Notes under the pieces: generated by a model
What the model saw: only the letters and a program-made list of their open reading frames with translations
What the model was told of the DNA's origin: nothing
The model's database searches: none
Source: Methanogenium organophilum
GTDB lineage: Archaea > Halobacteriota > Methanomicrobia > Methanomicrobiales > Methanomicrobiaceae
Direction: 5' to 3'
DNA: 64,000 nt
Assembly: GCF_026684035.1 (NCBI RefSeq)
Contig: NZ_CP113361.1
Location: 1,922,001 to 1,986,000 of the forward strand
Part shown: one piece after another, positions 1 to 64,000 of the stretch
Numbering within the stretch: the stretch's first letter is position 1
Layout: each line of letters opens with the position of its first letter
Translations under genes and position numbers: made by a program

Positions 1-1324
1 TAATGTTTGTGCCTTTTTTTATCTGTGGCTGGAACAGCAGGACGTCATCAAATTTCATAAGAAGCGGCATTTCACCAATCTCATGCCATCTGAGACCGGT
101 CACGGATCGGAATATGTAGCAGCTTCGGGGGGCCTCGGCATCAAAAAGTTCAACAGAGATGACCTGAGATGCCGGAATGGTGGTGACATATACTGTTTTT
201 TTGGCAAGCACTTCCAGCGTGGTCTTCGGGGACTGTGAGATCACCACCCGTTCCCCTGTGGATTCATCTGTTTCAAGGGTAACTCCCCGTTTATCTGCAG
301 TTTCCTGTGCGAGAGATAGTGCCATCCCGCAGAGATCAAACTGTGGTGGTTCCACATCAAAGAGGAATGTCTCGCCGTCACCTGCGATGCGTGCCAGTTC
401 AATGCCATGCTCAACACTGGCAACGACCGTATGGTTCGGACTTCCGGCAATATCATCTGTGTATATGAATACCGAGCCCCGGTTTCTTCCTTTCACGCGG
501 ACAGTTACCGTGCCTTCAAACCGGGAGTGCGGAACACCTTCGTAGAATACTTCACTCTCACGCATGCGATCATCGCGGATATGGGTGCCTGAGGTCAGTG
601 AGACTGTGTATCTACCCGTCCTGTAGGTGAGAAGGAGGTGCTCAACACTCTGTGCATGGGTAGTATCAATCTCTTCCTCCCGATACCCCGCCGCACGGGC
701 CCGTGCATGGGTGATGATACTCATGCCGTCTTCCAGGATGAGATCCTGTTTGGTGGTTGTGAAGGCATTTGATGCATCCGCACTTCGGATAATCCGTTCC
801 ATCGAGATGATTGCATCCTTGGGCTTCCACTCTTCGAGGACTGACATCCCTGAAATGACTTTTCCAACAATACCTCCTTCTTTTGCAGCGCCATGGTCTG
901 CAATATGGGGTGATTTGGAAAATATGAGGTACGATCTTTCTGCGTCATATCCCCCACACCCAAGGATAACGTCACCGCGTGCATAGCGGTGTGGGGATCG
1001 TTTTGGGATGATATCTGTCGGAAAAGGTCCAAATGCTGCCGCCTGTCGGTCGGCCCATTTCAAAATAAGTTTCTCTGGATGAGTACCGGTTTGAGAACCA
1101 CCAGTGATAAATTTCTGAAAAACAGGAGGTGCTTCACCGAATATTTCGATGATTACCTCTCCCGCGGTGGTTGTTACGCGGATATTGCGCGTGGTTGCGG
1201 ACTCTGTTTCCACAGGTCGTATAATCGCAACACTGCATTCCGGGGGATGGGTAGGGATAATATCCCCAAGTACCGCTCCATCCGGTACTTCCAGCCTCTC
1301 GTCATCGAGGCGGATCTCTGTCAT
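1..1324 (-). CDS. mmp3: Methanogenesis marker protein 3 (UPF0288 family), partial
   Basis: Open on the minus strand from an ATG at 1324 to the window edge, so about 441 N-terminal codons are visible and the C-terminus is missing. The protein begins MTEIRLDDERLEVPDG, a small ubiquitin/ThiS-like start, and continues with a cyclophilin-like middle (stretches such as RYARGDVILGCGGYD and AAKEGGIVGKVISGM). This matches my recollection of the methanogen-only UPF0288 family. Published work on methyl-coenzyme M reductase activation found Mmp3 in the A3a complex together with AtwA. The next gene upstream, 13 bp away on the same strand, is atwA, which supports the call and suggests co-transcription. The exact biochemical role of Mmp3 is not known. 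Family assignment is from sequence recognition only. Confidence 0.8.
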   Translation of the reverse strand, partial: MTEIRLDDERLEVPDGAVLGDIIPTHPPECSVAIIRPVETESATTRNIRVTTTAGEVIIEIFGEAPPVFQKFITGGSQTGTHPEKLILKWADRQAAAFGPFPTDIIPKRSPHRYARGDVILGCGGYDAERSYLIFSKSPHIADHGAAKEGGIVGKVISGMSVLEEWKPKDAIISMERIIRSADASNAFTTTKQDLILEDGMSIITHARARAAGYREEEIDTTHAQSVEHLLLTYRTGRYTVSLTSGTHIRDDRMRESEVFYEGVPHSRFEGTVTVRVKGRNRGSVFIYTDDIAGSPNHTVVASVEHGIELARIAGDGETFLFDVEPPQFDLCGMALSLAQETADKRGVTLETDESTGERVVISQSPKTTLEVLAKKTVYVTTIPASQVISVELFDAEAPRSCYIFRSVTGLRWHEIGEMPLLMKFDDVLLFQPQIKKGTNI

Positions 1325-1337
1325 TGTATTACTCCAC

Positions 1338-2942
1338 TTAGACGTTTGCCATAATTTGTCGCTCTTTATCTGAAAGTTCCTGGAGCACCTCTGCAGTCGG
1401 TCCAATCTTCACGATTTTTCCGCCTCTCATGAGAATACACCTGTCGCAGATATCGCGTACAAATTCCATGTCGTGGGAGACTACAATAAATGTTTCATCT
1501 ATTTCTTCACGTGCTGTCACAATAGAGTGCTTTACGTCAATCTTGGTGATGGGGTCCATGGTTCCGGTTGGTTCATCGAGAATGACAATTCTGGGCTCTT
1601 TGATAAGCACCTGAGCAAGGGCAACCCGATGTTTTTCACCTTCTGAGAGTTGATCCGGACGACGGTTGAGAATGCCTTTTGCCTTCTCTTCGGTGAATCC
1701 GGCCATCTTCAGAGTGATGATTGCCTTGCGCATGGCAAGTTCCTTAGGGAATTCAAGACCGATGGAGTCGGTAAGGTTGTCAAGAATACTCCGGTGAGGA
1801 TAGAGATCATACTCCTGGTGGAGAAGGCCAATGTATTTTTTGGCCCGGCCCCGCTGTTCTATACCAGGCTTTGTCATGTCCACGCATTCATCACCGATAC
1901 GGATATTCATATCACCGGCAGTCGGTTCGATAATCCCTGCAATCATCTTGGAAAGGGTAGTTTTCCCTGCACCCGATGTTCCGATAATTCCGAAAATTTC
2001 ACGTTCTGCGACAGAAAACGAAACTCCGTCGACTGCCTTGATCATACCCCTGTCAACTGAGAGGTATCGTTTGGCAATATCACGTGAAGTGAGAATCCGC
2101 TCTCCCAGCTCTGTTGCTTTGTATCCACTGTCTTCATGGGCATTTTCCATAAAGGTGTCAATGATACGGGAGGGTTCACCTATGGCCTTAATTTCACCTT
2201 CTTCCAGAAGCATTGCACGGTTGCAGGTGTCAACAATAACTTCGGGGAAATGTGATGATACAACCATTGCCATGTTGTTATTAACTGCAGAATTGTGCAG
2301 CATCTCATGGACAATGGATGCAATACGGGGGTCAAGGGTTCCTGTCGGTTCATCAGCACAGAGGAGGAATGGATCCTTGGCAAGTTGTCGGGCAAGCACA
2401 ACACGCTGTTTCTCTCCGCCGGAAAGATCACGTGCGATATGCATCATCCGGTGAGAGAGGCGAACTTCATCAAGAAGATCTGCAGCGCGGTTGACTGCCT
2501 TTTCACTCGGATATTTGATATCGGATAGTGCATGGAGAACATTTTCGATAACGCGGTCATCACCATACAGAGCAAACGTCCGCTGGAACATGATGGCAGT
2601 CCGGACCATGACACTGCGTTTCTTCTGTTCATTCTCATCTGCCCACAAATCGATATCTTCGGCGACCATCTCTCCGCCGCATTTCGCACATGCACTGCCC
2701 TCTTTACTTCTGAGGTCAACATATCCGCATTTGCTGCAGGTCGAGATATGGTAGATAATTTTGCCCGTTGTTGGCGGCGTATCCACACCACGGATGAGAT
2801 GCATCAGCACCGTCTTCCCAGCCCCGCTTCGTCCGATGATACCGAGGATCTCACCCTCTGCTAATTGAAAATTGATATTGTTGAGGACGGTATTTCCATC
2901 AAATTCCATGGAGAGGTCTTCAACTGTTAGTAGAGGCACCAT
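1338..2942 (-). CDS. atwA: Methyl-coenzyme M reductase component A2 (AtwA), twin ABC ATPase
   Basis: A 534-residue soluble protein with two ABC-type ATPase domains and no membrane segments. Domain 1 has Walker A GRSGAGKT (37-44), signature LSGGE (173-177) and Walker B ending ADEP (196-199). Domain 2 has Walker A GTSGAGKT (321-328), a variant signature LSEGE (432-436) and Walker B RIVILDEP (451-458). A four-cysteine zinc-ribbon-like insert (C69, C72, C85, C88) sits in domain 1, which is characteristic of AtwA. The family supplies ATP-dependent reductive activation of the nickel cofactor F430 in methyl-coenzyme M reductase. It lies directly upstream of mmp3 and downstream of a HAD-family gene on the same strand. 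The 78-bp gap upstream contains its own TATA-like element, so it may be transcribed independently of the HAD gene. Confidence 0.93.
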   Translation of the reverse strand: MVPLLTVEDLSMEFDGNTVLNNINFQLAEGEILGIIGRSGAGKTVLMHLIRGVDTPPTTGKIIYHISTCSKCGYVDLRSKEGSACAKCGGEMVAEDIDLWADENEQKKRSVMVRTAIMFQRTFALYGDDRVIENVLHALSDIKYPSEKAVNRAADLLDEVRLSHRMMHIARDLSGGEKQRVVLARQLAKDPFLLCADEPTGTLDPRIASIVHEMLHNSAVNNNMAMVVSSHFPEVIVDTCNRAMLLEEGEIKAIGEPSRIIDTFMENAHEDSGYKATELGERILTSRDIAKRYLSVDRGMIKAVDGVSFSVAEREIFGIIGTSGAGKTTLSKMIAGIIEPTAGDMNIRIGDECVDMTKPGIEQRGRAKKYIGLLHQEYDLYPHRSILDNLTDSIGLEFPKELAMRKAIITLKMAGFTEEKAKGILNRRPDQLSEGEKHRVALAQVLIKEPRIVILDEPTGTMDPITKIDVKHSIVTAREEIDETFIVVSHDMEFVRDICDRCILMRGGKIVKIGPTAEVLQELSDKERQIMANV

Positions 2943-2971
2943 AATTTCCGTTCACAGTATCATTTTTTGGT

Positions 2972-2984
2972 GGTTTAAAAGTTA
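2972..2984 (-). promoter_or_regulatory. Probable TATA box for atwA-mmp3
   Basis: On the minus strand the sequence CTTTTAAAC lies about 30-40 bp before the atwA ATG, inside the 78-bp gap after the HAD gene. It fits an archaeal TATA element, but no start site can be proven from sequence. Confidence 0.35.
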
Positions 2985-3020
2985 TTATTCTATCATAATA
3001 TTGCGCATACGTGTAATTAA

Positions 3021-3827
3021 TTATTGAAGACGGTCAATGATATCCACAACCTGATGCACGGAAGTGATGGTGAAATCAGCCGCTTTCATCAGTGGTTCCG
3101 GTTTATCTGCGTTTTGCTGCAGTGAAAGAATTGCAAAATCCGCTTTTTTCATGGCCCGCAGATCATTAATTCCGTCTCCTACCATCACAACCGTGTCATA
3201 TTCACGCTTCAGATCTTCAACAACCTGTTCTTTGATGGCAGGGGTTGCAACTCCATGCGTGTTGTCCTGCGGCACACCGAGATAATCGGCCATCCGCATG
3301 AGTTTTTTTGTTCTGTCTCCGGACGCGATGTATGTGCCGATACCACGCGTCTGAAGATCCTGTATTGTCTCACGCGCACGGGAAAAGGGTCGTCCTCCTG
3401 CAGTAATCACGTATTCAATACCGCCGAGATTGCCATTGAGCATTACTCCGGAGTTGAGGGCAACCACGGTCTCTTTCTTGCATGTCTCCCAGACAGTCCT
3501 GATGCATCCCTGCAGGTCACCGATGGTAGCGTGGGTATCGTTGTAGAGGAGGTTACGGATATAATCGGCTGTGACTGCCTTGCAGGTACACGAAATCCCA
3601 AAATTTATGTTTTTCTCTCTCAGATATTCGGAAAGAAGGCGCGTAGGTTCTTCATCGATAATATCACGTGAATGGACATAGAGGAGAACAAGGGCACGTT
3701 CTTTACAGGAGGCAGTAAGGGTGATAGTCTCTACATTCTCATGGACGGTGCCGTCTGTAACATCCTTCAGTACACGGTATGTACGCAGAAGGGTGCCTGC
3801 ACTGTCAAAGACAACCGCTGTTGTCAA
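3021..3827 (-). CDS. Soluble P-type-ATPase-like HAD family protein
   Basis: A 268-residue HAD-superfamily protein resembling the catalytic P and N part of P-type ATPases without membrane helices, like the Methanocaldococcus protein MJ0968. Motif I is DSAGT at residues 8-12: the nucleophile Asp8 is present but the second Asp of DxDGT is replaced by Ala. Motif II is IASGD, and motifs III/IV include the late MVGDGINDLRAM segment, so a phosphatase-like or phosphoenzyme chemistry remains possible. The start is a TTG at 3827: the codon just before it is an in-frame TAA, motif I begins eight residues in, and AGGTGA lies 6 nt upstream. It precedes atwA and mmp3 on the same strand, but a role in reductase activation is only inferred from that position. 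Confidence 0.82.
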   Translation of the reverse strand: MTTAVVFDSAGTLLRTYRVLKDVTDGTVHENVETITLTASCKERALVLLYVHSRDIIDEEPTRLLSEYLREKNINFGISCTCKAVTADYIRNLLYNDTHATIGDLQGCIRTVWETCKKETVVALNSGVMLNGNLGGIEYVITAGGRPFSRARETIQDLQTRGIGTYIASGDRTKKLMRMADYLGVPQDNTHGVATPAIKEQVVEDLKREYDTVVMVGDGINDLRAMKKADFAILSLQQNADKPEPLMKAADFTITSVHQVVDIIDRLQ

Positions 3828-3880
3828 TTATGTTCACCTGCAAACAGTCGCATTAATACTGGTTGGTGTAATTGAAGTAA

Positions 3881-4849
3881 ATGAATACGATGGTTCTCAC
3901 AAAGACTGCAGATGACATCTCCTCCATGCGGGTACGCGGAGCAGGGCGCATTGCCCGCACCGCTGCCCTAGCCCTTCAGGAATATGGGGCATCCCTTGAA
4001 TGCAAAACGCTTGCAGCATTTGTTGATGAAATGCAAAATGCAGCAGAGATTCTTTGCAAAACACGTCCGACTGCTGTTTCTCTTCCCAATGCAGTTCGGT
4101 ATGTGATGCAGGGCGTGCGTGGTGCAGGAACCCTTGAAGAGGCACAGCAGGCGCTGAATGACCGTGCTACAACATTTATCCATGACTCTCAGGAAGCTGT
4201 ACAAAAGATTGCCGACATTGCCGCCCGGCAGTTCCCTGATGATGCTGTCATTATGACGCACTGTAACTCTCAGGTGGCAATAGCCTGTATTGTTCGTGCT
4301 CATGAACAAGGCCGGGTCCGTGAGGTATATGCAACAGAGGTGCGCCCGCGCAATCAGGGATATATCACAATTCAGATGCTCTCGGATGCAGGTGTTCCCG
4401 TCAACTTTATTGTTGATTCTGCCGCGCGGTCATTTATGCCGAAGGTTGATCTGGTTATTACGGGGACGGATGCCGTCACGGCAAATGGTGCGGTGGTGAA
4501 TAAAATCGGGACTTCACAGATTGCACTCTGTGCCCATGAAGCAAGAAAACCGTTTATCGTTGCTGCTGAGACCTACAAATTTGCACCCCGTACTATTCTG
4601 GGTGAACGGATACCAATTGAAGAGCGTCCGGCTGAAGAGGTGACAGGAAGCGGGCGGCAGCTTCCTCCCGGTGTTACGGTGAAAAATCCTGCATTTGATG
4701 TGACACCGCCTGCTTATGTAGATCTTATCATTACAGAGATTGGTGCATTTGCCCCGTCATATGCTCCGGTTGTAATTCGTGACCACCTTGGGTGGGATAT
4801 CAGTGAATTCCAAAAGGAATATGCCTTTACTCACCAGTATGGAGAATGA
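3881..4849 (+). CDS. e2b2: Ribose 1,5-bisphosphate isomerase
   Basis: A 322-residue protein of the eIF2B-alpha/MtnA superfamily. It converts ribose 1,5-bisphosphate, made from AMP by AMP phosphorylase, to ribulose 1,5-bisphosphate in the archaeal AMP pathway. Candidate catalytic residues are Cys128 in MTHCNSQ and Asp197 in GTDAV, in the spacing known for the Thermococcus enzyme (Cys133 and Asp202). The early RGAGRIARTAA segment also fits the isomerase rather than a translation initiation factor subunit. The next gene is type III RuBisCO, which consumes the product, and the two overlap or nearly overlap, indicating translational coupling. A second ATG at 3890 is an alternative start. AMP phosphorylase is not in this window. 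Confidence 0.9.
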   Translation: MNTMVLTKTADDISSMRVRGAGRIARTAALALQEYGASLECKTLAAFVDEMQNAAEILCKTRPTAVSLPNAVRYVMQGVRGAGTLEEAQQALNDRATTFIHDSQEAVQKIADIAARQFPDDAVIMTHCNSQVAIACIVRAHEQGRVREVYATEVRPRNQGYITIQMLSDAGVPVNFIVDSAARSFMPKVDLVITGTDAVTANGAVVNKIGTSQIALCAHEARKPFIVAAETYKFAPRTILGERIPIEERPAEEVTGSGRQLPPGVTVKNPAFDVTPPAYVDLIITEIGAFAPSYAPVVIRDHLGWDISEFQKEYAFTHQYGE

Positions 4850-4854
4850 GAGAT

Positions 4855-6054
4855 ATGGAAGACGTCATTGCGCATTACTATTTCCGTCCTGATGAAAGGA
4901 CCACCCCTGAAGAGGCTGCACAGGCAATTGCAGAAGAAGAGACAACCGGTACCTGGACTGCCCTTACTACCCGTCAGGATTACGTGAGAAGACTGGATGG
5001 CATTGTGGAGAGTGTGGAGAAATCCGGTCGCGGGTATCTTACTCTTATCCGGTATCCAGCTGAGATTTTTGAACCCGGCAATATACCCCAGTATCTCTCG
5101 GTTGTCGCAGGCAATCTTTTTGGGTTGGGAAGACTTGAGGCAGTACGACTGACGGATGTTGAGTTTCCTGAATCTCTTGCCCGCTTTAATGGGCCAAATT
5201 TTGGCACTGAGGGTGTCAGGCACCTCTTGGGGACCCGTAACCGGCCGCATGTGGGGACCATCATTAAACCCAAGGTGGGTCTGACTCCGGCTGACACCGC
5301 ACATGTTGCGTATGAGGCTGCATCCGGTGGTGTTGATTTCATTAAGGACGATGAGACACTCACCAATCAGTCATTCTGCCCGATGAATGAACGCGTGGAG
5401 GCGGTGATGGCCCGTCTTGATGAGGCGAAGGATGAAACAGGACGGCAGGTCCTGTATGCCGTCAATGTGTCGGACCGTGCAGACCGGATTGTTGAACGTG
5501 CAGAAGAGGCGCTTGAAAGGGGGGCAAACACCCTCATGGTCGATGTTTTAACCTGTGGGTACGCAGCACTGCAGGCCCTTGCCGAGGAGCCGGGTATATC
5601 TGTCCCCATTCATGTACACCGGACGATGCATGCGGCAATGACACGGAACCCTGAACATGGTATTGCCATGCGCCCGATTGCACGCCTCGTGCGGATGGCA
5701 GGCGGAGACCAGCTGCATACGGGTACTGTGAGCGGAAAGATGGGACATAATGCTGAAGAACTGCTTCTGGACAATCGGGCACTGACCGATCCCTGGTATG
5801 GCTTCCGGCCTGTTTTCCCGGTTGCAAGTGGCGGGCTGCATCCCGGAAAGGTGCATGCAGAGCTTGCAACCCTTGGAACGGAAATTGTTCTTCAGGCAGG
5901 GGGGGGAATTCATGGACACCCGGACGGCACCGCCGCAGGTGCCCGTGCAATGCGCCAGGCGGTGGATGCCTTCCTCGAAGGAATTTCGGCATCTGAATAC
6001 GCAAAAGATCATGTTGAACTCTACCGTGCCCTTGAACTCTGGGGCACTTCATAA
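4855..6054 (+). CDS. rbcL: Type III ribulose-1,5-bisphosphate carboxylase large subunit
   Basis: A 399-residue archaeal form III RuBisCO. Numbered from the ATG at 4855, the active-site set is complete: KPK at 138-140, the carbamylated Lys164 with metal ligands Asp166 and Glu167 in DFIKDDE, His255 and Arg256 in HVHRT, His288 in HTGTV, the loop-6 Lys295 in SGKMGH, the phosphate-binding SGG at 325-327 and GGG at 349-351. The enzyme fixes CO2 onto ribulose bisphosphate to give two 3-phosphoglycerates, here in nucleotide salvage rather than a Calvin cycle. An ATG at 4846 overlaps the isomerase stop, but GGAG at 4841-4844 is correctly spaced for 4855, so I prefer that start. No phosphoribulokinase or small subunit is seen. 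Confidence 0.95.
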   Translation: MEDVIAHYYFRPDERTTPEEAAQAIAEEETTGTWTALTTRQDYVRRLDGIVESVEKSGRGYLTLIRYPAEIFEPGNIPQYLSVVAGNLFGLGRLEAVRLTDVEFPESLARFNGPNFGTEGVRHLLGTRNRPHVGTIIKPKVGLTPADTAHVAYEAASGGVDFIKDDETLTNQSFCPMNERVEAVMARLDEAKDETGRQVLYAVNVSDRADRIVERAEEALERGANTLMVDVLTCGYAALQALAEEPGISVPIHVHRTMHAAMTRNPEHGIAMRPIARLVRMAGGDQLHTGTVSGKMGHNAEELLLDNRALTDPWYGFRPVFPVASGGLHPGKVHAELATLGTEIVLQAGGGIHGHPDGTAAGARAMRQAVDAFLEGISASEYAKDHVELYRALELWGTS

Positions 6055-6206
6055 TTATTTTTCCTTCGCTGCTGACCGATGGGAATTTTATTCCTGCCGA
6101 CAAACAGGATGGCATGTACTTCTCTTCCTGCGCATGTTGCAGCTTTTCCAATCCGTCAACGGGTTTTGCAGCATTGCGATGGGATGAGAGTCTCTGGAGA
6201 GATATT

Positions 6207-7028
6207 ATGGAAATTCCGTTTGTCAAATTACAGGGTAATGGAAACGATTTTGTGCTTATTGACGAGATGGGCGGGACGGTCATCCCCGAAGAAATGAAAG
6301 GGGAGTTCGCCCGTTTCTATTGCGACAGGCGCTTTGGTATTGGTGCGGACGGAGTTCTTTTCGTGTTACCATCTGAATCATGTGACGTGCGAATGCGGCT
6401 TTTCCAACCGGATGAGAGCGAGGCGGAGATGTGCGGGAATGGCATTCGCTGTCTTGCCAAATATATCTACGATTACGATTATACCGGGGAAGAGTGCACC
6501 GTTGAAACCATGGCAGGGGTTATGGCAGTCAGTATGGCCTACAATGACGAGGGTGATTTTACTGCTACGATTGATATGGGCCCTGCAGATTTTACTTCAG
6601 AGGGGATTCCTGCCGAAGGTGAAGGAGAATTTAGTATGGAATACAATGGGTTCACTGTCTATGCAGCAAACACTGGTGTTCCCCACGCAGTAGTATTTGT
6701 TGATGATGTCAACGCAGTTGATATCCGTAGGGTGGCACCCGGCATTCGATCAAATCCGGTATTTCCTGAGGGAGCAAATGTGAATTTTGTCCAGTGTGAT
6801 GGGGAGGACTCGATTACAATACGCACGTTTGAACGTGGGGTCGAAGATGAGACGTATTCCTGCGGCACCGGTTCAACCGCATCTGCAGCTGTTGCCCACC
6901 ACCTCGGAAAGATGCCTGCCACTGTTCGTGTACAGACACAGGGGGGGCCGCTCGTAATCAGAATGAATGATACAATAACGATGGAAGGGCCGGCAGTTAC
7001 CGTATTCCAGGGGATTATTCCTCTCTGA
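6207..7028 (+). CDS. dapF: Diaminopimelate epimerase
   Basis: A 273-residue DapF that interconverts LL- and meso-diaminopimelate in lysine biosynthesis. The N-terminal MEIPFVKLQGNGNDFV is typical. The two catalytic cysteines are Cys76 in MCGNGIRC and Cys219 in SCGTGSTA, and the GRFGIGADG-type segment is present as RRFGIGADG. The open frame begins at 6114, but the ATG at 6207 matches the family N-terminus and has GGAGAG just upstream. Methanogens generally lack diaminopimelate-containing peptidoglycan, so the role here is lysine supply. A 152-bp gap separates it from rbcL. Its end overlaps the end of radB on the other strand by 14 bp. Confidence 0.95.
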   Translation: MEIPFVKLQGNGNDFVLIDEMGGTVIPEEMKGEFARFYCDRRFGIGADGVLFVLPSESCDVRMRLFQPDESEAEMCGNGIRCLAKYIYDYDYTGEECTVETMAGVMAVSMAYNDEGDFTATIDMGPADFTSEGIPAEGEGEFSMEYNGFTVYAANTGVPHAVVFVDDVNAVDIRRVAPGIRSNPVFPEGANVNFVQCDGEDSITIRTFERGVEDETYSCGTGSTASAAVAHHLGKMPATVRVQTQGGPLVIRMNDTITMEGPAVTVFQGIIPL

Positions 7029-7689
7029 ACCCTTTCTCTACAATTGAGAATGTTATTTTTGCTCCTTCGGGGCGTGATCGGTGTTTTTCCAGTATTGCAC
7101 AGCGTTTTGTCTCGTTGCGTTCAAAACGGACAATGACTTTGGACATGTGATGCATATTGGTGCCTCCAAGGCCACGGAGTCTGTCAGTGTTGATGTCGGT
7201 GAATACCTGATTTGTGACGATCACAGGGATGTCGTACCTGCGTGCATATCCGAGGAGCATAATAAGTTCTCGTCCCAGACGTTTTTGTGCGTCTCCGCCG
7301 CCTCCGTCTTCGGTCCGGTACAGTGCGGTTGCGGAATCAAGAATGATGAGGCCAATTGTTCCTCTGTCTGCAAGCAGGCGTGCACATTCTGCGACTGCAT
7401 GGTCCTGTCCGGTAAAGTCAGCCGGTTCATACAAGATGAGGCGTTCTGCAAGTGACTCCGCCTCATCCCCCGCAAGCTGGCAGAATCGATCAACAGAGAA
7501 TCCTTCGGTATCGATGTATATTACATCTTCTCCATTGCGCAGGGTGGCAATGGCAGCGGCCATCGCTGCTGTGCTCTTTCCTGCAGCGGGTTCTCCATAA
7601 AACTGGACGATAATGCTTGTCTCAAGTCCGCCGCCAATCAGGTCGTCCAGACAGGGGATGCCTGTGCTCTTCTTTTTCAGTTTTACCAT
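7015..7689 (-). CDS. radB: DNA repair and recombination protein RadB
   Basis: A 224-residue archaeal RadA paralogue of the RecA superfamily. It begins with the typical STGIPCLDDLIGGG segment and has a Walker A of GEPAAGKS (32-39) followed by a Walker B ending IILDSATALYR. It lacks the N-terminal helix-hairpin-helix domain of RadA, as expected for RadB. RadB proteins bind DNA and RadA and act as recombination mediators. It starts 2 bp after the larC stop on the same strand, so the two are probably co-transcribed, although no functional link is obvious. Confidence 0.93.
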   Translation of the reverse strand: MVKLKKKSTGIPCLDDLIGGGLETSIIVQFYGEPAAGKSTAAMAAAIATLRNGEDVIYIDTEGFSVDRFCQLAGDEAESLAERLILYEPADFTGQDHAVAECARLLADRGTIGLIILDSATALYRTEDGGGGDAQKRLGRELIMLLGYARRYDIPVIVTNQVFTDINTDRLRGLGGTNMHHMSKVIVRFERNETKRCAILEKHRSRPEGAKITFSIVEKGFREE

Positions 7690-7691
7690 GC

Positions 7692-8879
7692 TCAGATTTC
7701 ACCCCGGAGTTCTCTCCAGCGTTTCTCTTCTGCCTGGCGTGTTACGTTCCGCAACGGTACATGTGCTGCTGTTGCCGCCCTTCGTGCCACTTCGTATTCT
7801 GCCTTGCATGAAACAGGCTCTGTTCCAATCCAGCCGGTTTTAACAGGTATTGATACACTTTTTCCGTCCAGTGAAATGTCAACCGGTTCCACTGTCCGGG
7901 TGACGATACTCCGATGGACTGAGGGAATACACCTGACACCGAGAGTGCCCAGTTCCTCTGAAAGTATTCGGGTGAGATTCCCTGCTTGTGAATGTGTGCA
8001 GATGACCCTGATCAGGATGCCAGGGCGACCTTTTTTCATGATCATTGGTATTGCAGATGCATCCCGTGCACCGGCATCCATCAGGCGCCCGATGGTGTAG
8101 GCGATGACCTCTCCCGTTGTGTCGTCAACGTTTGTTTCCAGAATATCAATGGTGTCTGTTTCTTCCCCTGTTTCTGATTCACATATCGATGCCCGGAACA
8201 CGTTTGGCATGTGTGGTGGGTTTCGTGTACCTGCCCCGTATCCGATGACTGTGACCCGCCCTGCATCTCTTGGTATTTCCTCTGTGCACGTTGTCATGAA
8301 TTCTGCAAGAAGTGCAGCTCCTGTTGGTGTGCAGAGTTCTCGTTCTTCATGCGTGTACCGAATGGGGACGTTTCCTGTTTTGAGGATTGAAAGAGTGGCG
8401 GGGGCCGGGAGCGGGTAAATGCCATGTGCACTTTGTATGGTTCCTGTACCGACAGCGACAGGTGTAATCCTGACAGCGTCCGGTGCAAGAGAAAGGAATG
8501 CGGTGCATGCACCAATGACATCTGCTATTGCATCATCAGCACCCACTTCGTGAAAGTGTGCATGTGCTCCGTGTATCTCTTCTTCCGCATCCCTGATACG
8601 GGTGAATACCCTCACGGCCATGTCCTTCACTGTGTCAGACACATCGGCGCCTGAAACAATATCACATACTTCGTGGAATGACCGTGATGCGGGTCCTGCA
8701 TGTGTCTCAATCTTCAGTGCCCGGATGCCGCATCTGTCGACAGATGTACATGTAGGAGGGGAGACGACAGATGCCATTGCGTGGGTGACTGCATCCCTGT
8801 CTGCGCCGCATTCAAGCAGCGCCCCCGTCACCATATCGCCTGCTGCACCGGAAAATGGGTCAAAACAGAGCACTTTCAT
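7692..8879 (-). CDS. larC: LarC-type nickel insertion protein (UPF0272)
   Basis: A 395-residue member of the LarC family starting MKVLCFDPFSGAAGDM, the family hallmark. In bacteria LarC inserts nickel into the pyridinium-3,5-bisthiocarboxylic acid mononucleotide (NPN) cofactor of lactate racemase and related enzymes. The open frame extends to 9002, but that would run into the opposite-strand ATPase gene, so the ATG at 8879 is chosen. Histidine-rich segments such as HGAHAHFHEVG and later DTIDILETNVDDTTGE match the two LarC domains. No larA, larB or larE is in view, so which enzyme receives the cofactor is unknown. It is followed by radB. Confidence 0.88.
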   Translation of the reverse strand: MKVLCFDPFSGAAGDMVTGALLECGADRDAVTHAMASVVSPPTCTSVDRCGIRALKIETHAGPASRSFHEVCDIVSGADVSDTVKDMAVRVFTRIRDAEEEIHGAHAHFHEVGADDAIADVIGACTAFLSLAPDAVRITPVAVGTGTIQSAHGIYPLPAPATLSILKTGNVPIRYTHEERELCTPTGAALLAEFMTTCTEEIPRDAGRVTVIGYGAGTRNPPHMPNVFRASICESETGEETDTIDILETNVDDTTGEVIAYTIGRLMDAGARDASAIPMIMKKGRPGILIRVICTHSQAGNLTRILSEELGTLGVRCIPSVHRSIVTRTVEPVDISLDGKSVSIPVKTGWIGTEPVSCKAEYEVARRAATAAHVPLRNVTRQAEEKRWRELRGEI

Positions 8880-8932
8880 AGATACAGTACTTATACCCCG
8901 AGAGGGTATATGAAGGTAGGTGACCATTGCCC
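8880..8932. promoter_or_regulatory. Divergent larC / CDC48 promoter region
   Basis: Only 53 bp separates the two divergent starts, so both core promoters must lie here or within the gene ends. AT-rich elements near 8890 (CTTATA) and 8907 (GGTATATG) are TATA candidates. GGTAGGTGA at 8915-8923 serves as the Shine-Dalgarno site for the ATG at 8933. Confidence 0.4.
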
Positions 8933-11479
8933 ATGATACTGAATGTTGAGAGTGCATATCCTGAGGACCGGGGCCTTGGGCGATGCAGACTGGACCCTGC
9001 AACGATGAATTCCCTGAGACTTGTACCAGGCGACCTGGTATGGCTCAACGGGTCGCGCAGGACTGTTGCAAAAGTCTGGCGAATGCTTGCTGATGACTGG
9101 GATCAGGGAAAGGTAAAAATTGATAATTTCACCCGTTCCAATGCTGGAGTGAGCAGTGGGGAGAAGATTGAGGTAACGAAAGTGGAGAGTGAAACTGAGG
9201 CGTCCCGTGTCATTCTTGCACCACCGGAAGACCTCTCAAATCAGCCTCCGATTAATTTCAATCAGGCAATGTTGCGTCTCTTAGGATATCCGGTAGCAAA
9301 AGGGGACACCGTCCCGGTGCTTGCCGGTCTTCCTTTTATGCAGCAGCAGCTCATTCCCTTCAGGCTTGTAACTGTTGAGCCGGAAGATGCGGTTATCATC
9401 ACCAAGGATACTGTCATTGAGTTCTCAGATAAACCGGTATCGGGTTTTGACGGGTCCCGTCAGATCAGCTATGAGGATGTCGGTGGACTGAAAAACGAGC
9501 TGAAGAATGTGCGGGAAACCATCGAACTGCCCATGCGCCACCCGGAACTGTTCCGGAAACTGGGTATCGAACCGCCAAAAGGAGTGCTTCTGTACGGGCC
9601 TCCCGGCACGGGAAAGACCCTCATTGCACGAGCCGTTGCAAATGAGAGCGGGGCGCATTTCATCTCAATTGCAGGCCCTGAAGTCCTTTCAAAATATTAT
9701 GGTGAGACAGAGCAGCGGCTCCGGGAGATCTTTGAAGAGGCGGAGTCCAATGCACCATCTGTAATTTTTATTGACGAACTTGATTCCATCGCTCCACACC
9801 GTGAGGAAGTGACGGGCGAGGTTGAACGTAGGATGGTGGCACAGCTTCTCACTATGATGGATGGACTTGAGGAGCGTGGACAGGTCCTTGTTATCGGAGC
9901 CACAAACCGGGTTGACGGCATCGACCCGGCGCTTCGGCGGCCCGGAAGGTTTGACCGTGAGATTGAGATTGGTGTTCCCGATGAAACTGGTCGTCTTGAG
10001 ATCCTGAAGATTCACACCTATGGCATGCCACTGGAAGGGGAGGTGCACAGGATCTATCTTGAGGAAACGCTTGATGAAATTCCTGAAGAATACCGGGAGG
10101 AGGCAGAAAAGCGGTATGAACTTACCGTTGAAGAGATCGAAAGTCAGCGGGAACGACTGATGCAGGACCTTGCGTCGCGCACAAACGGGTTCGTCGGTGC
10201 TGATCTGCAGTCGCTTGCACGGGAGGCGGCAATGCGTGCACTCCGTCGTTATCTGCCTGAAATCGATCTGGAGAAGGATGAAGTTCCTCCCGAGCTCCTG
10301 AAGAAGATGGAGGTGACATCCCGTGACTTTTCTGATGCACTCAGAGAGGTAAATCCCAGCGCAATGCGAGAGGTGCTCATAGAGGTGCCACATGTGACCT
10401 GGCATGACATCGGGGGGGCAGAACGTGAGATTGAGGAAGTCCGCGAGGCAGTTGAGTATCCACTCACGAAACCGGAACGGTTTCTGAATTTAGGTATAGA
10501 TCCACCGAACGGTGTACTTCTGTACGGTCCGCCCGGCACCGGAAAGACGCTTATTGCAAAGGCAGTGGCACATGAAAGCGGAGCGAATTTTATACCCGTA
10601 CGTGGGCCGCAACTGCTTTCAAAGTGGGTTGGTGAGAGCGAACGGGCGGTGCGTGAAATTTTCCGCAAGGCACGCCAGGTCGCCCCATCCATCATCTTTT
10701 TTGATGAACTGGATGCCATTGCTCCTGCCCGGTCCGGTCTGGACAGTCATGTGATCGAGAGTGTCGTCAACCAGATATTGACGGAATTTGACGGGCTGGA
10801 GGATATGACAGGGGTGGTGGTGATGGGGGCGACCAACCGACCGGATATCATTGATCCCGCCCTGATGCGTGCCGGAAGGTTTGATCGCCTTGTGGCAGTG
10901 CATGAGCCGGATGCAGACGGCCGCCTCCAGATTCTTTCGATTCATTCCAGGGGTATTCCTATTGAAAACTCAGCAGTAGAAATCCTGGTAAATGGGACTG
11001 CAGCCTATGATGAAGGGGGAATTGAGGCACTCTTCAGTGCTGCGGCCGATGCGCACCGGAAAGAGGGTAATAGAAAGGTGAAACTGACTGCAGATGATAT
11101 ATTGTCTACAGAAATCGCAGACACCAATGTAAGTGGTGAGGTCCTTTCCCCCGGACGGCGGCGACGCGCTGTTGCCCGTCTGATAGAAGAGCAGAGAATG
11201 GATGTTGAAGACCCCGAACGTGATGCTCTGCTCCGTGAAATCGCTGTGAAAGCAATAAATTACGTGGGCTCGGACCTGGATCTGCTTTGTCGTGAAGCGG
11301 CGATGTTTGCAATGCGGGACGGTGCTGCGGCAGTGGGAATATCGCACTTTGAGAAGGCGTTTCTGAAGGTTCGTCCTATGATGAATGAGCGTGTTCGTGA
11401 ACAGTATGACCGTATTCAGCAATACTTCAAAGGCGGACTCCCCCAGCAGATGCAGGTACACCTACCTGAATACCAATAG
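8933..11479 (+). CDS. CDC48/VCP-family AAA ATPase with two insertions
   Basis: An 848-residue archaeal CDC48-type unfoldase. The N-domain (1-165) has the double-psi and four-strand lobes. D1 has Walker A GPPGTGKT (222-229), Walker B VIFIDE (277-282) and an arginine-finger region [11 protein letters not shown]2 has Walker A at 532-539 and Walker B IIFFDE (587-592). These proteins form hexamers that unfold substrates, often feeding the proteasome. It is longer than the usual 740-810 residues because both C-terminal lids carry extra sequence: about 40 charged residues at 372-412 in D1 and about 90 at 680-770 in D2, in equivalent places. A TTG at 8927 is a possible earlier start, but the ATG at 8933 is better spaced from GGTAGGTGA. 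Confidence 0.93.
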
Positions 11480-11496
11480 TTTTCCTTTTCTTGGGG

Positions 11497-11519
11497 CATG
11501 GCATATTTTTGATGCCATG
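11497..11519. terminator. Hairpin after the CDC48-like gene
   Basis: Inverted repeat CATGGCAT / ATGCCATG (11497-11504 and 11512-11519) with a 7-nt T-rich loop, 17 bp after the stop codon. It could end the transcript or stabilise its 3' end. No long T run follows. Confidence 0.4.
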
Positions 11520-11633
11520 TCTGATTGTAGAAAAACGGCTGGAACAATCTGTGCCACGTTTGTTTTTAAGACCAGAATAATTATCCTTTAATGTATACAA
11601 CAATACACTGTAGTTCATCTGAGGTTTTTGTGA

Positions 11634-13157
11634 ATGCCAAACTGTACCACCTTTCTTGATGTCAATGCCCGTTTTGGAGACAAACCTGCCCTTATTCACC
11701 CTGCATCGGGGTCTGAATACAGTTACCGTCAGCTTCTGGAACGGGTATGTAGACAATCATCCTGCCTAATTGCCCATGGAATTGTTGCCGGTGACCGTGT
11801 AGGAATTTACCTCCCTGCATCACCTGAATATCTCTTCTGGTACTTTGCAATCTGGCGAATGGGTGGTGTGGCTGTCCCGCTCAATAATGTGCTCAGGGCT
11901 GATGAGGTGGCATCGCTGATGGAAGATTCTGGCTCCGTGTGTATGATTACTGATTCTGGCGGGTCTATAGAGGTTGAGTCTCTGGTTAGAGATGGCAGGA
12001 TCACAGCTGAAGTTATTGTAACCGACACTCGCTCATTTGAAGAAGAATGCCGCTCTGTTCCGTTAATCTCACGTGCCTGTAATTGCAGACCGGATGATCT
12101 CTGTCAGCTTCAGTACACATCCGGTACCACCGGAAAACAGAAGGGGGCAATGCTCACGCATGCAAACTGGATGGCAGCGATGGACAATGAACGTGAAGTA
12201 CTTCGGTACCGCGAAGATGACGTATATCTTGGCATCTATCCGATGGCCCATGTCGGGGTGTCCTGGGGGATTTCAGCTCTGCGTGCCGGTGCAACCTGGG
12301 TTGTTATGGATCGTTTCTCCCTGGATGAGTATGTTCGCCTTACAGAGACATATCATGCCACTGTTGTTGCAGGGATGCCGCCTGTCATTCATTCCCTTCT
12401 TCGGACTCCTCCGGGGACAGAGGAACGAATGTGTTCAGCACGGGAAATGATAAGCGGTGGCGGGCCCCTCCATCCAAGCATATGGAAGGAGTTTTTTTCA
12501 CGGTTTGAGATTCCGGTAGTTAATGCCTACGGTCTTTCCGAGACCATTGTGGTGGGTACCGGGACTGCTATCCGTCCGGAAGATTATGAGTCTGCAGATG
12601 AATTTAGGAGTGTGGGCATGCCGGTAGGATATACCGAAGTGAAGATCGTTAATACTGAGGACCCGGATACTGAATGTGATGTGGGAGAGGTTGGCGAGAT
12701 TGCACTGAGAGGGCCTGCGATTGCCTCCGGATATTGGGGGATGGAAGAGGAGACGCAGGCAGTCTTCCTTCCGGATGGATGGTTTTTAACAGGAGATATT
12801 GGATATCTTTCTGAATCAGGTATGCTTGCTATAACGGACCGGAAGAAGGACATGATTGTGATGTCGGGCTGGAAGATTTATCCCACCGAGGTTGAGAAGG
12901 CACTCATCAACCATCCTTTGGTTGATGATGTTGCAGTCTTTGGGGTGCCGGACGTTCATCGAGGAGAGATTCCGTATGCAGCAGTGGTACTCGTACCTGG
13001 TGCCACTCTCACGCTCGCTGAACTACAGGAATATGCCCGTGAATATCTGGCAGGCTACAAAGTGCCAAGAGAGATGGTTATCGTAGAGGAACTCCCTCGT
13101 GTTGGGGGATGGAAACTGCTGCGTCGGGAACTCCGGGAAAAATATGGTCCCGATTGA
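11634..13157 (+). CDS. AMP-forming acyl-CoA synthetase-like ligase
   Basis: A 507-residue member of the ANL (acyl-CoA synthetase, NRPS adenylation, luciferase) superfamily. The phosphate-binding loop YTSGTTGKQKG is at 161-171, followed by NAYGLSET, the hinge-region LTGDIGYL and DRKKDMIVMSGWKIYP, and the C-terminal catalytic Lys in the GGWKLLRREL segment. These enzymes activate a carboxylic acid as acyl-adenylate and then normally transfer it to CoA. The substrate cannot be read from the sequence; medium or long-chain fatty acid, or an aromatic acid, are all possible. It stands 154 bp downstream of the CDC48 gene with its own upstream region, and GAGG lies about 10 nt before the ATG. Confidence 0.85.
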   Translation: MPNCTTFLDVNARFGDKPALIHPASGSEYSYRQLLERVCRQSSCLIAHGIVAGDRVGIYLPASPEYLFWYFAIWRMGGVAVPLNNVLRADEVASLMEDSGSVCMITDSGGSIEVESLVRDGRITAEVIVTDTRSFEEECRSVPLISRACNCRPDDLCQLQYTSGTTGKQKGAMLTHANWMAAMDNEREVLRYREDDVYLGIYPMAHVGVSWGISALRAGATWVVMDRFSLDEYVRLTETYHATVVAGMPPVIHSLLRTPPGTEERMCSAREMISGGGPLHPSIWKEFFSRFEIPVVNAYGLSETIVVGTGTAIRPEDYESADEFRSVGMPVGYTEVKIVNTEDPDTECDVGEVGEIALRGPAIASGYWGMEEETQAVFLPDGWFLTGDIGYLSESGMLAITDRKKDMIVMSGWKIYPTEVEKALINHPLVDDVAVFGVPDVHRGEIPYAAVVLVPGATLTLAELQEYAREYLAGYKVPREMVIVEELPRVGGWKLLRRELREKYGPD

Positions 13158-13239
13158 ATGAATATTTCCTTTTGGAACTGAGAGATGGTCGTGCTCTTAT
13201 AGCATAATTTAATATTTTTGAATCTCCATTGTTTTGAAA

Positions 13240-13866
13240 ATGCCTGTAGATATTGAAGAGGTTGAAATCACTGATCATAAAAAGGTATCAACAGGTATCA
13301 TTGGTCTTGATTATCAATTGGGGGGTGGATTTCCTGAGGGTTGTGTTGTTGTCATTCAGGGGTCCCCGATTTCAGGAATTGAAAAGATTGCGGAACAGTT
13401 CTGGAAAGCAGATGTTGAGACGACTGGTAGCGATGATAGTTGGTACCTGATATCAGACGGTAGTCCATCTGATGGTATGACACCGGTAAAGCCGGAAGAG
13501 ATGGCTGATACCATAGCAAAGTCTCAGGGGAAACGGTATGTGATTGATTCCCTTTCGAGTTTGATTCGCAAAGAGGGTGTTGATGCGGCAATTTCAATTA
13601 TTAAAAACATCGGGTGGCCGATAACACAGGAGGGAGGGAATATCCTGCTTCTGCTCTATGACGGTGTTCATATACCGGAGGATGAGATTGCTGTTATCCG
13701 GTATGCGGATGTTTATATTCACCTTGTCGAAGAACGTCATGGGAATGAAATTGAACGAAAAATGGAGATTGGAAAGCTTAAAGGTGCAAATGTTCCAAAC
13801 CGACTTTTTCCTTATAACATTACGGAAGAAGGAATTGATTTATCAACAACGGCACGCGTTGTCTGA
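13240..13866 (+). CDS. KaiC/RecA-like protein with degenerate P-loop
   Basis: A 208-residue RecA-fold protein related to archaeal KaiC-like and RadA-like ATPases. It starts with the family pattern STGIIGLDYQLGGGFPEGC, but the P-loop reads GSPISGIEK (41-49), lacking the Lys-Thr/Ser pair needed for phosphate and magnesium binding. The Walker-B-like strand RYVIDSLSSL is kept. It therefore probably does not hydrolyse ATP and may be a regulatory or partner subunit. The start is the ATG at 13240; a TTG two codons earlier is possible. No partner ATPase is adjacent. The neighbours are the ligase gene upstream and the convergent metE gene 9 bp downstream. Confidence 0.78.
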   Translation: MPVDIEEVEITDHKKVSTGIIGLDYQLGGGFPEGCVVVIQGSPISGIEKIAEQFWKADVETTGSDDSWYLISDGSPSDGMTPVKPEEMADTIAKSQGKRYVIDSLSSLIRKEGVDAAISIIKNIGWPITQEGGNILLLLYDGVHIPEDEIAVIRYADVYIHLVEERHGNEIERKMEIGKLKGANVPNRLFPYNITEEGIDLSTTARVV

Positions 13867-13875
13867 ATAAATAAA

Positions 13876-14772
13876 TCACAGTTCCTGCCTGCATTGATCT
13901 GCAGCAAGGACCATATTCTCCAGTTTTTTGAATGCGCCTTCCCGGGAATGCATACGCAGGCCACAGTCGGGGTCAATAAGCATTGATTCAGCACCGAAGA
14001 TGTCAATACCTTTTGTAATACGTTCTGCGATGACTTCCACACTCTCGACTTCCTTGTCTGCTGAGTCTACACACCCGAAACCAATTTTCCTTCCTTTAAG
14101 ATCTGAACGGGACAGAACTTCCAGGTTGTCAGGGTTGTTTGCGAATTCAAAGTCAAGGATATCAACCGGAAACCGGAGAATTTCATCGATGCATCCTCTG
14201 ACATTTCCACAGACATGCATGCAGGACGGAATGGTCACTTTATCGACGATAATACTCACCGCTTCGTGTGCAACGCTCAAATCCGCGGTCCCGGTGGAAA
14301 GAATGGGTTCATCCATCTGAAGTATGGTGACTCCTGCATCGGCGAGATACCGTGCTTCCTGTGCAAGCGCCTGTGCCAAGTCAGGAATCAATTCATTTCT
14401 GTCCCGGTATACCGGTGTTTTCAGTGCCAGTCCATGGGCGAGGGTAGACGGGCCCGTGAGAATGCCTTTCACCGACGGATGACGTGATAAAGCATATTTT
14501 ACCCCCGGCAGGGTGATTGGTTTGCCTGCCGGATGAATCTGTCCGGTGACATCCTGGCCCTTCACCCCTGGCAGGAAGTCTGCAATCAGTGCAATCATAT
14601 CCCTGCCGACCTGCCCGTCTGAGATGATATCAATTCCTGCGGAGATCTGGTCGGACACCGCAATCTCACGAGCCGGTTTAAGCGGGTCCAGAAGTGCCCG
14701 GAGGCCCCCCGACCCGACTACTGCAGGATAACTCCCGACAACCGTGGTCGGGAGCGTTTTTTCAGATATCAT
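13876..14772 (-). CDS. metE: Core MetE-type methionine synthase
   Basis: A 298-residue protein matching only the C-terminal catalytic half of cobalamin-independent methionine synthase. The zinc ligands are visible as His186 and Cys188 (MHVCGN), Glu209 (DFEFA) and Cys270 (DPDCGL), with the same spacing as the last three ligands in the long bacterial enzyme. Short archaeal MetE proteins lack the folate-binding half. The Methanothermobacter homologue uses methylcobalamin or a corrinoid protein rather than methyl-tetrahydrofolate, so the methyl donor here is likely a methylated corrinoid protein. Its ATG overlaps the aspS stop by 4 bp (ATGA), so the two are translationally coupled. Confidence 0.88.
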   Translation of the reverse strand: MISEKTLPTTVVGSYPAVVGSGGLRALLDPLKPAREIAVSDQISAGIDIISDGQVGRDMIALIADFLPGVKGQDVTGQIHPAGKPITLPGVKYALSRHPSVKGILTGPSTLAHGLALKTPVYRDRNELIPDLAQALAQEARYLADAGVTILQMDEPILSTGTADLSVAHEAVSIIVDKVTIPSCMHVCGNVRGCIDEILRFPVDILDFEFANNPDNLEVLSRSDLKGRKIGFGCVDSADKEVESVEVIAERITKGIDIFGAESMLIDPDCGLRMHSREGAFKKLENMVLAADQCRQEL

Positions 14773-16058
14773 GGAGTTACGCGGTGGCGGTCACGTGGGA
14801 AGAGGACCGCTTCCCTGATATTTGGCAGGTCCAGCATTGTCATGATGAGGCGCTCCATCCCAAGGCCCCAGCCTGCATGGGGAGGCATACCATATCTGAA
14901 TGGCTGGAGATAAAATGAGAAACTCTCCGGAGAGAGGCCTTTGGCTGCAATCTGGGTAGTAAGAAGGTCATGTTCGTGGATACGCTGTGCTCCGCTTGAG
15001 AGTTCCATTCTCGGGTGCATCAGGTCAAAGGCCTTGCATATTGACGGTTCGTCCTCGTAGGGCATGGCGTAGTAGGGTTTTATCTCCGTCGGCCAGTCGG
15101 TGATGAAGTAGTGCTCTCCCATCTCTTCTCCGATTGCCCGCTCAGCGGCGGTTGAGAGATCATCTCCATAACCAATCTCCTCTTCAATGGAGAGTGCTGC
15201 AATATCAATGGCCTCAGCATAGGTTATGCGTGGGAATGGAGTATTTGGGATTTCAAATTCCGCCCCGAGAGCTTCCAGTGCCGGTCCGCACGATTCTGCA
15301 ACAGAGGTATATGCACGCACAATTACCCGTTCCAGAAGGTCCATCACATCGTTGTGGTCTGCAAATGAGATCTCCACGTCAATGGATGTGGCTTCATTCA
15401 GGTGGCGGGTGGTATTATGTTCCTCTGCCCGGAATATCGGGGCAATCTCATAGACTTTTTCAAACCCTGCAGCCATCATCATCTGCTTGTAGAGCTGAGG
15501 ACTCTGGTTCAAAAATGCCTCTTTTTCAAAATATGCAAGTGGGAAGAGTTCTGTTCCGCCCTCTGTTGCCGCTGCAACAATCTTGGACGTGGTGATGTTC
15601 GTGAATCCTTCTTCATAGAAAAGGTTGCTGATTGCGTGGGTAACAGCGCTTCTAATCTGGAAAATTGCTGCAACACGGGGGCGGCGGGCATCCAGGTAGC
15701 GGTTGTCAAGGCGTGTGTCAATTTCAGCCGGGACTTTCTCGGATACATCAAGCGGCAGCGGACTCTCTGCGCGTGATATGATCTCAAATGTCTCAGGAAT
15801 CAGTTCGCGGCCGCCCGGCGCTTTTTCTGTTGCTTTCACAGTGCCTGTGACACGGACGACAGACTCACGTGATGCCTCTTTGGCTGCAGCAATAACCGCT
15901 TCCGGAGCCTTCTTTTTTACAATCGTCACCTGAAGAAACCCAGTTCTGTCACGAAGGATATAAAATGCCAGACCTCCGAGGTCACGGACTTCATTGATCC
16001 ATCCGATAACAACTGCTCGTTCACTTTCCGGTGTTACATCTGTTATAGGTATTCTCAT
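14769..16058 (-). CDS. aspS: Aspartyl-tRNA synthetase, archaeal type
   Basis: A 429-residue class IIb synthetase that charges tRNA-Asp, and possibly tRNA-Asn. The N-terminal OB-fold (about 1-105) includes [19 protein letters not shown]. The catalytic domain shows motif 2 around [14 protein letters not shown] and motif 3 [11 protein letters not shown]. The length and lack of the bacterial GAD insertion mark the archaeal/eukaryotic form. Whether it is discriminating cannot be settled here; that depends on anticodon-binding residues and on whether the genome has asnS or gatCAB. The ATG at 16058 is preferred over a TTG two codons earlier. It is first in an operon with metE. Confidence 0.95.
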
Positions 16059-16183
16059 GGACAAATCTGGTATACTATCTGTCCTTAAAGAGTAAGTTAT
16101 TTTTCTCCTGCCCGTGCCGCTGTGTCATTCAGCAATACAAAGATTAATCTCTCCTCTATGAAAGAAATCCATTGATAGAAGAG

Positions 16184-16636
16184 ATGTTTTCCACAATTCT
16201 TGTTGCAACGGATGGTTCTTCCGAGTCTTTGAATGCAGTGCATGCTGCAGCAGAGGAAGCACTGAGACATGATGCTCGTCTGCATGTGATTTGTGTCACA
16301 AATCCGGGTGCATTGGAGTCGATGGTTGTCAGTCCACAACCGGATGCTATTGATGTAAATTATGAACTGATCACTGAATATCTGGCTGAAGAGGCAAAAA
16401 AAGCGCTTGGTGATGCAGAGAAAGAAGCAGAGAATGTTGGTGTCTCTGTGACATTGCACCCGGTATGGGGAGACCCCCGGCAAGAGATACTCCGGTGCGC
16501 TGAGGAAGTCGGTGCAGACTGTATTGTGCTGGGTTCCACCGGAAAGACGGGTCTTGAGGCACTTCTGCTGGGTAGCGTAAGTTCTGCAGTTGTGACGCAT
16601 GCCCGGACAAATACCTTGGTTGTGCGGTTAAAATGA
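16184..16636 (+). CDS. Universal stress protein, UspA family
   Basis: A 150-residue UspA-fold protein, starting MFSTILVATDGSSES and ending with the ATP-binding signature GSTGKTGLEALLLGSVSSAVV. The Gly-2x-Gly-9x-Gly-Ser pattern suggests an ATP-binding Usp. A TTG at 16172 would add four residues, but the ATG fits the family start better. The large HEAT-repeat gene follows after 14 bp, which suggests co-transcription and perhaps a shared stress role. It is divergent from aspS. Confidence 0.88.
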   Translation: MFSTILVATDGSSESLNAVHAAAEEALRHDARLHVICVTNPGALESMVVSPQPDAIDVNYELITEYLAEEAKKALGDAEKEAENVGVSVTLHPVWGDPRQEILRCAEEVGADCIVLGSTGKTGLEALLLGSVSSAVVTHARTNTLVVRLK

Positions 16637-16650
16637 AGGAATAACATAAT

Positions 16651-19600
16651 ATGGGTTTTTTCAGGCGGTCCGAACCCACACTGGAGCAGTGTATTGAGAG
16701 TCGTGAGTATCAATGCATTGTCCGATATTTTCTAAAAGGAATTGGGGGCGATGCTGCAACGGCCCTTCGTGCTCTTTTGATACTGTCTGAGAGGGACCCG
16801 CAATCGGTTGCAGATGTGCTTGACAGTCTGAGTGCTGGTGATATGAAGAATGCTGCACTGGGAATTGTGCAATCCGGGGGGCCAGACCATCCGGCTGTTT
16901 TTGCGTTGGCGAGACATGTCGGCCCCGAGATGGGGCGCGCTCTTGGTCGGGCCGCTATCAGATGCGGTGATGATGCATTTGACGCAATCGTGACCGGTAC
17001 AGGCAGTCAAGATCGAAACACAAGGCTTGGGGCAATTTTTCTGCTTGGATATATTGGGAAAGCGGGAATTCCGGTGTTAAAAGAGAAATTGTATCACACA
17101 GATGGGGAAGAACAGCGTACAGCAGCAACCTGTCTTCGAAGTCTTGACTGGGCACCGGAAAAACCTGAAGAAAAACCTGTTTTCTTCTATTTATGTGAGG
17201 ATTGGAATGAGCTTCTACTGCTAAAAGAACATTCTCTGCCTCTTCTCTTCTCCCTTGTGAAAGAGAATGATCCGGATCTCAAAAGGCATGCTATACAGAC
17301 TTTAGGAGAAATAGGAGACAGACGTGCAATATCTGTCATTCTGCCGTGTGTGGATGACCGTGATCCCGAAGTTCGTATTGCCGCAGTATCTGCAATTGCC
17401 CGGTTTGACTCTCCGGATACTGAACGGCTTCTGGTCAACGCCCTGAACCACAATGATTCACAAATTCGTATTGAGGCTGCACATGCATTAAAACGGAAAG
17501 GCTGGATCCCGAAGACACGCAATGAACAAATCCGCTCTACTATCGCTGGTGGAAACTGGGATGCCGTTAAGGGGTTCGGTGGAATGGTCGTTCCCGATCT
17601 CATCCGGGTTGTGCGTACCGGAGATAATGAATGGCAGGGCGCAGTACATGCCCTAACAGAACTGGGTCCTGCTGCAGTACAGGAGCTTAAAGGCATTCTC
17701 CCTTCCCTCCCGGAGTCACAGCAAAAAACGATTATTAGTATCTTTAGGAAATCTGAAGAAAAACATCGTTTACGGCGTGAAAATATCCATATATTATATC
17801 ATGCAGACGGTGAAGAGCAGCGTAATGCGGCCAGATTCCTGCACCATCTTGGCTGGACTCCGAAAAACCCTGATGAAAAACCGATGTTTTTCTTTTTGTG
17901 TGGCGACTGGGATGAGCTTATTGGGCTAAAAGAAAAGGGGCTCTCCCTTCTATTATCTCTGTTGAAAAAGGATGACCCTGCACAGAGAAAGCATGCCCTA
18001 CAGGCGCTGGGTGAAATAGGTGATAGTCGGGCAGTGCCTGCTATTCTGTCTCATGTGGATGACCGTGACCCGGAAGTCCGTATTGCCGCTGTCTCTGCAC
18101 TTGCGTGCTATGATACTTTTGAAACAGAGCAGCTTCTGGTGCGTGCTCTGCAACATGATGATTCTCAAGTCCGTATTGATGTGGCACATGCACTTAGACG
18201 AAAAGGATGGGCTCCCCGGACACAGGGAGACCAAATGCGTTATACCATTGCCCGCGGAAATTGGGATGCAGTCATAAAGCTCGGTGTTCCGGTCATTCCG
18301 GATCTCATTCGTATTGTGAGTACTGAGGATAATGAATGGCCGGGTGCAGTATATGCCCTGGCAGAACTGGGTCCTGATGCAGCACATGAACTGCAGATGA
18401 TTCTTCCGTCACTCCCTAAATCGCAGCAAAAAGCTATTGTCAGTGTCTTTAGGAAATCTGAGGAAAAACATCGTTTACGGCGTGAAAACATTCAGAAATT
18501 ATATCATGCAGACGGTGAAGAGCAGCGCAATGCAGCCAGATTTCTGCACAATCTTGGCTGGACTCCGGAAAACCCTGATGAAAAACCGATGTTTTTCTTC
18601 TTATCTGATGACTGGGACGAACTTATCGGACTGAAAGAACGTGCGCTCCCCTTTTTGCTCTCTCTGGTAAAGAGGGATGACCCTGCTCAGAGAAGGCGCG
18701 CCCTACTTGCGCTGGGCGAAATAGGTGATAGTCGGGCAGTGCCTGCTATTCTGCCGTGTGTGGATGACCGTGACCCGGAAGTCCGTATTGCCGCTGTCTC
18801 TGCACTTATGCACTTTGATACCGCGGATTCACTACAGCGTCTGGAAAAAGCACTGGGGCATGCGGATTCACAGGTTCGTATTGATGCGGCGCATGCACTG
18901 AAACGACATGGATGGACTCCCCGTACACGGGGGGATCAAATACGGTATACCATTGCCCGCGGAAACTGGGATGCAGTCATAAAGCTCGGTGTTCCGGTCA
19001 TTCCGGATCTCATCAGGATTGTGCGTACCGGGGATAATGAGTGGCCGGGCGCAGTATATGCTCTTGCGGGACTGGGTTCTGATGCATCACAGGAACTGGA
19101 GAATATTCTCCCCCCCCTCCCTGAATCTCGGCAAAAGGAGATTGTTAGTCTCTTTAGGAAATCTGAAGAAAAACACCGTTTAAGACGTGAACAGAATCAA
19201 AAAATGCAGGAGGCTGAGAAGGAGATGATTCCGGCGACAGAAGAGGTCAAAGGTCCCTCCGAATCTGAAATGCGGGAAACCCAGAAACGGGTGCTTGAAG
19301 GGTTTAAATGGCTCAGACTGCAGAAGATTGCAACGGAGCAGATCTATGCAATTATCAAAGAGGGAGTGGAAGTCCACAATATCTCCTTTGAGATGGCGGT
19401 TGCTGCTTTGTCTTCGAGGGATGAAGCTATCCGCGCTGCTGCAATTGACGTGCTTTCCATGAAAGGTGAACGTGCCTATTCGTATATCATGAAGGCTGCC
19501 TATGACAGAAGTCAGATTGTGCGGACCGCAGTTGCAGATGCCCTCGGGTCTATCGGACAACCATCGATGATAAAGATGCTTTCTCTGCTTTCGAAGGATC

Positions 19601-20751
19601 CTTCGGTTGAAGTACGTCTTGCTACCGTTAGGTCTCTTGAGATAATGAACAACGACCGGGCGTTCCCGTACATCCTGAACCTGTTTTCTGATGAAGATGC
19701 GGTGGTTCGTGGTGCTGCAGCGCATGCGGCTGCAACATATGGGCAGTTTGGTCTTCCTCTTCTTATCCAGTCACTTCAGAGGCAGGGCCCCGATATCCGC
19801 ATTGCTGCGGCGACGGCACTGGGAGAAATATGTGATGTCCGGTCACTGGAATTCCTTATTCCCCACCTCGAAGATTCTGATAGCCGTGTGAGGGAAGCAA
19901 TACGGGCAGCAATAGTCATGCATGATTATCGTGCCATTGAACCGTTGAAGATTTTTATTGCAGGAGCAGAAGGGGAAGTGAAAAATGCCGCTCTTCTGGC
20001 ACTGTATGAGATTGATCCCAGCCTTGCAGGCGAGGATGGTGCAGATATCCATCTGTTTGAAGAAGCCTTTGCTGCAGCTGAGAATGCTGATGCAATCATT
20101 GGTTTTCATCCTGAAAGAAGAGCGGAATCTTCAGATGGCACTCCTCCCTTCAATGCACCGCCATCCGGAGATATGGTTGATGAGGTCTATGATTCACGGA
20201 ATGTCTGTATGGATTCCCACATATGTGAAGAACTGGTGATTCGTATTGAGGGAGGGGATGAATCTCTGTCCTCTGCTCTTCTGGTTGATCTGTATGACGA
20301 AGACAGCAGTCTGAAACGGGACCTAATCTCTGCAATGAAGGGGAGTGACAGAGCGTTTGCGATGCATGCCGCAACCCTTTTATCTAAGATTGGCTGGTCT
20401 CCGGAAGACGCTGAGGAAGAATCGCTCTTCCTTCTTGCAACCGGGAAAACAACTCTTCTGAAAGAGGGAGGGGCCAAAACCGCACACATTCTTCTGGAAC
20501 TGGTGCCCACAATGCCGTCTTCTGTGCAAAATACGATTGTGGAAATTTTCCTATCAATCGGTGGACGAGATGGTATTTTCGGTCTTGCTCATATTGTAAC
20601 GGGTGGTTATGGTGCAATTTCTGATAAGGCTGCAGAGTCACTTGCAGAGATGGATGCAGGTGCAATACCGTTCATACGTGAAGCTGCTTCCTCAAAGGAT
20701 GATGATGGAAAGCGGTGTCTGGAGAAGATCATTCAAAAAATTGAAAGATGA
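16651..20751 (+). CDS. Giant HEAT-repeat protein with three long tandem modules
   Basis: A 1366-residue protein made mainly of HEAT / PBS-lyase-type helical repeats (patterns such as ALGEIGDRRAISVILPCVDDRDPEVRIAAVSAI). Residues 147-381, 382-616 and 617-851 are three tandem modules of exactly 235 residues, each starting YHxDGEEQR and ending KHRLRRE. Modules 2 and 3 are nearly identical at the DNA level. A charged linker (about 852-900) leads to further ordinary HEAT repeats (to about 1140) and a final helical segment. There is no signal peptide or membrane helix. Such proteins are protein-binding scaffolds; the partner is unknown. The gene lies between a Usp gene (14 bp upstream) and a secreted-protein gene (7 bp downstream). 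Confidence 0.88.
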   Translation: MGFFRRSEPTLEQCIESREYQCIVRYFLKGIGGDAATALRALLILSERDPQSVADVLDSLSAGDMKNAALGIVQSGGPDHPAVFALARHVGPEMGRALGRAAIRCGDDAFDAIVTGTGSQDRNTRLGAIFLLGYIGKAGIPVLKEKLYHTDGEEQRTAATCLRSLDWAPEKPEEKPVFFYLCEDWNELLLLKEHSLPLLFSLVKENDPDLKRHAIQTLGEIGDRRAISVILPCVDDRDPEVRIAAVSAIARFDSPDTERLLVNALNHNDSQIRIEAAHALKRKGWIPKTRNEQIRSTIAGGNWDAVKGFGGMVVPDLIRVVRTGDNEWQGAVHALTELGPAAVQELKGILPSLPESQQKTIISIFRKSEEKHRLRRENIHILYHADGEEQRNAARFLHHLGWTPKNPDEKPMFFFLCGDWDELIGLKEKGLSLLLSLLKKDDPAQRKHALQALGEIGDSRAVPAILSHVDDRDPEVRIAAVSALACYDTFETEQLLVRALQHDDSQVRIDVAHALRRKGWAPRTQGDQMRYTIARGNWDAVIKLGVPVIPDLIRIVSTEDNEWPGAVYALAELGPDAAHELQMILPSLPKSQQKAIVSVFRKSEEKHRLRRENIQKLYHADGEEQRNAARFLHNLGWTPENPDEKPMFFFLSDDWDELIGLKERALPFLLSLVKRDDPAQRRRALLALGEIGDSRAVPAILPCVDDRDPEVRIAAVSALMHFDTADSLQRLEKALGHADSQVRIDAAHALKRHGWTPRTRGDQIRYTIARGNWDAVIKLGVPVIPDLIRIVRTGDNEWPGAVYALAGLGSDASQELENILPPLPESRQKEIVSLFRKSEEKHRLRREQNQKMQEAEKEMIPATEEVKGPSESEMRETQKRVLEGFKWLRLQKIATEQIYAIIKEGVEVHNISFEMAVAALSSRDEAIRAAAIDVLSMKGERAYSYIMKAAYDRSQIVRTAVADALGSIGQPSMIKMLSLLSKDPSVEVRLATVRSLEIMNNDRAFPYILNLFSDEDAVVRGAAAHAAATYGQFGLPLLIQSLQRQGPDIRIAAATALGEICDVRSLEFLIPHLEDSDSRVREAIRAAIVMHDYRAIEPLKIFIAGAEGEVKNAALLALYEIDPSLAGEDGADIHLFEEAFAAAENADAIIGFHPERRAESSDGTPPFNAPPSGDMVDEVYDSRNVCMDSHICEELVIRIEGGDESLSSALLVDLYDEDSSLKRDLISAMKGSDRAFAMHAATLLSKIGWSPEDAEEESLFLLATGKTTLLKEGGAKTAHILLELVPTMPSSVQNTIVEIFLSIGGRDGIFGLAHIVTGGYGAISDKAAESLAEMDAGAIPFIREAASSKDDDGKRCLEKIIQKIER
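17089..19203 (+). repeat. Three tandem 705-bp repeats inside the HEAT-protein gene
   Basis: Units start at 17089, 17794 and 18499, each exactly 705 bp (235 codons). Units 2 and 3 share long near-identical stretches, for instance around 17797-17820 and 18502-18525. Unit 1 is more diverged. In-frame unequal crossing-over is the likely origin. Confidence 0.92.
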
Positions 20752-20758
20752 TGATACT

Positions 20759-22003
20759 ATGATTATGAACAAAGGCGCCATTTTTGGACTACCACGGCGC
20801 GGATTTATGCGTGCAGTTCTGGTTTTGCTTGCTATCTGGTGGTTTATTCTCCCTGTTGCCGCTTTCACCATTACTACCGGTCCTTCTCTCACACCTGGAG
20901 AGCAGGTGGTACTGGGTGAAGCGGTCACCGCCGATATTGAGATAATCTACGACGTTTCGTCGATGAATGAGTTCATAACCGTCTATACGGACCTGGGGTC
21001 TGCATCGTGGGATGCGGTTATCATTGCTGATGACCGTGAAATGCCGATTGGTACACGCAGTGGCAGATATCTCACGGTAACAGGCTTTGAATTATATAAT
21101 CCCGGTTCGTCTGTTACCAAACTGCGTGTTCATCTCGAAGGGATTGTCCCTGAATATCTGACGGGTACCAGTCAGGTAGACGTGATCACCATCGAACATA
21201 TCGCAGGAGACGGGTCAACAGTACTTGATTCCGTATCGGAGACGATTCCCATCATTGACCTCGCAGCAGTGGATGCAATGCGGACAGAGACCGAAAATGA
21301 CCTGGCACGTTTTGAAGAAGAGATCAATGTTGCCTATGTCGCAGGGATGGATACTTCTGCAGCCGAGGGGGTGGCGGCAGATGTACGGGATCTCATTGAT
21401 GGTTCCCGACAAATGGATATTCGAAATGCCTATGCTGCACTCTCTGAGGCTGATTCTGTTCTGGATGCTGAATTCTCAGCGCTTACGAACTCTGTAACCC
21501 AAAACCATTTTCAGAATGCCCGTAGAATGATCGCTGCAATTGAGCCCGCAATAGCAGAGTACCGCGATGCCGGAGGTGTCGATGAACAGGGAATTCTTGT
21601 TGTCCTCTCATATCGCGATAATGCTGAGATGCTTCTTGTTCTGGCAGATGAGAAGAATATCTCTGGTGATGAGGAAGGGGCACAGCAGTATGCGGTGAAT
21701 GCCTATAATAAAGCGGACAATGCAATGACATACCTTGCGGGCATGTGTTCAGATGCAGGACTGACAATCGGAGGATATACAGCTGGTGCCGTTGTTACCC
21801 CTTCTTCATCTCCGACATCTTCTCCCACGCCCGTTCAGACGGTATTAGGTTTTGATTTTCCTGACTCACAGCAAATTGAAGGGATTCAGGAGATTGATAT
21901 CGAAGGAATCTTCGGATTTTTCCAGGTCATTATTGATGGGTGTATGGGTTTTGTCGATTTCATTCAAAACGTTGCAGAAGCATTCTCGGATATTGGAAAT
22001 TAG
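20759..22003 (+). CDS. Exported protein of unknown function with Ser/Thr/Pro linker
   Basis: A 414-residue protein whose N-terminus is basic and then hydrophobic (RAVLVLLAIWWFILPVAAFT), a signal peptide or anchor. A beta-rich domain follows (about 35-190), then a long helical region rich in Ala and Glu (about 190-345), a short Ser/Thr/Pro linker (SSPTSSPTPVQ) and a moderately hydrophobic tail. I do not recognise a named family. The longer open frame starting at 20603 would overlap the HEAT gene, so the ATG at 20759, 7 bp after the HEAT stop, is chosen. Position suggests co-expression with the Usp and HEAT genes. It ends 4 bp inside the convergent cofD-paralogue gene. Confidence 0.72.
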   Translation: MIMNKGAIFGLPRRGFMRAVLVLLAIWWFILPVAAFTITTGPSLTPGEQVVLGEAVTADIEIIYDVSSMNEFITVYTDLGSASWDAVIIADDREMPIGTRSGRYLTVTGFELYNPGSSVTKLRVHLEGIVPEYLTGTSQVDVITIEHIAGDGSTVLDSVSETIPIIDLAAVDAMRTETENDLARFEEEINVAYVAGMDTSAAEGVAADVRDLIDGSRQMDIRNAYAALSEADSVLDAEFSALTNSVTQNHFQNARRMIAAIEPAIAEYRDAGGVDEQGILVVLSYRDNAEMLLVLADEKNISGDEEGAQQYAVNAYNKADNAMTYLAGMCSDAGLTIGGYTAGAVVTPSSSPTSSPTPVQTVLGFDFPDSQQIEGIQEIDIEGIFGFFQVIIDGCMGFVDFIQNVAEAFSDIGN

Positions 22004-22899
22004 CGGGCATACTCTTTTTTCAGGCCTTCGGTGAGTGCCATTATGTCCCACGCGAGGGAATCCCTCCGGCTGCGTGAACCCATCCGTGTATCTACGGGGA
22101 GGGCACCGTCAACGTGGAGTGGGTCATGTATATCGATCAGGTAGAGATCCGTGAATGAAGTATAGGCAGGGCATTCGCCCACAGTATCCTGAGTATATAC
22201 CCGTGTGTCCTGGGCCATGCTCCGTTCGCTGGTAAACGGGACGAATGAGATGACGGGGACGTCCCTGAGAACTTCTGGTATTCCTGAACACATCAGCGCG
22301 GGCATGATGCCGGTGACAGGCCTGCCGGGACCAACTATCACAACGTCACTGTTTTTGATTGCTTCAATTGATTCTGCGCTTGCATGAGGGACATTGCCTG
22401 GCGGGGCATGAACAGCGCACGCATGGGTGTCATCACTATATGACGTCCTGTATTGGGCGAGTGAAGTCTGTCCGGACGGGGTGGTGACTGACCATTCCCC
22501 GATATCATCGGTGGCGGGTAGGATTTGTGCCATAATGCCATAGGTGCGGTTGATGGTGTTTGTCACATTCGTGAGGCGTTCATCTTTCAATCTTTCTGCC
22601 CGTGAGATGTGCAGGGCACGTTCCTGGTCCCCCACTCGTTGTGGTTCATCTGTTCCGAGGCGTTGGAGGGCGCGGTGCGTCGTGCAGGTATCTCCCTGAA
22701 TACCCTGCCATGTTTTCGTGTTGAGGATACCTGCGAAGAGAAATGTCAGTGTGTCGATATCCGGAGCAGCGCAACCGCATGGCGACTCCCTGGTATATGC
22801 TGAAGGAGTGATGACGGTAATTGACGGGTCATCCATGAAAGAACGAAATCCCGCAATGAGACGCGCTGATTTCCTGCCGGCTGAGATGAAGGTGATCAT
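22000..22899 (-). CDS. Divergent CofD paralogue
   Basis: A 299-residue relative of 2-phospho-L-lactate transferase (CofD) encoded two genes downstream of a normal cofD. It aligns over the whole length: MITFISAG at the start, PDIDTLTFLFAG, GDQERALHISRAE, VIVGPGRPVTG, and a C-terminal HDPLHVDGALPVDTRM. The glycine-rich substrate loop GGTGTPKL of CofD is replaced by AGRKSARL (7-14), and the NTAEDMWFSG segment is also lost. It is therefore unlikely to carry out the standard F420 reaction and may act on another substrate or regulate CofD. The upstream extension of the open frame overlaps the membrane-protein gene; the ATG at 22899 gives a 4-bp ATGA overlap. Confidence 0.83.
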   Translation of the reverse strand: MITFISAGRKSARLIAGFRSFMDDPSITVITPSAYTRESPCGCAAPDIDTLTFLFAGILNTKTWQGIQGDTCTTHRALQRLGTDEPQRVGDQERALHISRAERLKDERLTNVTNTINRTYGIMAQILPATDDIGEWSVTTPSGQTSLAQYRTSYSDDTHACAVHAPPGNVPHASAESIEAIKNSDVVIVGPGRPVTGIMPALMCSGIPEVLRDVPVISFVPFTSERSMAQDTRVYTQDTVGECPAYTSFTDLYLIDIHDPLHVDGALPVDTRMGSRSRRDSLAWDIMALTEGLKKEYAR

Positions 22900-23900
22900 G
22901 CTTCTTTCATGACCTCCCCCTTGTCTGGTGATGATGTGTCCTGAAGGAGAGAATATCTGTGGTCGAAATCTCCAATGACATAGAGCGAATAGGTGCGCAG
23001 GAATGTCACAAACGGAACACTTGCCATCAGGCCGCAGAAGGTTACCACGGCAAAATATATGGCAAAAAGAAGAGCCAGTGACGTCAGGGAGATGTTTTGT
23101 GGCCCTCCTGCTGCCATTAGTATTCCCATCAGGGGGATGCCCGCTCCGATTCCTACAATGACCAGAACCAGAGAGAGGATAATACTCACACAGACGGAAA
23201 GCACGAGTTTCATGACGGTGTAGAGCACTGCTTCGGTTTTTTCTCTGCTGAACAGATACAGGCATTGTTTCCATCCTGAGAGTATACCGCATTGGTCGAC
23301 GTTCATAATGGGGACAACGAAATCTGTTGTCAGCATGAGGATGATAAGGTATGGGATCAGGAGAATGAGCATCAGCATGGCAAAGGTCAGAACTCTTCGC
23401 GCAAATACTGCTCCCAGGGCTGTAGTGCCTGCAAGGGGAGCCAACAGAAGATATGCAAGACCCAGACTGAGTCCAAAAAAGAAGGTTGATGATATAAAGA
23501 GGAAGGCGAAATACCGGATCCCAGGCCCGGTACTCTCGCGGAAGTATGTTCGTATCCGGATATTGTCCGCTCCCAGTGCCTTTATAAAGATGAACTGGAA
23601 TATTCCATTCAGGAAGAGGTATATGAGGCCGACGCCGAGCAGAATGCCCCCGATGATCAGCAGAGCTGAAATGAGGGCATCTGTGTTCTGAGGAATTAGG
23701 GAGCTGAGATACGTTCCGTCACCCAAATCTTCAGGAGAAAGCGTTCCGGTAGAAAACTGCACACCACCTGCTGCTCCTCCGGCAAAGAGGGCAATGAGCG
23801 CAAGACGGAGCCAGATCCCTGCGTCAAAGGGAATAAGGATGGATCTTGTCTTTGCTATTGCACGGTCAATCTCACGAAATGCGTAATGGTCCTGTGTCAT
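22896..23900 (-). CDS. Six-helix membrane protein between two cofD genes
   Basis: A 334-residue integral membrane protein with about six long hydrophobic segments, starting near residues 22, 95, 150, 190, 230 and 275. The N-terminus is cytosol-like and charged (YAFREIDRAIAKTRSILIPF). It resembles uncharacterised euryarchaeal membrane proteins (I think of the DUF7544 group, not verified). It overlaps both neighbours by 4 bp (ATGA junctions), so it is translationally coupled to cofD upstream and the cofD paralogue downstream. That coupling suggests, but does not show, a link to F420 metabolism. Confidence 0.8.
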   Translation of the reverse strand: MTQDHYAFREIDRAIAKTRSILIPFDAGIWLRLALIALFAGGAAGGVQFSTGTLSPEDLGDGTYLSSLIPQNTDALISALLIIGGILLGVGLIYLFLNGIFQFIFIKALGADNIRIRTYFRESTGPGIRYFAFLFISSTFFFGLSLGLAYLLLAPLAGTTALGAVFARRVLTFAMLMLILLIPYLIILMLTTDFVVPIMNVDQCGILSGWKQCLYLFSREKTEAVLYTVMKLVLSVCVSIILSLVLVIVGIGAGIPLMGILMAAGGPQNISLTSLALLFAIYFAVVTFCGLMASVPFVTFLRTYSLYVIGDFDHRYSLLQDTSSPDKGEVMKEA

Positions 23901-24817
23901 GAATTCCTACGGTCTTTTTCTGTGTCAATAATCTGCTGAATGTTTTCTGCAAGTGTTTCAGCTGCCTCAATGTCTGTCATGAGTGTGTCCAGACGGATGG
24001 CCCCGTCTATGGGGACAGGATCACGGATGTCCTGAATAAAAATGTCTGTGAAATCCCGGTAGAGATCGTAGGTGGCTTGCCCGTTTGGTGCCATATCCCA
24101 TGCCATCATCAGTTCTGCGGCAGGGCCGCTTACGGGGGCATCCCCGATAAACGGACTTATGACTATTACAAACTGGTCTTTGAGTGCGTCTTTTACCCCT
24201 TCGCATTCAAGGATGGGGGATATGCTTGTGACCGGATTTGACGGGCCGATGATCACGGCATCAGCATCACGGATTGCCTGCAGTACCTGTTCGGTTGCAC
24301 TCGGCTGTGCACTGCATCTTCGGATAACCGCATCGATAGGTACTGCTCCCCGGTGTCCGACCCAGTATTCCTGAAAGTGCATCTCAGTCCCGTCACTCTG
24401 AATACAGGTAGTCACTTCTGTGTCGCACATTGGTAGAATGGTTGCGTCGCACTGGAGGCGGGTTGAGAGATGTTTCGTTGCCTCAGTCAGAGTCATCCCT
24501 GCGCGGAGCATCTCTGCGCGTGCGATATTGACTGCACGGTCCCGGTCACCGAGGGTTACCGGTTCGGGATATCCGATTTTTTCCAGGAATGCACTGGTGG
24601 CTGTGGTATCATCTTCAATTCCCCACCACCTCTTTGTATCAAGAAGGTCTGCAAAGAGGTACATTACCGTATCAAGGTCTGGTGAGAGGTGACTACCGGA
24701 GAACCACATGTCCTCTGCTGTGTTTACTATTATTGTCATCTCATGGTCTTCCATGAGTGTCCGGTATCCCCGCATGAGTTTCGGGGTACCGGTCCCGCCG
24801 GAGAGGAATGTTATCAT
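23897..24817 (-). CDS. cofD: 2-phospho-L-lactate transferase (coenzyme F420 synthesis)
   Basis: A 306-residue CofD. It transfers the phosphoenolpyruvate- or phospholactate-derived moiety from its guanylylated donor to Fo, giving dehydro-F420-0 or F420-0. The family motifs are intact: GGTGTPKL (7-14), NTAEDMWFSG, SPDLDTVMYLFAD, and IIGPSNPVTSISPIL. The reading frame is open to 25015, but that would overlap the divergent HD gene; the ATG at 24817 matches the family start. F420 is the central hydride carrier of methanogenesis. It heads a tightly coupled operon with a membrane protein and a divergent CofD paralogue. Confidence 0.95.
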   Translation of the reverse strand: MITFLSGGTGTPKLMRGYRTLMEDHEMTIIVNTAEDMWFSGSHLSPDLDTVMYLFADLLDTKRWWGIEDDTTATSAFLEKIGYPEPVTLGDRDRAVNIARAEMLRAGMTLTEATKHLSTRLQCDATILPMCDTEVTTCIQSDGTEMHFQEYWVGHRGAVPIDAVIRRCSAQPSATEQVLQAIRDADAVIIGPSNPVTSISPILECEGVKDALKDQFVIVISPFIGDAPVSGPAAELMMAWDMAPNGQATYDLYRDFTDIFIQDIRDPVPIDGAIRLDTLMTDIEAAETLAENIQQIIDTEKDRRNS

Positions 24818-24871
24818 GTCACACAATAGTTTTATCACCAAATATATGTTGATTCTTAACTGAAGGCAGAG
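24818..24871. promoter_or_regulatory. Divergent cofD / HD-hydrolase promoter region
   Basis: A 54-bp spacer between divergent starts. The AT-rich core near 24838-24848 (CAAATATATG) can serve as a TATA element. Nothing else is evident. Confidence 0.4.
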
Positions 24872-26077
24872 ATGAAGACAATAAAAGACCCTGTACACGG
24901 GCATGTCCGTGTATCTGACGACCTCCTCCCCCTTCTTGATGCCCCCCACGTCCAACGCCTCCGGTATGTCCGGCAGCTTGGTTTTTCTCATCTGGTGTAT
25001 CCCGGTGCGAATCACTCACGATTTGAGCATTCTGTGGGGACGATGTATCTTGCAGGTACTATGGCCCGCGAACTTGGTTTTGATGATGCGGAATGCCGTC
25101 TTGCAGAGGCAGCCGGCCTCTTGCATGATATCGGCCACGGGCCGTTTTCGCACGCAACAGAGCCTCTCCTGAATGAATTTTGTGGGAGAGGGCATGATGA
25201 CATTGCACACCTTTTAATTGAGGATCTGGGTCCTTCTCTCTCGAAGGCGGGTGTTGACCCGGACGAGATTGCTGCGATGGTAGATGGGAGTCACCGGTAT
25301 GCAGGGATCATTCACGGTGATCTTGATGTTGATCGGATGGATTACCTGATGCGCGATGCGCATTATACCGGTGTGCCATACGGCACGGTGGACCCTGACC
25401 GGCTGATTCACAGTAGTGCAATAAATGAAGAATATGGTCTCTATCTCCGTGAGAACGGGATTCATTCTGCAGAATCTCTGCTCCTGGCACGGACACTCAT
25501 GCGCCCCTCGGTATATTATCATCATGTGTCGCGGATTGCAGAATCAATGATAGTGATGGCGAGTTTTGCACATGCCACTGCAATGGGGGAAGAGGCGTAC
25601 CACGAGCTGGTGCGGATGGACGATTTTGCTTTTATCGCCGCCCTTCTCTCTTCGCCTTCAAAGGAGGCTGTCAGTCTGACCCGGGGAATCCTTGGCCGCC
25701 GCCTGTATAAACGTGCCGTATATGTGGGCCAGGATCAGGTCAATGCTGAAGGGTATCGGGAAGGTGTCTCTGTAATCCGGTCACGGGAAATTGCGGGCGC
25801 TATTGCTGCAGAGGCTGGAATCGATGAGATAACGGTTCTTGTGGATATCCCGGCGTTCCCCTCTGAGATGCGGATGGGAGTCAGGGTCGAAAACCATTAT
25901 GACCTGAAATCACTGGAAGAGCTGTCTCCCCTCCTGACCGCCCTTAACAAGGCCCGGAAGGGGCAGTGGCGACTGGGAATTTATACCGTGCCCGGTCAGC
26001 AGGAGGTAGTTGCGGATGCGGCAGGCAGGGTATTATCGATCAAAAAGCCAACTAAGCAGGACAAACTAATCCTATAG
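24872..26077 (+). CDS. HD-domain phosphohydrolase (SAMHD1/dGTPase-like)
   Basis: A 401-residue protein starting MKTIKDPVHGHVRVSDD, the usual start of this HD family. Metal ligands are visible as His53 (FEHS), His85 and Asp86 (LLHDIGHG) and a later Asp in DVDRMDYLMRD. Related proteins hydrolyse dNTPs to nucleoside and triphosphate or act on other phosphoester substrates; the actual substrate is not readable. The C-terminal third (about 290-400) is less conserved. It heads a plus-strand run with ubiX (16 bp downstream), ubiD-like and aconitase-X genes, though a mechanistic connection to isoprenoid synthesis is not apparent. Confidence 0.88.
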   Translation: MKTIKDPVHGHVRVSDDLLPLLDAPHVQRLRYVRQLGFSHLVYPGANHSRFEHSVGTMYLAGTMARELGFDDAECRLAEAAGLLHDIGHGPFSHATEPLLNEFCGRGHDDIAHLLIEDLGPSLSKAGVDPDEIAAMVDGSHRYAGIIHGDLDVDRMDYLMRDAHYTGVPYGTVDPDRLIHSSAINEEYGLYLRENGIHSAESLLLARTLMRPSVYYHHVSRIAESMIVMASFAHATAMGEEAYHELVRMDDFAFIAALLSSPSKEAVSLTRGILGRRLYKRAVYVGQDQVNAEGYREGVSVIRSREIAGAIAAEAGIDEITVLVDIPAFPSEMRMGVRVENHYDLKSLEELSPLLTALNKARKGQWRLGIYTVPGQQEVVADAAGRVLSIKKPTKQDKLIL

Positions 26078-26093
26078 GCAGGCAGTTGTTGTT

Positions 26094-26645
26094 ATGAAGA
26101 AACGATTTGTTGTGGCAGTTACCGGTGCAAGCGGGATGGTGTATGCACGGCGCCTTCTGGAGGTTCTCCAGGACAGGGCAGAGGTGCATCTCATTATCTC
26201 AGATATTGCACACAAAATTGCAGAATACGAAGGGGTGGATTTCTCAGGGTTTGACGTGGTCTATGCAGATAATGCCAATATGTTTGCGGACCTTGCAAGC
26301 GGTTCATTCCGGTATGACGGGATGGTTGTCATTCCATGCAGTATGAAGACACTTGCTGCCATTGCATCGGGATTTTCAGATAATCTCATCACGCGAACTG
26401 CAGATGTCTGCCTGAAAGAGAGGCGAACATGCATTCTGATGCCGCGGGAGATGCCTCTTTCCCGGATTCATCTGAAGAATATGCTATCTCTGGATGAAGC
26501 AGGGGCAACAATCATGGTTATCAGCCCGGCGTTTTATACACGACCCCGGTCTATTGAGGACCTTATCGACATGGTTGTCGCCCGTGTCCTTGACCACCTG
26601 AACATTGAACATACTCTCAGTACACGATGGAGTGGTGAATACTAA
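26094..26645 (+). CDS. ubiX: Flavin prenyltransferase UbiX
   Basis: A 183-residue UbiX. It prenylates FMN with dimethylallyl (pyro)phosphate to make prenylated FMN, the cofactor of UbiD decarboxylases. The N-terminal VTGASGMVYARRLLE, the middle VIPCSMKTLAAIASGFSDNL and the RETPLS-equivalent MPREMPLS are the family signatures. Its stop overlaps the start of the UbiD-family gene by one base (TAATG), a direct functional pairing: the cofactor maker followed by the cofactor user. Confidence 0.95.
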   Translation: MKKRFVVAVTGASGMVYARRLLEVLQDRAEVHLIISDIAHKIAEYEGVDFSGFDVVYADNANMFADLASGSFRYDGMVVIPCSMKTLAAIASGFSDNLITRTADVCLKERRTCILMPREMPLSRIHLKNMLSLDEAGATIMVISPAFYTRPRSIEDLIDMVVARVLDHLNIEHTLSTRWSGEY

Positions 26646-27886
26646 TGCGAAATTTTATTGAAAAAATGCGGGAGGAAGGGAGAGTCATTGATATTGAAGA
26701 CCCCTGTTCAACCATATTTGAAGCCCCGAAATTGGCGAGTGAGACCGATGATCTGCTCTTCTTCCACAAACTGGACGGTGACAGAAAGGGCGTGATGAAT
26801 GTGACTGCATCGCGAGCGTCCCTCTCCTGTGCACTGGGTGTCCCTGAACATGATATTGTGCCGCGTCTGGCAGCAACCGGGCAGAATGGGACAATTATGG
26901 AGGGGGAACGGCTGAATATGGGTCAGCCGGATCTGAGCTCTCTTCCGGTGATGAAGCATTTCCCTCTTGATGCAGGGAGATATCTGACATCAGCGGTTGT
27001 CTTTTCGCAATATGGTGGTGTGGAGAATGCGTCCATTCATCGTATGCAGGTGCTGGATGAAAAGCGCCTGGCGGCTCGTCTTGTAGAGGGGAGGCATACT
27101 CATTCACTCCTCCAGGATGCCCTTGCAGATGGTGAACGCCTGCCTGTTGCAATAACCATCGGCACTCACCCGGCAGTGACCTTTGCCTCTTGCACTCGTG
27201 TTCCGCAGGGAAAGGAGATGCAGTATGCTGCTGAACTCCTGGGTGGGGATATTTCACTGAATACCTGTTCAAACGGTGTACGTGTGCCGGATGCAGAGAT
27301 TGTGCTGGAAGGGTATATCGGCAGTGAGACCACAGAAGAAGGTCCGTTCGTGGATATCACCGGCACGTATGATCCTATCCGGCAGGGACCGGTGATTGAA
27401 CTGACCGGGATGTACATGAAGCCGGATGCCATCTATCACGGTATTCTTCCGGCAGGCAATGAACATAAAATCCTGATGGGGATGCCCTATGAACCAAAGA
27501 TCTTCCAGGCGGTTGCAGGTGTAACCCGCGTTAAAAACGTGGTCTTGACAACCGGAGGATGTGGGTATCTGCATGGTATTGTCCAAATAAAAAAGAGCAC
27601 GCAGGGTGATGCGAAAAATGCGATTATGGCGGCCTTTGCTGCCCATACATCCCTGAAACATGTGGTGGTGGTTGATGAGGATATCAACCCGTTCCGTATG
27701 GAGGATGTGGAGTATGCCATTGCAACCCGTGTGCGTGCCGATCGTGATGTGATGGTTATTGTTGGTGTCCGTGGTTCATCTCTTGACCCCTGTCGTATTG
27801 GTGACGGCACCAATGTGAAGATGGGGATCGATGCCACCATGGTCATGGGCGAAGAAGAGAAGTTTATCCGGGCAGAATGGGACTGA
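26645..27886 (+). CDS. UbiD-family decarboxylase, probable anhydromevalonate phosphate decarboxylase
   Basis: A 413-residue UbiD-fold protein needing prenylated FMN. The cofactor-binding segment NASIHRMQVLDEKRLAARL and the downstream EIVLEGYIGSETTEEGPFVDITG are typical. UbiD proteins of this archaeal group, next to an aconitase-X gene, decarboxylate trans-anhydromevalonate 5-phosphate to isopentenyl phosphate in the modified mevalonate pathway described from Aeropyrum and Methanosarcina. Here ubiX lies immediately upstream and the aconitase-X large subunit 6 bp downstream, which strongly favours that role over aromatic decarboxylation. Substrate assignment rests on context and family knowledge, not on any residue I can point to. 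Confidence 0.88.
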   Translation: MRNFIEKMREEGRVIDIEDPCSTIFEAPKLASETDDLLFFHKLDGDRKGVMNVTASRASLSCALGVPEHDIVPRLAATGQNGTIMEGERLNMGQPDLSSLPVMKHFPLDAGRYLTSAVVFSQYGGVENASIHRMQVLDEKRLAARLVEGRHTHSLLQDALADGERLPVAITIGTHPAVTFASCTRVPQGKEMQYAAELLGGDISLNTCSNGVRVPDAEIVLEGYIGSETTEEGPFVDITGTYDPIRQGPVIELTGMYMKPDAIYHGILPAGNEHKILMGMPYEPKIFQAVAGVTRVKNVVLTTGGCGYLHGIVQIKKSTQGDAKNAIMAAFAAHTSLKHVVVVDEDINPFRMEDVEYAIATRVRADRDVMVIVGVRGSSLDPCRIGDGTNVKMGIDATMVMGEEEKFIRAEWD

Positions 27887-27892
27887 TATATA

Positions 27893-29065
27893 ATGTACCT
27901 TGATTCAGAAGATGAAAAGATTCTTGCAGGAGAATATGGCGAAACCCGCAGGAAAATGATGGAGATCCTCGTCGCTCTGGGGAAGGTCTTCGGGGCAGAG
28001 AAGTTTGTACCAATCACCAGTGCACAGGTGGCAGGTGCATCGTATAAGACAATAGGGAAATGGGGACTTGAATGGCTGAGAAGTCTTGACGCACGGGTGG
28101 CAGTGCCTGCTGTTTTAAACCCCATCGGGATGCCGCGTGAACGATGGCAGGAGATGGGTATCCCGTCTGATTTTGCAGATAAGCAGAATGCTGTCCTGCA
28201 GGCATACCGTCGGCTTGGCGTCAAACTGGAGTGTACCTGCACTCCATACTATATCAACCGGACATCCTATGGGGATCATGTTGCATGGTCAGAGTCATCC
28301 GCAGTGAGTTATGCAAACTCTGTGATCGGTGCCCGGACAAACCGTGAAGGTGGCCCGTCTGCGCTTGCTGCGGCAATTATCGGGAAGACACCATACTATG
28401 GGTTGCATCTCTGGGAAAACAGGATGCCACAGGTGGCGTTTCGAATAGAAGCGGAGGAAACAGTTCATGCCAGTCATTACGGTGCCATCGGGTATCTGGC
28501 GGGGAAGGAGGCAGGAAATCGTGTGCCTATCTTCACCGGAATTCGGCCAAACCGTGATCAGCTGAAGGCGCTGGGTGCTGCAATGGCTGCGAGTGGTGCG
28601 GTGGCGCTGTATCATGTTGACGGAATCACTCCCGATTCCCGTGTTCTGAGGGAACGTGGGATGGATATCTCTGTTCTTGAAACGATCACCATTACCGGTG
28701 AAGAGATTGAGGCCATATTTAAGGAACAGACTGTTGATGCAGTGGCAATTGGATGTCCGCATTGCTCAGAGGACGAACTTGAGGAGATTGCGGGCCTTCT
28801 GAAGGGAAAAACGGTAAAAATACCACTCTACATATTTGCTGCACGGGGAGTTGCACAGGCGAATCCAAATCTTGTGGGAACTATTGAGATGTCGGGTGCA
28901 AAGGTATGGGAGGACACCTGCATCGTTGTCTCTCCCGGAATGGATCATTTTGGCACAATTATGGTCAATTCCGGAAAGGCTTTCGCGTATGTGCCGAATA
29001 TGTGCGGTGCTGCAGCAGTTCTTGGTTCAACTGAGGAATGCATTGCTGCTGCACTGGGTGAATAA
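27893..29065 (+). CDS. Aconitase X large subunit, probable phosphomevalonate dehydratase
   Basis: A 390-residue aconitase-X catalytic (large) subunit, formerly DUF521. Cysteines that could hold an iron-sulfur cluster are Cys114 and Cys116 (ECTCTPYY), Cys288 and Cys291 (GCPHCSED), Cys343 and Cys371 (PNMCGAAA). The archaeal two-subunit enzyme dehydrates mevalonate 5-phosphate to trans-anhydromevalonate 5-phosphate, the step before the UbiD decarboxylase encoded just upstream. The small subunit (DUF126, about 130 residues) is usually needed and is not seen next to this gene, so it must be elsewhere in the genome. It is the last gene of the HD-ubiX-ubiD-acnX run. Confidence 0.9.
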   Translation: MYLDSEDEKILAGEYGETRRKMMEILVALGKVFGAEKFVPITSAQVAGASYKTIGKWGLEWLRSLDARVAVPAVLNPIGMPRERWQEMGIPSDFADKQNAVLQAYRRLGVKLECTCTPYYINRTSYGDHVAWSESSAVSYANSVIGARTNREGGPSALAAAIIGKTPYYGLHLWENRMPQVAFRIEAEETVHASHYGAIGYLAGKEAGNRVPIFTGIRPNRDQLKALGAAMAASGAVALYHVDGITPDSRVLRERGMDISVLETITITGEEIEAIFKEQTVDAVAIGCPHCSEDELEEIAGLLKGKTVKIPLYIFAARGVAQANPNLVGTIEMSGAKVWEDTCIVVSPGMDHFGTIMVNSGKAFAYVPNMCGAAAVLGSTEECIAAALGE

Positions 29066-29309
29066 TCAAATATCACATTTTTGGCCGAATTATTCCTGTT
29101 CGCCTGCTTATGTATGTGGTATGAACGGGTGCGAAATTTAATCAATTTCCGATTTTTATTATTCGTAAACACACCCATTGAAAATGTTGCATAAGAGGGG
29201 AATTCCATTTTTGTGGGGTAATTCAGCTTGATGAATAAGGGAACCGGTTTATTGCCCTACTCCTTATTTTCTGACCGTTTTGTCCCTCTCTGTAGGGGAA
29301 TTCGGCGGC

Positions 29310-29496
29310 AAAATGGACGTAATTTGGACGAGTATTTCCTGCCTGAAAATATGGGCTGTAATGCCCTTTATTTGCTAAATACGCGATTTATTGTGAAGTA
29401 CTGAGCGCCCTATATTCGCATGATTTTTGGGGGGACGTATGGGTAATCTCCGGTCATGAACGGTCCACTCCGTGCTTCTGTGTGGGCATTTTTTCT
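29310..29496 (+). repeat. Dispersed intergenic element, copy A
   Basis: About 187 bp that aligns with 41006-41187. Shared islands are AAAATGGACGT, GCTAAA, GATTTATTGT and GATTTTTGGG, then a largely ungapped GGACGTATGGGTAATCTC-type stretch ending in a T-rich run. The spacings between islands agree within 1-2 bp (53 against 51, 27 against 26), which argues for common descent rather than chance. Confidence 0.6.
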
Positions 29497-29706
29497 CATG
29501 GTACAGCCCCCATATTCAAGGCTATTTATCATTGCTTAACCGGGTGGGGGTGATTTGTAATTCCTCGAAACATGGATTGATCCGCTGGTACAGGATAGGA
29601 GCAAACAGCAATCCGGATGTCTGTCACCCCGAGGGATCCCCCTTATTCTGAGGTTGACAATATAAGGATGAGAGCCATCAATAAATCATCAAAGAAGGAG
29701 TGAAAG

Positions 29707-29723
29707 TCCCTGTGCGACAGGGA
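29707..29723 (-). terminator. Hairpin, possible SulP terminator
   Basis: Perfect inverted repeat TCCCTGT-GCG-ACAGGGA about 60-75 bp beyond the SulP stop on its transcribed strand. A pyrimidine-rich stretch follows in that direction. Archaeal terminators do not need hairpins, so the function is uncertain. Confidence 0.35.
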
Positions 29724-29784
29724 ACTGATTATATACCACATGGTTCAGTAGATCCGTTGATTTCGCAAATCGGATTAACCGGTT

Positions 29785-31221
29785 TTAGGAAAATCCCTTG
29801 TCGAGTGTCTTCTGGCTTTCTATATCCAGGCCTGTTACATAAACCGATGCACCTTCCTGCTGATATTTGTCGATTACCCGTGCAATTGCCTCGACGGCGG
29901 ACTGATCCCAGATATGGGAATTGCGGAAGTCAATCTCGATCTTTTTTGGATCACCGGCATAATCGAAAAGGTCGATGAATGCTCTCATTGTTCCGAAGAA
30001 CAACTGTCCTCTTACAGTATAGACTTTCACTCCGTCTTCCCGTGCAGTGTCTGAAACGGAGATGACTGACATTTTCCATGCCATTGCAAGGGCAGCAAGC
30101 ACAACGCCCGTTAACACACCTTTTGCAAGGTCATGTGTGTAAACAACAATCGCGATCGTTGCAAGCATAACGAATGCATCGCTCTTCGGTATTTTGGCGA
30201 TGTCCTGAACAGACTGCCATTCAAATGTCCCGATTGCGACCATGATCATAACACCGACAAGTGCCGCCATGGGGATTTGTTCCACAAGATCACCGAGAAC
30301 AATGATTAAAAAAATCAGGAACAGTCCCGCAGTCATTGATGAAAGGCGCCCCCGTCCTCCCGATGTCACGTTGATGACAGACTGACCGATCATCGCACAT
30401 CCAGCCATACCTCCAAAGAAACCGGTAATGAAGTTCGCAATTCCCTGTCCCTTCACTTCGCGGTTTTTATTGCTTCGTGTATCAGTCATTTCATCAATAA
30501 TTGATGCAGTAAGAAGCGATTCAAGAAGGCCTACAATAACAAGGGTTGCTGAATACGGAAGAATAATAAGCAGTGTTTCAAGGGTTAGCGGCACTATTGG
30601 AAGATGAAATGTCGGGAGTGTCTGTGTAATTGAGCCTAAATCTCCTACGGTCAGGACATGTAGCCCTGTCCCGATTGCAATAGTAGTCATCACAACAATA
30701 GCAACAAGGGGTGCCGGCACTGCCCGTGTAAACCGGGGAAGAATATAGATGATTCCGATTGTTGCTGCGGTCATTGCATATACGAGAAGCGTTGCGCCAA
30801 TCAAAAACGGGATTTGGGCAAGAAATATCAATATTGCAAGGGAATTGACAAAGCCCAGCACTACAGAATATGGAATGAAAGAAATAAATCGGCCCACTTT
30901 GAAAAGACCAAGAACAAACTGCAGAATACCGGTGAGAATGGTTGCGGCAAGGAGGTATTCAACTCCGAAATCCCGTACAAGGACAACCATGACTAGTGCC
31001 ATTGAACCGGTGGCAGCAGAGATCATGCCCGGTCTCCCTCCGGCAATGGATATGACGACGGCAATACAGAATGAGGCATACAGCCCAACCATGGGGTCGA
31101 CACCAGCGATAATGGAAAAAGCAATGGCTTCAGGAATCAGTGCAAGTGCAACGGTGATTCCTGCCAGTACATCACCCCGTATGTTTGACAGCCATTCGTC
31201 CTTAATTTTTTGCGCGTTCAA
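29785..31221 (-). CDS. SulP-family anion transporter with STAS domain
   Basis: A 478-residue SulP (SLC26-like) transporter. The N-terminal signature region [25 protein letters not shown] and many hydrophobic helices (about 20-385) form the transport domain. A C-terminal STAS domain (about 390-475) contains the conserved WDQSAVEAI. Bacterial relatives carry sulfate, bicarbonate or dicarboxylates; the substrate here is unknown. The start is a TTG at 31221: an in-frame TAA lies two codons upstream, no ATG is near, and GGAG stands 9 nt before it. A Usp gene lies divergently upstream across a 546-bp spacer, a common partnership for SulP genes. Confidence 0.9.
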
Positions 31222-31767
31222 GAATTATGTCTCCATGAAATTAGAATACTGATTATATGTGCGATATTTTGGATTTAATGCGGAATTATATTTAATTTGT
31301 GTGGATATATATATTTGTTATTCTCCATTTTTCATTCAAATTAACGGAAGAATTATTGAAAAATCCTCATATGCGATATTTTGTTAAGTGAATACAATTC
31401 GCGACTCAGGGTGTTAATAATTACGCAGGACAGAATAATCAGACTGCGATAAACGTGGTTTGGAAATCCTGTATGTGTATGAATATATTCTACGGGTTTT
31501 TTTGGCTGAAATCATATAATGATAGTTCAATTCATATTTATTATTGCAGCTGTATAGCAGATCTATTCGTGTGGTGGATCGCTATTTCTTTATAGGGAGT
31601 AAATCAGATTCTATCGCGAATTTATAGGGTGGTAAGACCCGGTGACGGCGTGGTTTTTGGGATGCTATATTTCATCATTGCGTCTGATATTCCGGATAAA
31701 TTGCTACCCGGATGCCGGATTTGGTGTAAGGAATTTTCGAACGGGATTTACCCGGAGTAAAAATATC
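31222..31767. promoter_or_regulatory. Divergent SulP / Usp intergenic region, 546 bp
   Basis: AT-rich spacer that must hold both promoters. An 11-bp direct repeat GCGATATTTTG occurs at about 31261-31271 and again at about 31375-31385, each within an AT-rich context; the first is 40 bp upstream of the SulP start. It could be a regulator site. A T-run lies at 31498-31504. A GGAG at about 31752 precedes the Usp ATG by about 12 nt. No gene is visible. Confidence 0.4.
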
Positions 31768-32190
31768 ATGTATACAAAAATTCTTCTCGCAACTGATGGT
31801 TCTGAAAATGCACGGCGTGCAGCTGATGAAGCGGCAGGACTTGCAAGGGAACTCTCATCTCATGTGATTCTGGTGTATATTATCAACACGCCTCCTTCAC
31901 AATCGAGGATGGCAAAGGCAAATTTTGATGTCCATTCCCTTCTGGAAGAGGATGCCAGATCTGAAATTAAGGATACAATCCAGATTTTTGAAAAGGAAGA
32001 TCTTCCATATACGTTAAAGGTGGCAATCGGAGATCCTGCGGCTGAAATTATTGAAATTGCTGAAAAAGAAAAAACTGATATGATTGTCATCGGTAGCCGC
32101 GGTCTGGGAACAATTAAAGGAGTATTTATGGGAAGTGTCAGTCAGAGAGTTGCTCACCATGCATCATGTCCGGTTATGATTGTAAAATAA
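31768..32190 (+). CDS. Universal stress protein, UspA family
   Basis: A 140-residue UspA-fold protein starting MYTKILLATDGSENARRAADEA and ending with the ATP-binding signature GSRGLGTIKGVFMGSVSQRVAH. The open frame begins at 31642, but the ATG at 31768 matches the family start. It is divergent from the SulP gene, and the short second HEAT-repeat gene converges on it from downstream. A second Usp (16184-16636) also neighbours a HEAT-repeat gene in this window. Confidence 0.92.
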   Translation: MYTKILLATDGSENARRAADEAAGLARELSSHVILVYIINTPPSQSRMAKANFDVHSLLEEDARSEIKDTIQIFEKEDLPYTLKVAIGDPAAEIIEIAEKEKTDMIVIGSRGLGTIKGVFMGSVSQRVAHHASCPVMIVK

Positions 32191-32382
32191 TGTTGTTGTT
32201 CCCGATTTTAGGAAAGAACGATTGGATACTGTTATTGGACATCTGGTATGAATTGCCGGCACAATAAACCGAATTTTGAAAAAGTTCATATTCAATTAAT
32301 GAAGAAGGGAATCTGAGAGAAATGGAGAGTTCTTGTGTTATTTGATGGTTTTTAAGAATGGGTTTACATTCATCTCTTCTAT

Positions 32383-33006
32383 TCACGTTTTTTTGATTTT
32401 TCGGATCGCCTGTTCAACTGCGTCTTTGATATCCGGGTCATTGAGAGATTCGTTGAGGATTTTTATGGCTTCATCTCCTCTAAACGCCACGATTGCCTCC
32501 ACTGCCTCTTTTTTCACTTTTTTATTTCTGTCCTTTATACAGCGTGAGAGAGGTTCTGTTGCCCGCTTGTCACCAATCAGTACCAATGCTTTAATTGCTG
32601 CAATTCTCACTTTCGGTTTTTTATCTTCCAGTAGTCTGATGAGATGAACAACTGCCCGTTTATCTTTTAGCAGGCCAAGTCCGGTTGCGGCACCCTTTCT
32701 CAGCCACTGTTCCTTACTGTCCAGACAATCAATGAGGGGAATGGTGGCCCGCTTGTCACCAATTTTGCCCAGTGATTTGGCGGCGATCCAGCTGACGTCA
32801 ACGTATTCGTCTCTCAGAGATTCGATGAGTGGTCCGACAGCTTCCGCCGCATGCATATTTCCCAGTATTTCAGCCGCTTTCCATCGAAAGGTAAGATTGT
32901 CACTTTTAAGGAGGGCGATATATTTCTCTATCGCCTCAGTTCGTTTTTTTTGGAGTTCCTCTTCTGTAAGAGAAACACCTTTAGTGGCTTTGGCAGGATG
33001 AAGCAT
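32383..33006 (-). CDS. Small HEAT-repeat protein
   Basis: At least 207 residues of HEAT / PBS-lyase-like repeats of about 31 residues each (IGDKRATIPLIDCL, LKDKRAVVHLIRLL, IGDKRATEPLSRCI, FRGDEAIKILNESL). The start is uncertain. I mark the ATG at 33006, just before the repeats. The frame continues to 33270; an ATG at 33114 would add a hydrophobic segment (about residues 14-39) that could anchor the protein in the membrane. Repeat proteins of this type bind other proteins; no partner is evident. It converges with the Usp gene and is divergent from trpF. Confidence 0.8.
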   Translation of the reverse strand: MLHPAKATKGVSLTEEELQKKRTEAIEKYIALLKSDNLTFRWKAAEILGNMHAAEAVGPLIESLRDEYVDVSWIAAKSLGKIGDKRATIPLIDCLDSKEQWLRKGAATGLGLLKDKRAVVHLIRLLEDKKPKVRIAAIKALVLIGDKRATEPLSRCIKDRNKKVKKEAVEAIVAFRGDEAIKILNESLNDPDIKDAVEQAIRKIKKT

Positions 33007-33319
33007 GATGAACCACAATGGCAATGAGATAAAAGGATATTTAAATATGATCCTGATGAGGCAAAGGATTGTGCGAAAGTGAATTTTAATATGAATTCTC
33101 TGCCAATCACTCATATGATTTAATAACCTGGATATATCCGTTGATCTGAAAAATATGATTTCTGGAAATGATATTTCGTGAGATACTATGCCATTATTCC
33201 TGATGTCAAACAGAAATCCCATATCCGGATATTGTTCCGGGTTGGCATACACATGTTTTTCCACTGACAATGGTGGTTATCCGTCTGTAGACACAAAAAT
33301 ACTACAGAGGTAACATATT

Positions 33320-33916
33320 ATGCGGATTAAAATCTGTGGTATTACTACAAAAGAAGATGCATTGGCTGCAGTCTCGGCAGGCGGAGATGCTATTGGGGTA
33401 ATTTGCCATTCGCCGGAATCGCCCCGTAATCTACCGGATGCCAACGTGCGGAAAATATTTTCAGCGTTACCTCCCGGGGTAATCTGTGTCTGTGTCACCC
33501 ATACCAGAGATCCGGATGAGCTCCAGGCTGTTTGCCGTCTTTCTCCTGATGAAATTCAGATTAATCATCCATTTCCCCGGTCTATGGTGCCAGCTTCGAT
33601 TCGTGTAGTCCGGGTCATCGCCCCCGGGATGACGGTGCCGGATGACTACGATGCGGTGATCGTCGATGCGAGTATGGGGAGGGGAAAAAAGTATGATCCT
33701 GCGTATTCTGTTTTTGTGAGGAATACAGCAACAATCCCGTTCTATCTGGCAGGTGGGCTGACGCCAGAGAATGTCAGTGAGGCAGTGAGTATTGTCCGTC
33801 CGGATGGTGTGGATGTAGCAACCGGAGTTGAACTGTCTCCAGGGATGAAAGATCATGCAAAAATTCGTGCGTTTATCCGGGCAGTAAGGGATGCAGAAGT
33901 ATCGGTGGAAAAATGA
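33320..33916 (+). CDS. trpF: Phosphoribosylanthranilate isomerase
   Basis: A 198-residue TrpF of the (beta/alpha)8 type, the third step of tryptophan synthesis. The N-terminal MRIKICGITTKEDALAA carries the catalytic Cys6, and the catalytic Asp is in VIVDASMG. The phosphate-binding end reads YLAGGLTPENVSEA and DGVDVATGVELSPGMKD. The usual QLHG segment is altered (QINHPFP). It stands alone, without other trp genes, with GAGGT about 10 nt upstream of the ATG. It converges with glmM. Confidence 0.9.
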   Translation: MRIKICGITTKEDALAAVSAGGDAIGVICHSPESPRNLPDANVRKIFSALPPGVICVCVTHTRDPDELQAVCRLSPDEIQINHPFPRSMVPASIRVVRVIAPGMTVPDDYDAVIVDASMGRGKKYDPAYSVFVRNTATIPFYLAGGLTPENVSEAVSIVRPDGVDVATGVELSPGMKDHAKIRAFIRAVRDAEVSVEK

Positions 33917-33935
33917 ATGAATGTGTGTGCAGAAT

Positions 33936-35285
33936 TCAGAGTGAGATGGTTTTTGTTATCTCATCTCTGAATGCCTGCGCTTCATCCTCTGTTTCTGCCT
34001 CCACATAAAGGCGCATAAATGGTTCTGTTCCGGAAGGACGGAGAAGTGCCCACATCCCTTTTCGGTTAATTCTTACCCCATCTGTTAGATCAAGGGTATC
34101 GCCGGAAAAGGCATTCTTTGCAGTTTCCAGAAGTTCATTTGGGGAATCCGTGTATATCTTATCCTTCAGCATTGCATGTGGTGGCAGCGTGGATCTGAGT
34201 TCACTGAGCGTTTTTCCGCTCGATTTCAGGAGTGCCACCATCGTTGCCGCAGTCATCGCTCCGTCACGGCAGTGCTGGTGACCCGGAAGAATGAGGCCGC
34301 CATTTCCTTCTCCTCCATAAACAACTGTCTCTCCCTCTGCTGCAAGAGCCATCATCCTGCGTGCGACAGAGATACTTCCAACGCGTGTATATTCAACAGT
34401 AGATCCGGTTTCTTCAGCAATTTTTTCCGCCAGGAATGAGGTACTGACTGGTGTGACGACCATGCCGGGCGTCTCAGAACAGATGAACCGTTCGACAAGG
34501 GCAAACTGTTCATTCTCCTCCAGATAGTGTCCGGTTTCATCGACAAACACTGCCCGGTCTGCATCGCCGTCATGTGCGACTCCAAAGGCAGCACCTGTTT
34601 CGCGGACAAGTTCTGCCAGAGGCTGAAGCCCTTCCGGTGATGGTTCCGGCATTCTTCCTGGGAATGTCCCGTCCATCATGCCGTTGATAGTGAAGACGTG
34701 GCACCCCATCTGTGTGAGGACCTTCGGTGTGCTTTCACAGGCAGGGCCGGATCCCGGGTCTGCAACGACAGTCATTCCGTCTGCATCGCAATTGTTCCAG
34801 TACCCTGCAACGGCATTGATATACTCGTATATCATTTCCGGTGCCGCGGAGAGGATGCCCATCTCTTCCCATTCTGCAAGCGTAAATTCTTCTGCAAAGA
34901 GACGTTGTTCAAGGCGAATGGTCTCTGCATCGTCCATCTCTGTTCCGTCTCCTTCGATTATTTTCACGCCGTTATATTCAGGGGGGTTGTGAGATGCGGT
35001 GATGACCGCCCCGGCATCGAAGTGTTCACGGACCAGATACTGGACGGCAGGGGTGGGGAGGACGCCAAGGTCAACGACATCACATCCGGTTGCAAGCAGT
35101 CCTGCTATTACTGCACGGGAGAGTGCCGGGCCGGATGTGCGGGTATCGCGTCCAATCCCAATACGTCCTTTTCGCATGCTCCCGAGTGCCATCCCAATTT
35201 TCATTACCAGTTCCGGGTTCATCTGTTCGCCGATGACACCCCGCACTCCGTTTGTGCCAAACAATTGTTTTTTAGGCATTTCCAT
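33936..35285 (-). CDS. glmM: Phosphoglucosamine mutase / phosphohexomutase
   Basis: A 449-residue alpha-D-phosphohexomutase. It begins FGTNGVRGVIGEQMNPE, has the phosphoserine loop TASHNPPEYNG (Ser98), the metal loop DGDADRAVF, the sugar-binding GEGNGGLI and the C-terminal phosphate-binding RPSGTEPFMRLYVEA. The FGTNGVRG start favours the GlmM group (glucosamine-6-phosphate to glucosamine-1-phosphate), needed for UDP-GlcNAc and surface glycans; phosphomannomutase activity is also possible. The ATG at 35285 has GGAGG 8 nt upstream and overlaps the previous gene by 14 bp, so it is coupled to the MobB-MoaE gene. Confidence 0.88.
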   Translation of the reverse strand: MEMPKKQLFGTNGVRGVIGEQMNPELVMKIGMALGSMRKGRIGIGRDTRTSGPALSRAVIAGLLATGCDVVDLGVLPTPAVQYLVREHFDAGAVITASHNPPEYNGVKIIEGDGTEMDDAETIRLEQRLFAEEFTLAEWEEMGILSAAPEMIYEYINAVAGYWNNCDADGMTVVADPGSGPACESTPKVLTQMGCHVFTINGMMDGTFPGRMPEPSPEGLQPLAELVRETGAAFGVAHDGDADRAVFVDETGHYLEENEQFALVERFICSETPGMVVTPVSTSFLAEKIAEETGSTVEYTRVGSISVARRMMALAAEGETVVYGGEGNGGLILPGHQHCRDGAMTAATMVALLKSSGKTLSELRSTLPPHAMLKDKIYTDSPNELLETAKNAFSGDTLDLTDGVRINRKGMWALLRPSGTEPFMRLYVEAETEDEAQAFRDEITKTISL

Positions 35286-36063
35286 GGTATTCTCCCTCCA
35301 GTGTTTTTCCTACATCATGTAATTCATGTTTCATTCGGTCTATTCCCTGCATCAGTGCGGCAAAGGCTTCCTGCCGGTGTTTGGCAATAACTGCAATGTA
35401 TGTGAGGTTATCACCTGCGGGAATAACACCTGTCCTGTGGTGGAAGCGCACCCCAAGAACACCGGGAATCTGTTCCATATCCTTTTGTATATCTTCTGAG
35501 AGTGCATTGATTGTTGTTGTGTCTGAAAAATCCATTGATTCGGTGATCTCTGAGCCGGTAACCTTACGGACAATGCCATTGAATGCAGCGATACATCCGG
35601 TTTCATCTGACATGCAGTCCCGTTTTAGTTCCTGCACCAGTCCCTGAAGGGTAAAAACTTCAGCAAACTCAGAGATCTGTGTCAGAACATCTTCCGGCTT
35701 TGGATTCCTTAGAATGCACTGCTCAATTTCCAGGTCACCAATGACTACCTTGGGAAATGATTCTGCTTTGTGTCCTTCAATAATGGTGTATTCCACTCCC
35801 TGATCTGCGAGAAGGTCGAGCATATCATAGAGTGAACCGTTTCGTATAGCAGCCATTGCTTTTTCAGGGTCGGTGCCGATGACAATGTCTGCCCCGTGTT
35901 CATAGTGGGTCGTGGTGTCTTTCCCGGGGCTCAGTTCAAAATGATGTGAATGGAGGTGCTTTATCACCGCTGTCTTCCCGTGATTTTTGAGCAGGGGAAT
36001 GAGGGAATGAATAAAAGTGGTCTTCCCGCTGTTAGACCTGCCGACTACATGGATAATTCTCAT
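35272..36063 (-). CDS. MobB-MoaE fusion protein, molybdopterin cofactor synthesis
   Basis: A 263-residue two-domain protein. Residues 1-150 are MobB-like, with P-loop GRSNSGKTT (8-16), and in MobB proteins bind GTP and help load guanine dinucleotide onto molybdopterin. Residues 155-263 resemble MoaE, the large subunit of molybdopterin synthase (GCIAAFNGIVR and VRFHHRTGVIPAGDNLTYIAVIA, with HRQEAFAALMQGIDRMKHE). The usual PIWKKE-like end is changed to HDVGKTLEGE, but two lysines in this area are kept and may serve as the catalytic pair. The cofactor is needed by formylmethanofuran and formate dehydrogenases. It is coupled at both ends to neighbours (4-bp and 14-bp overlaps). Confidence 0.83.
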   Translation of the reverse strand: MRIIHVVGRSNSGKTTFIHSLIPLLKNHGKTAVIKHLHSHHFELSPGKDTTTHYEHGADIVIGTDPEKAMAAIRNGSLYDMLDLLADQGVEYTIIEGHKAESFPKVVIGDLEIEQCILRNPKPEDVLTQISEFAEVFTLQGLVQELKRDCMSDETGCIAAFNGIVRKVTGSEITESMDFSDTTTINALSEDIQKDMEQIPGVLGVRFHHRTGVIPAGDNLTYIAVIAKHRQEAFAALMQGIDRMKHELHDVGKTLEGEYHGNA

Positions 36064-36977
36064 TTTTTCTCTCCGTCTGTGGGAATCTTGTCTTCCTCTT
36101 CTGTTTCTTCATCTATGTTTGCAGGTTCACGGTTTCTAATCATGGACGCTGCTTCGGCCACTTCACGCATGACTTCTGTGATACGGTCTTCAACATCTAT
36201 CTCATCATCAATGTCAATTGATGTGCCCTCGACTTCTAAAAGAAAACGGGCTACTTCTGAGGATTCAAAGAGAATGTCGTCCAGTTCGTCTGCGGTAAAA
36301 AACCCACAGAGGGCCCCGTAAAAAAATGTGGCACCTGATTTTCTGACTTTCCGTTTGAATGAACTGCGTGCCTGATTGACTGCCTGCGGTGAGTAGGTGT
36401 CTGTCATAAAAGGGACCAGATCGGGCAGATTCTCACCGATAAATGTCATCTCTGCACCGCCACGGGTGGTAAAGTCAGCACAGAGGCGGGCTATGGCCCA
36501 CTCACGTGCTGTAACATAGGTGTGTTTTCGGAGAAACTGATTTACCCGCCGGTATGCTGCTCCATCCACCTTCTGGAATTTACGGTATTTGTTAATCCGT
36601 TCCTCATCTTCGGCTGAGAGGGGTGGGCGACCTGGTAGCAGGACCGGCATATCAGCGTTTATTCCGAGGAGGGCCTGCACTTCCTTTTGTATCTGCGCAT
36701 ACGATTTATCGATTAATTCGGCAGTGGAATCATCAGCTCTTTCTGAAGAGACCGGGGTGTCATCAGGGGAGGTATGTTCAGTTAATTCTTCTTGGTCTTC
36801 CCCTTCAGTTGCGCCTCCCGTATCCGGGACATCTGATTTTTCAGAGGATTCTCCTGAGATAGGGTTCATTTCTGTGGCTGGTTCGTGCTGTTCTTCCCGG
36901 GGCAGTTCTTCCTCTGGCACAGGAGATGTATTCTGCCCGTTTTCGTATTCCGGGAAATTCCCTTCAACAACCATCAA
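36060..36977 (-). CDS. Conserved archaeal protein, possibly DUF5806
   Basis: A 305-residue soluble protein in two parts. The first 85 residues are acidic, rich in Glu, Ser and Thr, and look disordered. The conserved part (about 85-270) contains KYRKFQKVDGAAYRRVNQ, YVTAREWAIARLCADF and FMTDTYSPQAVNQARSSF, followed by a second acidic tail. I recall similar sequence in haloarchaeal DUF5806 proteins. The Arg/Lys-rich, helical centre could bind nucleic acid, but that is only a guess. It is first in an operon with the MobB-MoaE fusion and glmM, overlapping the former by 4 bp (ATGA). Confidence 0.72.
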   Translation of the reverse strand: MMVVEGNFPEYENGQNTSPVPEEELPREEQHEPATEMNPISGESSEKSDVPDTGGATEGEDQEELTEHTSPDDTPVSSERADDSTAELIDKSYAQIQKEVQALLGINADMPVLLPGRPPLSAEDEERINKYRKFQKVDGAAYRRVNQFLRKHTYVTAREWAIARLCADFTTRGGAEMTFIGENLPDLVPFMTDTYSPQAVNQARSSFKRKVRKSGATFFYGALCGFFTADELDDILFESSEVARFLLEVEGTSIDIDDEIDVEDRITEVMREVAEAASMIRNREPANIDEETEEEDKIPTDGEKK

Positions 36978-37790
36978 TTAATATGGGGGTGTCCCATTCA
37001 TCAACCTTATGGGATATCTCCGGTTTTTTGTATGAACATATAGCAACATATGGTTCGGCAGGAATTTGGGGGTGGTTTTGTATTGTGGTATTCGTCTTCC
37101 GGAATTTTATGTTCTGTGTCTCTGTTTGTCAATTTGTGTCATATTTCCCTGAGATATAGGTGGTGGATGGTGTTTGTCGATAATTGCTGTTAGTATGGGA
37201 TTCGTCTCTTCCAAAGATGCGTCTGGTGTGAATAGTTCTGATTTGGAGAGGGATGCGGTCACCATAATTCTGCACAGAATGTTCATTTTTCCTTTTCTTC
37301 TTTGGTGTTCTTGGTAATTTTTGCCGTAAAATACCCTTGGTGTCATAATTCTGGATTTTTCAGAGTTGTTGGTATTGTCATTGAAAGCTCTCGGGATATT
37401 ATCGGTGAAAGGTTGATGACGGTATCTGATGGTCCGGAAAAGAGTTTTCGATATATCTCTCTGGAGTTCTGGGAAAATCTGGCAGAAGTTCAAAAAACGG
37501 GCATGGCATACATATAGCATCATATGGTTTATCAGAATCTGTTCCGGAGATCAACAGGCCAATAATCAATACATATTTTCCATTTTTTGAACATTTTCTC
37601 TGACTTTTATAGGAATCGGTCGTGTATCTGCCTTTTTTCTCCCTAATGTTTTAGGATATCAAAAATTTTTATTCGTAGTTGGATGCAGGCAGGTACGGCA
37701 TTCAAATCTATTTGGCATGAAAATAGAGCTAATCACTTATATTGCTCCAATTAAGACAAAAATCACAGCATTTACTTATTCACAATAACA

Positions 37791-37820
37791 CCTCGAGGGA
37801 ACAATTTACTTCCCGTGAGG
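37791..37820. repeat. Imperfect inverted repeat in gene-free region
   Basis: Arms CCTCGAGGGAA (37791-37801) and TTCCCGTGAGG (37810-37820) pair at 9 of 11 positions around an 8-nt loop. It could fold as an RNA hairpin or bind a protein. No T run follows on the plus strand. Confidence 0.4.
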
Positions 37821-38875
37821 GAACTTAAGGATAGGACGATTTTGGTGGTGTGTGTATTGTGGGTGGATTTGTTCTCCACGAAATACTCTCACCATTGATG
37901 TATTGGTGTATTTGGCTGGTTTGCGTCCCATTTTCCTTTTGTTTTCTGGGTAATATTGGTGCATTTTTTGGTGAAAATCCAATATATTTGGTGGATGTGA
38001 GGATGTTGTGTCTCTTTCAGTTTTTTGTGATACAAACGTACACTGCACACATCAGGAAAAGTTCACCGGCATTGGCCAATCTACGTATTAATCTTTGTTT
38101 AAGAGCGATTTTTCACGAGTTAAGAACTCATATCTTGTTTTCAGCCATGGGGTAAATTCTCTGTTTTTCTCTCTAAGAAACAGGATCTCTAATGGTATTT
38201 CTGAAATCTGGCTGAGATAAATGGCTCCAATTGATATCTTGGTATATTTTGTGATGGCATTTTGTACTGTTTCCTAGATGTATCGGGGAGATATTTATAT
38301 CCGGAAATTATGATGAATCTGGTGGATTCTTCTTTTAACGTATAATTGAGTCATTTTTGATAATTTATGTCCAAATATTTCCTTCTTTTCATTGATGGTG
38401 CGTGGCCTGTTCTTTGACGGTTGTGTCTGTAGCCCGGGGATTTGCCACTTGATTAAATATCGTATATTGTTGAGATTGTGAAATTTTTTGGGTGAAAACG
38501 GCAGGTTATTTTCTCTTGTGATGTATCAAATTATTCCAATTTTGCACGGAATATTGAATTTTCTGAGTTATTATCGGCTATTGGGAATTTGTGGGATCTG
38601 GTTTTATCGCATAATTCCTATGTGTTTTCTTTGTTTTCAATATTTATGGGATATTGGGGTGCAATTCATTCGGGCAGGTGTGGTATAATCATCGAGTGAT
38701 TGATTTTCATAAAATGGCTCTGAATTGCATATTTTTGAGAGGTATAATTCATCCTCGGCAAGATAATGTGGCAATATATGGGCCATTATGTGGCTGTTTC
38801 CTGCCTTGTGAGTGGGAGTGGATGGTGCTGGTATTTGTTGTTGTCCTCTCTTTTTTTCCCGATATCTTCTGTTGA

Positions 38876-39004
38876 TTGGTAAATACGTAATTATTTTTTG
38901 TTTCTTTTATTGGGATTGCTTTTACAGTTTTTCAGGTCATTTTTGGCAGTCTTCATTCCATAATTATTGGGGATACATCCGGGGGACTGTATGGGTTTTA
39001 TCCG
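38876..39004 (+). repeat. Dispersed intergenic element, partial copy
   Basis: Segments resembling copy A at 29310-29496: TTGGTAAATACGTAATTA against TTGCTAAATACGCGATTTA, CATAATTATTGGGG against CATGATTTTTGGGG, and GGGGGACTGTATGGG against GGGGGACGTATGGG. They occur in the same order but with extra sequence between them (about 36 and 12 bp), so homology is likely but not certain. Confidence 0.4.
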
Positions 39005-39044
39005 AGATTGGACTGTTGAAATGGGTGACAAATATGGATATTCG

Positions 39045-39182
39045 GATATGTTACTATTTGTAACAAGGCGGATGTGGGTGCTTGCGATCTTCTTTTGAAT
39101 GTTCTGATAATGGGGAAATTTGGTCAAAATATGGCTATATAATGAAATTTAGGGCTGAATTAGATATGTTACAATTTGTAAC
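39045..39182. promoter_or_regulatory. Pair of near-identical palindromic sites upstream of xerA
   Basis: GATATGTTACTATTTGTAAC at 39045-39064 and GATATGTTACAATTTGTAAC at 39163-39182, 118 bp apart, with 19 of 20 bases equal. The second contains a perfect 15-bp palindrome, GTTACAATTTGTAAC; the first has one mismatched pair. They look like binding sites for a dimeric regulator or a recombinase. Confidence 0.55.
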
Positions 39183-39197
39183 TCGTGTCCTGCTGGA

Positions 39198-39207
39198 TTT
39201 TTTTTTT
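39198..39207 (+). terminator. T10 run
   Basis: Ten consecutive T residues on the plus strand, 16 bp after the second palindrome and upstream of the xerA promoter. It would end any plus-strand transcript coming from the gene-free region. Confidence 0.4.
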
Positions 39208-39322
39208 CTGATCTGACCCTCCTGGAGTTGGTTCAGTCAGTTTGCATCAGCATCTAGGGGTTGGCGCTTATTATCTATCTCCCAAATCTGTAATCTTTCT
39301 GCTCTGTGTCTTGTGGTGTTAG

Positions 39323-39364
39323 TTTTTGCGCGAAATGAAGATTCTGCGCAAAAAGCATATAAAT
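39323..39364 (+). promoter_or_regulatory. xerA promoter with adjoining perfect inverted repeat
   Basis: A 9-bp perfect inverted repeat, TTTTTGCGC (39323-39331) and GCGCAAAAA (39346-39354), stands immediately before a TATA box CATATAAAT (39356-39364). The ATG is only 22 bp after the TATA box, so the mRNA should be leaderless or nearly so. The inverted repeat covers the BRE position and is a candidate operator. Confidence 0.6.
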
Positions 39365-39385
39365 GGTTAAATCAAAGAAATACCA

Positions 39386-40303
39386 ATGCAGGGAGATTAT
39401 TTTTCAGAGTGGCTTCCCCGGTTCCTGCACCACCTGAGAATGAGGAATTATTCGCCAGGGACGATTGAAAGTTATGGGCGTGTGATCCGAAAATTTGGAT
39501 ATTATCTTTGGATTAGTCGTACAAAGGGTGCGGGGAAATTAGTGGTCTACTGGCAGGATCTGGCACATGCCCGGCTTGATACGGAGGTTGATACCACTCC
39601 AATAATTATTGATGATTTTCTGGCCTTTTTGGCGTCATTGCGTGATTACAAGGCCACAACCCTGCAGAGAATTATATCATCACTGTCGTCATTTTACCGG
39701 TATCTGTATGCGCAGGGCGCTATCGAAACCAATCCTCTTCTGGCAGTGGACCGGCCCAGAATAAAGGAGAAGGAGATCAAATATCTCAAGCATAATCAGG
39801 TGATGCGCCTTTTGGGGTCTATTCCTGATGAGGATGTCCGGGACAGGCTGATTATTCGGCTGATATATGCTACCGGGGTTCGGGTTTCTGAGCTGTGTGG
39901 TATCACGCTGTCTGATATCGATTTTGATGATCATACTATTCGGGTTTTGGGAAAAGGGGGAAAAATACGGACTGTATTTGTTGATGAAGAGACGCTTGAT
40001 GAGATTGATCGGTTTACCGGTGGGCGGATTGATGGCCCTCTCTTTGTTGGGCAGATGGGGCATGCACTGTCGCCCCGTACTGTGCAGCATATCTTCAAAC
40101 AATGGGCTCCTGAGGGGATTACGCCACATAAAATTCGCCATTCGTATGCTTCTGAATTATATCGGAGATCAAAGAATCTCCGGGTTGTTCAGGAGAATCT
40201 TGGTCATTCATCGATTCAGACTACGGAAATTTATCTGCATACTGATGTTGATGAGCGGAGGACCGTATATCAGCAATATTTCCCTCTTTCGCGGAAAGAT
40301 TAG
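39386..40303 (+). CDS. xerA: Tyrosine recombinase XerA-like
   Basis: A 305-residue tyrosine recombinase. The N-terminal core-binding domain (1-115) contains NYSPGTIESYGRVIRKF. The catalytic set is complete: Arg166 (GVRVSEL), Lys190 (GKGGK), His248 and Arg251 (PHKIRHS), His274 (LGHSS) and the nucleophile Tyr283 (EIYLH), with the same spacing as bacterial XerD. Archaeal XerA resolves chromosome dimers at dif; integrases of mobile elements have the same layout, so this could be either. It stands alone in a 4.4-kb AT-rich stretch with long gene-free flanks, palindromic sites upstream, and copies of a dispersed element on both sides. A T7 run at 40317-40323 probably ends its transcript. Confidence 0.88.
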   Translation: MQGDYFSEWLPRFLHHLRMRNYSPGTIESYGRVIRKFGYYLWISRTKGAGKLVVYWQDLAHARLDTEVDTTPIIIDDFLAFLASLRDYKATTLQRIISSLSSFYRYLYAQGAIETNPLLAVDRPRIKEKEIKYLKHNQVMRLLGSIPDEDVRDRLIIRLIYATGVRVSELCGITLSDIDFDDHTIRVLGKGGKIRTVFVDEETLDEIDRFTGGRIDGPLFVGQMGHALSPRTVQHIFKQWAPEGITPHKIRHSYASELYRRSKNLRVVQENLGHSSIQTTEIYLHTDVDERRTVYQQYFPLSRKD

Positions 40304-40316
40304 GTATTTTCAATTC

Positions 40317-40323
40317 TTTTTTT
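40317..40323 (+). terminator. T7 run after xerA
   Basis: Seven T residues 14 bp after the xerA stop codon, typical of archaeal T-run termination. Confidence 0.5.
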
Positions 40324-41005
40324 GTTTCACATTTGATTGTTGTGTCCACCCATACTCATCAATAAACCAAATGATGCTATATCTATGGGTGTGTCAATTG
40401 GATTTCAATACGTGTCGAATTTGCGGGCGCATTTTTGGCCATTCCTAAATAAGAATAGCATAATACGGTTTATTGTGATAATTGGCCAGAATGGCAGATA
40501 TTCGCCATCCGGTGGCGACAAAAATCCTTATTCAGTATAATAGTGGGGGCTGGACGTGCTGTTGGGAGATTTTGTGGGTGGGGTATGTGCTTATTTATCC
40601 TGAGGCAACATGCAGATCCGGTTTGTCCCGTTTTTTGGAGATTGATATGAATGAGTTTTGGGAGTATCTTTGTTCTGAGTAAGGTGATTTCCGTTTCATT
40701 TGGATATTATCAACACGTTGGACCGCAATCTTTAGATTTTGCCTCTCCTTGGTCTGAGGAAAGGTTGCAAGAATAAAACGAAGGGGTGGTGAACCGACAG
40801 CTATGGTTTTCGATCTTCTCCTATTCATTAAAATACCTCGCAGCTGGCGTATCCCCTCCGTTAAACACGAAAAATCAGTCTATAGCGTCCTGTTTGCATG
40901 TTTCCAGCACATGGCATGGGGGAAGTTATTCTCTCCTGCATCCTTATGCTTCCAGCACCTCACTCGTCCCTTTTTGATACCCAAGATTAATGAGGATCGG
41001 GGGTT

Positions 41006-41187
41006 AAAATGGACGTTTTTGTTCTTTATTTTTATAGGAAATTTCCCCGAAATTTTGCCTATTATAAGCTAAACCGATTTATTGTAAAATATGATTGAGG
41101 TTGTTATTTTAGATTTTTGGGAGGATGTGTGAGTTGTCTCTGTTTGAGAACGACCCGTCCTGTGATTTTGTATGGAAGTATTTTTCC
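41006..41187 (+). repeat. Dispersed intergenic element, copy B
   Basis: Aligns with 29310-29496 over its whole length, with islands AAAATGGACGT, GCTAAA, GATTTATTGT and GATTTTTGGG at nearly identical spacings and a diverged but continuous 3' part (GTGTGAGTTGTCTC against GTATGGGTAATCTC). Like copy A, it sits between two convergent genes. Confidence 0.6.
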
Positions 41188-41406
41188 AGAGTGGAGTGCC
41201 GGAAGATGTGTAGTTTTGACCTTCTTTTGATTGCTCATTTTGCATTTTGCTAAAAATTAGGATAATTGTGATCTGTCTCCACATATCGGTTTGAATAATC
41301 CAACAACAGATAATTGTGTATTGTTTCGTCTAAGAAAAAGCAGCTTAGATATGGTAATAGAGAATGGCGAAATGAATTCTCTGAAAAAGAGTGGGAATTG
41401 GATGAA

Positions 41407-42654
41407 TTACTTATTCAACCTCAAACCAACCAGAAGTGCACCAAGAGCAGTAACTATCCCTGCAAAAACAGGGAGTCCCGATGTTGTGGGGATAGGGGCG
41501 GATGGTTCCGGAGATGTGGGTGTTACTGTGGTTGCATCCGTCGTATCCGGTGTTTGTTGAGATGCGGTTGGTTCAGGTGTGGATTCGGTATCTCCAAAGG
41601 TCATGAGTGCATATGAACCGGATTCTGATATTTCTGCAACAAGTGCGTCTCCTTTCAGTTCTGTGGGGAGAATTGTCCATTCTTCACCATCGTATTCAGC
41701 AATGAACCGTGCATTTGTCTTCATTCCTTCATCGCCGGTAATTGCAAATTCTGCCGGTTCACTGAATATGAGTGATGCCGGAGATATGATGTATGCCCCG
41801 TAAATAAGATCCCATTCGTCAGGTATGTCCTTTGGATGAGAGTTTTTCATGATAAATACATCTTCAACTTCTGCTCCGGAAATCGTCTCTCTCGGCGCAT
41901 TGAGTGTTGCATGCCCATCACTTGAAGCAGTGGAGAGGTCGGTATCCGGGGTTGCGGTGGGATTTGCCGAATAATCATCATCGTCGCCGCTGCTACCTGA
42001 TGGGGATTCTGTTGGAACTGCTGTCGGGAGTGCATCGCCTACCTGGATCTTTTTATTAAGTGCTTCAGTTCCATCAACAGATACGACAATGCTGACGGTT
42101 CCCTGTTCCATATCATTAATCGTGTATGAAATTGATGAATCGTCATCTCCTGATTTCACACCGTCCAGCTCAAACGAAACGGAAACCTGATCGGCATCTT
42201 CAATCGCTTTTCCAGTGATTTCAAGCATGGATATCTCAGAGCCCTCGTTTATCTTTCCTAAACTTTCCTGATCACTAATTATCCCGCCGGGTGCCGGGTG
42301 GTCATCGCTCCAGAATCCGAGACTTTTTGTTGGGCTTTCAGGGTCTTGCTGGTATCTGAAGTTTGCCCATACAACTGATTCCGCCTGAAGTGTGACGGTA
42401 GTATCAGAGAGAGTAAATGGCATATTGAGATTATTGGATGAGAATGCAAACTCCTGGTCGGCATCAGGTGCAATTTCCGCACCGATATGCATAGAAAAAG
42501 AGCTGCTGTCTTCGAGTCCCTGTATTGTTACGGTTATTTCTCCCCCTTCCTGAATCTGGTCTGGCCCTGCAGTTATCGAGAGTGCCTGGACGCCTCCTGC
42601 AAGAAATCCCAGACACAGAATGCACAGGAATGGCATCAAGATTTTATGTGTCAT
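41407..42654 (-). CDS. Secreted membrane-anchored surface protein
   Basis: A 415-residue exported protein. It has a signal peptide (about 1-25, ending GGVQALS), a beta-rich N-terminal domain (about 26-205) that resembles cohesin- or Ig-type modules, a Ser/Asp/Pro-rich linker (about 208-245), a second beta domain (about 250-355, with EYDGEEWTILPTEL) and a Thr/Pro-rich stalk leading to a C-terminal hydrophobic anchor and short basic tail (about 388-415). It looks like a cell-surface protein on a glycosylated stalk, possibly anchored by its terminal helix or processed by an archaeosortase. It is divergent from the protease gene across 573 bp, so it may belong to the same surface programme. Confidence 0.75.
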   Translation of the reverse strand: MTHKILMPFLCILCLGFLAGGVQALSITAGPDQIQEGGEITVTIQGLEDSSSFSMHIGAEIAPDADQEFAFSSNNLNMPFTLSDTTVTLQAESVVWANFRYQQDPESPTKSLGFWSDDHPAPGGIISDQESLGKINEGSEISMLEITGKAIEDADQVSVSFELDGVKSGDDDSSISYTINDMEQGTVSIVVSVDGTEALNKKIQVGDALPTAVPTESPSGSSGDDDDYSANPTATPDTDLSTASSDGHATLNAPRETISGAEVEDVFIMKNSHPKDIPDEWDLIYGAYIISPASLIFSEPAEFAITGDEGMKTNARFIAEYDGEEWTILPTELKGDALVAEISESGSYALMTFGDTESTPEPTASQQTPDTTDATTVTPTSPEPSAPIPTTSGLPVFAGIVTALGALLVGLRLNK

Positions 42655-43227
42655 GTTATTACCTATTAAATATATTCAGTTATATGATATGAAATTGCTG
42701 TCATGCGTTTCTTTCGGCTCTAATGTTCCTTTTGCCGATAGTAATTTATTGTCCGGATATTTCTACATTTTATGGGTAAATTACATTAAAATGGATATAT
42801 TTCATATGATTTTTCCTAAACCGAGTATCTTTTGAGTTTCCTTGGATTGCATTTAATTGTATATCACTACTGCAATGCAGGAATTAGATCCTGCAATTTA
42901 GGTATCTTATTTTTATTCGTCATGCAATGGTCTAATTGGAAATTTAAAGAGATATGTGAGTATTTTTCATAACCGATTGCTTTGGTCCGGGATCTCTAAT
43001 GTTGGGATCCTTTTATGCAGTGCATGTTTCTCTTCAAACTATGAGGAAATGGCAAAAAAAATCCTTTGTTTTGGCAAAAACCCATTTAGATGGATAATAT
43101 GGATTGTTTAAAACTCCTATCGTATAAATGAACATTACTGGTATGCAATATAAAAAAATCGTGCAGAGATGGCAAATTTATTATATTTTCCTATCATTGA
43201 GAATGGTATTTACTGAGAGGTAGATTT
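42655..43227. promoter_or_regulatory. Divergent promoter region of the surface-protein genes, 573 bp
   Basis: AT-rich spacer between divergent secreted-protein genes, with no gene in it. TATA candidates for the plus-strand cluster are CGTATAAATG (43121-43130) and CAATATAAAAAAATC (43146-43160), followed by GAGAGG (43215-43220) 7 nt before the protease ATG. An inverted repeat lies at 42876-42895 and is listed separately. Confidence 0.5.
42876..42895. promoter_or_regulatory. Inverted repeat with 6-bp spacer
   Basis: TGCAGGA (42876-42882) and TCCTGCA (42889-42895) are perfect 7-bp arms around ATTAGA. The 6-bp spacer is the geometry of Xer dif sites, but the sequence is not dif-like beyond that, and a regulator site in this promoter region is equally likely. 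Confidence 0.4.
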
Positions 43228-46200
43228 ATGGAATCGTTGGTTAAAAAAAGCATTTTTCTGTCTATTACATTATTTGTTCTCATTGCGGGTGCATCAGCAG
43301 CCCAATTTGACGATGATGGAGTTGACAAATTTGCGATTGTAAACCCCCCCGAGGAGGGTGGTGGGGAACGTATCCCGGTATTTCTGGTCATGAGTGATCA
43401 GCCAACCGCGACGACGTCTGTACAGACCATGAAAGCGACTGCTGCGTCAGAGCAGTATGCAGCAATGAGTGCACTTGCCGGAATAGATTCCTATGCGGCA
43501 GAGGCCGCACAGTCCTATTGGCTGGTAAATGCCATTCGTGTGGAGGCATATCCGGCAGATTTGGACAGGCTTGCTTCGCTGCCCGGCGTGGATCATATCG
43601 AACGTGATTTCACGGTGACGGTCGCAGACCCAACAGTCGAGACAATGAATGAAGTATCTCCTGATTACATTGTGGCCTCAAAAGATGAAGGTGGCGTGGT
43701 CTGGAGTGCAGATTTCATTGATGCTCCAACAGTATGGGATACTGGAAACATTGGAGCCGGAGTCAATATCTCAATTATCGACACAGGAATCGATGGAGGC
43801 CATCCCGCCTTTGGTGATCGGATTGTTGCCTGGGCGGATTTCGTCGGTGACGGGTTGACACCATATGATGACAATGGTCACGGCACCCACTGTGCGGGCA
43901 CGTCTGCCGGAGGTGTTGTGGAAACAACATATGGCGGTGACACAATTGATGTGACGCTGGGAGTCGCACCCGGTGCAAACCTGATGGGGGCGAAAGTTCT
44001 CAATGCAGCAGGCAGCGGAGATTTTTCAGTTATCCTGGAAGGTGCACAGTGGTCGGTTGTCAATGGGGCAGATGTCATCTCCATGAGTCTCGGAGGTTTT
44101 TTGGGGCCGTGGCAGGACGATTTCAGTTCTGAGAAGATTGTCGGTACTCTTAATGCCAGTTCTTCTGCTGAAGTATTCATCGAAGCGGCTCCATCTTATA
44201 ACACAAACTGGGAGCCACAGTTTATTGTTGGTGCAGTGTATGCAGAAAGCTCTGCCATTGATGAGATTGTTAGTGGTGGAAACCTGACCTTTGTGGTAAC
44301 TGATGCAACCGATGGCACTGCAACAGGCAGTGTGATTGACTGGCTTGGATTTGACACCCCCTCGAATATTTACTACTTCAAGGCACCGTATGCAGACAAT
44401 GCAGGTGCATGGACAGGTAATTGGAAAGCGACACTGACAAACAATGGAAATGAGAGTATTGATATTGATAAGATCCGGATGGCGGTCTGTTATCAGTCCA
44501 ATGGGCAGGATATTGCTTCCGATACGCTGAACAACCTGATGGAACAGGGTGTCACTGTTGTTGTCTCTGCCGGAAACAGTGGTGAATATGGTCTCGGTAC
44601 TATTGGAACACCGGGTACGGCAGAGGATGTCATCACGGTTGGTGCTACAGACTATATGATGGACTACCGTGCATCATTCAGCAGTATGGGTCCGGTTGGT
44701 TCTTTAAGTCCATATATCAAACCGGATGTCGTTGCTCCGGGTGTTGGCATTATCTCTTCATATAAGGATGGAGGATATGCAATCATGGACGGCACATCCA
44801 TGTCGACGCCTGCGGTGGCAGGGGCGGCAGCACTGATGCTTGCAGGAAACAGCAGTCTTTCCTCAGCGGATGTCAAGGACGCTTTAATGTCTTCTGCTGT
44901 CCACCTTGACGAGAATGGTCTTGTCCTTGACACAATGGTGATGAACAGTGCATATGGTGCCGGACGGGTGGACGCCTATGAAGCTGTCAACATAACAGAT
45001 GGTCTTGGGGGCACTCCGGCTGGTGACGGCGTCATCTACGAGTTCTTTGGCGGAATATTGTCAGAAAGCAGTGTTTACGGGGATGTACTCCCTGTTACTG
45101 CAGTCGCATGGAATGTCACAGGCGGCGTGCCGATGGCAGGAGAAGAGATAGAGTTCTCCGTCAGAAACTATGATCTGCCTTATGTATTTGTGAATTCGAC
45201 TGAAGTCACTGATTCGTCTGGCAATGTCCTGACTTCTCTGGACATATCCGGATATGACGCGGACAGTTATGTGGAACTAAGCATTGCATGGAATGAACAT
45301 GTGATTAAACAGGGTTTCTACAAACAGGTATTGCCTGAAGAATCTGTGGTAGGAGACTTTATTTTCAGTTCGCAGTGGTACACAGCCACACCTGATGATA
45401 CTGTACAAATCAAGTATCCGCTTTTGGATCCGGATGGTGCGCCGTACACCGATAATGTAACTCTGATAATTGGAAACTACAGTACAGACATTTACTCAGA
45501 AACTATTTCCCCGGTGGCAGGAGTGGTGTCGACTGACGTGAACCTTGGTGCATTAACAGGTGTTGCAGAAGATACGTATGATATTACTATTGACACAGTT
45601 GATGTAGGGTCTCTGGAGGTCGCTTCTGAGGAGTACATATGGTACGAATTGTCATTCTATCCGGATACAGCAATATGCAGTCCTGGTTCATCGCTTGATA
45701 TAAGTACAGTCATTACATCAGGACATCATGGTAATTCTGCCAGTACGACTGCTACTGCCACGGTGGTAACATTTAGCGAAGCCGAGATCAATTCCCTTAC
45801 AACAGAGACACGTAATTCCATCCTTGGAGGTGAAGTTACATCTCTGGATGAACTAAGATCTGATATTCAGGGGATGGGTGTCAACGAATTTTCAGAAACG
45901 TTCCCCATGGCAAATGGCATAGGTGTCTATTCTCTTGACATGCCTGCAGATGCGTATCTTGCAATGGTGTATGTAACAACACCGCTTACTGGGGTTGAAC
46001 CTACGAATGCAGCTCTGGTGTATGGTGAAATTACACCTTGGATACGTCACAGCACCACTGAGAGTTCTTTTGAGATTCCGTTCGGTGAAATGACCAGTAT
46101 CCGAAAAACATCCTCAGATTGGTCGGCAACATGGGATCAGGAAACGTATAGCAGTATCCCGGCATCAGAGGCATCACTTGGCTTTACGGTTTATTCTTAC

Positions 46201-48525
46201 ACCTTTGATGAATCTGCGAATGAGTATGTGGTAACACCAGCAGCAGATCGTCTGGTCTATCTCTATACTCCTGATGGAGTGATGAATGCCACAACCGCTG
46301 CGGACGGTACATGCGGGTTTACCCTGACCCCCGGTGAAACAGGTGACCTCGGGTATGAATATCTCGCGGTGACTGATGGGCTGTATGTATCTGATGATAC
46401 CTATGAAGGGGCTTACCCGTTCGACTACCCTACTCTGTATTCAAGGATCTCTGCAGACCTCATTACTCTTGAACCGTCTGCTCCGTCTTATAGGTCCTAT
46501 ATCATACCGGATACGGCAAGCCGCGAAATCTCGGTTGATGCAGAGGGCGATACCCGTACGATAACCATTACAAGCACTGGCCCTGATGATGAATCCATTC
46601 AGGAAAAAGGGATGTTCACCTTCGATAAGCTGGGAGAATATTTCTCATCAGAGGGCACATTCGATGCTTCAACCGTGCAGTTTGACGGAACGGTTAGTAA
46701 ATCTGTGGTAGTTCCTGAAAATGGGTCTTATGATGCAGAATTTATTCTGCTGAACCCCGTAGAAGGAAGCATTCATTATACGGGCACAACATTCGCTGAC
46801 ACATCATATGACCTGACATATCAGATCATGGATGATGTGCTCCAGGGTACATCCGTACCGGTAACGTTCACGCTTACAGATCACGATGGTAACCCGGTAA
46901 CAGGAGCGAAGGTTCTTTTGGGGCTGGGCGCTGCCGGGGGATCATTATATCCATATGGCATCTATCGGGATGCACGATATGAGAATGTCAACACCTACCT
47001 GGGAGATTACCCTGACCCATACAGTCAGGTCGACACAGGATATACTGATGCCAGTGGTCAGGTGACTCTGACATTTACTGCACCAACGTCTGCTGAACAG
47101 GCAAACCGGCTTGACCTTGGCATTCACAGTTCAGTGAACTACCAGATTATCTGTATTCACAATGACAGGCTCATTGCCACAGAGTATGATTGTTTCATGC
47201 CGGTTGCGGGAGAACTGCCTGATTTCGTACCGAGTGTGGATGCACCGCATGTGGTGAAGATCAACCGGGATGACACAGTCAAGGTTAATGATCTTAGCGT
47301 GTTAGTTACCAATGTGGGGACGGCTGATTTCGTGTACAGTAGTTCACCTGTGAAATTAACTGCAGTAGTAGGCAGCTATTCAAGCCCAACAGAATACCCT
47401 TATGACATCCTCAAAGGGGAAACAGAGGAGGTACTCTACCTGAATGTTGATGAGTCTGCAGAAACCTATGGTATTGACCCGGGGACTACCAGTCTTCCAC
47501 AGGATAAAATTGTGGAAGTAACTGTCAATCCTGAACGCACAATTGATGAACTCCGCTACGACAACAATGTCTATAACCATAATCTGAGGATCACGGCGCC
47601 CGATCTTGTAACAGAGATCATCGCACCAACAACAACGACTCAGTTCGGAGAAACACCAATTGGTGTGAAGGTCACAAACGCCGGTGAAGTCCCAAGTGTC
47701 GCAACAACCCTGAATTATATCATCACTGGGTCACCTGCCGAATCCGGCATTGCAATCGCTGCTCTTGGACCGGGTAATTCCACCACAATCTGGAAAAATG
47801 AAACTCTTACTGTGGGAGAATATACCATCACTGCAGAAGTCAACCCCGGTCATGTGACCGACTATGAGACGTCATACGCGAACAATGGGGATACAAGAGA
47901 ACTCACATCCTATGCCCACGCACCAGCATCAATTGTGCTGCCTCCGGCTGAAGTGTTGATTCCAGGTTCACAGATTGAACTCCCAATCGTTGTGGAAAAT
48001 GTCACTGGCCTTGCAGCTTTCCAGATGAATTTCAGCTACAACGCATCGGTAATTGAAGTTACTGACGTGCTTTCCGGAGATGTCGGCGGGTTTATTGGAA
48101 ACCTGGACCATGCTCAGGAAGGCTATGTAATCTTTAATGGTGCACAAATGAGCAGTGAAAGCGGAGATGTAACCGTTGCAACACTCGTAATAGATGTCAG
48201 TGGAAGCAGTGGTGATGAGACACCTCTTGAACTGTCGGCAGAACTCTGGGATATAAACGAATTTACGATTCCTGTCACTGTCACCGATGGCAGTGCAACA
48301 CTCCTCCTCTATGGAGATGCAAATGATGACGGGTTCGTGAATCAGGCAGACACCCTCAAAGTGCTCAAATGGGTGGTTGGTATTGATGCCGATAAACCAA
48401 CATTTGGTACACGCCTCTTACAGACAGATGTCACAGAGAACAGCCTTGTAGATGTGGGTGATGCAATGTTTATCGCCCAGAAAAATGCGGAATTGAGGGA
48501 TGATTACTTCAATATCATACCTTAA
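43228..48525 (+). CDS. Secreted subtilisin-like protease with CARDB, cohesin and dockerin domains
   Basis: A 1765-residue exported protease. In order: signal peptide (1-25), I9-like propeptide (about 48-130), S8 catalytic domain with Asp185 (IIDTGID), His218 (GHGTHCAG) and Ser524 (GTSMSTPAVAG). His to Ser spans 306 residues, about twice subtilisin, because a beta-rich insert (about 290-425) interrupts the domain after MSLGGFLG. A long series of Ig-like domains follows, two CARDB domains (about 1330-1460 and 1458-1565), a cohesin-like domain (about 1565-1690) and a C-terminal dockerin (1696-1757) with calcium loop DANDDGFVNQAD and a second partly degenerate loop. There is no C-terminal membrane helix, so surface attachment would have to come through the dockerin. 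GAGAGG lies 7 nt before the ATG. Confidence 0.9.
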   Translation: MESLVKKSIFLSITLFVLIAGASAAQFDDDGVDKFAIVNPPEEGGGERIPVFLVMSDQPTATTSVQTMKATAASEQYAAMSALAGIDSYAAEAAQSYWLVNAIRVEAYPADLDRLASLPGVDHIERDFTVTVADPTVETMNEVSPDYIVASKDEGGVVWSADFIDAPTVWDTGNIGAGVNISIIDTGIDGGHPAFGDRIVAWADFVGDGLTPYDDNGHGTHCAGTSAGGVVETTYGGDTIDVTLGVAPGANLMGAKVLNAAGSGDFSVILEGAQWSVVNGADVISMSLGGFLGPWQDDFSSEKIVGTLNASSSAEVFIEAAPSYNTNWEPQFIVGAVYAESSAIDEIVSGGNLTFVVTDATDGTATGSVIDWLGFDTPSNIYYFKAPYADNAGAWTGNWKATLTNNGNESIDIDKIRMAVCYQSNGQDIASDTLNNLMEQGVTVVVSAGNSGEYGLGTIGTPGTAEDVITVGATDYMMDYRASFSSMGPVGSLSPYIKPDVVAPGVGIISSYKDGGYAIMDGTSMSTPAVAGAAALMLAGNSSLSSADVKDALMSSAVHLDENGLVLDTMVMNSAYGAGRVDAYEAVNITDGLGGTPAGDGVIYEFFGGILSESSVYGDVLPVTAVAWNVTGGVPMAGEEIEFSVRNYDLPYVFVNSTEVTDSSGNVLTSLDISGYDADSYVELSIAWNEHVIKQGFYKQVLPEESVVGDFIFSSQWYTATPDDTVQIKYPLLDPDGAPYTDNVTLIIGNYSTDIYSETISPVAGVVSTDVNLGALTGVAEDTYDITIDTVDVGSLEVASEEYIWYELSFYPDTAICSPGSSLDISTVITSGHHGNSASTTATATVVTFSEAEINSLTTETRNSILGGEVTSLDELRSDIQGMGVNEFSETFPMANGIGVYSLDMPADAYLAMVYVTTPLTGVEPTNAALVYGEITPWIRHSTTESSFEIPFGEMTSIRKTSSDWSATWDQETYSSIPASEASLGFTVYSYTFDESANEYVVTPAADRLVYLYTPDGVMNATTAADGTCGFTLTPGETGDLGYEYLAVTDGLYVSDDTYEGAYPFDYPTLYSRISADLITLEPSAPSYRSYIIPDTASREISVDAEGDTRTITITSTGPDDESIQEKGMFTFDKLGEYFSSEGTFDASTVQFDGTVSKSVVVPENGSYDAEFILLNPVEGSIHYTGTTFADTSYDLTYQIMDDVLQGTSVPVTFTLTDHDGNPVTGAKVLLGLGAAGGSLYPYGIYRDARYENVNTYLGDYPDPYSQVDTGYTDASGQVTLTFTAPTSAEQANRLDLGIHSSVNYQIICIHNDRLIATEYDCFMPVAGELPDFVPSVDAPHVVKINRDDTVKVNDLSVLVTNVGTADFVYSSSPVKLTAVVGSYSSPTEYPYDILKGETEEVLYLNVDESAETYGIDPGTTSLPQDKIVEVTVNPERTIDELRYDNNVYNHNLRITAPDLVTEIIAPTTTTQFGETPIGVKVTNAGEVPSVATTLNYIITGSPAESGIAIAALGPGNSTTIWKNETLTVGEYTITAEVNPGHVTDYETSYANNGDTRELTSYAHAPASIVLPPAEVLIPGSQIELPIVVENVTGLAAFQMNFSYNASVIEVTDVLSGDVGGFIGNLDHAQEGYVIFNGAQMSSESGDVTVATLVIDVSGSSGDETPLELSAELWDINEFTIPVTVTDGSATLLLYGDANDDGFVNQADTLKVLKWVVGIDADKPTFGTRLLQTDVTENSLVDVGDAMFIAQKNAELRDDYFNIIP

Positions 48526-48542
48526 TTTCAGGAGTGGTTAAG

Positions 48543-51500
48543 ATGAAAAACATGGAATTATGTATTACAGCCCTCCTCTGCTTTGCAGTATTATGTAGTG
48601 CCGCTTCAGCGGCTACGCTCTCTATTGATCCTTCAGATATAATACTGGGCAAAGGAGAGAGCGCACCACTTGCGGTGCGGGTAGATGATGTCCAGCAGCT
48701 GGGAAGCTATGATATCACCATCAGTTGGTCTCCTTCGCTGGTATCTTTGACAGATGTTACTGCAAGCGAGTCATTTCCAACGATGAATTACACATTTCAG
48801 ACTGGTAGTGCACATATCGCAGGTCTGAATCCAACGCTGGAAGGAGTATCAGAGAGTGCAGATTTGTGCTATCTCGAATTCACCGGAATCGGAGATAATG
48901 GCGAAGTATCACCCGTTACGATATCGGTAAATGATTATGGATTCTTGAACTCAACATCAGGTGAGGAGATCCCGGTTGATACGATTGTAAATGGAAATAT
49001 TACCACAATTGTCTCAAGCACCATAGATGCACGCATCGGTCTTCCTAACAGGCAGGTATCTGTGGGTCAGGAAATGGTAATCCTCGCCAGTGTGGCAAAC
49101 CAGCGAAATTACGATACCTCTCCTTTGAATGTCAATGTGACAGTTGTGAAAGGCGGGAGTATTGTACAGAATGTGACCTACACTGATGTTATCATCCTTC
49201 CGGGGGCCACTTTTTCAGAAGAAATTTCCTGGACTCCTGCAGAAGAGGGAACATATCAGATATCAATTGCGGTAACCTCGGATGATGCAGTTATGGGCAG
49301 TCCAACCGATGAAAAAACCGTTTCATCGATTGATTACCAGCTGAGCTTCTCCGATGCGCAGGCCAGCAACCCTGGTCGTGTGCAGATGAACAACTGGTTC
49401 TCTGCGTATGCGTGGGTGAGTGCAAATAAGGCAGGTCAGGTAAACGTCAATATTGATGCGCCGGATTCGTTTGAAATATGGGGTGATGAAAACCAGACCC
49501 GGTATTTCTATAACAGCGAATGGAATTATTTCTCAGTCTGGATGAAGGCAACTGAGCCAGGCACTTTCAGTGGAAATGAATTTACGTTCACCATATCAGC
49601 AAACGGGAAAAGCGATTCAGTAAATGGCCGCGACATTACAATCTTTGTCCCTTCAATACAGGTAACTTCAGTCAATTCAGCAAGAGTTACATCTGAGAAC
49701 ACACCGGTAACGATGGAGTTTAACACCCTCCATACGAACAACACCAACAGCAATGTCACCACACTGGTTGCCCAGTCGGGTGCACAGGGACGGACCCTTT
49801 CCGGGCTTGGATATCTGGTTGGGTACCCATATGGCTGTGTGGAACAGACGACATCAAAGATGCTCGCCTCACTCAATGTGAAAAACTACTATCTTGAACG
49901 TGGAGATCGGCCTAGTGATTTTGATACAATCCGTGAACGGGCAAATGAGTCTGTCAGCGCCGGAATTGACGTGCTGGTAAATGGTGGACTTCGTGGTCAG
50001 CATGCTGATGGCGGATGGAGTCTCTGGGGATATGGCGACTCTGAATCATCGTCCAGTTCTTATGCAAGCTACACACTTGCCAAGATCAACAAAACGGGTG
50101 AAGACCTAAATAGTCTGCTTGATGGAAAGGTCTCTACCGGTAATACTGTTACTACTGGGACTGTGAATTTCGAGAAACTCATTGAATGGTTCCACGAGAA
50201 TCCTGACAATCCGGCATCCGGTACCTGGTCCTGGAGTGCACCTGTCTGCCATGCCTGGACAAAGGAGTCCAACACGGCGTTTATCATGCTCATCCATGAC
50301 ATGATCAATCAGACCAGTGACGTGCAGCAGCCATACCGGGGTTACATGGAAGAGAACATGCAGAACGCGACCAGCTATGTCATTGGAAACCAGGTTAGTG
50401 GCGGATTTGATGACGGTTCGTTCTCATCCGGCAGTGACAAAGCCATGGCAACCGCACTTGGTCTCTGGGGTCTGGAATCCTTTGGTCTGCCATCCGGTAC
50501 AGTTACCGAACCGGTAATCACTGATGCAAAAGAGAGAGCTGCGGCATATCTTATACGGAGTCAGAATGATGATGGTTCATGGCCTGCAGCTCCCTATTAT
50601 GGATGGTATAATAAAGGCCGCGTAACTGAGAGCACAGCATATGCAATTCTTGCCCTGAATGCAACAGGCGTTGCAAATGATAACGAAACTATCAGAAATG
50701 GTGTCACATGGCTCGTTGATACGTATGAGAACAGTGGAAGCTGGGGATACACCTGGGCCAGTCAGGCAGCAATTGATGCACTCATAGTATGCCAGGAAGA
50801 AGAAAGCTCTTCAGGTACCGTGAATGTATTTGTTGACGGAGACCTGGTGTACACGTTCACCATGGATGCAACCAACCCGCGTGAGGAGTACACACTTACT
50901 TCGGACCAGATGACAGCAATGATGAGCAGTGGCACTGAGTTCAGGGATATCTTCGGTGATGGCTACAGCATCGTGAAATCACATGAAGTAGAAGCACAGC
51001 TCACATCAGGAGATGGACCTATTGTTCTCTCAGTTGAGAACAGCCAGTGGGCACCGCTCAATGAAATCGACAACACTATCAGCGGTTCAGGCACCATCCA
51101 GATGGAGGGTGACGATGGCAGTGTCGGAATTTCCCGGATTAACACAAATATCGACATCCTTGCAGAAGCCGAGTATGATGTTGGAGATTTCTCTCTGACG
51201 GTTGACTCTGTTCCCTCCCCGATGGAGGTAGATGAACCTGCAACCGTCAGCGTTGGTGTTATCTCTGACTATGATCTGTACTCCCCGATGCTTGAAGTGC
51301 CGATTTCAGACTTCACCTTCGATAACACATCTGATATTACTGACAGTACCGGCGCTGATGTTTCCTATGAAATACTCAACAGTACAGCAACCATTGGACA
51401 GGACTCCATCTTCATCCAACCCGAAAGCTGGGAACAGGACACTGCCTACTCCTACAACTTTGAAATTGTTCCGGAAAATTATGGAACGCTCAATATGTCG

Positions 51501-52361
51501 GTTAGGATCATTCCGTTATATGACGACAGTGATGTCTCATATATCAGGCATGACTTTAATGTAACAGGAACAGGCAATGTGACCATCCATGTTCAGGATG
51601 AGAATTATGCACCGGTTGTTGCAGACACGATTACGGTTGATGGTGTCACGGTCAATGTTCAGTCATCGCATGATTTCACCGGTCTTTTGGAGGACACCTA
51701 CCAGTTCAGTGTCACAAAGACAGGATACCCGGATGTGCACGGCACAGTTGAGGTTAATTATGGTGAGACAACGGTGTACAATGTAACCCTGCCATCGTCG
51801 ATGGACGAACCTGTTCTGATTCTTGCAGAGGGCGGTTCCGGCTGTATTGCAGGTGTGGCAAAGGTTCCGGGTGAGCTTAATGCAAATGTTGCTGAATCCA
51901 CAATCTACAATGTTTCAGTGATGGGAGATGGTGGTGAACTTGGTGTTGCACTTCAGTTCCCCCAGCGGTATCTCTTTACGGCCCCGGTTGTAACGCTGAA
52001 TGGTGTTGCGCTTGGAGCGGATGAGTATGAGATAACTCCGGGTACGTTTGTGTATGGACCTGGTGGAACCTACACCACAACAAATGCAACACTTGTTGTG
52101 TATAACACAACTTCGGGAACCAACTATATTGGAATGGAGTTTGATGGCGATGTATGGGGAGATGCATATAATGATGGACTTGTGGATTCAACTGATGCAT
52201 TATATATCCTTCATTTCGTGGTAGGCAACCTGGATGGATTTGAAACATATGGGTATCCGGATGTTTATGACAGAGACTCCCATACAATTGACTCGACTGA
52301 TGCACTTTACATTCTCCATAGAGTTGTGGGTAATCTTGATGAATACTACTCAGTGAGATGA
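48543..52361 (+). CDS. Secreted alpha-2-macroglobulin-like thioester protein with cohesin and dockerin
   Basis: A 1272-residue exported protein with signal peptide (1-24), cohesin-like domain (about 25-155), CARDB/Ig-like domains (about 160-400), a thioester domain (about 415-760), further beta domains including a PEGA-like one (about 1010-1085), and a C-terminal dockerin (about 1201-1270) with two STDALYILHxVVGNL helices. The segment PYGCVEQTTS places Cys432 and Gln435 as in the CxEQ thioester of alpha-2-macroglobulins. The following alpha/alpha-toroid repeats (DGGWSLWGYG, DDGSWPAAPY, SGSWGYTWAS) fit that domain. Family members trap proteases or attach covalently to surfaces. I cannot identify a bait region. 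GGAG at 48531-48534 is spaced for the ATG at 48543 rather than the GTG at 48534. It follows the protease gene by 17 bp. Confidence 0.85.
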   Translation: MKNMELCITALLCFAVLCSAASAATLSIDPSDIILGKGESAPLAVRVDDVQQLGSYDITISWSPSLVSLTDVTASESFPTMNYTFQTGSAHIAGLNPTLEGVSESADLCYLEFTGIGDNGEVSPVTISVNDYGFLNSTSGEEIPVDTIVNGNITTIVSSTIDARIGLPNRQVSVGQEMVILASVANQRNYDTSPLNVNVTVVKGGSIVQNVTYTDVIILPGATFSEEISWTPAEEGTYQISIAVTSDDAVMGSPTDEKTVSSIDYQLSFSDAQASNPGRVQMNNWFSAYAWVSANKAGQVNVNIDAPDSFEIWGDENQTRYFYNSEWNYFSVWMKATEPGTFSGNEFTFTISANGKSDSVNGRDITIFVPSIQVTSVNSARVTSENTPVTMEFNTLHTNNTNSNVTTLVAQSGAQGRTLSGLGYLVGYPYGCVEQTTSKMLASLNVKNYYLERGDRPSDFDTIRERANESVSAGIDVLVNGGLRGQHADGGWSLWGYGDSESSSSSYASYTLAKINKTGEDLNSLLDGKVSTGNTVTTGTVNFEKLIEWFHENPDNPASGTWSWSAPVCHAWTKESNTAFIMLIHDMINQTSDVQQPYRGYMEENMQNATSYVIGNQVSGGFDDGSFSSGSDKAMATALGLWGLESFGLPSGTVTEPVITDAKERAAAYLIRSQNDDGSWPAAPYYGWYNKGRVTESTAYAILALNATGVANDNETIRNGVTWLVDTYENSGSWGYTWASQAAIDALIVCQEEESSSGTVNVFVDGDLVYTFTMDATNPREEYTLTSDQMTAMMSSGTEFRDIFGDGYSIVKSHEVEAQLTSGDGPIVLSVENSQWAPLNEIDNTISGSGTIQMEGDDGSVGISRINTNIDILAEAEYDVGDFSLTVDSVPSPMEVDEPATVSVGVISDYDLYSPMLEVPISDFTFDNTSDITDSTGADVSYEILNSTATIGQDSIFIQPESWEQDTAYSYNFEIVPENYGTLNMSVRIIPLYDDSDVSYIRHDFNVTGTGNVTIHVQDENYAPVVADTITVDGVTVNVQSSHDFTGLLEDTYQFSVTKTGYPDVHGTVEVNYGETTVYNVTLPSSMDEPVLILAEGGSGCIAGVAKVPGELNANVAESTIYNVSVMGDGGELGVALQFPQRYLFTAPVVTLNGVALGADEYEITPGTFVYGPGGTYTTTNATLVVYNTTSGTNYIGMEFDGDVWGDAYNDGLVDSTDALYILHFVVGNLDGFETYGYPDVYDRDSHTIDSTDALYILHRVVGNLDEYYSVR

Positions 52362-52367
52362 TCACCA

Positions 52368-53084
52368 ATGGATAATTTTTTTTTATGGATGTTTTCAGTG
52401 TTCACGATTCTATTTTGTCTTGTAACAACAGTTGGAGCAGCAGATGTAGTACTTGATAATGATTCACTTCTCGTAAACGGAGTAAATGACAGCATTGGTC
52501 TTGGGGCTTTTAGTGTGGTTCTGACCTATAGTGAGAATGTAAGCATACAGTCTGTGGAGGGCGAATCAGGGTTTATGGTCGCATCAAATATCCAAAATAA
52601 TAAATATGAGACTTTTATTGCAGGGATCTCTAGTGAAGGTCTGACTGGTGATATTCCGGTTGCTTCTGTAAGCATAACAGGTTCCGGAGATATTGAAGTA
52701 TTCGTAAGGGAACTTGTTAATGTGAAAGGAGACCCGATTTCTTTCACAAATGCAGAATTTGTTGGGGTTGTGCCCGCTCCGGCATCCGGTGGTGAAGAGA
52801 CTATTCATGACATTTCTGTTTCTGATTACGAAGAAACTCCTTTAGAACAACAAGTTACAACAACAGCAAAAACACCGGAAGCTACCGTGAAAGAAACCGA
52901 AACTCCTGTTGATACTATTATCAATACTCCGGCATCTCCGACACAGGCAACCTCTGGAGATAATGATATTTCGGTAGTTCCGGATGCGAATGAGAATACA
53001 GTTCCACCAACACAATCACCGTTTAATATCATTGTTGTTCTAATTGCAATTGGAAGCGTATATATATTAAAAAACAAAAAATGA
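52368..53084 (+). CDS. Small membrane-anchored cohesin protein
   Basis: A 238-residue exported protein with signal peptide (1-24), one cohesin-like domain (about 25-140, with GAFSVVLTYSENVSIQSVEG and SVSITGSGDIEVFVREL), a Thr/Pro/Glu-rich stalk (about 145-212) and a C-terminal membrane helix with a short Lys/Asn tail (IIVVLIAIGSVYILKNKK). It has no enzyme domain and no dockerin, so it looks like a cell-surface receptor for dockerin-bearing proteins. It starts 6 bp after the thioester-protein stop and is followed 51 bp later by a large surface protein. The cohesin call is by sequence pattern and gene company; cohesins are highly divergent. Confidence 0.75.
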   Translation: MDNFFLWMFSVFTILFCLVTTVGAADVVLDNDSLLVNGVNDSIGLGAFSVVLTYSENVSIQSVEGESGFMVASNIQNNKYETFIAGISSEGLTGDIPVASVSITGSGDIEVFVRELVNVKGDPISFTNAEFVGVVPAPASGGEETIHDISVSDYEETPLEQQVTTTAKTPEATVKETETPVDTIINTPASPTQATSGDNDISVVPDANENTVPPTQSPFNIIVVLIAIGSVYILKNKK

Positions 53085-53135
53085 TTCATGTTAGATAATT
53101 CTATTAGAATTGGCTTGACAAAGAAGGTATGAGAG

Positions 53136-56100
53136 ATGATGAACCAGCAAAAAAGGTTAATAGCTGTTTTAATGATCCTGTTATTATGTGTAACAGGGGC
53201 GACTGCAGCTGGAGCGGGTACGCTATCCGCATCTGATGTCACCGATGTGGCATTGGGTGAGAGTGGCGTAGTGACGTATACGTTAACAAATGATTTCGAC
53301 CCAAAAGTCGGGACATTAACCTATACAGTATATTATGATGAGACAATCGCGACGGCAGTCAGTGCTAAAAAGATTGCTATCGGTGTTGGGCCTATACCTG
53401 ATGTACTGGAAAATGGGATGGCCTTTACCATTACGGATACCGATGGTTTAGCCAATGGAGAAACTGATCTTTTCAATGTGACTTTCACCTCTAATAAAAA
53501 CGATGGAAGTAGCATGGATCTGGGGATTGTGGTTACCAATGCCAAAGATGTTTCCCTCCCTCCAACTGATCTGAAAAATTCGATTATCATTGCAAACGGC
53601 ACCTTCACCACAAGGGATGTTGTCGCCCCGGTAATTGGACCCATTACAACACCAGTCAGTGTTGGTGAAAATTTCCAGATTACTGGTCCTATTACCGAAG
53701 TCGGTGGGATGGGTACAGCAACTGCAACAATCGCGAATGCGACGTATACAAGTCCCTCTATTCCGCTAATTCTGACAGACCTTGGCAACGGTGCATACAC
53801 GTACACAGCTGATGTATCATGGCCCGTCTTTGAGAATGGGGTTGTAATTGCTGTTAATGCAGTGGATGCAGCAGGAAATGTCGCAACAGCACAGACCAAA
53901 ACGATTAATGTTGTAGACGTTGGTTTCTCAAACCCTTCACCTGCAGATGGAAGTTACATCAACATCGCCCCAACTGAAGCCTCAGTTTTCATGTCACAGA
54001 TTGACACCAGCACGGTGGCAATGACTCTCGGCGATGGCAGCACAACAACTAATCTTGTTGTTGCCATTGATGGCGATTATGCACGTGGTGCCATTCCGGT
54101 TCTTGGCGATGGTATATACTGGGTTAATGTCACCGGTACTGACACAATTGCATCAGAAGAGCGCTACCTCAACTGGACATATACCCTTGACACATCCGCT
54201 CCGACACTTGACGTAACGATCACCGATTCTGATGGGGATGGATATATCGAAGCAAATGAGGTTCTGACCTTTGACTGGGCAGTAAGCTCTCCGGGTATCA
54301 GCGGATTCAAGAATGTCGAGATCGTTGACACTGTAACATCCGAGGTTCTGTGGTCGGATACCAATGCGGACAGCAGTGCTACACAGAATTTCCCCGCAGG
54401 AAACCGTGATCTCTCATTCCGTGCATATGACAATGCAGGAAACTATGCAGCCCATGATTTCCATCTGTATAACAACTATGTTGTATGGGTGAACTCAACA
54501 AAGATTGGTACAATTGGTGGACTCAACACAGAGTTTACATCCGCAGTTGACCTTGACCTGACAGCAACCAGTATGATTGAACTCTACAATGGACGCAGTG
54601 TTTTTGCACCTGAGATTGGTACAATCACACGGCAGGTAAGGGATGTCGGTCAGGTAACGAGTGACACCTTTGTAACCGTTGACAACCGTGCGAATGCAAC
54701 ATATGCAGGCACAGACACATACCAGGAACTTTGGGTATATAACCCTACAGAGATCATCGATTTCGAGATAACCGCGCCTTCAATCACACGTGCAAGTGTC
54801 GTGATGGTTGAGGCAAACGAGTCATACCTCAATGAACTCATTGATAGTGAATCAACAAGCAATATCGACTATACGCAATTAGTAAAGCAAACTGCCTATA
54901 TCTTCATTGATGATGGATGGACACAGATTACCGTTAACGAAGACGGTTCATTTACTCAGGATAATATTGTTGGGGCACCACTGACAGTATCCGGTGATAT
55001 CACAGCGACGCTGAAGAACTCTGCAAATCAGGTTGATCTTTCCTCCGGGTTCCGGATGAGTGTTGATTCTGTTGGATTTGATGCCAGCACGAACCCGCCT
55101 GTCGGGGATTACGCAGTTGCAGCAATTGCCTTCGACGGCGACCGTATCGGTGGAATTGCGGTAATGCCGGTTGTTATCCTTGAGACAGCAGACGAGGGTA
55201 CGCTCTCTACCAACACTGTTGCTTTGGATGGAACCTTTGATGCCAGCTTCGGTTCCGACTGTAAATACTTCGGCGTCGCTCTCTATCGTGACACTGTGTA
55301 TAATGCAACAGCAACCGTTGATTTCGCAAACCTAAACCTGGATATGGTCACCGTAGACCTTTCCGTGGGCGGAGCAGCCACAGAACAGCTCTGGCATAAC
55401 ATCTACATCACCCCTGGTGCAGGAAAGTATGCAGCTGTTAAGAATGGTAACTCCCTGACCTTTGATGTGACCGGTCTTGAAGCAGGAAATTACAAGGTAG
55501 TGCTTGCAGGTCTCAGTAACAGTGGTACCGCACAAGCATTTGGTGTACACGACGTGACTATCGGCTCTGCACTCAATATAAGCGAGATTGTTGCGACACC
55601 GTACATTTACAATGCAGGTATTCAGTGGACGACTAATCTTGCAGCAAACAGTACTGTGGAGTACGGTACTACCGTTGCGTACGGAAATAATGTATCTGAT
55701 GCAAGCTATGTGCTTACACACAATCTGTTGATCAGTGGTCTGTCTCCTGTCACCCAATACCATTACCGCATAATCTCGGTTGATGAATTCGGCAACACAG
55801 CAGTTACTCCTGACGCTACTTTTGTTACCCTCTACCCCGGCGGCGGTGGCGGCGGTGGCGGTGGATCCGGTGGTTCCATTGTAACTACGACACCAGTTCA
55901 GGAATTCAACACAACCGGATATCTCCAGACAGATTCAAGTGGAATTGTTCGGGGCCCGGTATTAATCAATGCAGCTGACGGTCTCTCATTCCTCTACATT
56001 GCTCAGGGAGTGCAGGCTCTCAAGGCCAACGGTCAGCCTGTTGTGGATATTACCATTCAGCCTACAGATGACGTTCCACCATCCGGCTCATCAGTATTCT

Positions 56101-56543
56101 CATTTGCAGGCCACGCAGTAACTCTTGGACCATCAGGTGCAACCTTTAGCCCGGCAATTGAACTGACCTTCCAGCTCACCGAAGAAGAGTGGAACGCACT
56201 GAAAGATGGCGAAACATTCACAATCAAGTGGTTTAACGATGGTACTGGTGAATGGGAGAATATTCAGACCAGTGTCAATCAGGCCACTCATACGGTTACC
56301 GGCAAGATTAGCCACTTCAGTACATTTGCAGTCTTCACGCAGAGTATTGAATCCTTAACCCCTGCCGGAACAGAACAGACACCGACCCCGACCGATGTGC
56401 CGGGTGAAACCCCTGTGCCTACTGAAACCGGCGGCGAAGGTACTGAGACCGGCGGATTCCCATGGGTATGGGTAGTTGTTGTGATTGTTCTTATTGCTGT
56501 CATCGGTGGTGGATACTACTTCACACAGCAGAAGAAAGAGTAA
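53136..56543 (+). CDS. Large membrane-anchored surface protein with cohesin-like and FN3 domains
   Basis: A 1135-residue exported protein. It has a signal peptide (1-25), a cohesin-like domain (about 27-165, GTLTYTVYYDETIATAVS), a series of Ig-like domains, an acidic calcium-loop-like DSDGDGYIEANE near 363, a large beta-region (about 450-810), an FN3-like domain (about 815-899), a glycine linker (902-913), a C-terminal domain typical of methanogen surface proteins (about 920-1070, ending KISHFSTFAVFT), a Thr/Pro/Glu stalk and a membrane helix (about 1108-1129) with a basic tail. No dockerin is present. It could be a surface-layer-like or adhesion protein and a docking site for the dockerin-bearing protease and thioester protein encoded upstream. 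A T10 run directly follows the gene. Confidence 0.8.
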   Translation: MMNQQKRLIAVLMILLLCVTGATAAGAGTLSASDVTDVALGESGVVTYTLTNDFDPKVGTLTYTVYYDETIATAVSAKKIAIGVGPIPDVLENGMAFTITDTDGLANGETDLFNVTFTSNKNDGSSMDLGIVVTNAKDVSLPPTDLKNSIIIANGTFTTRDVVAPVIGPITTPVSVGENFQITGPITEVGGMGTATATIANATYTSPSIPLILTDLGNGAYTYTADVSWPVFENGVVIAVNAVDAAGNVATAQTKTINVVDVGFSNPSPADGSYINIAPTEASVFMSQIDTSTVAMTLGDGSTTTNLVVAIDGDYARGAIPVLGDGIYWVNVTGTDTIASEERYLNWTYTLDTSAPTLDVTITDSDGDGYIEANEVLTFDWAVSSPGISGFKNVEIVDTVTSEVLWSDTNADSSATQNFPAGNRDLSFRAYDNAGNYAAHDFHLYNNYVVWVNSTKIGTIGGLNTEFTSAVDLDLTATSMIELYNGRSVFAPEIGTITRQVRDVGQVTSDTFVTVDNRANATYAGTDTYQELWVYNPTEIIDFEITAPSITRASVVMVEANESYLNELIDSESTSNIDYTQLVKQTAYIFIDDGWTQITVNEDGSFTQDNIVGAPLTVSGDITATLKNSANQVDLSSGFRMSVDSVGFDASTNPPVGDYAVAAIAFDGDRIGGIAVMPVVILETADEGTLSTNTVALDGTFDASFGSDCKYFGVALYRDTVYNATATVDFANLNLDMVTVDLSVGGAATEQLWHNIYITPGAGKYAAVKNGNSLTFDVTGLEAGNYKVVLAGLSNSGTAQAFGVHDVTIGSALNISEIVATPYIYNAGIQWTTNLAANSTVEYGTTVAYGNNVSDASYVLTHNLLISGLSPVTQYHYRIISVDEFGNTAVTPDATFVTLYPGGGGGGGGGSGGSIVTTTPVQEFNTTGYLQTDSSGIVRGPVLINAADGLSFLYIAQGVQALKANGQPVVDITIQPTDDVPPSGSSVFSFAGHAVTLGPSGATFSPAIELTFQLTEEEWNALKDGETFTIKWFNDGTGEWENIQTSVNQATHTVTGKISHFSTFAVFTQSIESLTPAGTEQTPTPTDVPGETPVPTETGGEGTETGGFPWVWVVVVIVLIAVIGGGYYFTQQKKE

Positions 56544-56555
56544 ATCTAAATCTCC

Positions 56556-56565
56556 TTTTTTTTTT
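56556..56565 (+). terminator. T10 run ending the surface-protein cluster
   Basis: Ten T residues 13 nt after the stop of the large surface protein, a strong candidate archaeal terminator for the four-gene cluster. Confidence 0.65.
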
Positions 56566-56675
56566 GAAATACACTGTATTAGATAACCAGGATGCATCTA
56601 CCTGAATGCAATCATTTCATGGTAGTCATAAAAATCAGAAGCGTAATGAACTAATTGTTGCCGGTGGACGGTTTA

Positions 56676-56702
56676 AAAAAATTTATAAAACTATATATTT
56701 TT
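56676..56702 (+). promoter_or_regulatory. Strong AT-rich TATA region
   Basis: AAATTTATAAAACTATATAT-type sequence about 30-50 bp before an ATG at 56729. The spacing would give a leaderless mRNA starting at or just before that ATG, or serve the DUF1616 gene further on. Confidence 0.45.
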
Positions 56703-56728
56703 ATGTTTTTATTGAGTAATTATTTTAG

Positions 56729-56989
56729 ATGATTCAAACACATGCCGGGTCAGATGTGAATTGTGGCATTCAAACACTGGTACTTACACCAATACATATA
56801 GGGGTATCTGATATTTCTCCAGTATGTCCCTTCACAGAAAATATGCCTTTTTTCCAATCTGTGATGAAAACAGCAATCCTGATGCTTCTCCCAACCATAT
56901 TGTCATCTGTTCCGGGAGCTCCTGAAATCGGTGAATCACAGATGCAAATACCCATAGATCTGCATGCCGCAGATTCTGAAATAGCATGA
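56729..56989 (+). CDS. Possible small protein of unknown function
   Basis: An 86-codon open frame, MIQTHAGSDVNCGIQTLVLTP and onwards, with a weakly hydrophobic middle (MKTAILMLLPTILSS). Its only support is a strong TATA region at the right distance for a leaderless transcript. I recognise no family. A similar-length frame runs on the opposite strand (56770-56997), so either or neither may be real. Confidence 0.25.
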   Translation: MIQTHAGSDVNCGIQTLVLTPIHIGVSDISPVCPFTENMPFFQSVMKTAILMLLPTILSSVPGAPEIGESQMQIPIDLHAADSEIA

Positions 56990-57032
56990 ATATACATGGT
57001 GTGCCTCTGAAATTTGATTTCTTTACGATATT

Positions 57033-58019
57033 ATGACAAAATCACCGACAACAGAAGACCTTTACAGGGCCTTTGGAACAGGAATCTGGTTTCGCGATCT
57101 TGTGGGAATATTGGTATGGCTGGGAATAGCTGTTCTGACAGTATATGTCCCCTATCTGAATGAAAGTCCCCTGAGAATTGTATTTGCACTTCCGGTTGTG
57201 CTTTTTATTCCGGGATATGCACTCATTGCAGCACTCTTTCCCGGAAATGAGGAGATCGACACCCTTGAACGAATTGCGCTCTCATTTGGATTATCAATAG
57301 CTCTAGTGCCGCTGATTGGACTTGCACTAAATTATACTCCCTGGGGAATACGGCTGGACCCGATTGTCATTTCACTTGTCATCTTCACTGTCCTGATGGT
57401 GCTCGCTGCTCACTACCGGCGTGCACTGCTAGCCCCGGAAGAGCGGTTTTCGATGCCCATATGGGATTGGTATACAGAAGCAAAATCAGAACTCTTCTCT
57501 GAAGATCAGAGTTCACTTGACCGTGCACTCTCATATATTCTCATTATCGCCATTGTGGCGGCAGTTGTTACTACCATCTATGTAATCGTTGTGCCCAAGG
57601 AGGGTGAGCATTTCACTGAATTCTATATTCTGGGAGAAGAGGGGATGGCAGCGGATTATCCGGACCGGTTTTCTGTGGGCACCGCACAGCCGGTGATCAT
57701 TGGTGTGGGAAACCATGAATACAAACCTGTGGATTATATGATCGAGGTCTGGGAAATGAATCAGGAATGGATTGCCGAAGAAAACCGTTCTGAAATATAT
57801 TCAATGGATCTTTTAGACAGGTTCCCTGTCTCAGTGGCTCACAATGAGACTACTGAGATTCCCTACAACTTTACGGTAACCGATGGCGGGACAAACAGAA
57901 TCCAGTTCCTTCTCTTCATGGATGCGGTGCCTGATGATTCTGTGTCAGGTGCGGAACGGATCAATGCCTCATACCAGGATCTTCATCTCTGGGTCGATGT
58001 TCGTCCTTCATACGGGTGA
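57033..58019 (+). CDS. DUF1616 membrane protein
   Basis: A 328-residue protein with about five membrane helices: near residues 20-43, 48-70, 80-102, 108-127 and 165-188. The segment RIVFALPVVLFIPGYALIAALFP is the hallmark of DUF1616 (archaeal proteins of unknown function). The C-terminal 130 residues form an extracellular-type beta domain (GTAQPVIIGVGNHEYKPVDY) with several N-glycosylation sequons. Such proteins often lie near surface glycan or secretion genes. It comes after the surface-protein cluster and its end overlaps the convergent minus-strand gene by 59 bp. Confidence 0.85.
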   Translation: MTKSPTTEDLYRAFGTGIWFRDLVGILVWLGIAVLTVYVPYLNESPLRIVFALPVVLFIPGYALIAALFPGNEEIDTLERIALSFGLSIALVPLIGLALNYTPWGIRLDPIVISLVIFTVLMVLAAHYRRALLAPEERFSMPIWDWYTEAKSELFSEDQSSLDRALSYILIIAIVAAVVTTIYVIVVPKEGEHFTEFYILGEEGMAADYPDRFSVGTAQPVIIGVGNHEYKPVDYMIEVWEMNQEWIAEENRSEIYSMDLLDRFPVSVAHNETTEIPYNFTVTDGGTNRIQFLLFMDAVPDDSVSGAERINASYQDLHLWVDVRPSYG

Positions 58020-58764
58020 AGGTAATCAGCATCTCATTTTTTTCCGGTGAGGGGGCGATTCCCTCAATGTTCCACACTGCCCCTGTCCCCGAAGCAAGAA
58101 TGCACCCGGCAAGACTGCAGGGGGTGCAGGGAGCAATCTCACAGATTCTCTGGGATTCGGACCGTATCTCTTCACACGCAGGTATGAATCTGAATTCTCT
58201 GAATCTGACGACAATGCTCTCCCCTTCCCCTGTCACTTCTACATCCTCTGCAGCGTGTATTAAATCACGTTCTGCTTCTGAAATCGCAGTGCAGATATCC
58301 GGCATATCATGAGGTATCCGGAGTTTTCCTGAACTGCGTAGCTGTTCCATTACCGGCATACCGGCAGGTACTGAAAAGATTCCTCCGCTTTCCGGTTCAG
58401 GGACTATTGCGGTGAGATCCCGTTTTGGGATTCTCCGGAAATTTCCCGCAGGATTGAACTGGCGTACCTGGTTTCCATCGGGAATGAAGTGTGCAGGGCC
58501 TGACGCTCCCAGTTCGGCTGCAACCTGGGCATAGCTAATCATCATACCCGTTGAAAAGAATGATGCTACATCTGCCGGAATTCCCTCCTCAGGGCGGGTT
58601 ACCATTAGAAATACTGCACCAAAAAAGCAGGCACATGATGTAACAACGAGGGTTGCTGCCGGTAGATCTGTTCTTCCGGTAAAATATACCGGAAAGATAA
58701 GAAATATTGCAATTACAATCAGGAGTATTGGTGCCTGATATTCTTTGGAAATAATGTTATTCAT
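57961..58764 (-). CDS. Membrane-anchored protein of unknown function at the end of the MoxR operon
   Basis: A 267-residue protein with two N-terminal membrane helices (about 10-30 and 38-58) and a soluble C-terminal part. The soluble part includes FNPAGNFRRIPKRDLTAIVPEPESGG and a cysteine-bearing segment ICEIAPCTPCSLAGCILAS (four Cys that could bind metal). I do not know a name for it with confidence; similar proteins recur at the end of archaeal MoxR-DUF58 operons. It overlaps the preceding small membrane protein by 8 bp and the convergent DUF1616 gene by 59 bp. Confidence 0.75.
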   Translation of the reverse strand: MNNIISKEYQAPILLIVIAIFLIFPVYFTGRTDLPAATLVVTSCACFFGAVFLMVTRPEEGIPADVASFFSTGMMISYAQVAAELGASGPAHFIPDGNQVRQFNPAGNFRRIPKRDLTAIVPEPESGGIFSVPAGMPVMEQLRSSGKLRIPHDMPDICTAISEAERDLIHAAEDVEVTGEGESIVVRFREFRFIPACEEIRSESQRICEIAPCTPCSLAGCILASGTGAVWNIEGIAPSPEKNEMLITFTRMKDEHRPRDEDPGMRH

Positions 58765-59203
58765 CTGAAATTCCCCTCAATGACCGTGATAATGCCTCTT
58801 TTCTCGTATATCCAGAGATGAAAAGAATGGTGCAGAGAGTTACCAGCCCTGCAATCCACCATCCGGTATGATACATCACCTCGGCAACAATACCAAGGAT
58901 AGTGAAAGTAATGAATGTTCCAATGAGCAATTTAATGTGGGTATTCCCGGCAATTGCTGCAAAGAGGCTGACCTCGCATATAACTGCTGCAAAAAATGAT
59001 CCGTAGGACGCTCCATAAACCAGCACCTGGCCGACTGCGAGAATGTACAGGTCACTACCCTCGTGTTTCCAAACAGTTGCTATTGCAGCCAACACCGCGC
59101 TGGTGGGAATGACGATCTGCCAGATCCCTCCAAATGCAAGAGAACCAATGGCAATAAGGATTGCAGCACTGATACATCCTGTTTCCCATCGACCGGATAT
59201 CAT
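58757..59203 (-). CDS. Small four-to-five-helix membrane protein
   Basis: A 148-residue protein that is almost all hydrophobic helices (ISAAILIAIGSLAFGGIWQIVI, ILAVGQVLVYGASYGSFFAAVI, LLIGTFITFTILGIVAEVMY, WWIAGLVTLCTILFISGY), with a short basic tail. I do not recognise a family. It is coupled by ATGA overlap to the DUF58 gene upstream and overlaps the next gene by 8 bp, so it is part of the MoxR-DUF58 operon. Confidence 0.75.
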   Translation of the reverse strand: MISGRWETGCISAAILIAIGSLAFGGIWQIVIPTSAVLAAIATVWKHEGSDLYILAVGQVLVYGASYGSFFAAVICEVSLFAAIAGNTHIKLLIGTFITFTILGIVAEVMYHTGWWIAGLVTLCTILFISGYTRKEALSRSLRGISDE

Positions 59204-60480
59204 TGAATCACCTCAAAAGAACGTACATTGAAGAATTCTGCTTCTTTTCTAATATCTTCTCTGAATGTCTCTTCAGGAAGAAAAATTCTCACCGGGCGGT
59301 GCAATGCATATGCAGAAGTTGCCATAGACCATATATGACTCATATCGCCAATTCCTGTTGTATAACAATGAATTTCTGTATCATGGGATGATGAGAGTAC
59401 ACGATAAAATGTTTCTTCGAATTTGAGACGCTCTGCTGACTTGGCAAATGTCTCGGTTGCTCTCAGTGCCGCTGGGGAGAGTGGCATTTCCCCCCCCGCC
59501 TTTCGCATTCTTGCCGCAAGCATTATCGGGGAATATGCCCGAAATAGTGAGAATTGGCGTTTTTTTGGGGTGAGTGTATCGGATAGTTCATGAAGTACAT
59601 CCGCACCCGGAACGATATCCCTGACTGCCACAATCTGATATCCTGAGAGGACGATCATCATAGATGAATCCCGGCGGTCTAAAATATCCGCAACTCTTTG
59701 GATGACCGCTTTTCGCATGCCGGAAAACATCTGCTCTGTAACAGCTCCTGTGTCAATGGGGAGATCAATAACGAGTGCTGCGGTTCCACCTTCACTTCCG
59801 GTATGTTCGCGCACATATCTCGTTCCGTACCTCGCTGTCATTTTCCAGTCTATGTCTCTCATATTGTCCCCCTGCCGGAATTCACGAAATGAGCGGACGC
59901 CAGCGCTTTTTATGGGTGTTCTGCGCATTGTCTCCCGGTCGCCGTATCCCCCTGAACTCTCATATTGTTGTCCTTTTTCCGGAAAAACAAAAAGTGCAGG
60001 GTCCTGCAGGGAAGGTTTCTGGACGGGTACTTCGATAGTAAAGAAGCTGTTTGAACAGCGGAGAGTGACACCACCGGGATGGATTGTGCCATGTGCGAGA
60101 AGCCGGAAGGAATACTGCAGGGTGCATGTTCCACCACCATTCGGAATGGTACCGGTTGTTTTCCCGATGATGTCTGTTGCTGAATCCGGGAGGATATCTT
60201 CGACTTCAAGTAAATAACCAGGCTGAATATGGCTGGTGAGCGTTGTAGTCATATTGATACGCGTACCGGAACGGGAAAACCGCTCTTTGGTATCTCTCTC
60301 TCCTGTCATGCTTAGTGCAGCCTTTCGGGCAGCAGAAATGCTGGTATGCAGAGACAGGAGGGGAAAGAGCCATAGAGCACCTCCTGTAAAGAAAAATGAC
60401 GGGTCATCAAAGATCCATGCAGATACCATACATGCTCCACCAATGAGCAGTATCGCCCTGCAGAGACGGGTTGGCTGCAC
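59200..60480 (-). CDS. DUF58 family protein
   Basis: A 426-residue DUF58 protein. Two N-terminal hydrophobic segments (about 5-45) are followed by a beta-rich region (about 75-170) and the DUF58 core with the family sequence FREFRQGDNMRDIDWKMTAR. A VWA-like fold follows (TAALVIDLPID). DUF58 proteins pair with MoxR ATPases and are thought to help assemble or activate envelope or secreted complexes. The start is a GTG at 60480, 3 bp after the MoxR stop; no nearby in-frame ATG exists. It is coupled by overlap to the small membrane protein downstream. Confidence 0.88.
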   Translation of the reverse strand: MQPTRLCRAILLIGGACMVSAWIFDDPSFFFTGGALWLFPLLSLHTSISAARKAALSMTGERDTKERFSRSGTRINMTTTLTSHIQPGYLLEVEDILPDSATDIIGKTTGTIPNGGGTCTLQYSFRLLAHGTIHPGGVTLRCSNSFFTIEVPVQKPSLQDPALFVFPEKGQQYESSGGYGDRETMRRTPIKSAGVRSFREFRQGDNMRDIDWKMTARYGTRYVREHTGSEGGTAALVIDLPIDTGAVTEQMFSGMRKAVIQRVADILDRRDSSMMIVLSGYQIVAVRDIVPGADVLHELSDTLTPKKRQFSLFRAYSPIMLAARMRKAGGEMPLSPAALRATETFAKSAERLKFEETFYRVLSSSHDTEIHCYTTGIGDMSHIWSMATSAYALHRPVRIFLPEETFREDIRKEAEFFNVRSFEVIQ

Positions 60481-60483
60481 GTC

Positions 60484-61458
60484 TCAGGGCACCTCGACAG
60501 AATCAAGGATTTGCCGGATGACAGCAATGCTGTTTGTTCCACTGATCTCGGCCTCGCGTCTGAGAATAATCCTGTGCTGAAGTGCTTTTTCGGCTACCTT
60601 TTTTACATCATCAGGAATCACATAATTCCGACTTTCCAGCGCTGCCTTTGCCCGGCTTCCCCGGAGAAGTGCAATTGTTCCACGAGTGCTTGAACCCAGA
60701 GCAATATCGCCATGTTCACGTGTTGCCATGACAATGTCACGGATATATGCAAGAATCTCTTCTCCGACATGGATCGTTTTGACATATTGAATATCATTCA
60801 GTATGCCTTCCTGGGAAAAGAGGGGTGAAAGAGTTTCTGCAAACTTTTTCCAATTAAGTGTACCGTCCTGCTCGCGCCGGACAACTTCAAGTTCCTCCTC
60901 TCCGGAGAGGTGTGTTGCATAGACTGAGAACATAAACCGGTCTTTCTGTGCTTCTATCAGGGGAAATGTTCCTTCAAATTCCATGGGGTTTTGTGTTGCA
61001 ATAGCACAGAATGGATTGGGGAGTTCATATCCGGTTCCATCGATTGTCGCCTGTTTTTCAGAGAGTGCCTCGATGAATGCGCTCTGTGTTTTCGGAGACA
61101 TACGGTTTATTTCATCAATCAAAAAGATATTGGTAAATACCGGTCCTTTTCTCAGTTCAAATTTCCTGTCGTCAGGGTTCCAGAACTGTATGCCGATGAC
61201 ATCCGCCGGCTGACTATCTACAGAGCACTGAAACCGGTTAAAATCGCATCCGGAAAGAATTGCGCAGGTCTTTGCAAGTGTTGTCTTAGCTGTGCCTGGT
61301 ACCCCTTCAATCAGTATATGTCCCTCTGAGAGAATGGCAATGATCATCATTTCAATGAGATCGTCATTTCCGACAACCATCTTTCGAATTTCTTCCCGCA
61401 TGCGGGTATAGTTCTGTGATATTTGTGTAATTGACCGAGTATTTTTGAATTCTGTCAT
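60484..61458 (-). CDS. MoxR-type AAA+ ATPase
   Basis: A 324-residue MoxR ATPase. The Walker A is GVPGTAKTT and the Walker B with the MoxR signature is IFLIDEINRMSPKTQSAFIE, followed by the sensor region CAIATQNPMEFEGTFPLIEAQ. MoxR ATPases act as chaperones, often for VWA/DUF58-type partners, and here the DUF58 gene follows directly. DUF4350 and DUF4129 genes lie upstream. The ATG at 61458 follows the DUF4350 stop by 19 bp. Confidence 0.93.
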   Translation of the reverse strand: MTEFKNTRSITQISQNYTRMREEIRKMVVGNDDLIEMMIIAILSEGHILIEGVPGTAKTTLAKTCAILSGCDFNRFQCSVDSQPADVIGIQFWNPDDRKFELRKGPVFTNIFLIDEINRMSPKTQSAFIEALSEKQATIDGTGYELPNPFCAIATQNPMEFEGTFPLIEAQKDRFMFSVYATHLSGEEELEVVRREQDGTLNWKKFAETLSPLFSQEGILNDIQYVKTIHVGEEILAYIRDIVMATREHGDIALGSSTRGTIALLRGSRAKAALESRNYVIPDDVKKVAEKALQHRIILRREAEISGTNSIAVIRQILDSVEVP

Positions 61459-61477
61459 TCGTCACCCTGGTATGCTA

Positions 61478-62356
61478 TTAGAGTATTTTTCGTGCATATG
61501 CGGCGCAGATAATGCCTGTGATTAGCAGTATGGCTAATATTTTAATAACCGTTGTGCTTTTTGCTCCGGTAACTGCCTGAAGAGCACCTTCTGTCACGAA
61601 TGGTTGCGATGTAATTGTGTCATAGGATAGTTGTTTAGAGGTAACAAGGTTTGTCCGAAATTGTGCATTATCTCGTTCTGAGACCGTGAAATCCATACTG
61701 TTGATCAGTATCCCACTGTCTGCAAGAACAATGATTTCTCCATTGTCTATGATCTCACGGGCCATCACGGTTTCTTTTCCTAATTTTTCCGCGCCATCTG
61801 CTATCCCGTTGTTATTGGTGTCAATCCATGAGATGGATGAAGTCTCAAGAAGTGCTTCGCCGCCGGTTACGGTTGACGGCTGATTCAGGGCAATGCTCTT
61901 CACATCTTCAAGCAGATTGTGCTCCTGTGCCTGATAGGCGATTACCATGCGGGGATCATCATATTCCATATCCATGCTTGACAATTTCGATTCATGAATT
62001 CTGACCGAGCTTCCTGCCGCCTCCAGAATGGTGTTAGCTGATTCTTTTTTCGCAATTACAATAAGCGTTCCGCCGTTTGTAACAAAATGCCGGATACTGT
62101 TTTTATCCTCTTCTTTGGGTGCAGAGTGTGGTTCAACCATGATGAACGTATTTGGAGGTGTCGAAAGGAGAGCCGGATAGGAGGTAATGGGATTGCTGCC
62201 GGATCTTTCAAGCTGATCATAGAAAGATGAGGTTCCGTTCCATCCGGTGTTATAGCGGGATAGTTCAGCATCTGTCGAGGAGAGATAACTAAGTATCACA
62301 ACGCCTGCGAGCACCAGGGCTGCGATTACCATTATGTTTCCTGTAGTTTGTCTCAT
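61478..62356 (-). CDS. DUF4350 family membrane protein
   Basis: A 292-residue protein with an N-terminal membrane helix (about 8-25), a soluble outward domain starting SSFYDQLERSGSNPI, the FVTNGGTLIVIAKKE stretch typical of DUF4350 (a glutamine-amidotransferase-like fold) and a C-terminal membrane helix (about 270-288). It stands between a DUF4129 gene (4-bp ATGA overlap) and moxR, the usual archaeal gene order. The function of the family is unknown; an envelope role is inferred. Confidence 0.85.
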   Translation of the reverse strand: MRQTTGNIMVIAALVLAGVVILSYLSSTDAELSRYNTGWNGTSSFYDQLERSGSNPITSYPALLSTPPNTFIMVEPHSAPKEEDKNSIRHFVTNGGTLIVIAKKESANTILEAAGSSVRIHESKLSSMDMEYDDPRMVIAYQAQEHNLLEDVKSIALNQPSTVTGGEALLETSSISWIDTNNNGIADGAEKLGKETVMAREIIDNGEIIVLADSGILINSMDFTVSERDNAQFRTNLVTSKQLSYDTITSQPFVTEGALQAVTGAKSTTVIKILAILLITGIICAAYARKIL

Positions 62357-64000
62357 TCATCACCCATGCACTGGATGGCTTCATCCCATGCTGAAAGGAG
62401 TTCATCCTCATCCTGTGGGTCTGTACCGTACACTATTGCCTCATACAGTATTACGAATTCAATTGCCTGTTTCCTGCACGTATCATCCAGTTTTGCAGCA
62501 TATTCGCGCATCGTTTCAGACGGGCTGCACTCTTGTGCAGAATATTTCTGAATGGCAGCGGTAAATCCGTCTCCCAGTATCTGTGCTGCTTTCGCAGGTG
62601 TGAGCGCAGTCCTCTCTGATAAATACCTGCTGCGGTATTCCTGAACTGCAGTCACTTCTACCGGAGTGATTCCTTTATCCTCTTCTGATATGTCGGTCAG
62701 TGGTTCTGACGGGATGTATTCTTCTGTTTGATCAAATATAGTTGTCTCTTTGGGAGATGGATCTTCTGATATTTCCCTACTGTTCCTGCGGCGAACAATC
62801 AGGTAACCGGCACCTGTGGCAGTGATCACGAACAGTATGATATAGAGATACAGATTGCTCTGGGCAAAAGATACTATTGAATCGCTGCTTCTGCAATCAT
62901 TCACCGGATAAACAGGATCTGAGAAAACAGATCTTATTGTATATTCCCCGGCTTCGACCTCTGTTTCATAGGAATATTCACCAACGCTGTCTGTATATAC
63001 GGTTGCGTTGTTTTCGTTATCCGAACTTTTAATGTAGATCGTCACCGGTGCACCGATAACAGACCTTGCTTCAGTTGTCAACCTGCCTGAAGATGACAAT
63101 GTGTTCCCGGACATGGATACATTCAGTGTCAGTACACCATCAGTCCCGGTAACAGAGAAGGGGATAATCGGTGAAAATACATCATCAATTCGTGTATAGG
63201 CCAGATGTGTGCCGGCATACATTTTTTTGATGGTAATCGGGATTTTATATTCCCCGGTGAGATTGCAGGATGATACTGTATATTCACTGCTGTCAATGTA
63301 TAGGGTAACAGGTTTTCCGGAAGAAATCTCTCCTGTTCGTGAATAGATTCCCGTTGCGTTAATCGTATCACCATATATACCGGAGGAAGGATCAATTTCA
63401 AGGGTCAGTTCTTCCTGAAATTCGATATGAATTTCTGATACCCGCTGAAGACGTTCTTCCTGAATCTGTTCAATTTCGTCCATATACTCAGCAAAGGCCT
63501 CAACCGAAAATTCGGATTGTTCAGAGTCGATGTCTACTGCTTCACCTGACGCTGCCAATGCCGCAGTGGTATTCTGGTAGTCCGCAAATTCCCGAGCGAT
63601 TTTCTTGCGAAGTGCTTCGCCTTCATAGGCAATTGAATACATTTTTCCAGGATTATTTTCATCCTGATACTGTATTTCGAGGTGGTTTAATTCCTCAAAT
63701 GCGGCAGAATCATTGACCAGCTCTTCAAGATTTTTAAGGTTTTCTGCATTTTTTCTCCTGAATTCATCAATCTCAGACTCGCTCATATCAAGATTGATGA
63801 CCATATTGTCAAACTGCTTTGCCGCCCTGCGGTATTCTTCAAGATCTTCCTGTGCATCTTCGACATTGTTTAACCGGACATTCAGAACAATCGTTCCGGA
63901 AGAGCCGATGAACTCCTGCATCAGCGGCATGAGGTCAGCGGTTTTCTCCTGTGATATCTGTTTGAGGGCGATTGGATTTTTAAAGTGACCGGCCCCTTCG
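62353..64000 (-). CDS. DUF4129-type membrane protein, partial
   Basis: The frame is open past the right window edge, so the N-terminus is missing; the ATG at 63930 is internal, since in-frame codons continue to 64000. Visible parts are a coiled-coil-like region (about 63550-63880), two Ig-like carboxypeptidase-regulatory-type beta domains (62900-63430, with GEYKIPITIKK and GEYSYETEVEAGEYTIRS), one membrane helix (near 62810-62860) and a C-terminal DUF4129-like helical domain (LTPAKAAQILGDGF to AIEFVILYEAIVYG). DUF4129 proteins are linked to transglutaminase-like proteins and MoxR operons. It is coupled by a 4-bp overlap to DUF4350. Confidence 0.82.
   Translation of the reverse strand, partial: EGAGHFKNPIALKQISQEKTADLMPLMQEFIGSSGTIVLNVRLNNVEDAQEDLEEYRRAAKQFDNMVINLDMSESEIDEFRRKNAENLKNLEELVNDSAAFEELNHLEIQYQDENNPGKMYSIAYEGEALRKKIAREFADYQNTTAALAASGEAVDIDSEQSEFSVEAFAEYMDEIEQIQEERLQRVSEIHIEFQEELTLEIDPSSGIYGDTINATGIYSRTGEISSGKPVTLYIDSSEYTVSSCNLTGEYKIPITIKKMYAGTHLAYTRIDDVFSPIIPFSVTGTDGVLTLNVSMSGNTLSSSGRLTTEARSVIGAPVTIYIKSSDNENNATVYTDSVGEYSYETEVEAGEYTIRSVFSDPVYPVNDCRSSDSIVSFAQSNLYLYIILFVITATGAGYLIVRRRNSREISEDPSPKETTIFDQTEEYIPSEPLTDISEEDKGITPVEVTAVQEYRSRYLSERTALTPAKAAQILGDGFTAAIQKYSAQECSPSETMREYAAKLDDTCRKQAIEFVILYEAIVYGTDPQDEDELLSAWDEAIQCMGDE

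What the first reader, a model, noticed from the sequence alone, without database searches (positions are those of the whole stretch)
43228..56543. Candidate archaeal cohesin-dockerin surface system built on a protease and a thioester protein
Four consecutive plus-strand genes encode exported proteins. Two (subtilisin-like protease, thioester protein) end in dockerin modules, lack a membrane anchor and also carry a cohesin-like domain. The other two carry a cohesin-like domain, no dockerin, and a C-terminal membrane helix. Cohesin-dockerin binding could hold the soluble proteins on the anchored ones. Cellulosomal systems use glycoside hydrolases; here the cargo is a protease and a macroglobulin-like protein. 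Archaeal cohesins and dockerins are known, but I do not know of this combination being described.
Basis: partly seen in the sequence, partly recalled or inferred. Interest (0 to 1): 0.85.

Follow-up and report, generated by a model that had tools for sequence, protein, structure and literature searches.

The report
Archaeal surface protease–thioester cohesin–dockerin cassette
A methanogen carries four neighbouring genes, conserved across many archaea, that appear to clip a protein-cutting enzyme and a complement-like 'covalent glue' protein onto the cell surface with the same type of plug-and-socket that bacteria use to build cellulose-digesting machines.

Summary
Four co-directed exported proteins (window 43228-56543, genus Methanogenium) are a subtilisin and a thioester (TED) protein, each with one cohesin and a C-terminal dockerin and no anchor, and two anchored proteins with an N-terminal cohesin-like domain. 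The cohesin fold is supported by Pfam, profile searches against solved cohesins and AlphaFold/Foldseek (best hit 2XDH, the Archaeoglobus fulgidus cohesin). A read-through model of the TED-protein dockerin with the 238-aa protein gave pTM 0.77, consistent with docking; binding itself is not shown.

The cassette is conserved well beyond the genus: order-wide, in an Archaeoglobaceae-type genome and in haloarchaea. In one haloarchaeon protease and TED are fused; in two genomes the protease is missing; a companion family carries either a membrane anchor or a dockerin. I conclude that dockerins act here as attachment tags for a protease/thioester surface complex. 'Capture covalently, then cut' is my preferred but unproven activity.

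Precedents: non-cellulosomal archaeal cohesin/dockerin pairs, and archaeal alpha-2-macroglobulin/TED modules (Makarova 2021). I found no description linking TED, subtilisin and cohesin-dockerin. Verdict: real, new variant of a known kind, interest about 0.63.

The parts
43228..48525 (+). Gene 1: secreted subtilisin (S8) + Ig-like region + CARDB + cohesin + dockerin, 1765 aa, no membrane anchor
43696..44925 (+). Subtilase domain (residues ~157-566; D185, H218, S524), with an insert between the two conserved halves
   Evidence: Pfam PF00082 E 5.7e-45; PDB matches in two stretches; triad invariant
47599..47886 (+). CARDB domain of gene 1
   Evidence: PF07705 26.2 bits, residues 1458-1553
47914..48306 (+). 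Cohesin of gene 1
   Evidence: PF00963 33.6 bits; AF2 model top PDB hit 2XDH TMt 0.78, E 2.6e-11
48310..48522 (+). Dockerin of gene 1 (two Ca-loop repeats GDANDDGFVNQAD and TDVTENSLVDVGD)
48534..52361 (+). Gene 2: cohesin + Ig-like + thioester (TED) + C-terminal beta domains + PEGA-like + dockerin, 1275 aa, no membrane anchor
48612..49004 (+). N-terminal cohesin of gene 2
   Evidence: PF00963 21.3 bits; profile matches gene-1 cohesin 97.8%; 2XDH E 1.9e-9 with joint profile
49689..50903 (+). Thioester (alpha-2-macroglobulin TED) domain
   Evidence: PF07678 28.5 bits, 14/14 homologues; CD109 E 2.1e-7, C3
49833..49847 (+). Thioester motif GCVEQ
   Evidence: C435, E437, Q438 invariant in 14 sequences
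52149..52358 (+). Dockerin of gene 2
   Evidence: PDB dockerins 4UYP/4UYQ E 2e-6 with profile A1; hhalign 98.4% to gene-1 dockerin; AF2 model
52368..53084 (+). Gene 3: 238-aa cohesin-like protein with Thr/Pro-rich stalk and C-terminal membrane helix
52437..52757 (+). Cohesin-like domain of gene 3
   Evidence: AF2 model pLDDT ~95 in this domain; most Foldseek PDB hits with E<=0.001 are cohesins (4DH2, 2XDH rmsd 2.5)
53136..56543 (+). Gene 4: N-terminal cohesin, Ig/Ca-loop domains, C-terminal domain ending in HFSTF, membrane helix; 1135 aa
53202..53558 (+). N-terminal cohesin of gene 4
   Evidence: PF00963 16.7 bits sub-threshold; family profile hits NagJ cohesin module 2JH2 E 3.9e-5; hhalign 93% to gene-2 cohesin
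56439..56531 (+). C-terminal membrane helix of gene 4
   Evidence: hydropathy 2.46
41407..42654 (-). Companion gene: exported 415-aa protein with C-terminal membrane helix; homologues next to the cassette in most relatives end in an anchor or, in L039/L040, in a dockerin
57033..58019 (+). DUF1616 membrane protein, often linked to the cassette, also in Haloferax
   Evidence: PF07760 E 2.8e-110; linkage

Best explanation
A membrane-tethered surface complex. The two anchored proteins (genes 3 and 4) present cohesins; the TED protein and the subtilisin are exported without an anchor and are clipped on by their C-terminal calcium-loop dockerins, while the cohesins that the two cargo proteins carry allow chains or branching. 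What is held together is a protease plus an alpha-2-macroglobulin-type thioester domain. Most likely activity: the thioester, once exposed, forms a covalent bond to a nucleophile on a foreign or neighbouring surface or protein, and the co-docked subtilisin exposes it and/or cuts what is captured. Shown: gene order, domains, conserved catalytic and thioester residues, cohesin/dockerin folds or homology, conservation, fusion. Supported by model only: the gene 2 dockerin-gene 3 cohesin contact. Inferred: calcium dependence, surface location, covalent capture, protease-TED cooperation, and the biological role (defence, scavenging or adhesion).
For: Four-gene order kept in relatives at 45-75% identity and in a divergent group at ~24%, in an Archaeoglobaceae-type genome (L160) and, with variations, in haloarchaea (L050, L158, L161). 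Dockerins sit at the C-termini of the subtilisin and TED proteins (or on the next gene downstream of TED in haloarchaea), anchors on the cohesin-only proteins. Fusion of S8 and TED in one 2668-aa protein, followed by a dockerin gene and a cohesin-like gene with a PGF-type C-terminus. CARDB/cohesin modules sit in gene 1 in one group and in gene 2 in the other. Homologues of the 415-aa companion end in a membrane anchor in some lineages and in a dockerin in others, implying that the dockerin does an anchor's job. AF2 model of gene-2 dockerin + gene-3 cohesin: pLDDT 81.7, pTM 0.77, above the roughly 0.5 I would expect if the two domains were not placed relative to each other; in the gene-1 cohesin-dockerin tandem pTM is 0.65, about the cohesin's share alone. 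Cohesin folds. Archaeal cohesin-dockerin binding is reported as verified (PMC9012536).
Against: No binding or activity data. The docking model is an artificial read-through fusion with unpaired alignment rows; five models ranged 65-82 pLDDT, and neither the predicted error matrix nor the coordinates were available. The gene-1 dockerin was modelled poorly (pLDDT <50 over most of it, 9 sequences). The first dockerin repeat of the TED protein is degenerate in L036/L037. Two related genomes keep the TED cassette without an adjacent subtilisin (L034, L042) and a third has its subtilisin-dockerin only some 14 kb away (G194), so the protease is not strictly required. Three other dockerin loci in the genome could use the same cohesins. 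The TED protein shows no recognised bait region or macroglobulin domains.
Confidence: 0.55

Rival explanations
1. Protease-inhibitor pair: the TED protein is an alpha-2-macroglobulin-like trap that restrains its co-docked subtilisin or invading proteases, as bacterial alpha-2-macroglobulins do in the periplasm.
For: TED with CxEQ conserved in all homologues; profile similarity to CD109, A2M and bacterial A2M; MG4 domain hits in the fused protein and 2 of 12 gene-1 homologues.
Against: No bait region or MG cage in the TED protein; the gene-1 Ig region does not match solved macroglobulins; a permanent fusion with the protease (L161) is odd for an inhibitor; TED persists where the protease is lost.
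Confidence: 0.15
2. Adhesion or matrix scaffold: the TED protein is a covalent adhesin, cohesin-dockerin pairs build the surface layer or cell-cell contacts, and the subtilisin only matures or sheds the surface proteins.
For: Ig, CARDB and PEGA modules typical of adhesins; CARDB and cohesin/dockerin expansion in ANME linked to adhesion in a review (PMC5244752); protease missing in two genomes.
Against: Protease adjacent or fused in about 17 of 20 cassettes, with catalytic residues intact, suggests more than housekeeping maturation.
Confidence: 0.2
3. Surface proteolysis for nutrition or turnover: a tethered subtilisin cuts extracellular protein; TED and cohesins merely keep it at the cell.
For: Strong S8 domain with intact triad and, in 6 of 12 homologues, an I9 propeptide match.
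Against: The TED protein is conserved even without the protease and is itself a large conserved protein with an intact thioester motif.
Confidence: 0.1
4. The cohesin-like domains are only Ig-like structural modules and the dockerins bind elsewhere (for example the ~3606-aa membrane protein) or nothing.
For: Gene-3 domain has only weak sequence similarity to cohesins; another cohesin exists in the genome.
Against: Fold matches are dominated by cohesins; dockerins and anchored cohesin genes stay linked across the phylum.
Confidence: 0.15

Closest known systems
Non-cellulosomal archaeal cohesin/dockerin proteins of Archaeoglobus (AF2375/AF2376; cohesin structure 2XDH)
   Same: A soluble protein bearing both cohesin and dockerin beside a small cohesin protein (that plan seen directly in an Archaeoglobaceae-type relative, L187); gene-1 cohesin's best structural match is 2XDH.
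   Different: The relative's soluble protein has no protease or thioester domain; here there are two dockerin cargoes and two anchored cohesin proteins.
Archaeal alpha-2-macroglobulin/TED modules (Makarova et al. 2021, PMC8416519)
   Same: Same TED family with CxEQ, in Halobacteria and Methanomicrobia, including Haloferax gibbonsii (our L050 species); endoproteases noted in some neighbourhoods.
   Different: [quoted passage not shown] here a fixed cassette with an attachment logic and an S8-TED fusion are seen.
Bacterial cellulosome
   Same: Cohesin-dockerin fold pair, dockerin on the enzyme, cohesin on anchored proteins.
   Different: No multi-cohesin scaffoldin, no glycoside hydrolases or carbohydrate-binding modules in the cassette; cargo is protease and thioester protein.
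ANME archaeal cohesin/dockerin proteins (PMC9012536)
   Same: Archaeal surface proteins with these modules and no cellulose link.
   Different: Reported cargo there is ABC-transporter binding proteins and S-layer proteins.
Subtilisin-(Dockerin)2 of Halobacterium NP_280653.1 (PMC2605481)
   Same: Archaeal subtilisin with dockerin repeats.
   Different: Reported as an isolated domain architecture, with no TED or cohesin context.

Membership tests
Cohesin-dockerin attachment systems (non-cellulosomal) | Cohesin-fold domains | tested here: met
   (weakest for gene 3)
Cohesin-dockerin attachment systems (non-cellulosomal) | Dockerin with two calcium-loop/F-hand repeats | tested here: met
   sequence motifs and profiles
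Cohesin-dockerin attachment systems (non-cellulosomal) | Specific Ca-dependent binding of dockerin to cohesin | not testable with these tools
   only a model of one pair
Cellulosome | Scaffoldin with several cohesins and a carbohydrate-binding module | tested here: not met
   one cohesin per protein, no CBM over cut-off in Pfam scans of the window proteins
Cellulosome | Dockerin-bearing glycoside hydrolases | tested here: not met
   cassette cargo is S8 and TED; other dockerin proteins are PKD/PEGA and NosD
Alpha-2-macroglobulin / TEP family | TED domain with CxEQ thioester motif | tested here: met
Alpha-2-macroglobulin / TEP family | MG1-MG6 domains with bait region in the same protein | tested here: not met
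   none in 14 gene-2 homologues
Alpha-2-macroglobulin / TEP family | Macroglobulin-like domains supplied by the partner (gene 1) | tested here: inconclusive
   MG4 in 2 of 12 and in the fused protein; no PDB macroglobulin match
Subtilase S8 | Asp-His-Ser triad | tested here: met
PGF-CTERM/archaeosortase substrates | PGF-CTERM motif on the anchored protein | tested here: not met
   not in genes 3 and 4; met in relatives L160 and L050

The most novel reading that the evidence does not exclude
A complement-like prokaryotic surface weapon: a dedicated serine protease and a thioester protein, kept in contact by cohesin-dockerin plugs (or by outright fusion), where the protease triggers covalent tagging of foreign cells or proteins, and cargo can be swapped through shared dockerins.
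Probability: 0.25. Interest if true: 0.88.

Novelty: new variant of a known kind. Interest (0 to 1): 0.63.

Why it matters
The function of cohesin and dockerin modules in archaea is described as unclear or unknown in the literature (PMC9012536, PMC5244752). Here a conserved cassette gives a defined cargo (protease + thioester protein) and a defined anchor, with fusion and anchor/dockerin exchange in relatives as natural evidence that the dockerin is an attachment tag. It joins two unexplained archaeal families, gives testable binding pairs, and raises the question of whether archaea have a complement-like covalent surface system.

Tried and rejected
Pfam alone: misses the gene-2 dockerin and gene-3 cohesin, so family profiles were needed. 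Split-macroglobulin idea (gene 1 supplies MG domains to TED): MG4 in 2 of 12 homologues and the fusion, but the profile of the gene-1 Ig region found no macroglobulin in PDB; left as inconclusive. Intramolecular cohesin-dockerin in gene 1: pTM 0.65 and poor dockerin confidence give no support, but the shallow alignment means no refutation. 'Cellulosome' rejected (no scaffoldin, no hydrolases). 'Protease obligatory' rejected: absent next to TED in two relatives. Identity with the Archaeoglobus two-gene unit rejected: a relative's unit is a cohesin+dockerin protein without protease or TED beside a small cohesin.
Full report
OBSERVATION. Four + strand genes at 43228-56543, 8, 6 and 51 bp apart, encode proteins with N-terminal signal-type segments; only genes 3 and 4 have C-terminal membrane helices. 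Gene 1 is an S8 subtilisin with CARDB, cohesin and dockerin; gene 2 a cohesin-TED-dockerin protein; gene 3 a 238-aa cohesin-like protein; gene 4 a 1135-aa cohesin/Ig protein.

ARE THEY COHESINS AND DOCKERINS? Gene-1 cohesin passes the Pfam cut-off (33.6 vs 24.1 bits); gene-2 (21.3) and gene-4 (16.7) cohesins are sub-threshold. With homologues, the gene-1/2 profile hits the A. fulgidus cohesin 2XDH at 1.9e-9 and the gene-4 profile hits the NagJ cohesin module at 3.9e-5. Profile-profile probabilities: gene1-gene2 cohesin 97.8, gene2-gene4 93, gene2-gene3 66, gene1-gene2 dockerin 98.4; cohesin and dockerin profiles score below 5 against the six control domains of the same proteins, but gene3-gene4 cohesin scores only 0.7, so gene 3 is the outlier. 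AlphaFold models: the gene-1 cohesin matches 2XDH (TMt 0.78, E 2.6e-11) and then cellulosomal cohesins; the gene-3 domain, modelled at pLDDT about 95, matches mostly cohesins (E from 5.8e-5; 2XDH rmsd 2.5 A, TMt 0.55), with the Ig-like YcnI also in the list.

DO THEY DOCK? Genes 2 and 3 share a reading frame, so the gene-2 dockerin and the gene-3 cohesin could be modelled as one chain by reading the intervening TGA as Trp, with the gene-3 signal peptide as a linker (alignment A5). The best model has pLDDT 81.7 and pTM 0.77. My estimate is that pTM would be near 0.5 if the two domains had no fixed relation; in the gene-1 tandem, where the dockerin was not well modelled, pTM was 0.65, about the cohesin's share. 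This is consistent with docking but is a single model pair without an error matrix or a decoy control.

CONSERVATION. Gene 2 has full-length homologues in Methanogenium and related genera. The order protease-TED-small cohesin-large cohesin is kept in L030-L033, L035-L038, L156 and L157, and in a divergent group (L039-L041) at about 24-30% identity. A phylum-wide sample gave 23 of 393 genomes with a TED match at E<=1e-15, 17 of them strong. L160 (family f9; 2,076,931-bp genome, from memory the size of Archaeoglobus sulfaticallidus, unverified) has the same four genes: subtilisin-dockerin, cohesin/CARDB/TED/dockerin, cohesin with membrane helix, and a PGF-CTERM protein. Haloarchaea (L050 Haloferax gibbonsii, L158) have subtilisin-dockerin, DUF1616, TED, a separate dockerin gene and a cohesin-like protein with a PGF-type end. 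In L161 subtilisin and TED are one 2668-aa protein. The haloarchaeal cohesin-like domains were recognised by eye and position, not by a Pfam hit.

NATURAL EXPERIMENTS. (a) The fusion shows that the two activities belong together. (b) CARDB/cohesin modules are in gene 1 in one group and in gene 2 in the other. (c) The 415-aa companion has a membrane helix here, but homologues in L039/L040 end in a dockerin: dockerin and anchor are interchangeable. (d) In G016 the first gene has no protease and is a 920-aa cohesin/CARDB/cohesin/dockerin protein, and in G011 there is no subtilisin next to TED; in G194 a subtilisin-dockerin lies some 14 kb away. By my count 17 of 20 cassettes have the subtilisin adjacent or fused; the TED protein or its neighbour carries a dockerin in all of them (first repeat degenerate in L036/L037).

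THE THIOESTER PROTEIN. TED_complement matches all 14 homologues; C435, E437 and Q438 are invariant. Against solved structures the profile aligns with CD109 over residues 335-751 (E 2.1e-7) and with C3. No macroglobulin domains or bait region were found in it. The gene-1 region between protease and CARDB is Ig-like; MG4 appears in 2 of 12 homologues and in the fusion but not in a PDB profile search.

MECHANISM. Best supported is an anchored platform (genes 3, 4) that holds two cargo proteins by dockerins; what the complex does is inferred. I favour covalent capture by TED with exposure and/or cutting by the co-docked subtilisin. The scaffold part I put at about 0.75, cooperation of protease and TED at about 0.6, the capture-and-cut activity at about 0.35; 0.55 is for the statement as a whole, weighted to the scaffold.

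WHAT IS KNOWN. Non-cellulosomal cohesins and dockerins in archaea are known and reported to bind, with unclear function (PMC9012536; PMC5244752). Archaeal TED/alpha-2-macroglobulin homologues, with Haloferax gibbonsii as example, were described in 2021 with an immunity or conflict hypothesis and endoproteases in some neighbourhoods; cohesin, dockerin and subtilisin are not mentioned in that text (PMC8416519). A Halobacterium subtilisin with dockerins was listed in 2008 (PMC2605481). The library holds only open-licence papers, so absence of a description is not proof.

VERDICT. Real, conserved and more than chance; a new variant of a known kind that joins two known but unexplained archaeal families.

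Noticed in passing
G000:C1:48910-49116, 53116-53322, 548097-548303 (L044, L045): Three more dockerins nearly identical in pattern to that of gene 1, on secreted proteins (PEGA/PKD; a short frame; NosD/PKD 1120 aa), so the same cohesins may display other cargo.
   Followed up: partly
L043:6886-17703 (-), G000:C1 about 481.4-492.2 kb: A ~3606-aa PEGA-repeat protein with a cohesin and a C-terminal membrane helix, a possible further docking platform.
   Followed up: partly
window 56313-56327 and L043: Gene 4 and the ~3606-aa protein end their C-terminal domain in HFSTF/HFSTY, resembling the autoproteolytic HFS motif of ZU5-type domains (from memory); autocleavage untested.
   Followed up: no
L034:12392-15154 and L042: In two related genomes the first gene has no protease domain, or its modules sit in the TED protein.
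   Followed up: yes
window 39386-40303: Tyrosine-recombinase-like ORF in a low-GC stretch upstream of the cassette.
   Followed up: no
Haloferax volcanii hvo_2160-hvo_2173 (PMC8241124): A cluster of N-glycoproteins that includes the largest glycoprotein (HVO_2160, archaeosortase substrate) and a DUF1616 protein (HVO_2173); could be related to the haloarchaeal cassette, not checked.
   Followed up: no
L049 (MAG labelled Nanohaloarchaea): Partial cassette: TED-dockerin, cohesin-dockerin and a cohesin-like protein reaching a PGF-type end at the contig edge.
   Followed up: partly
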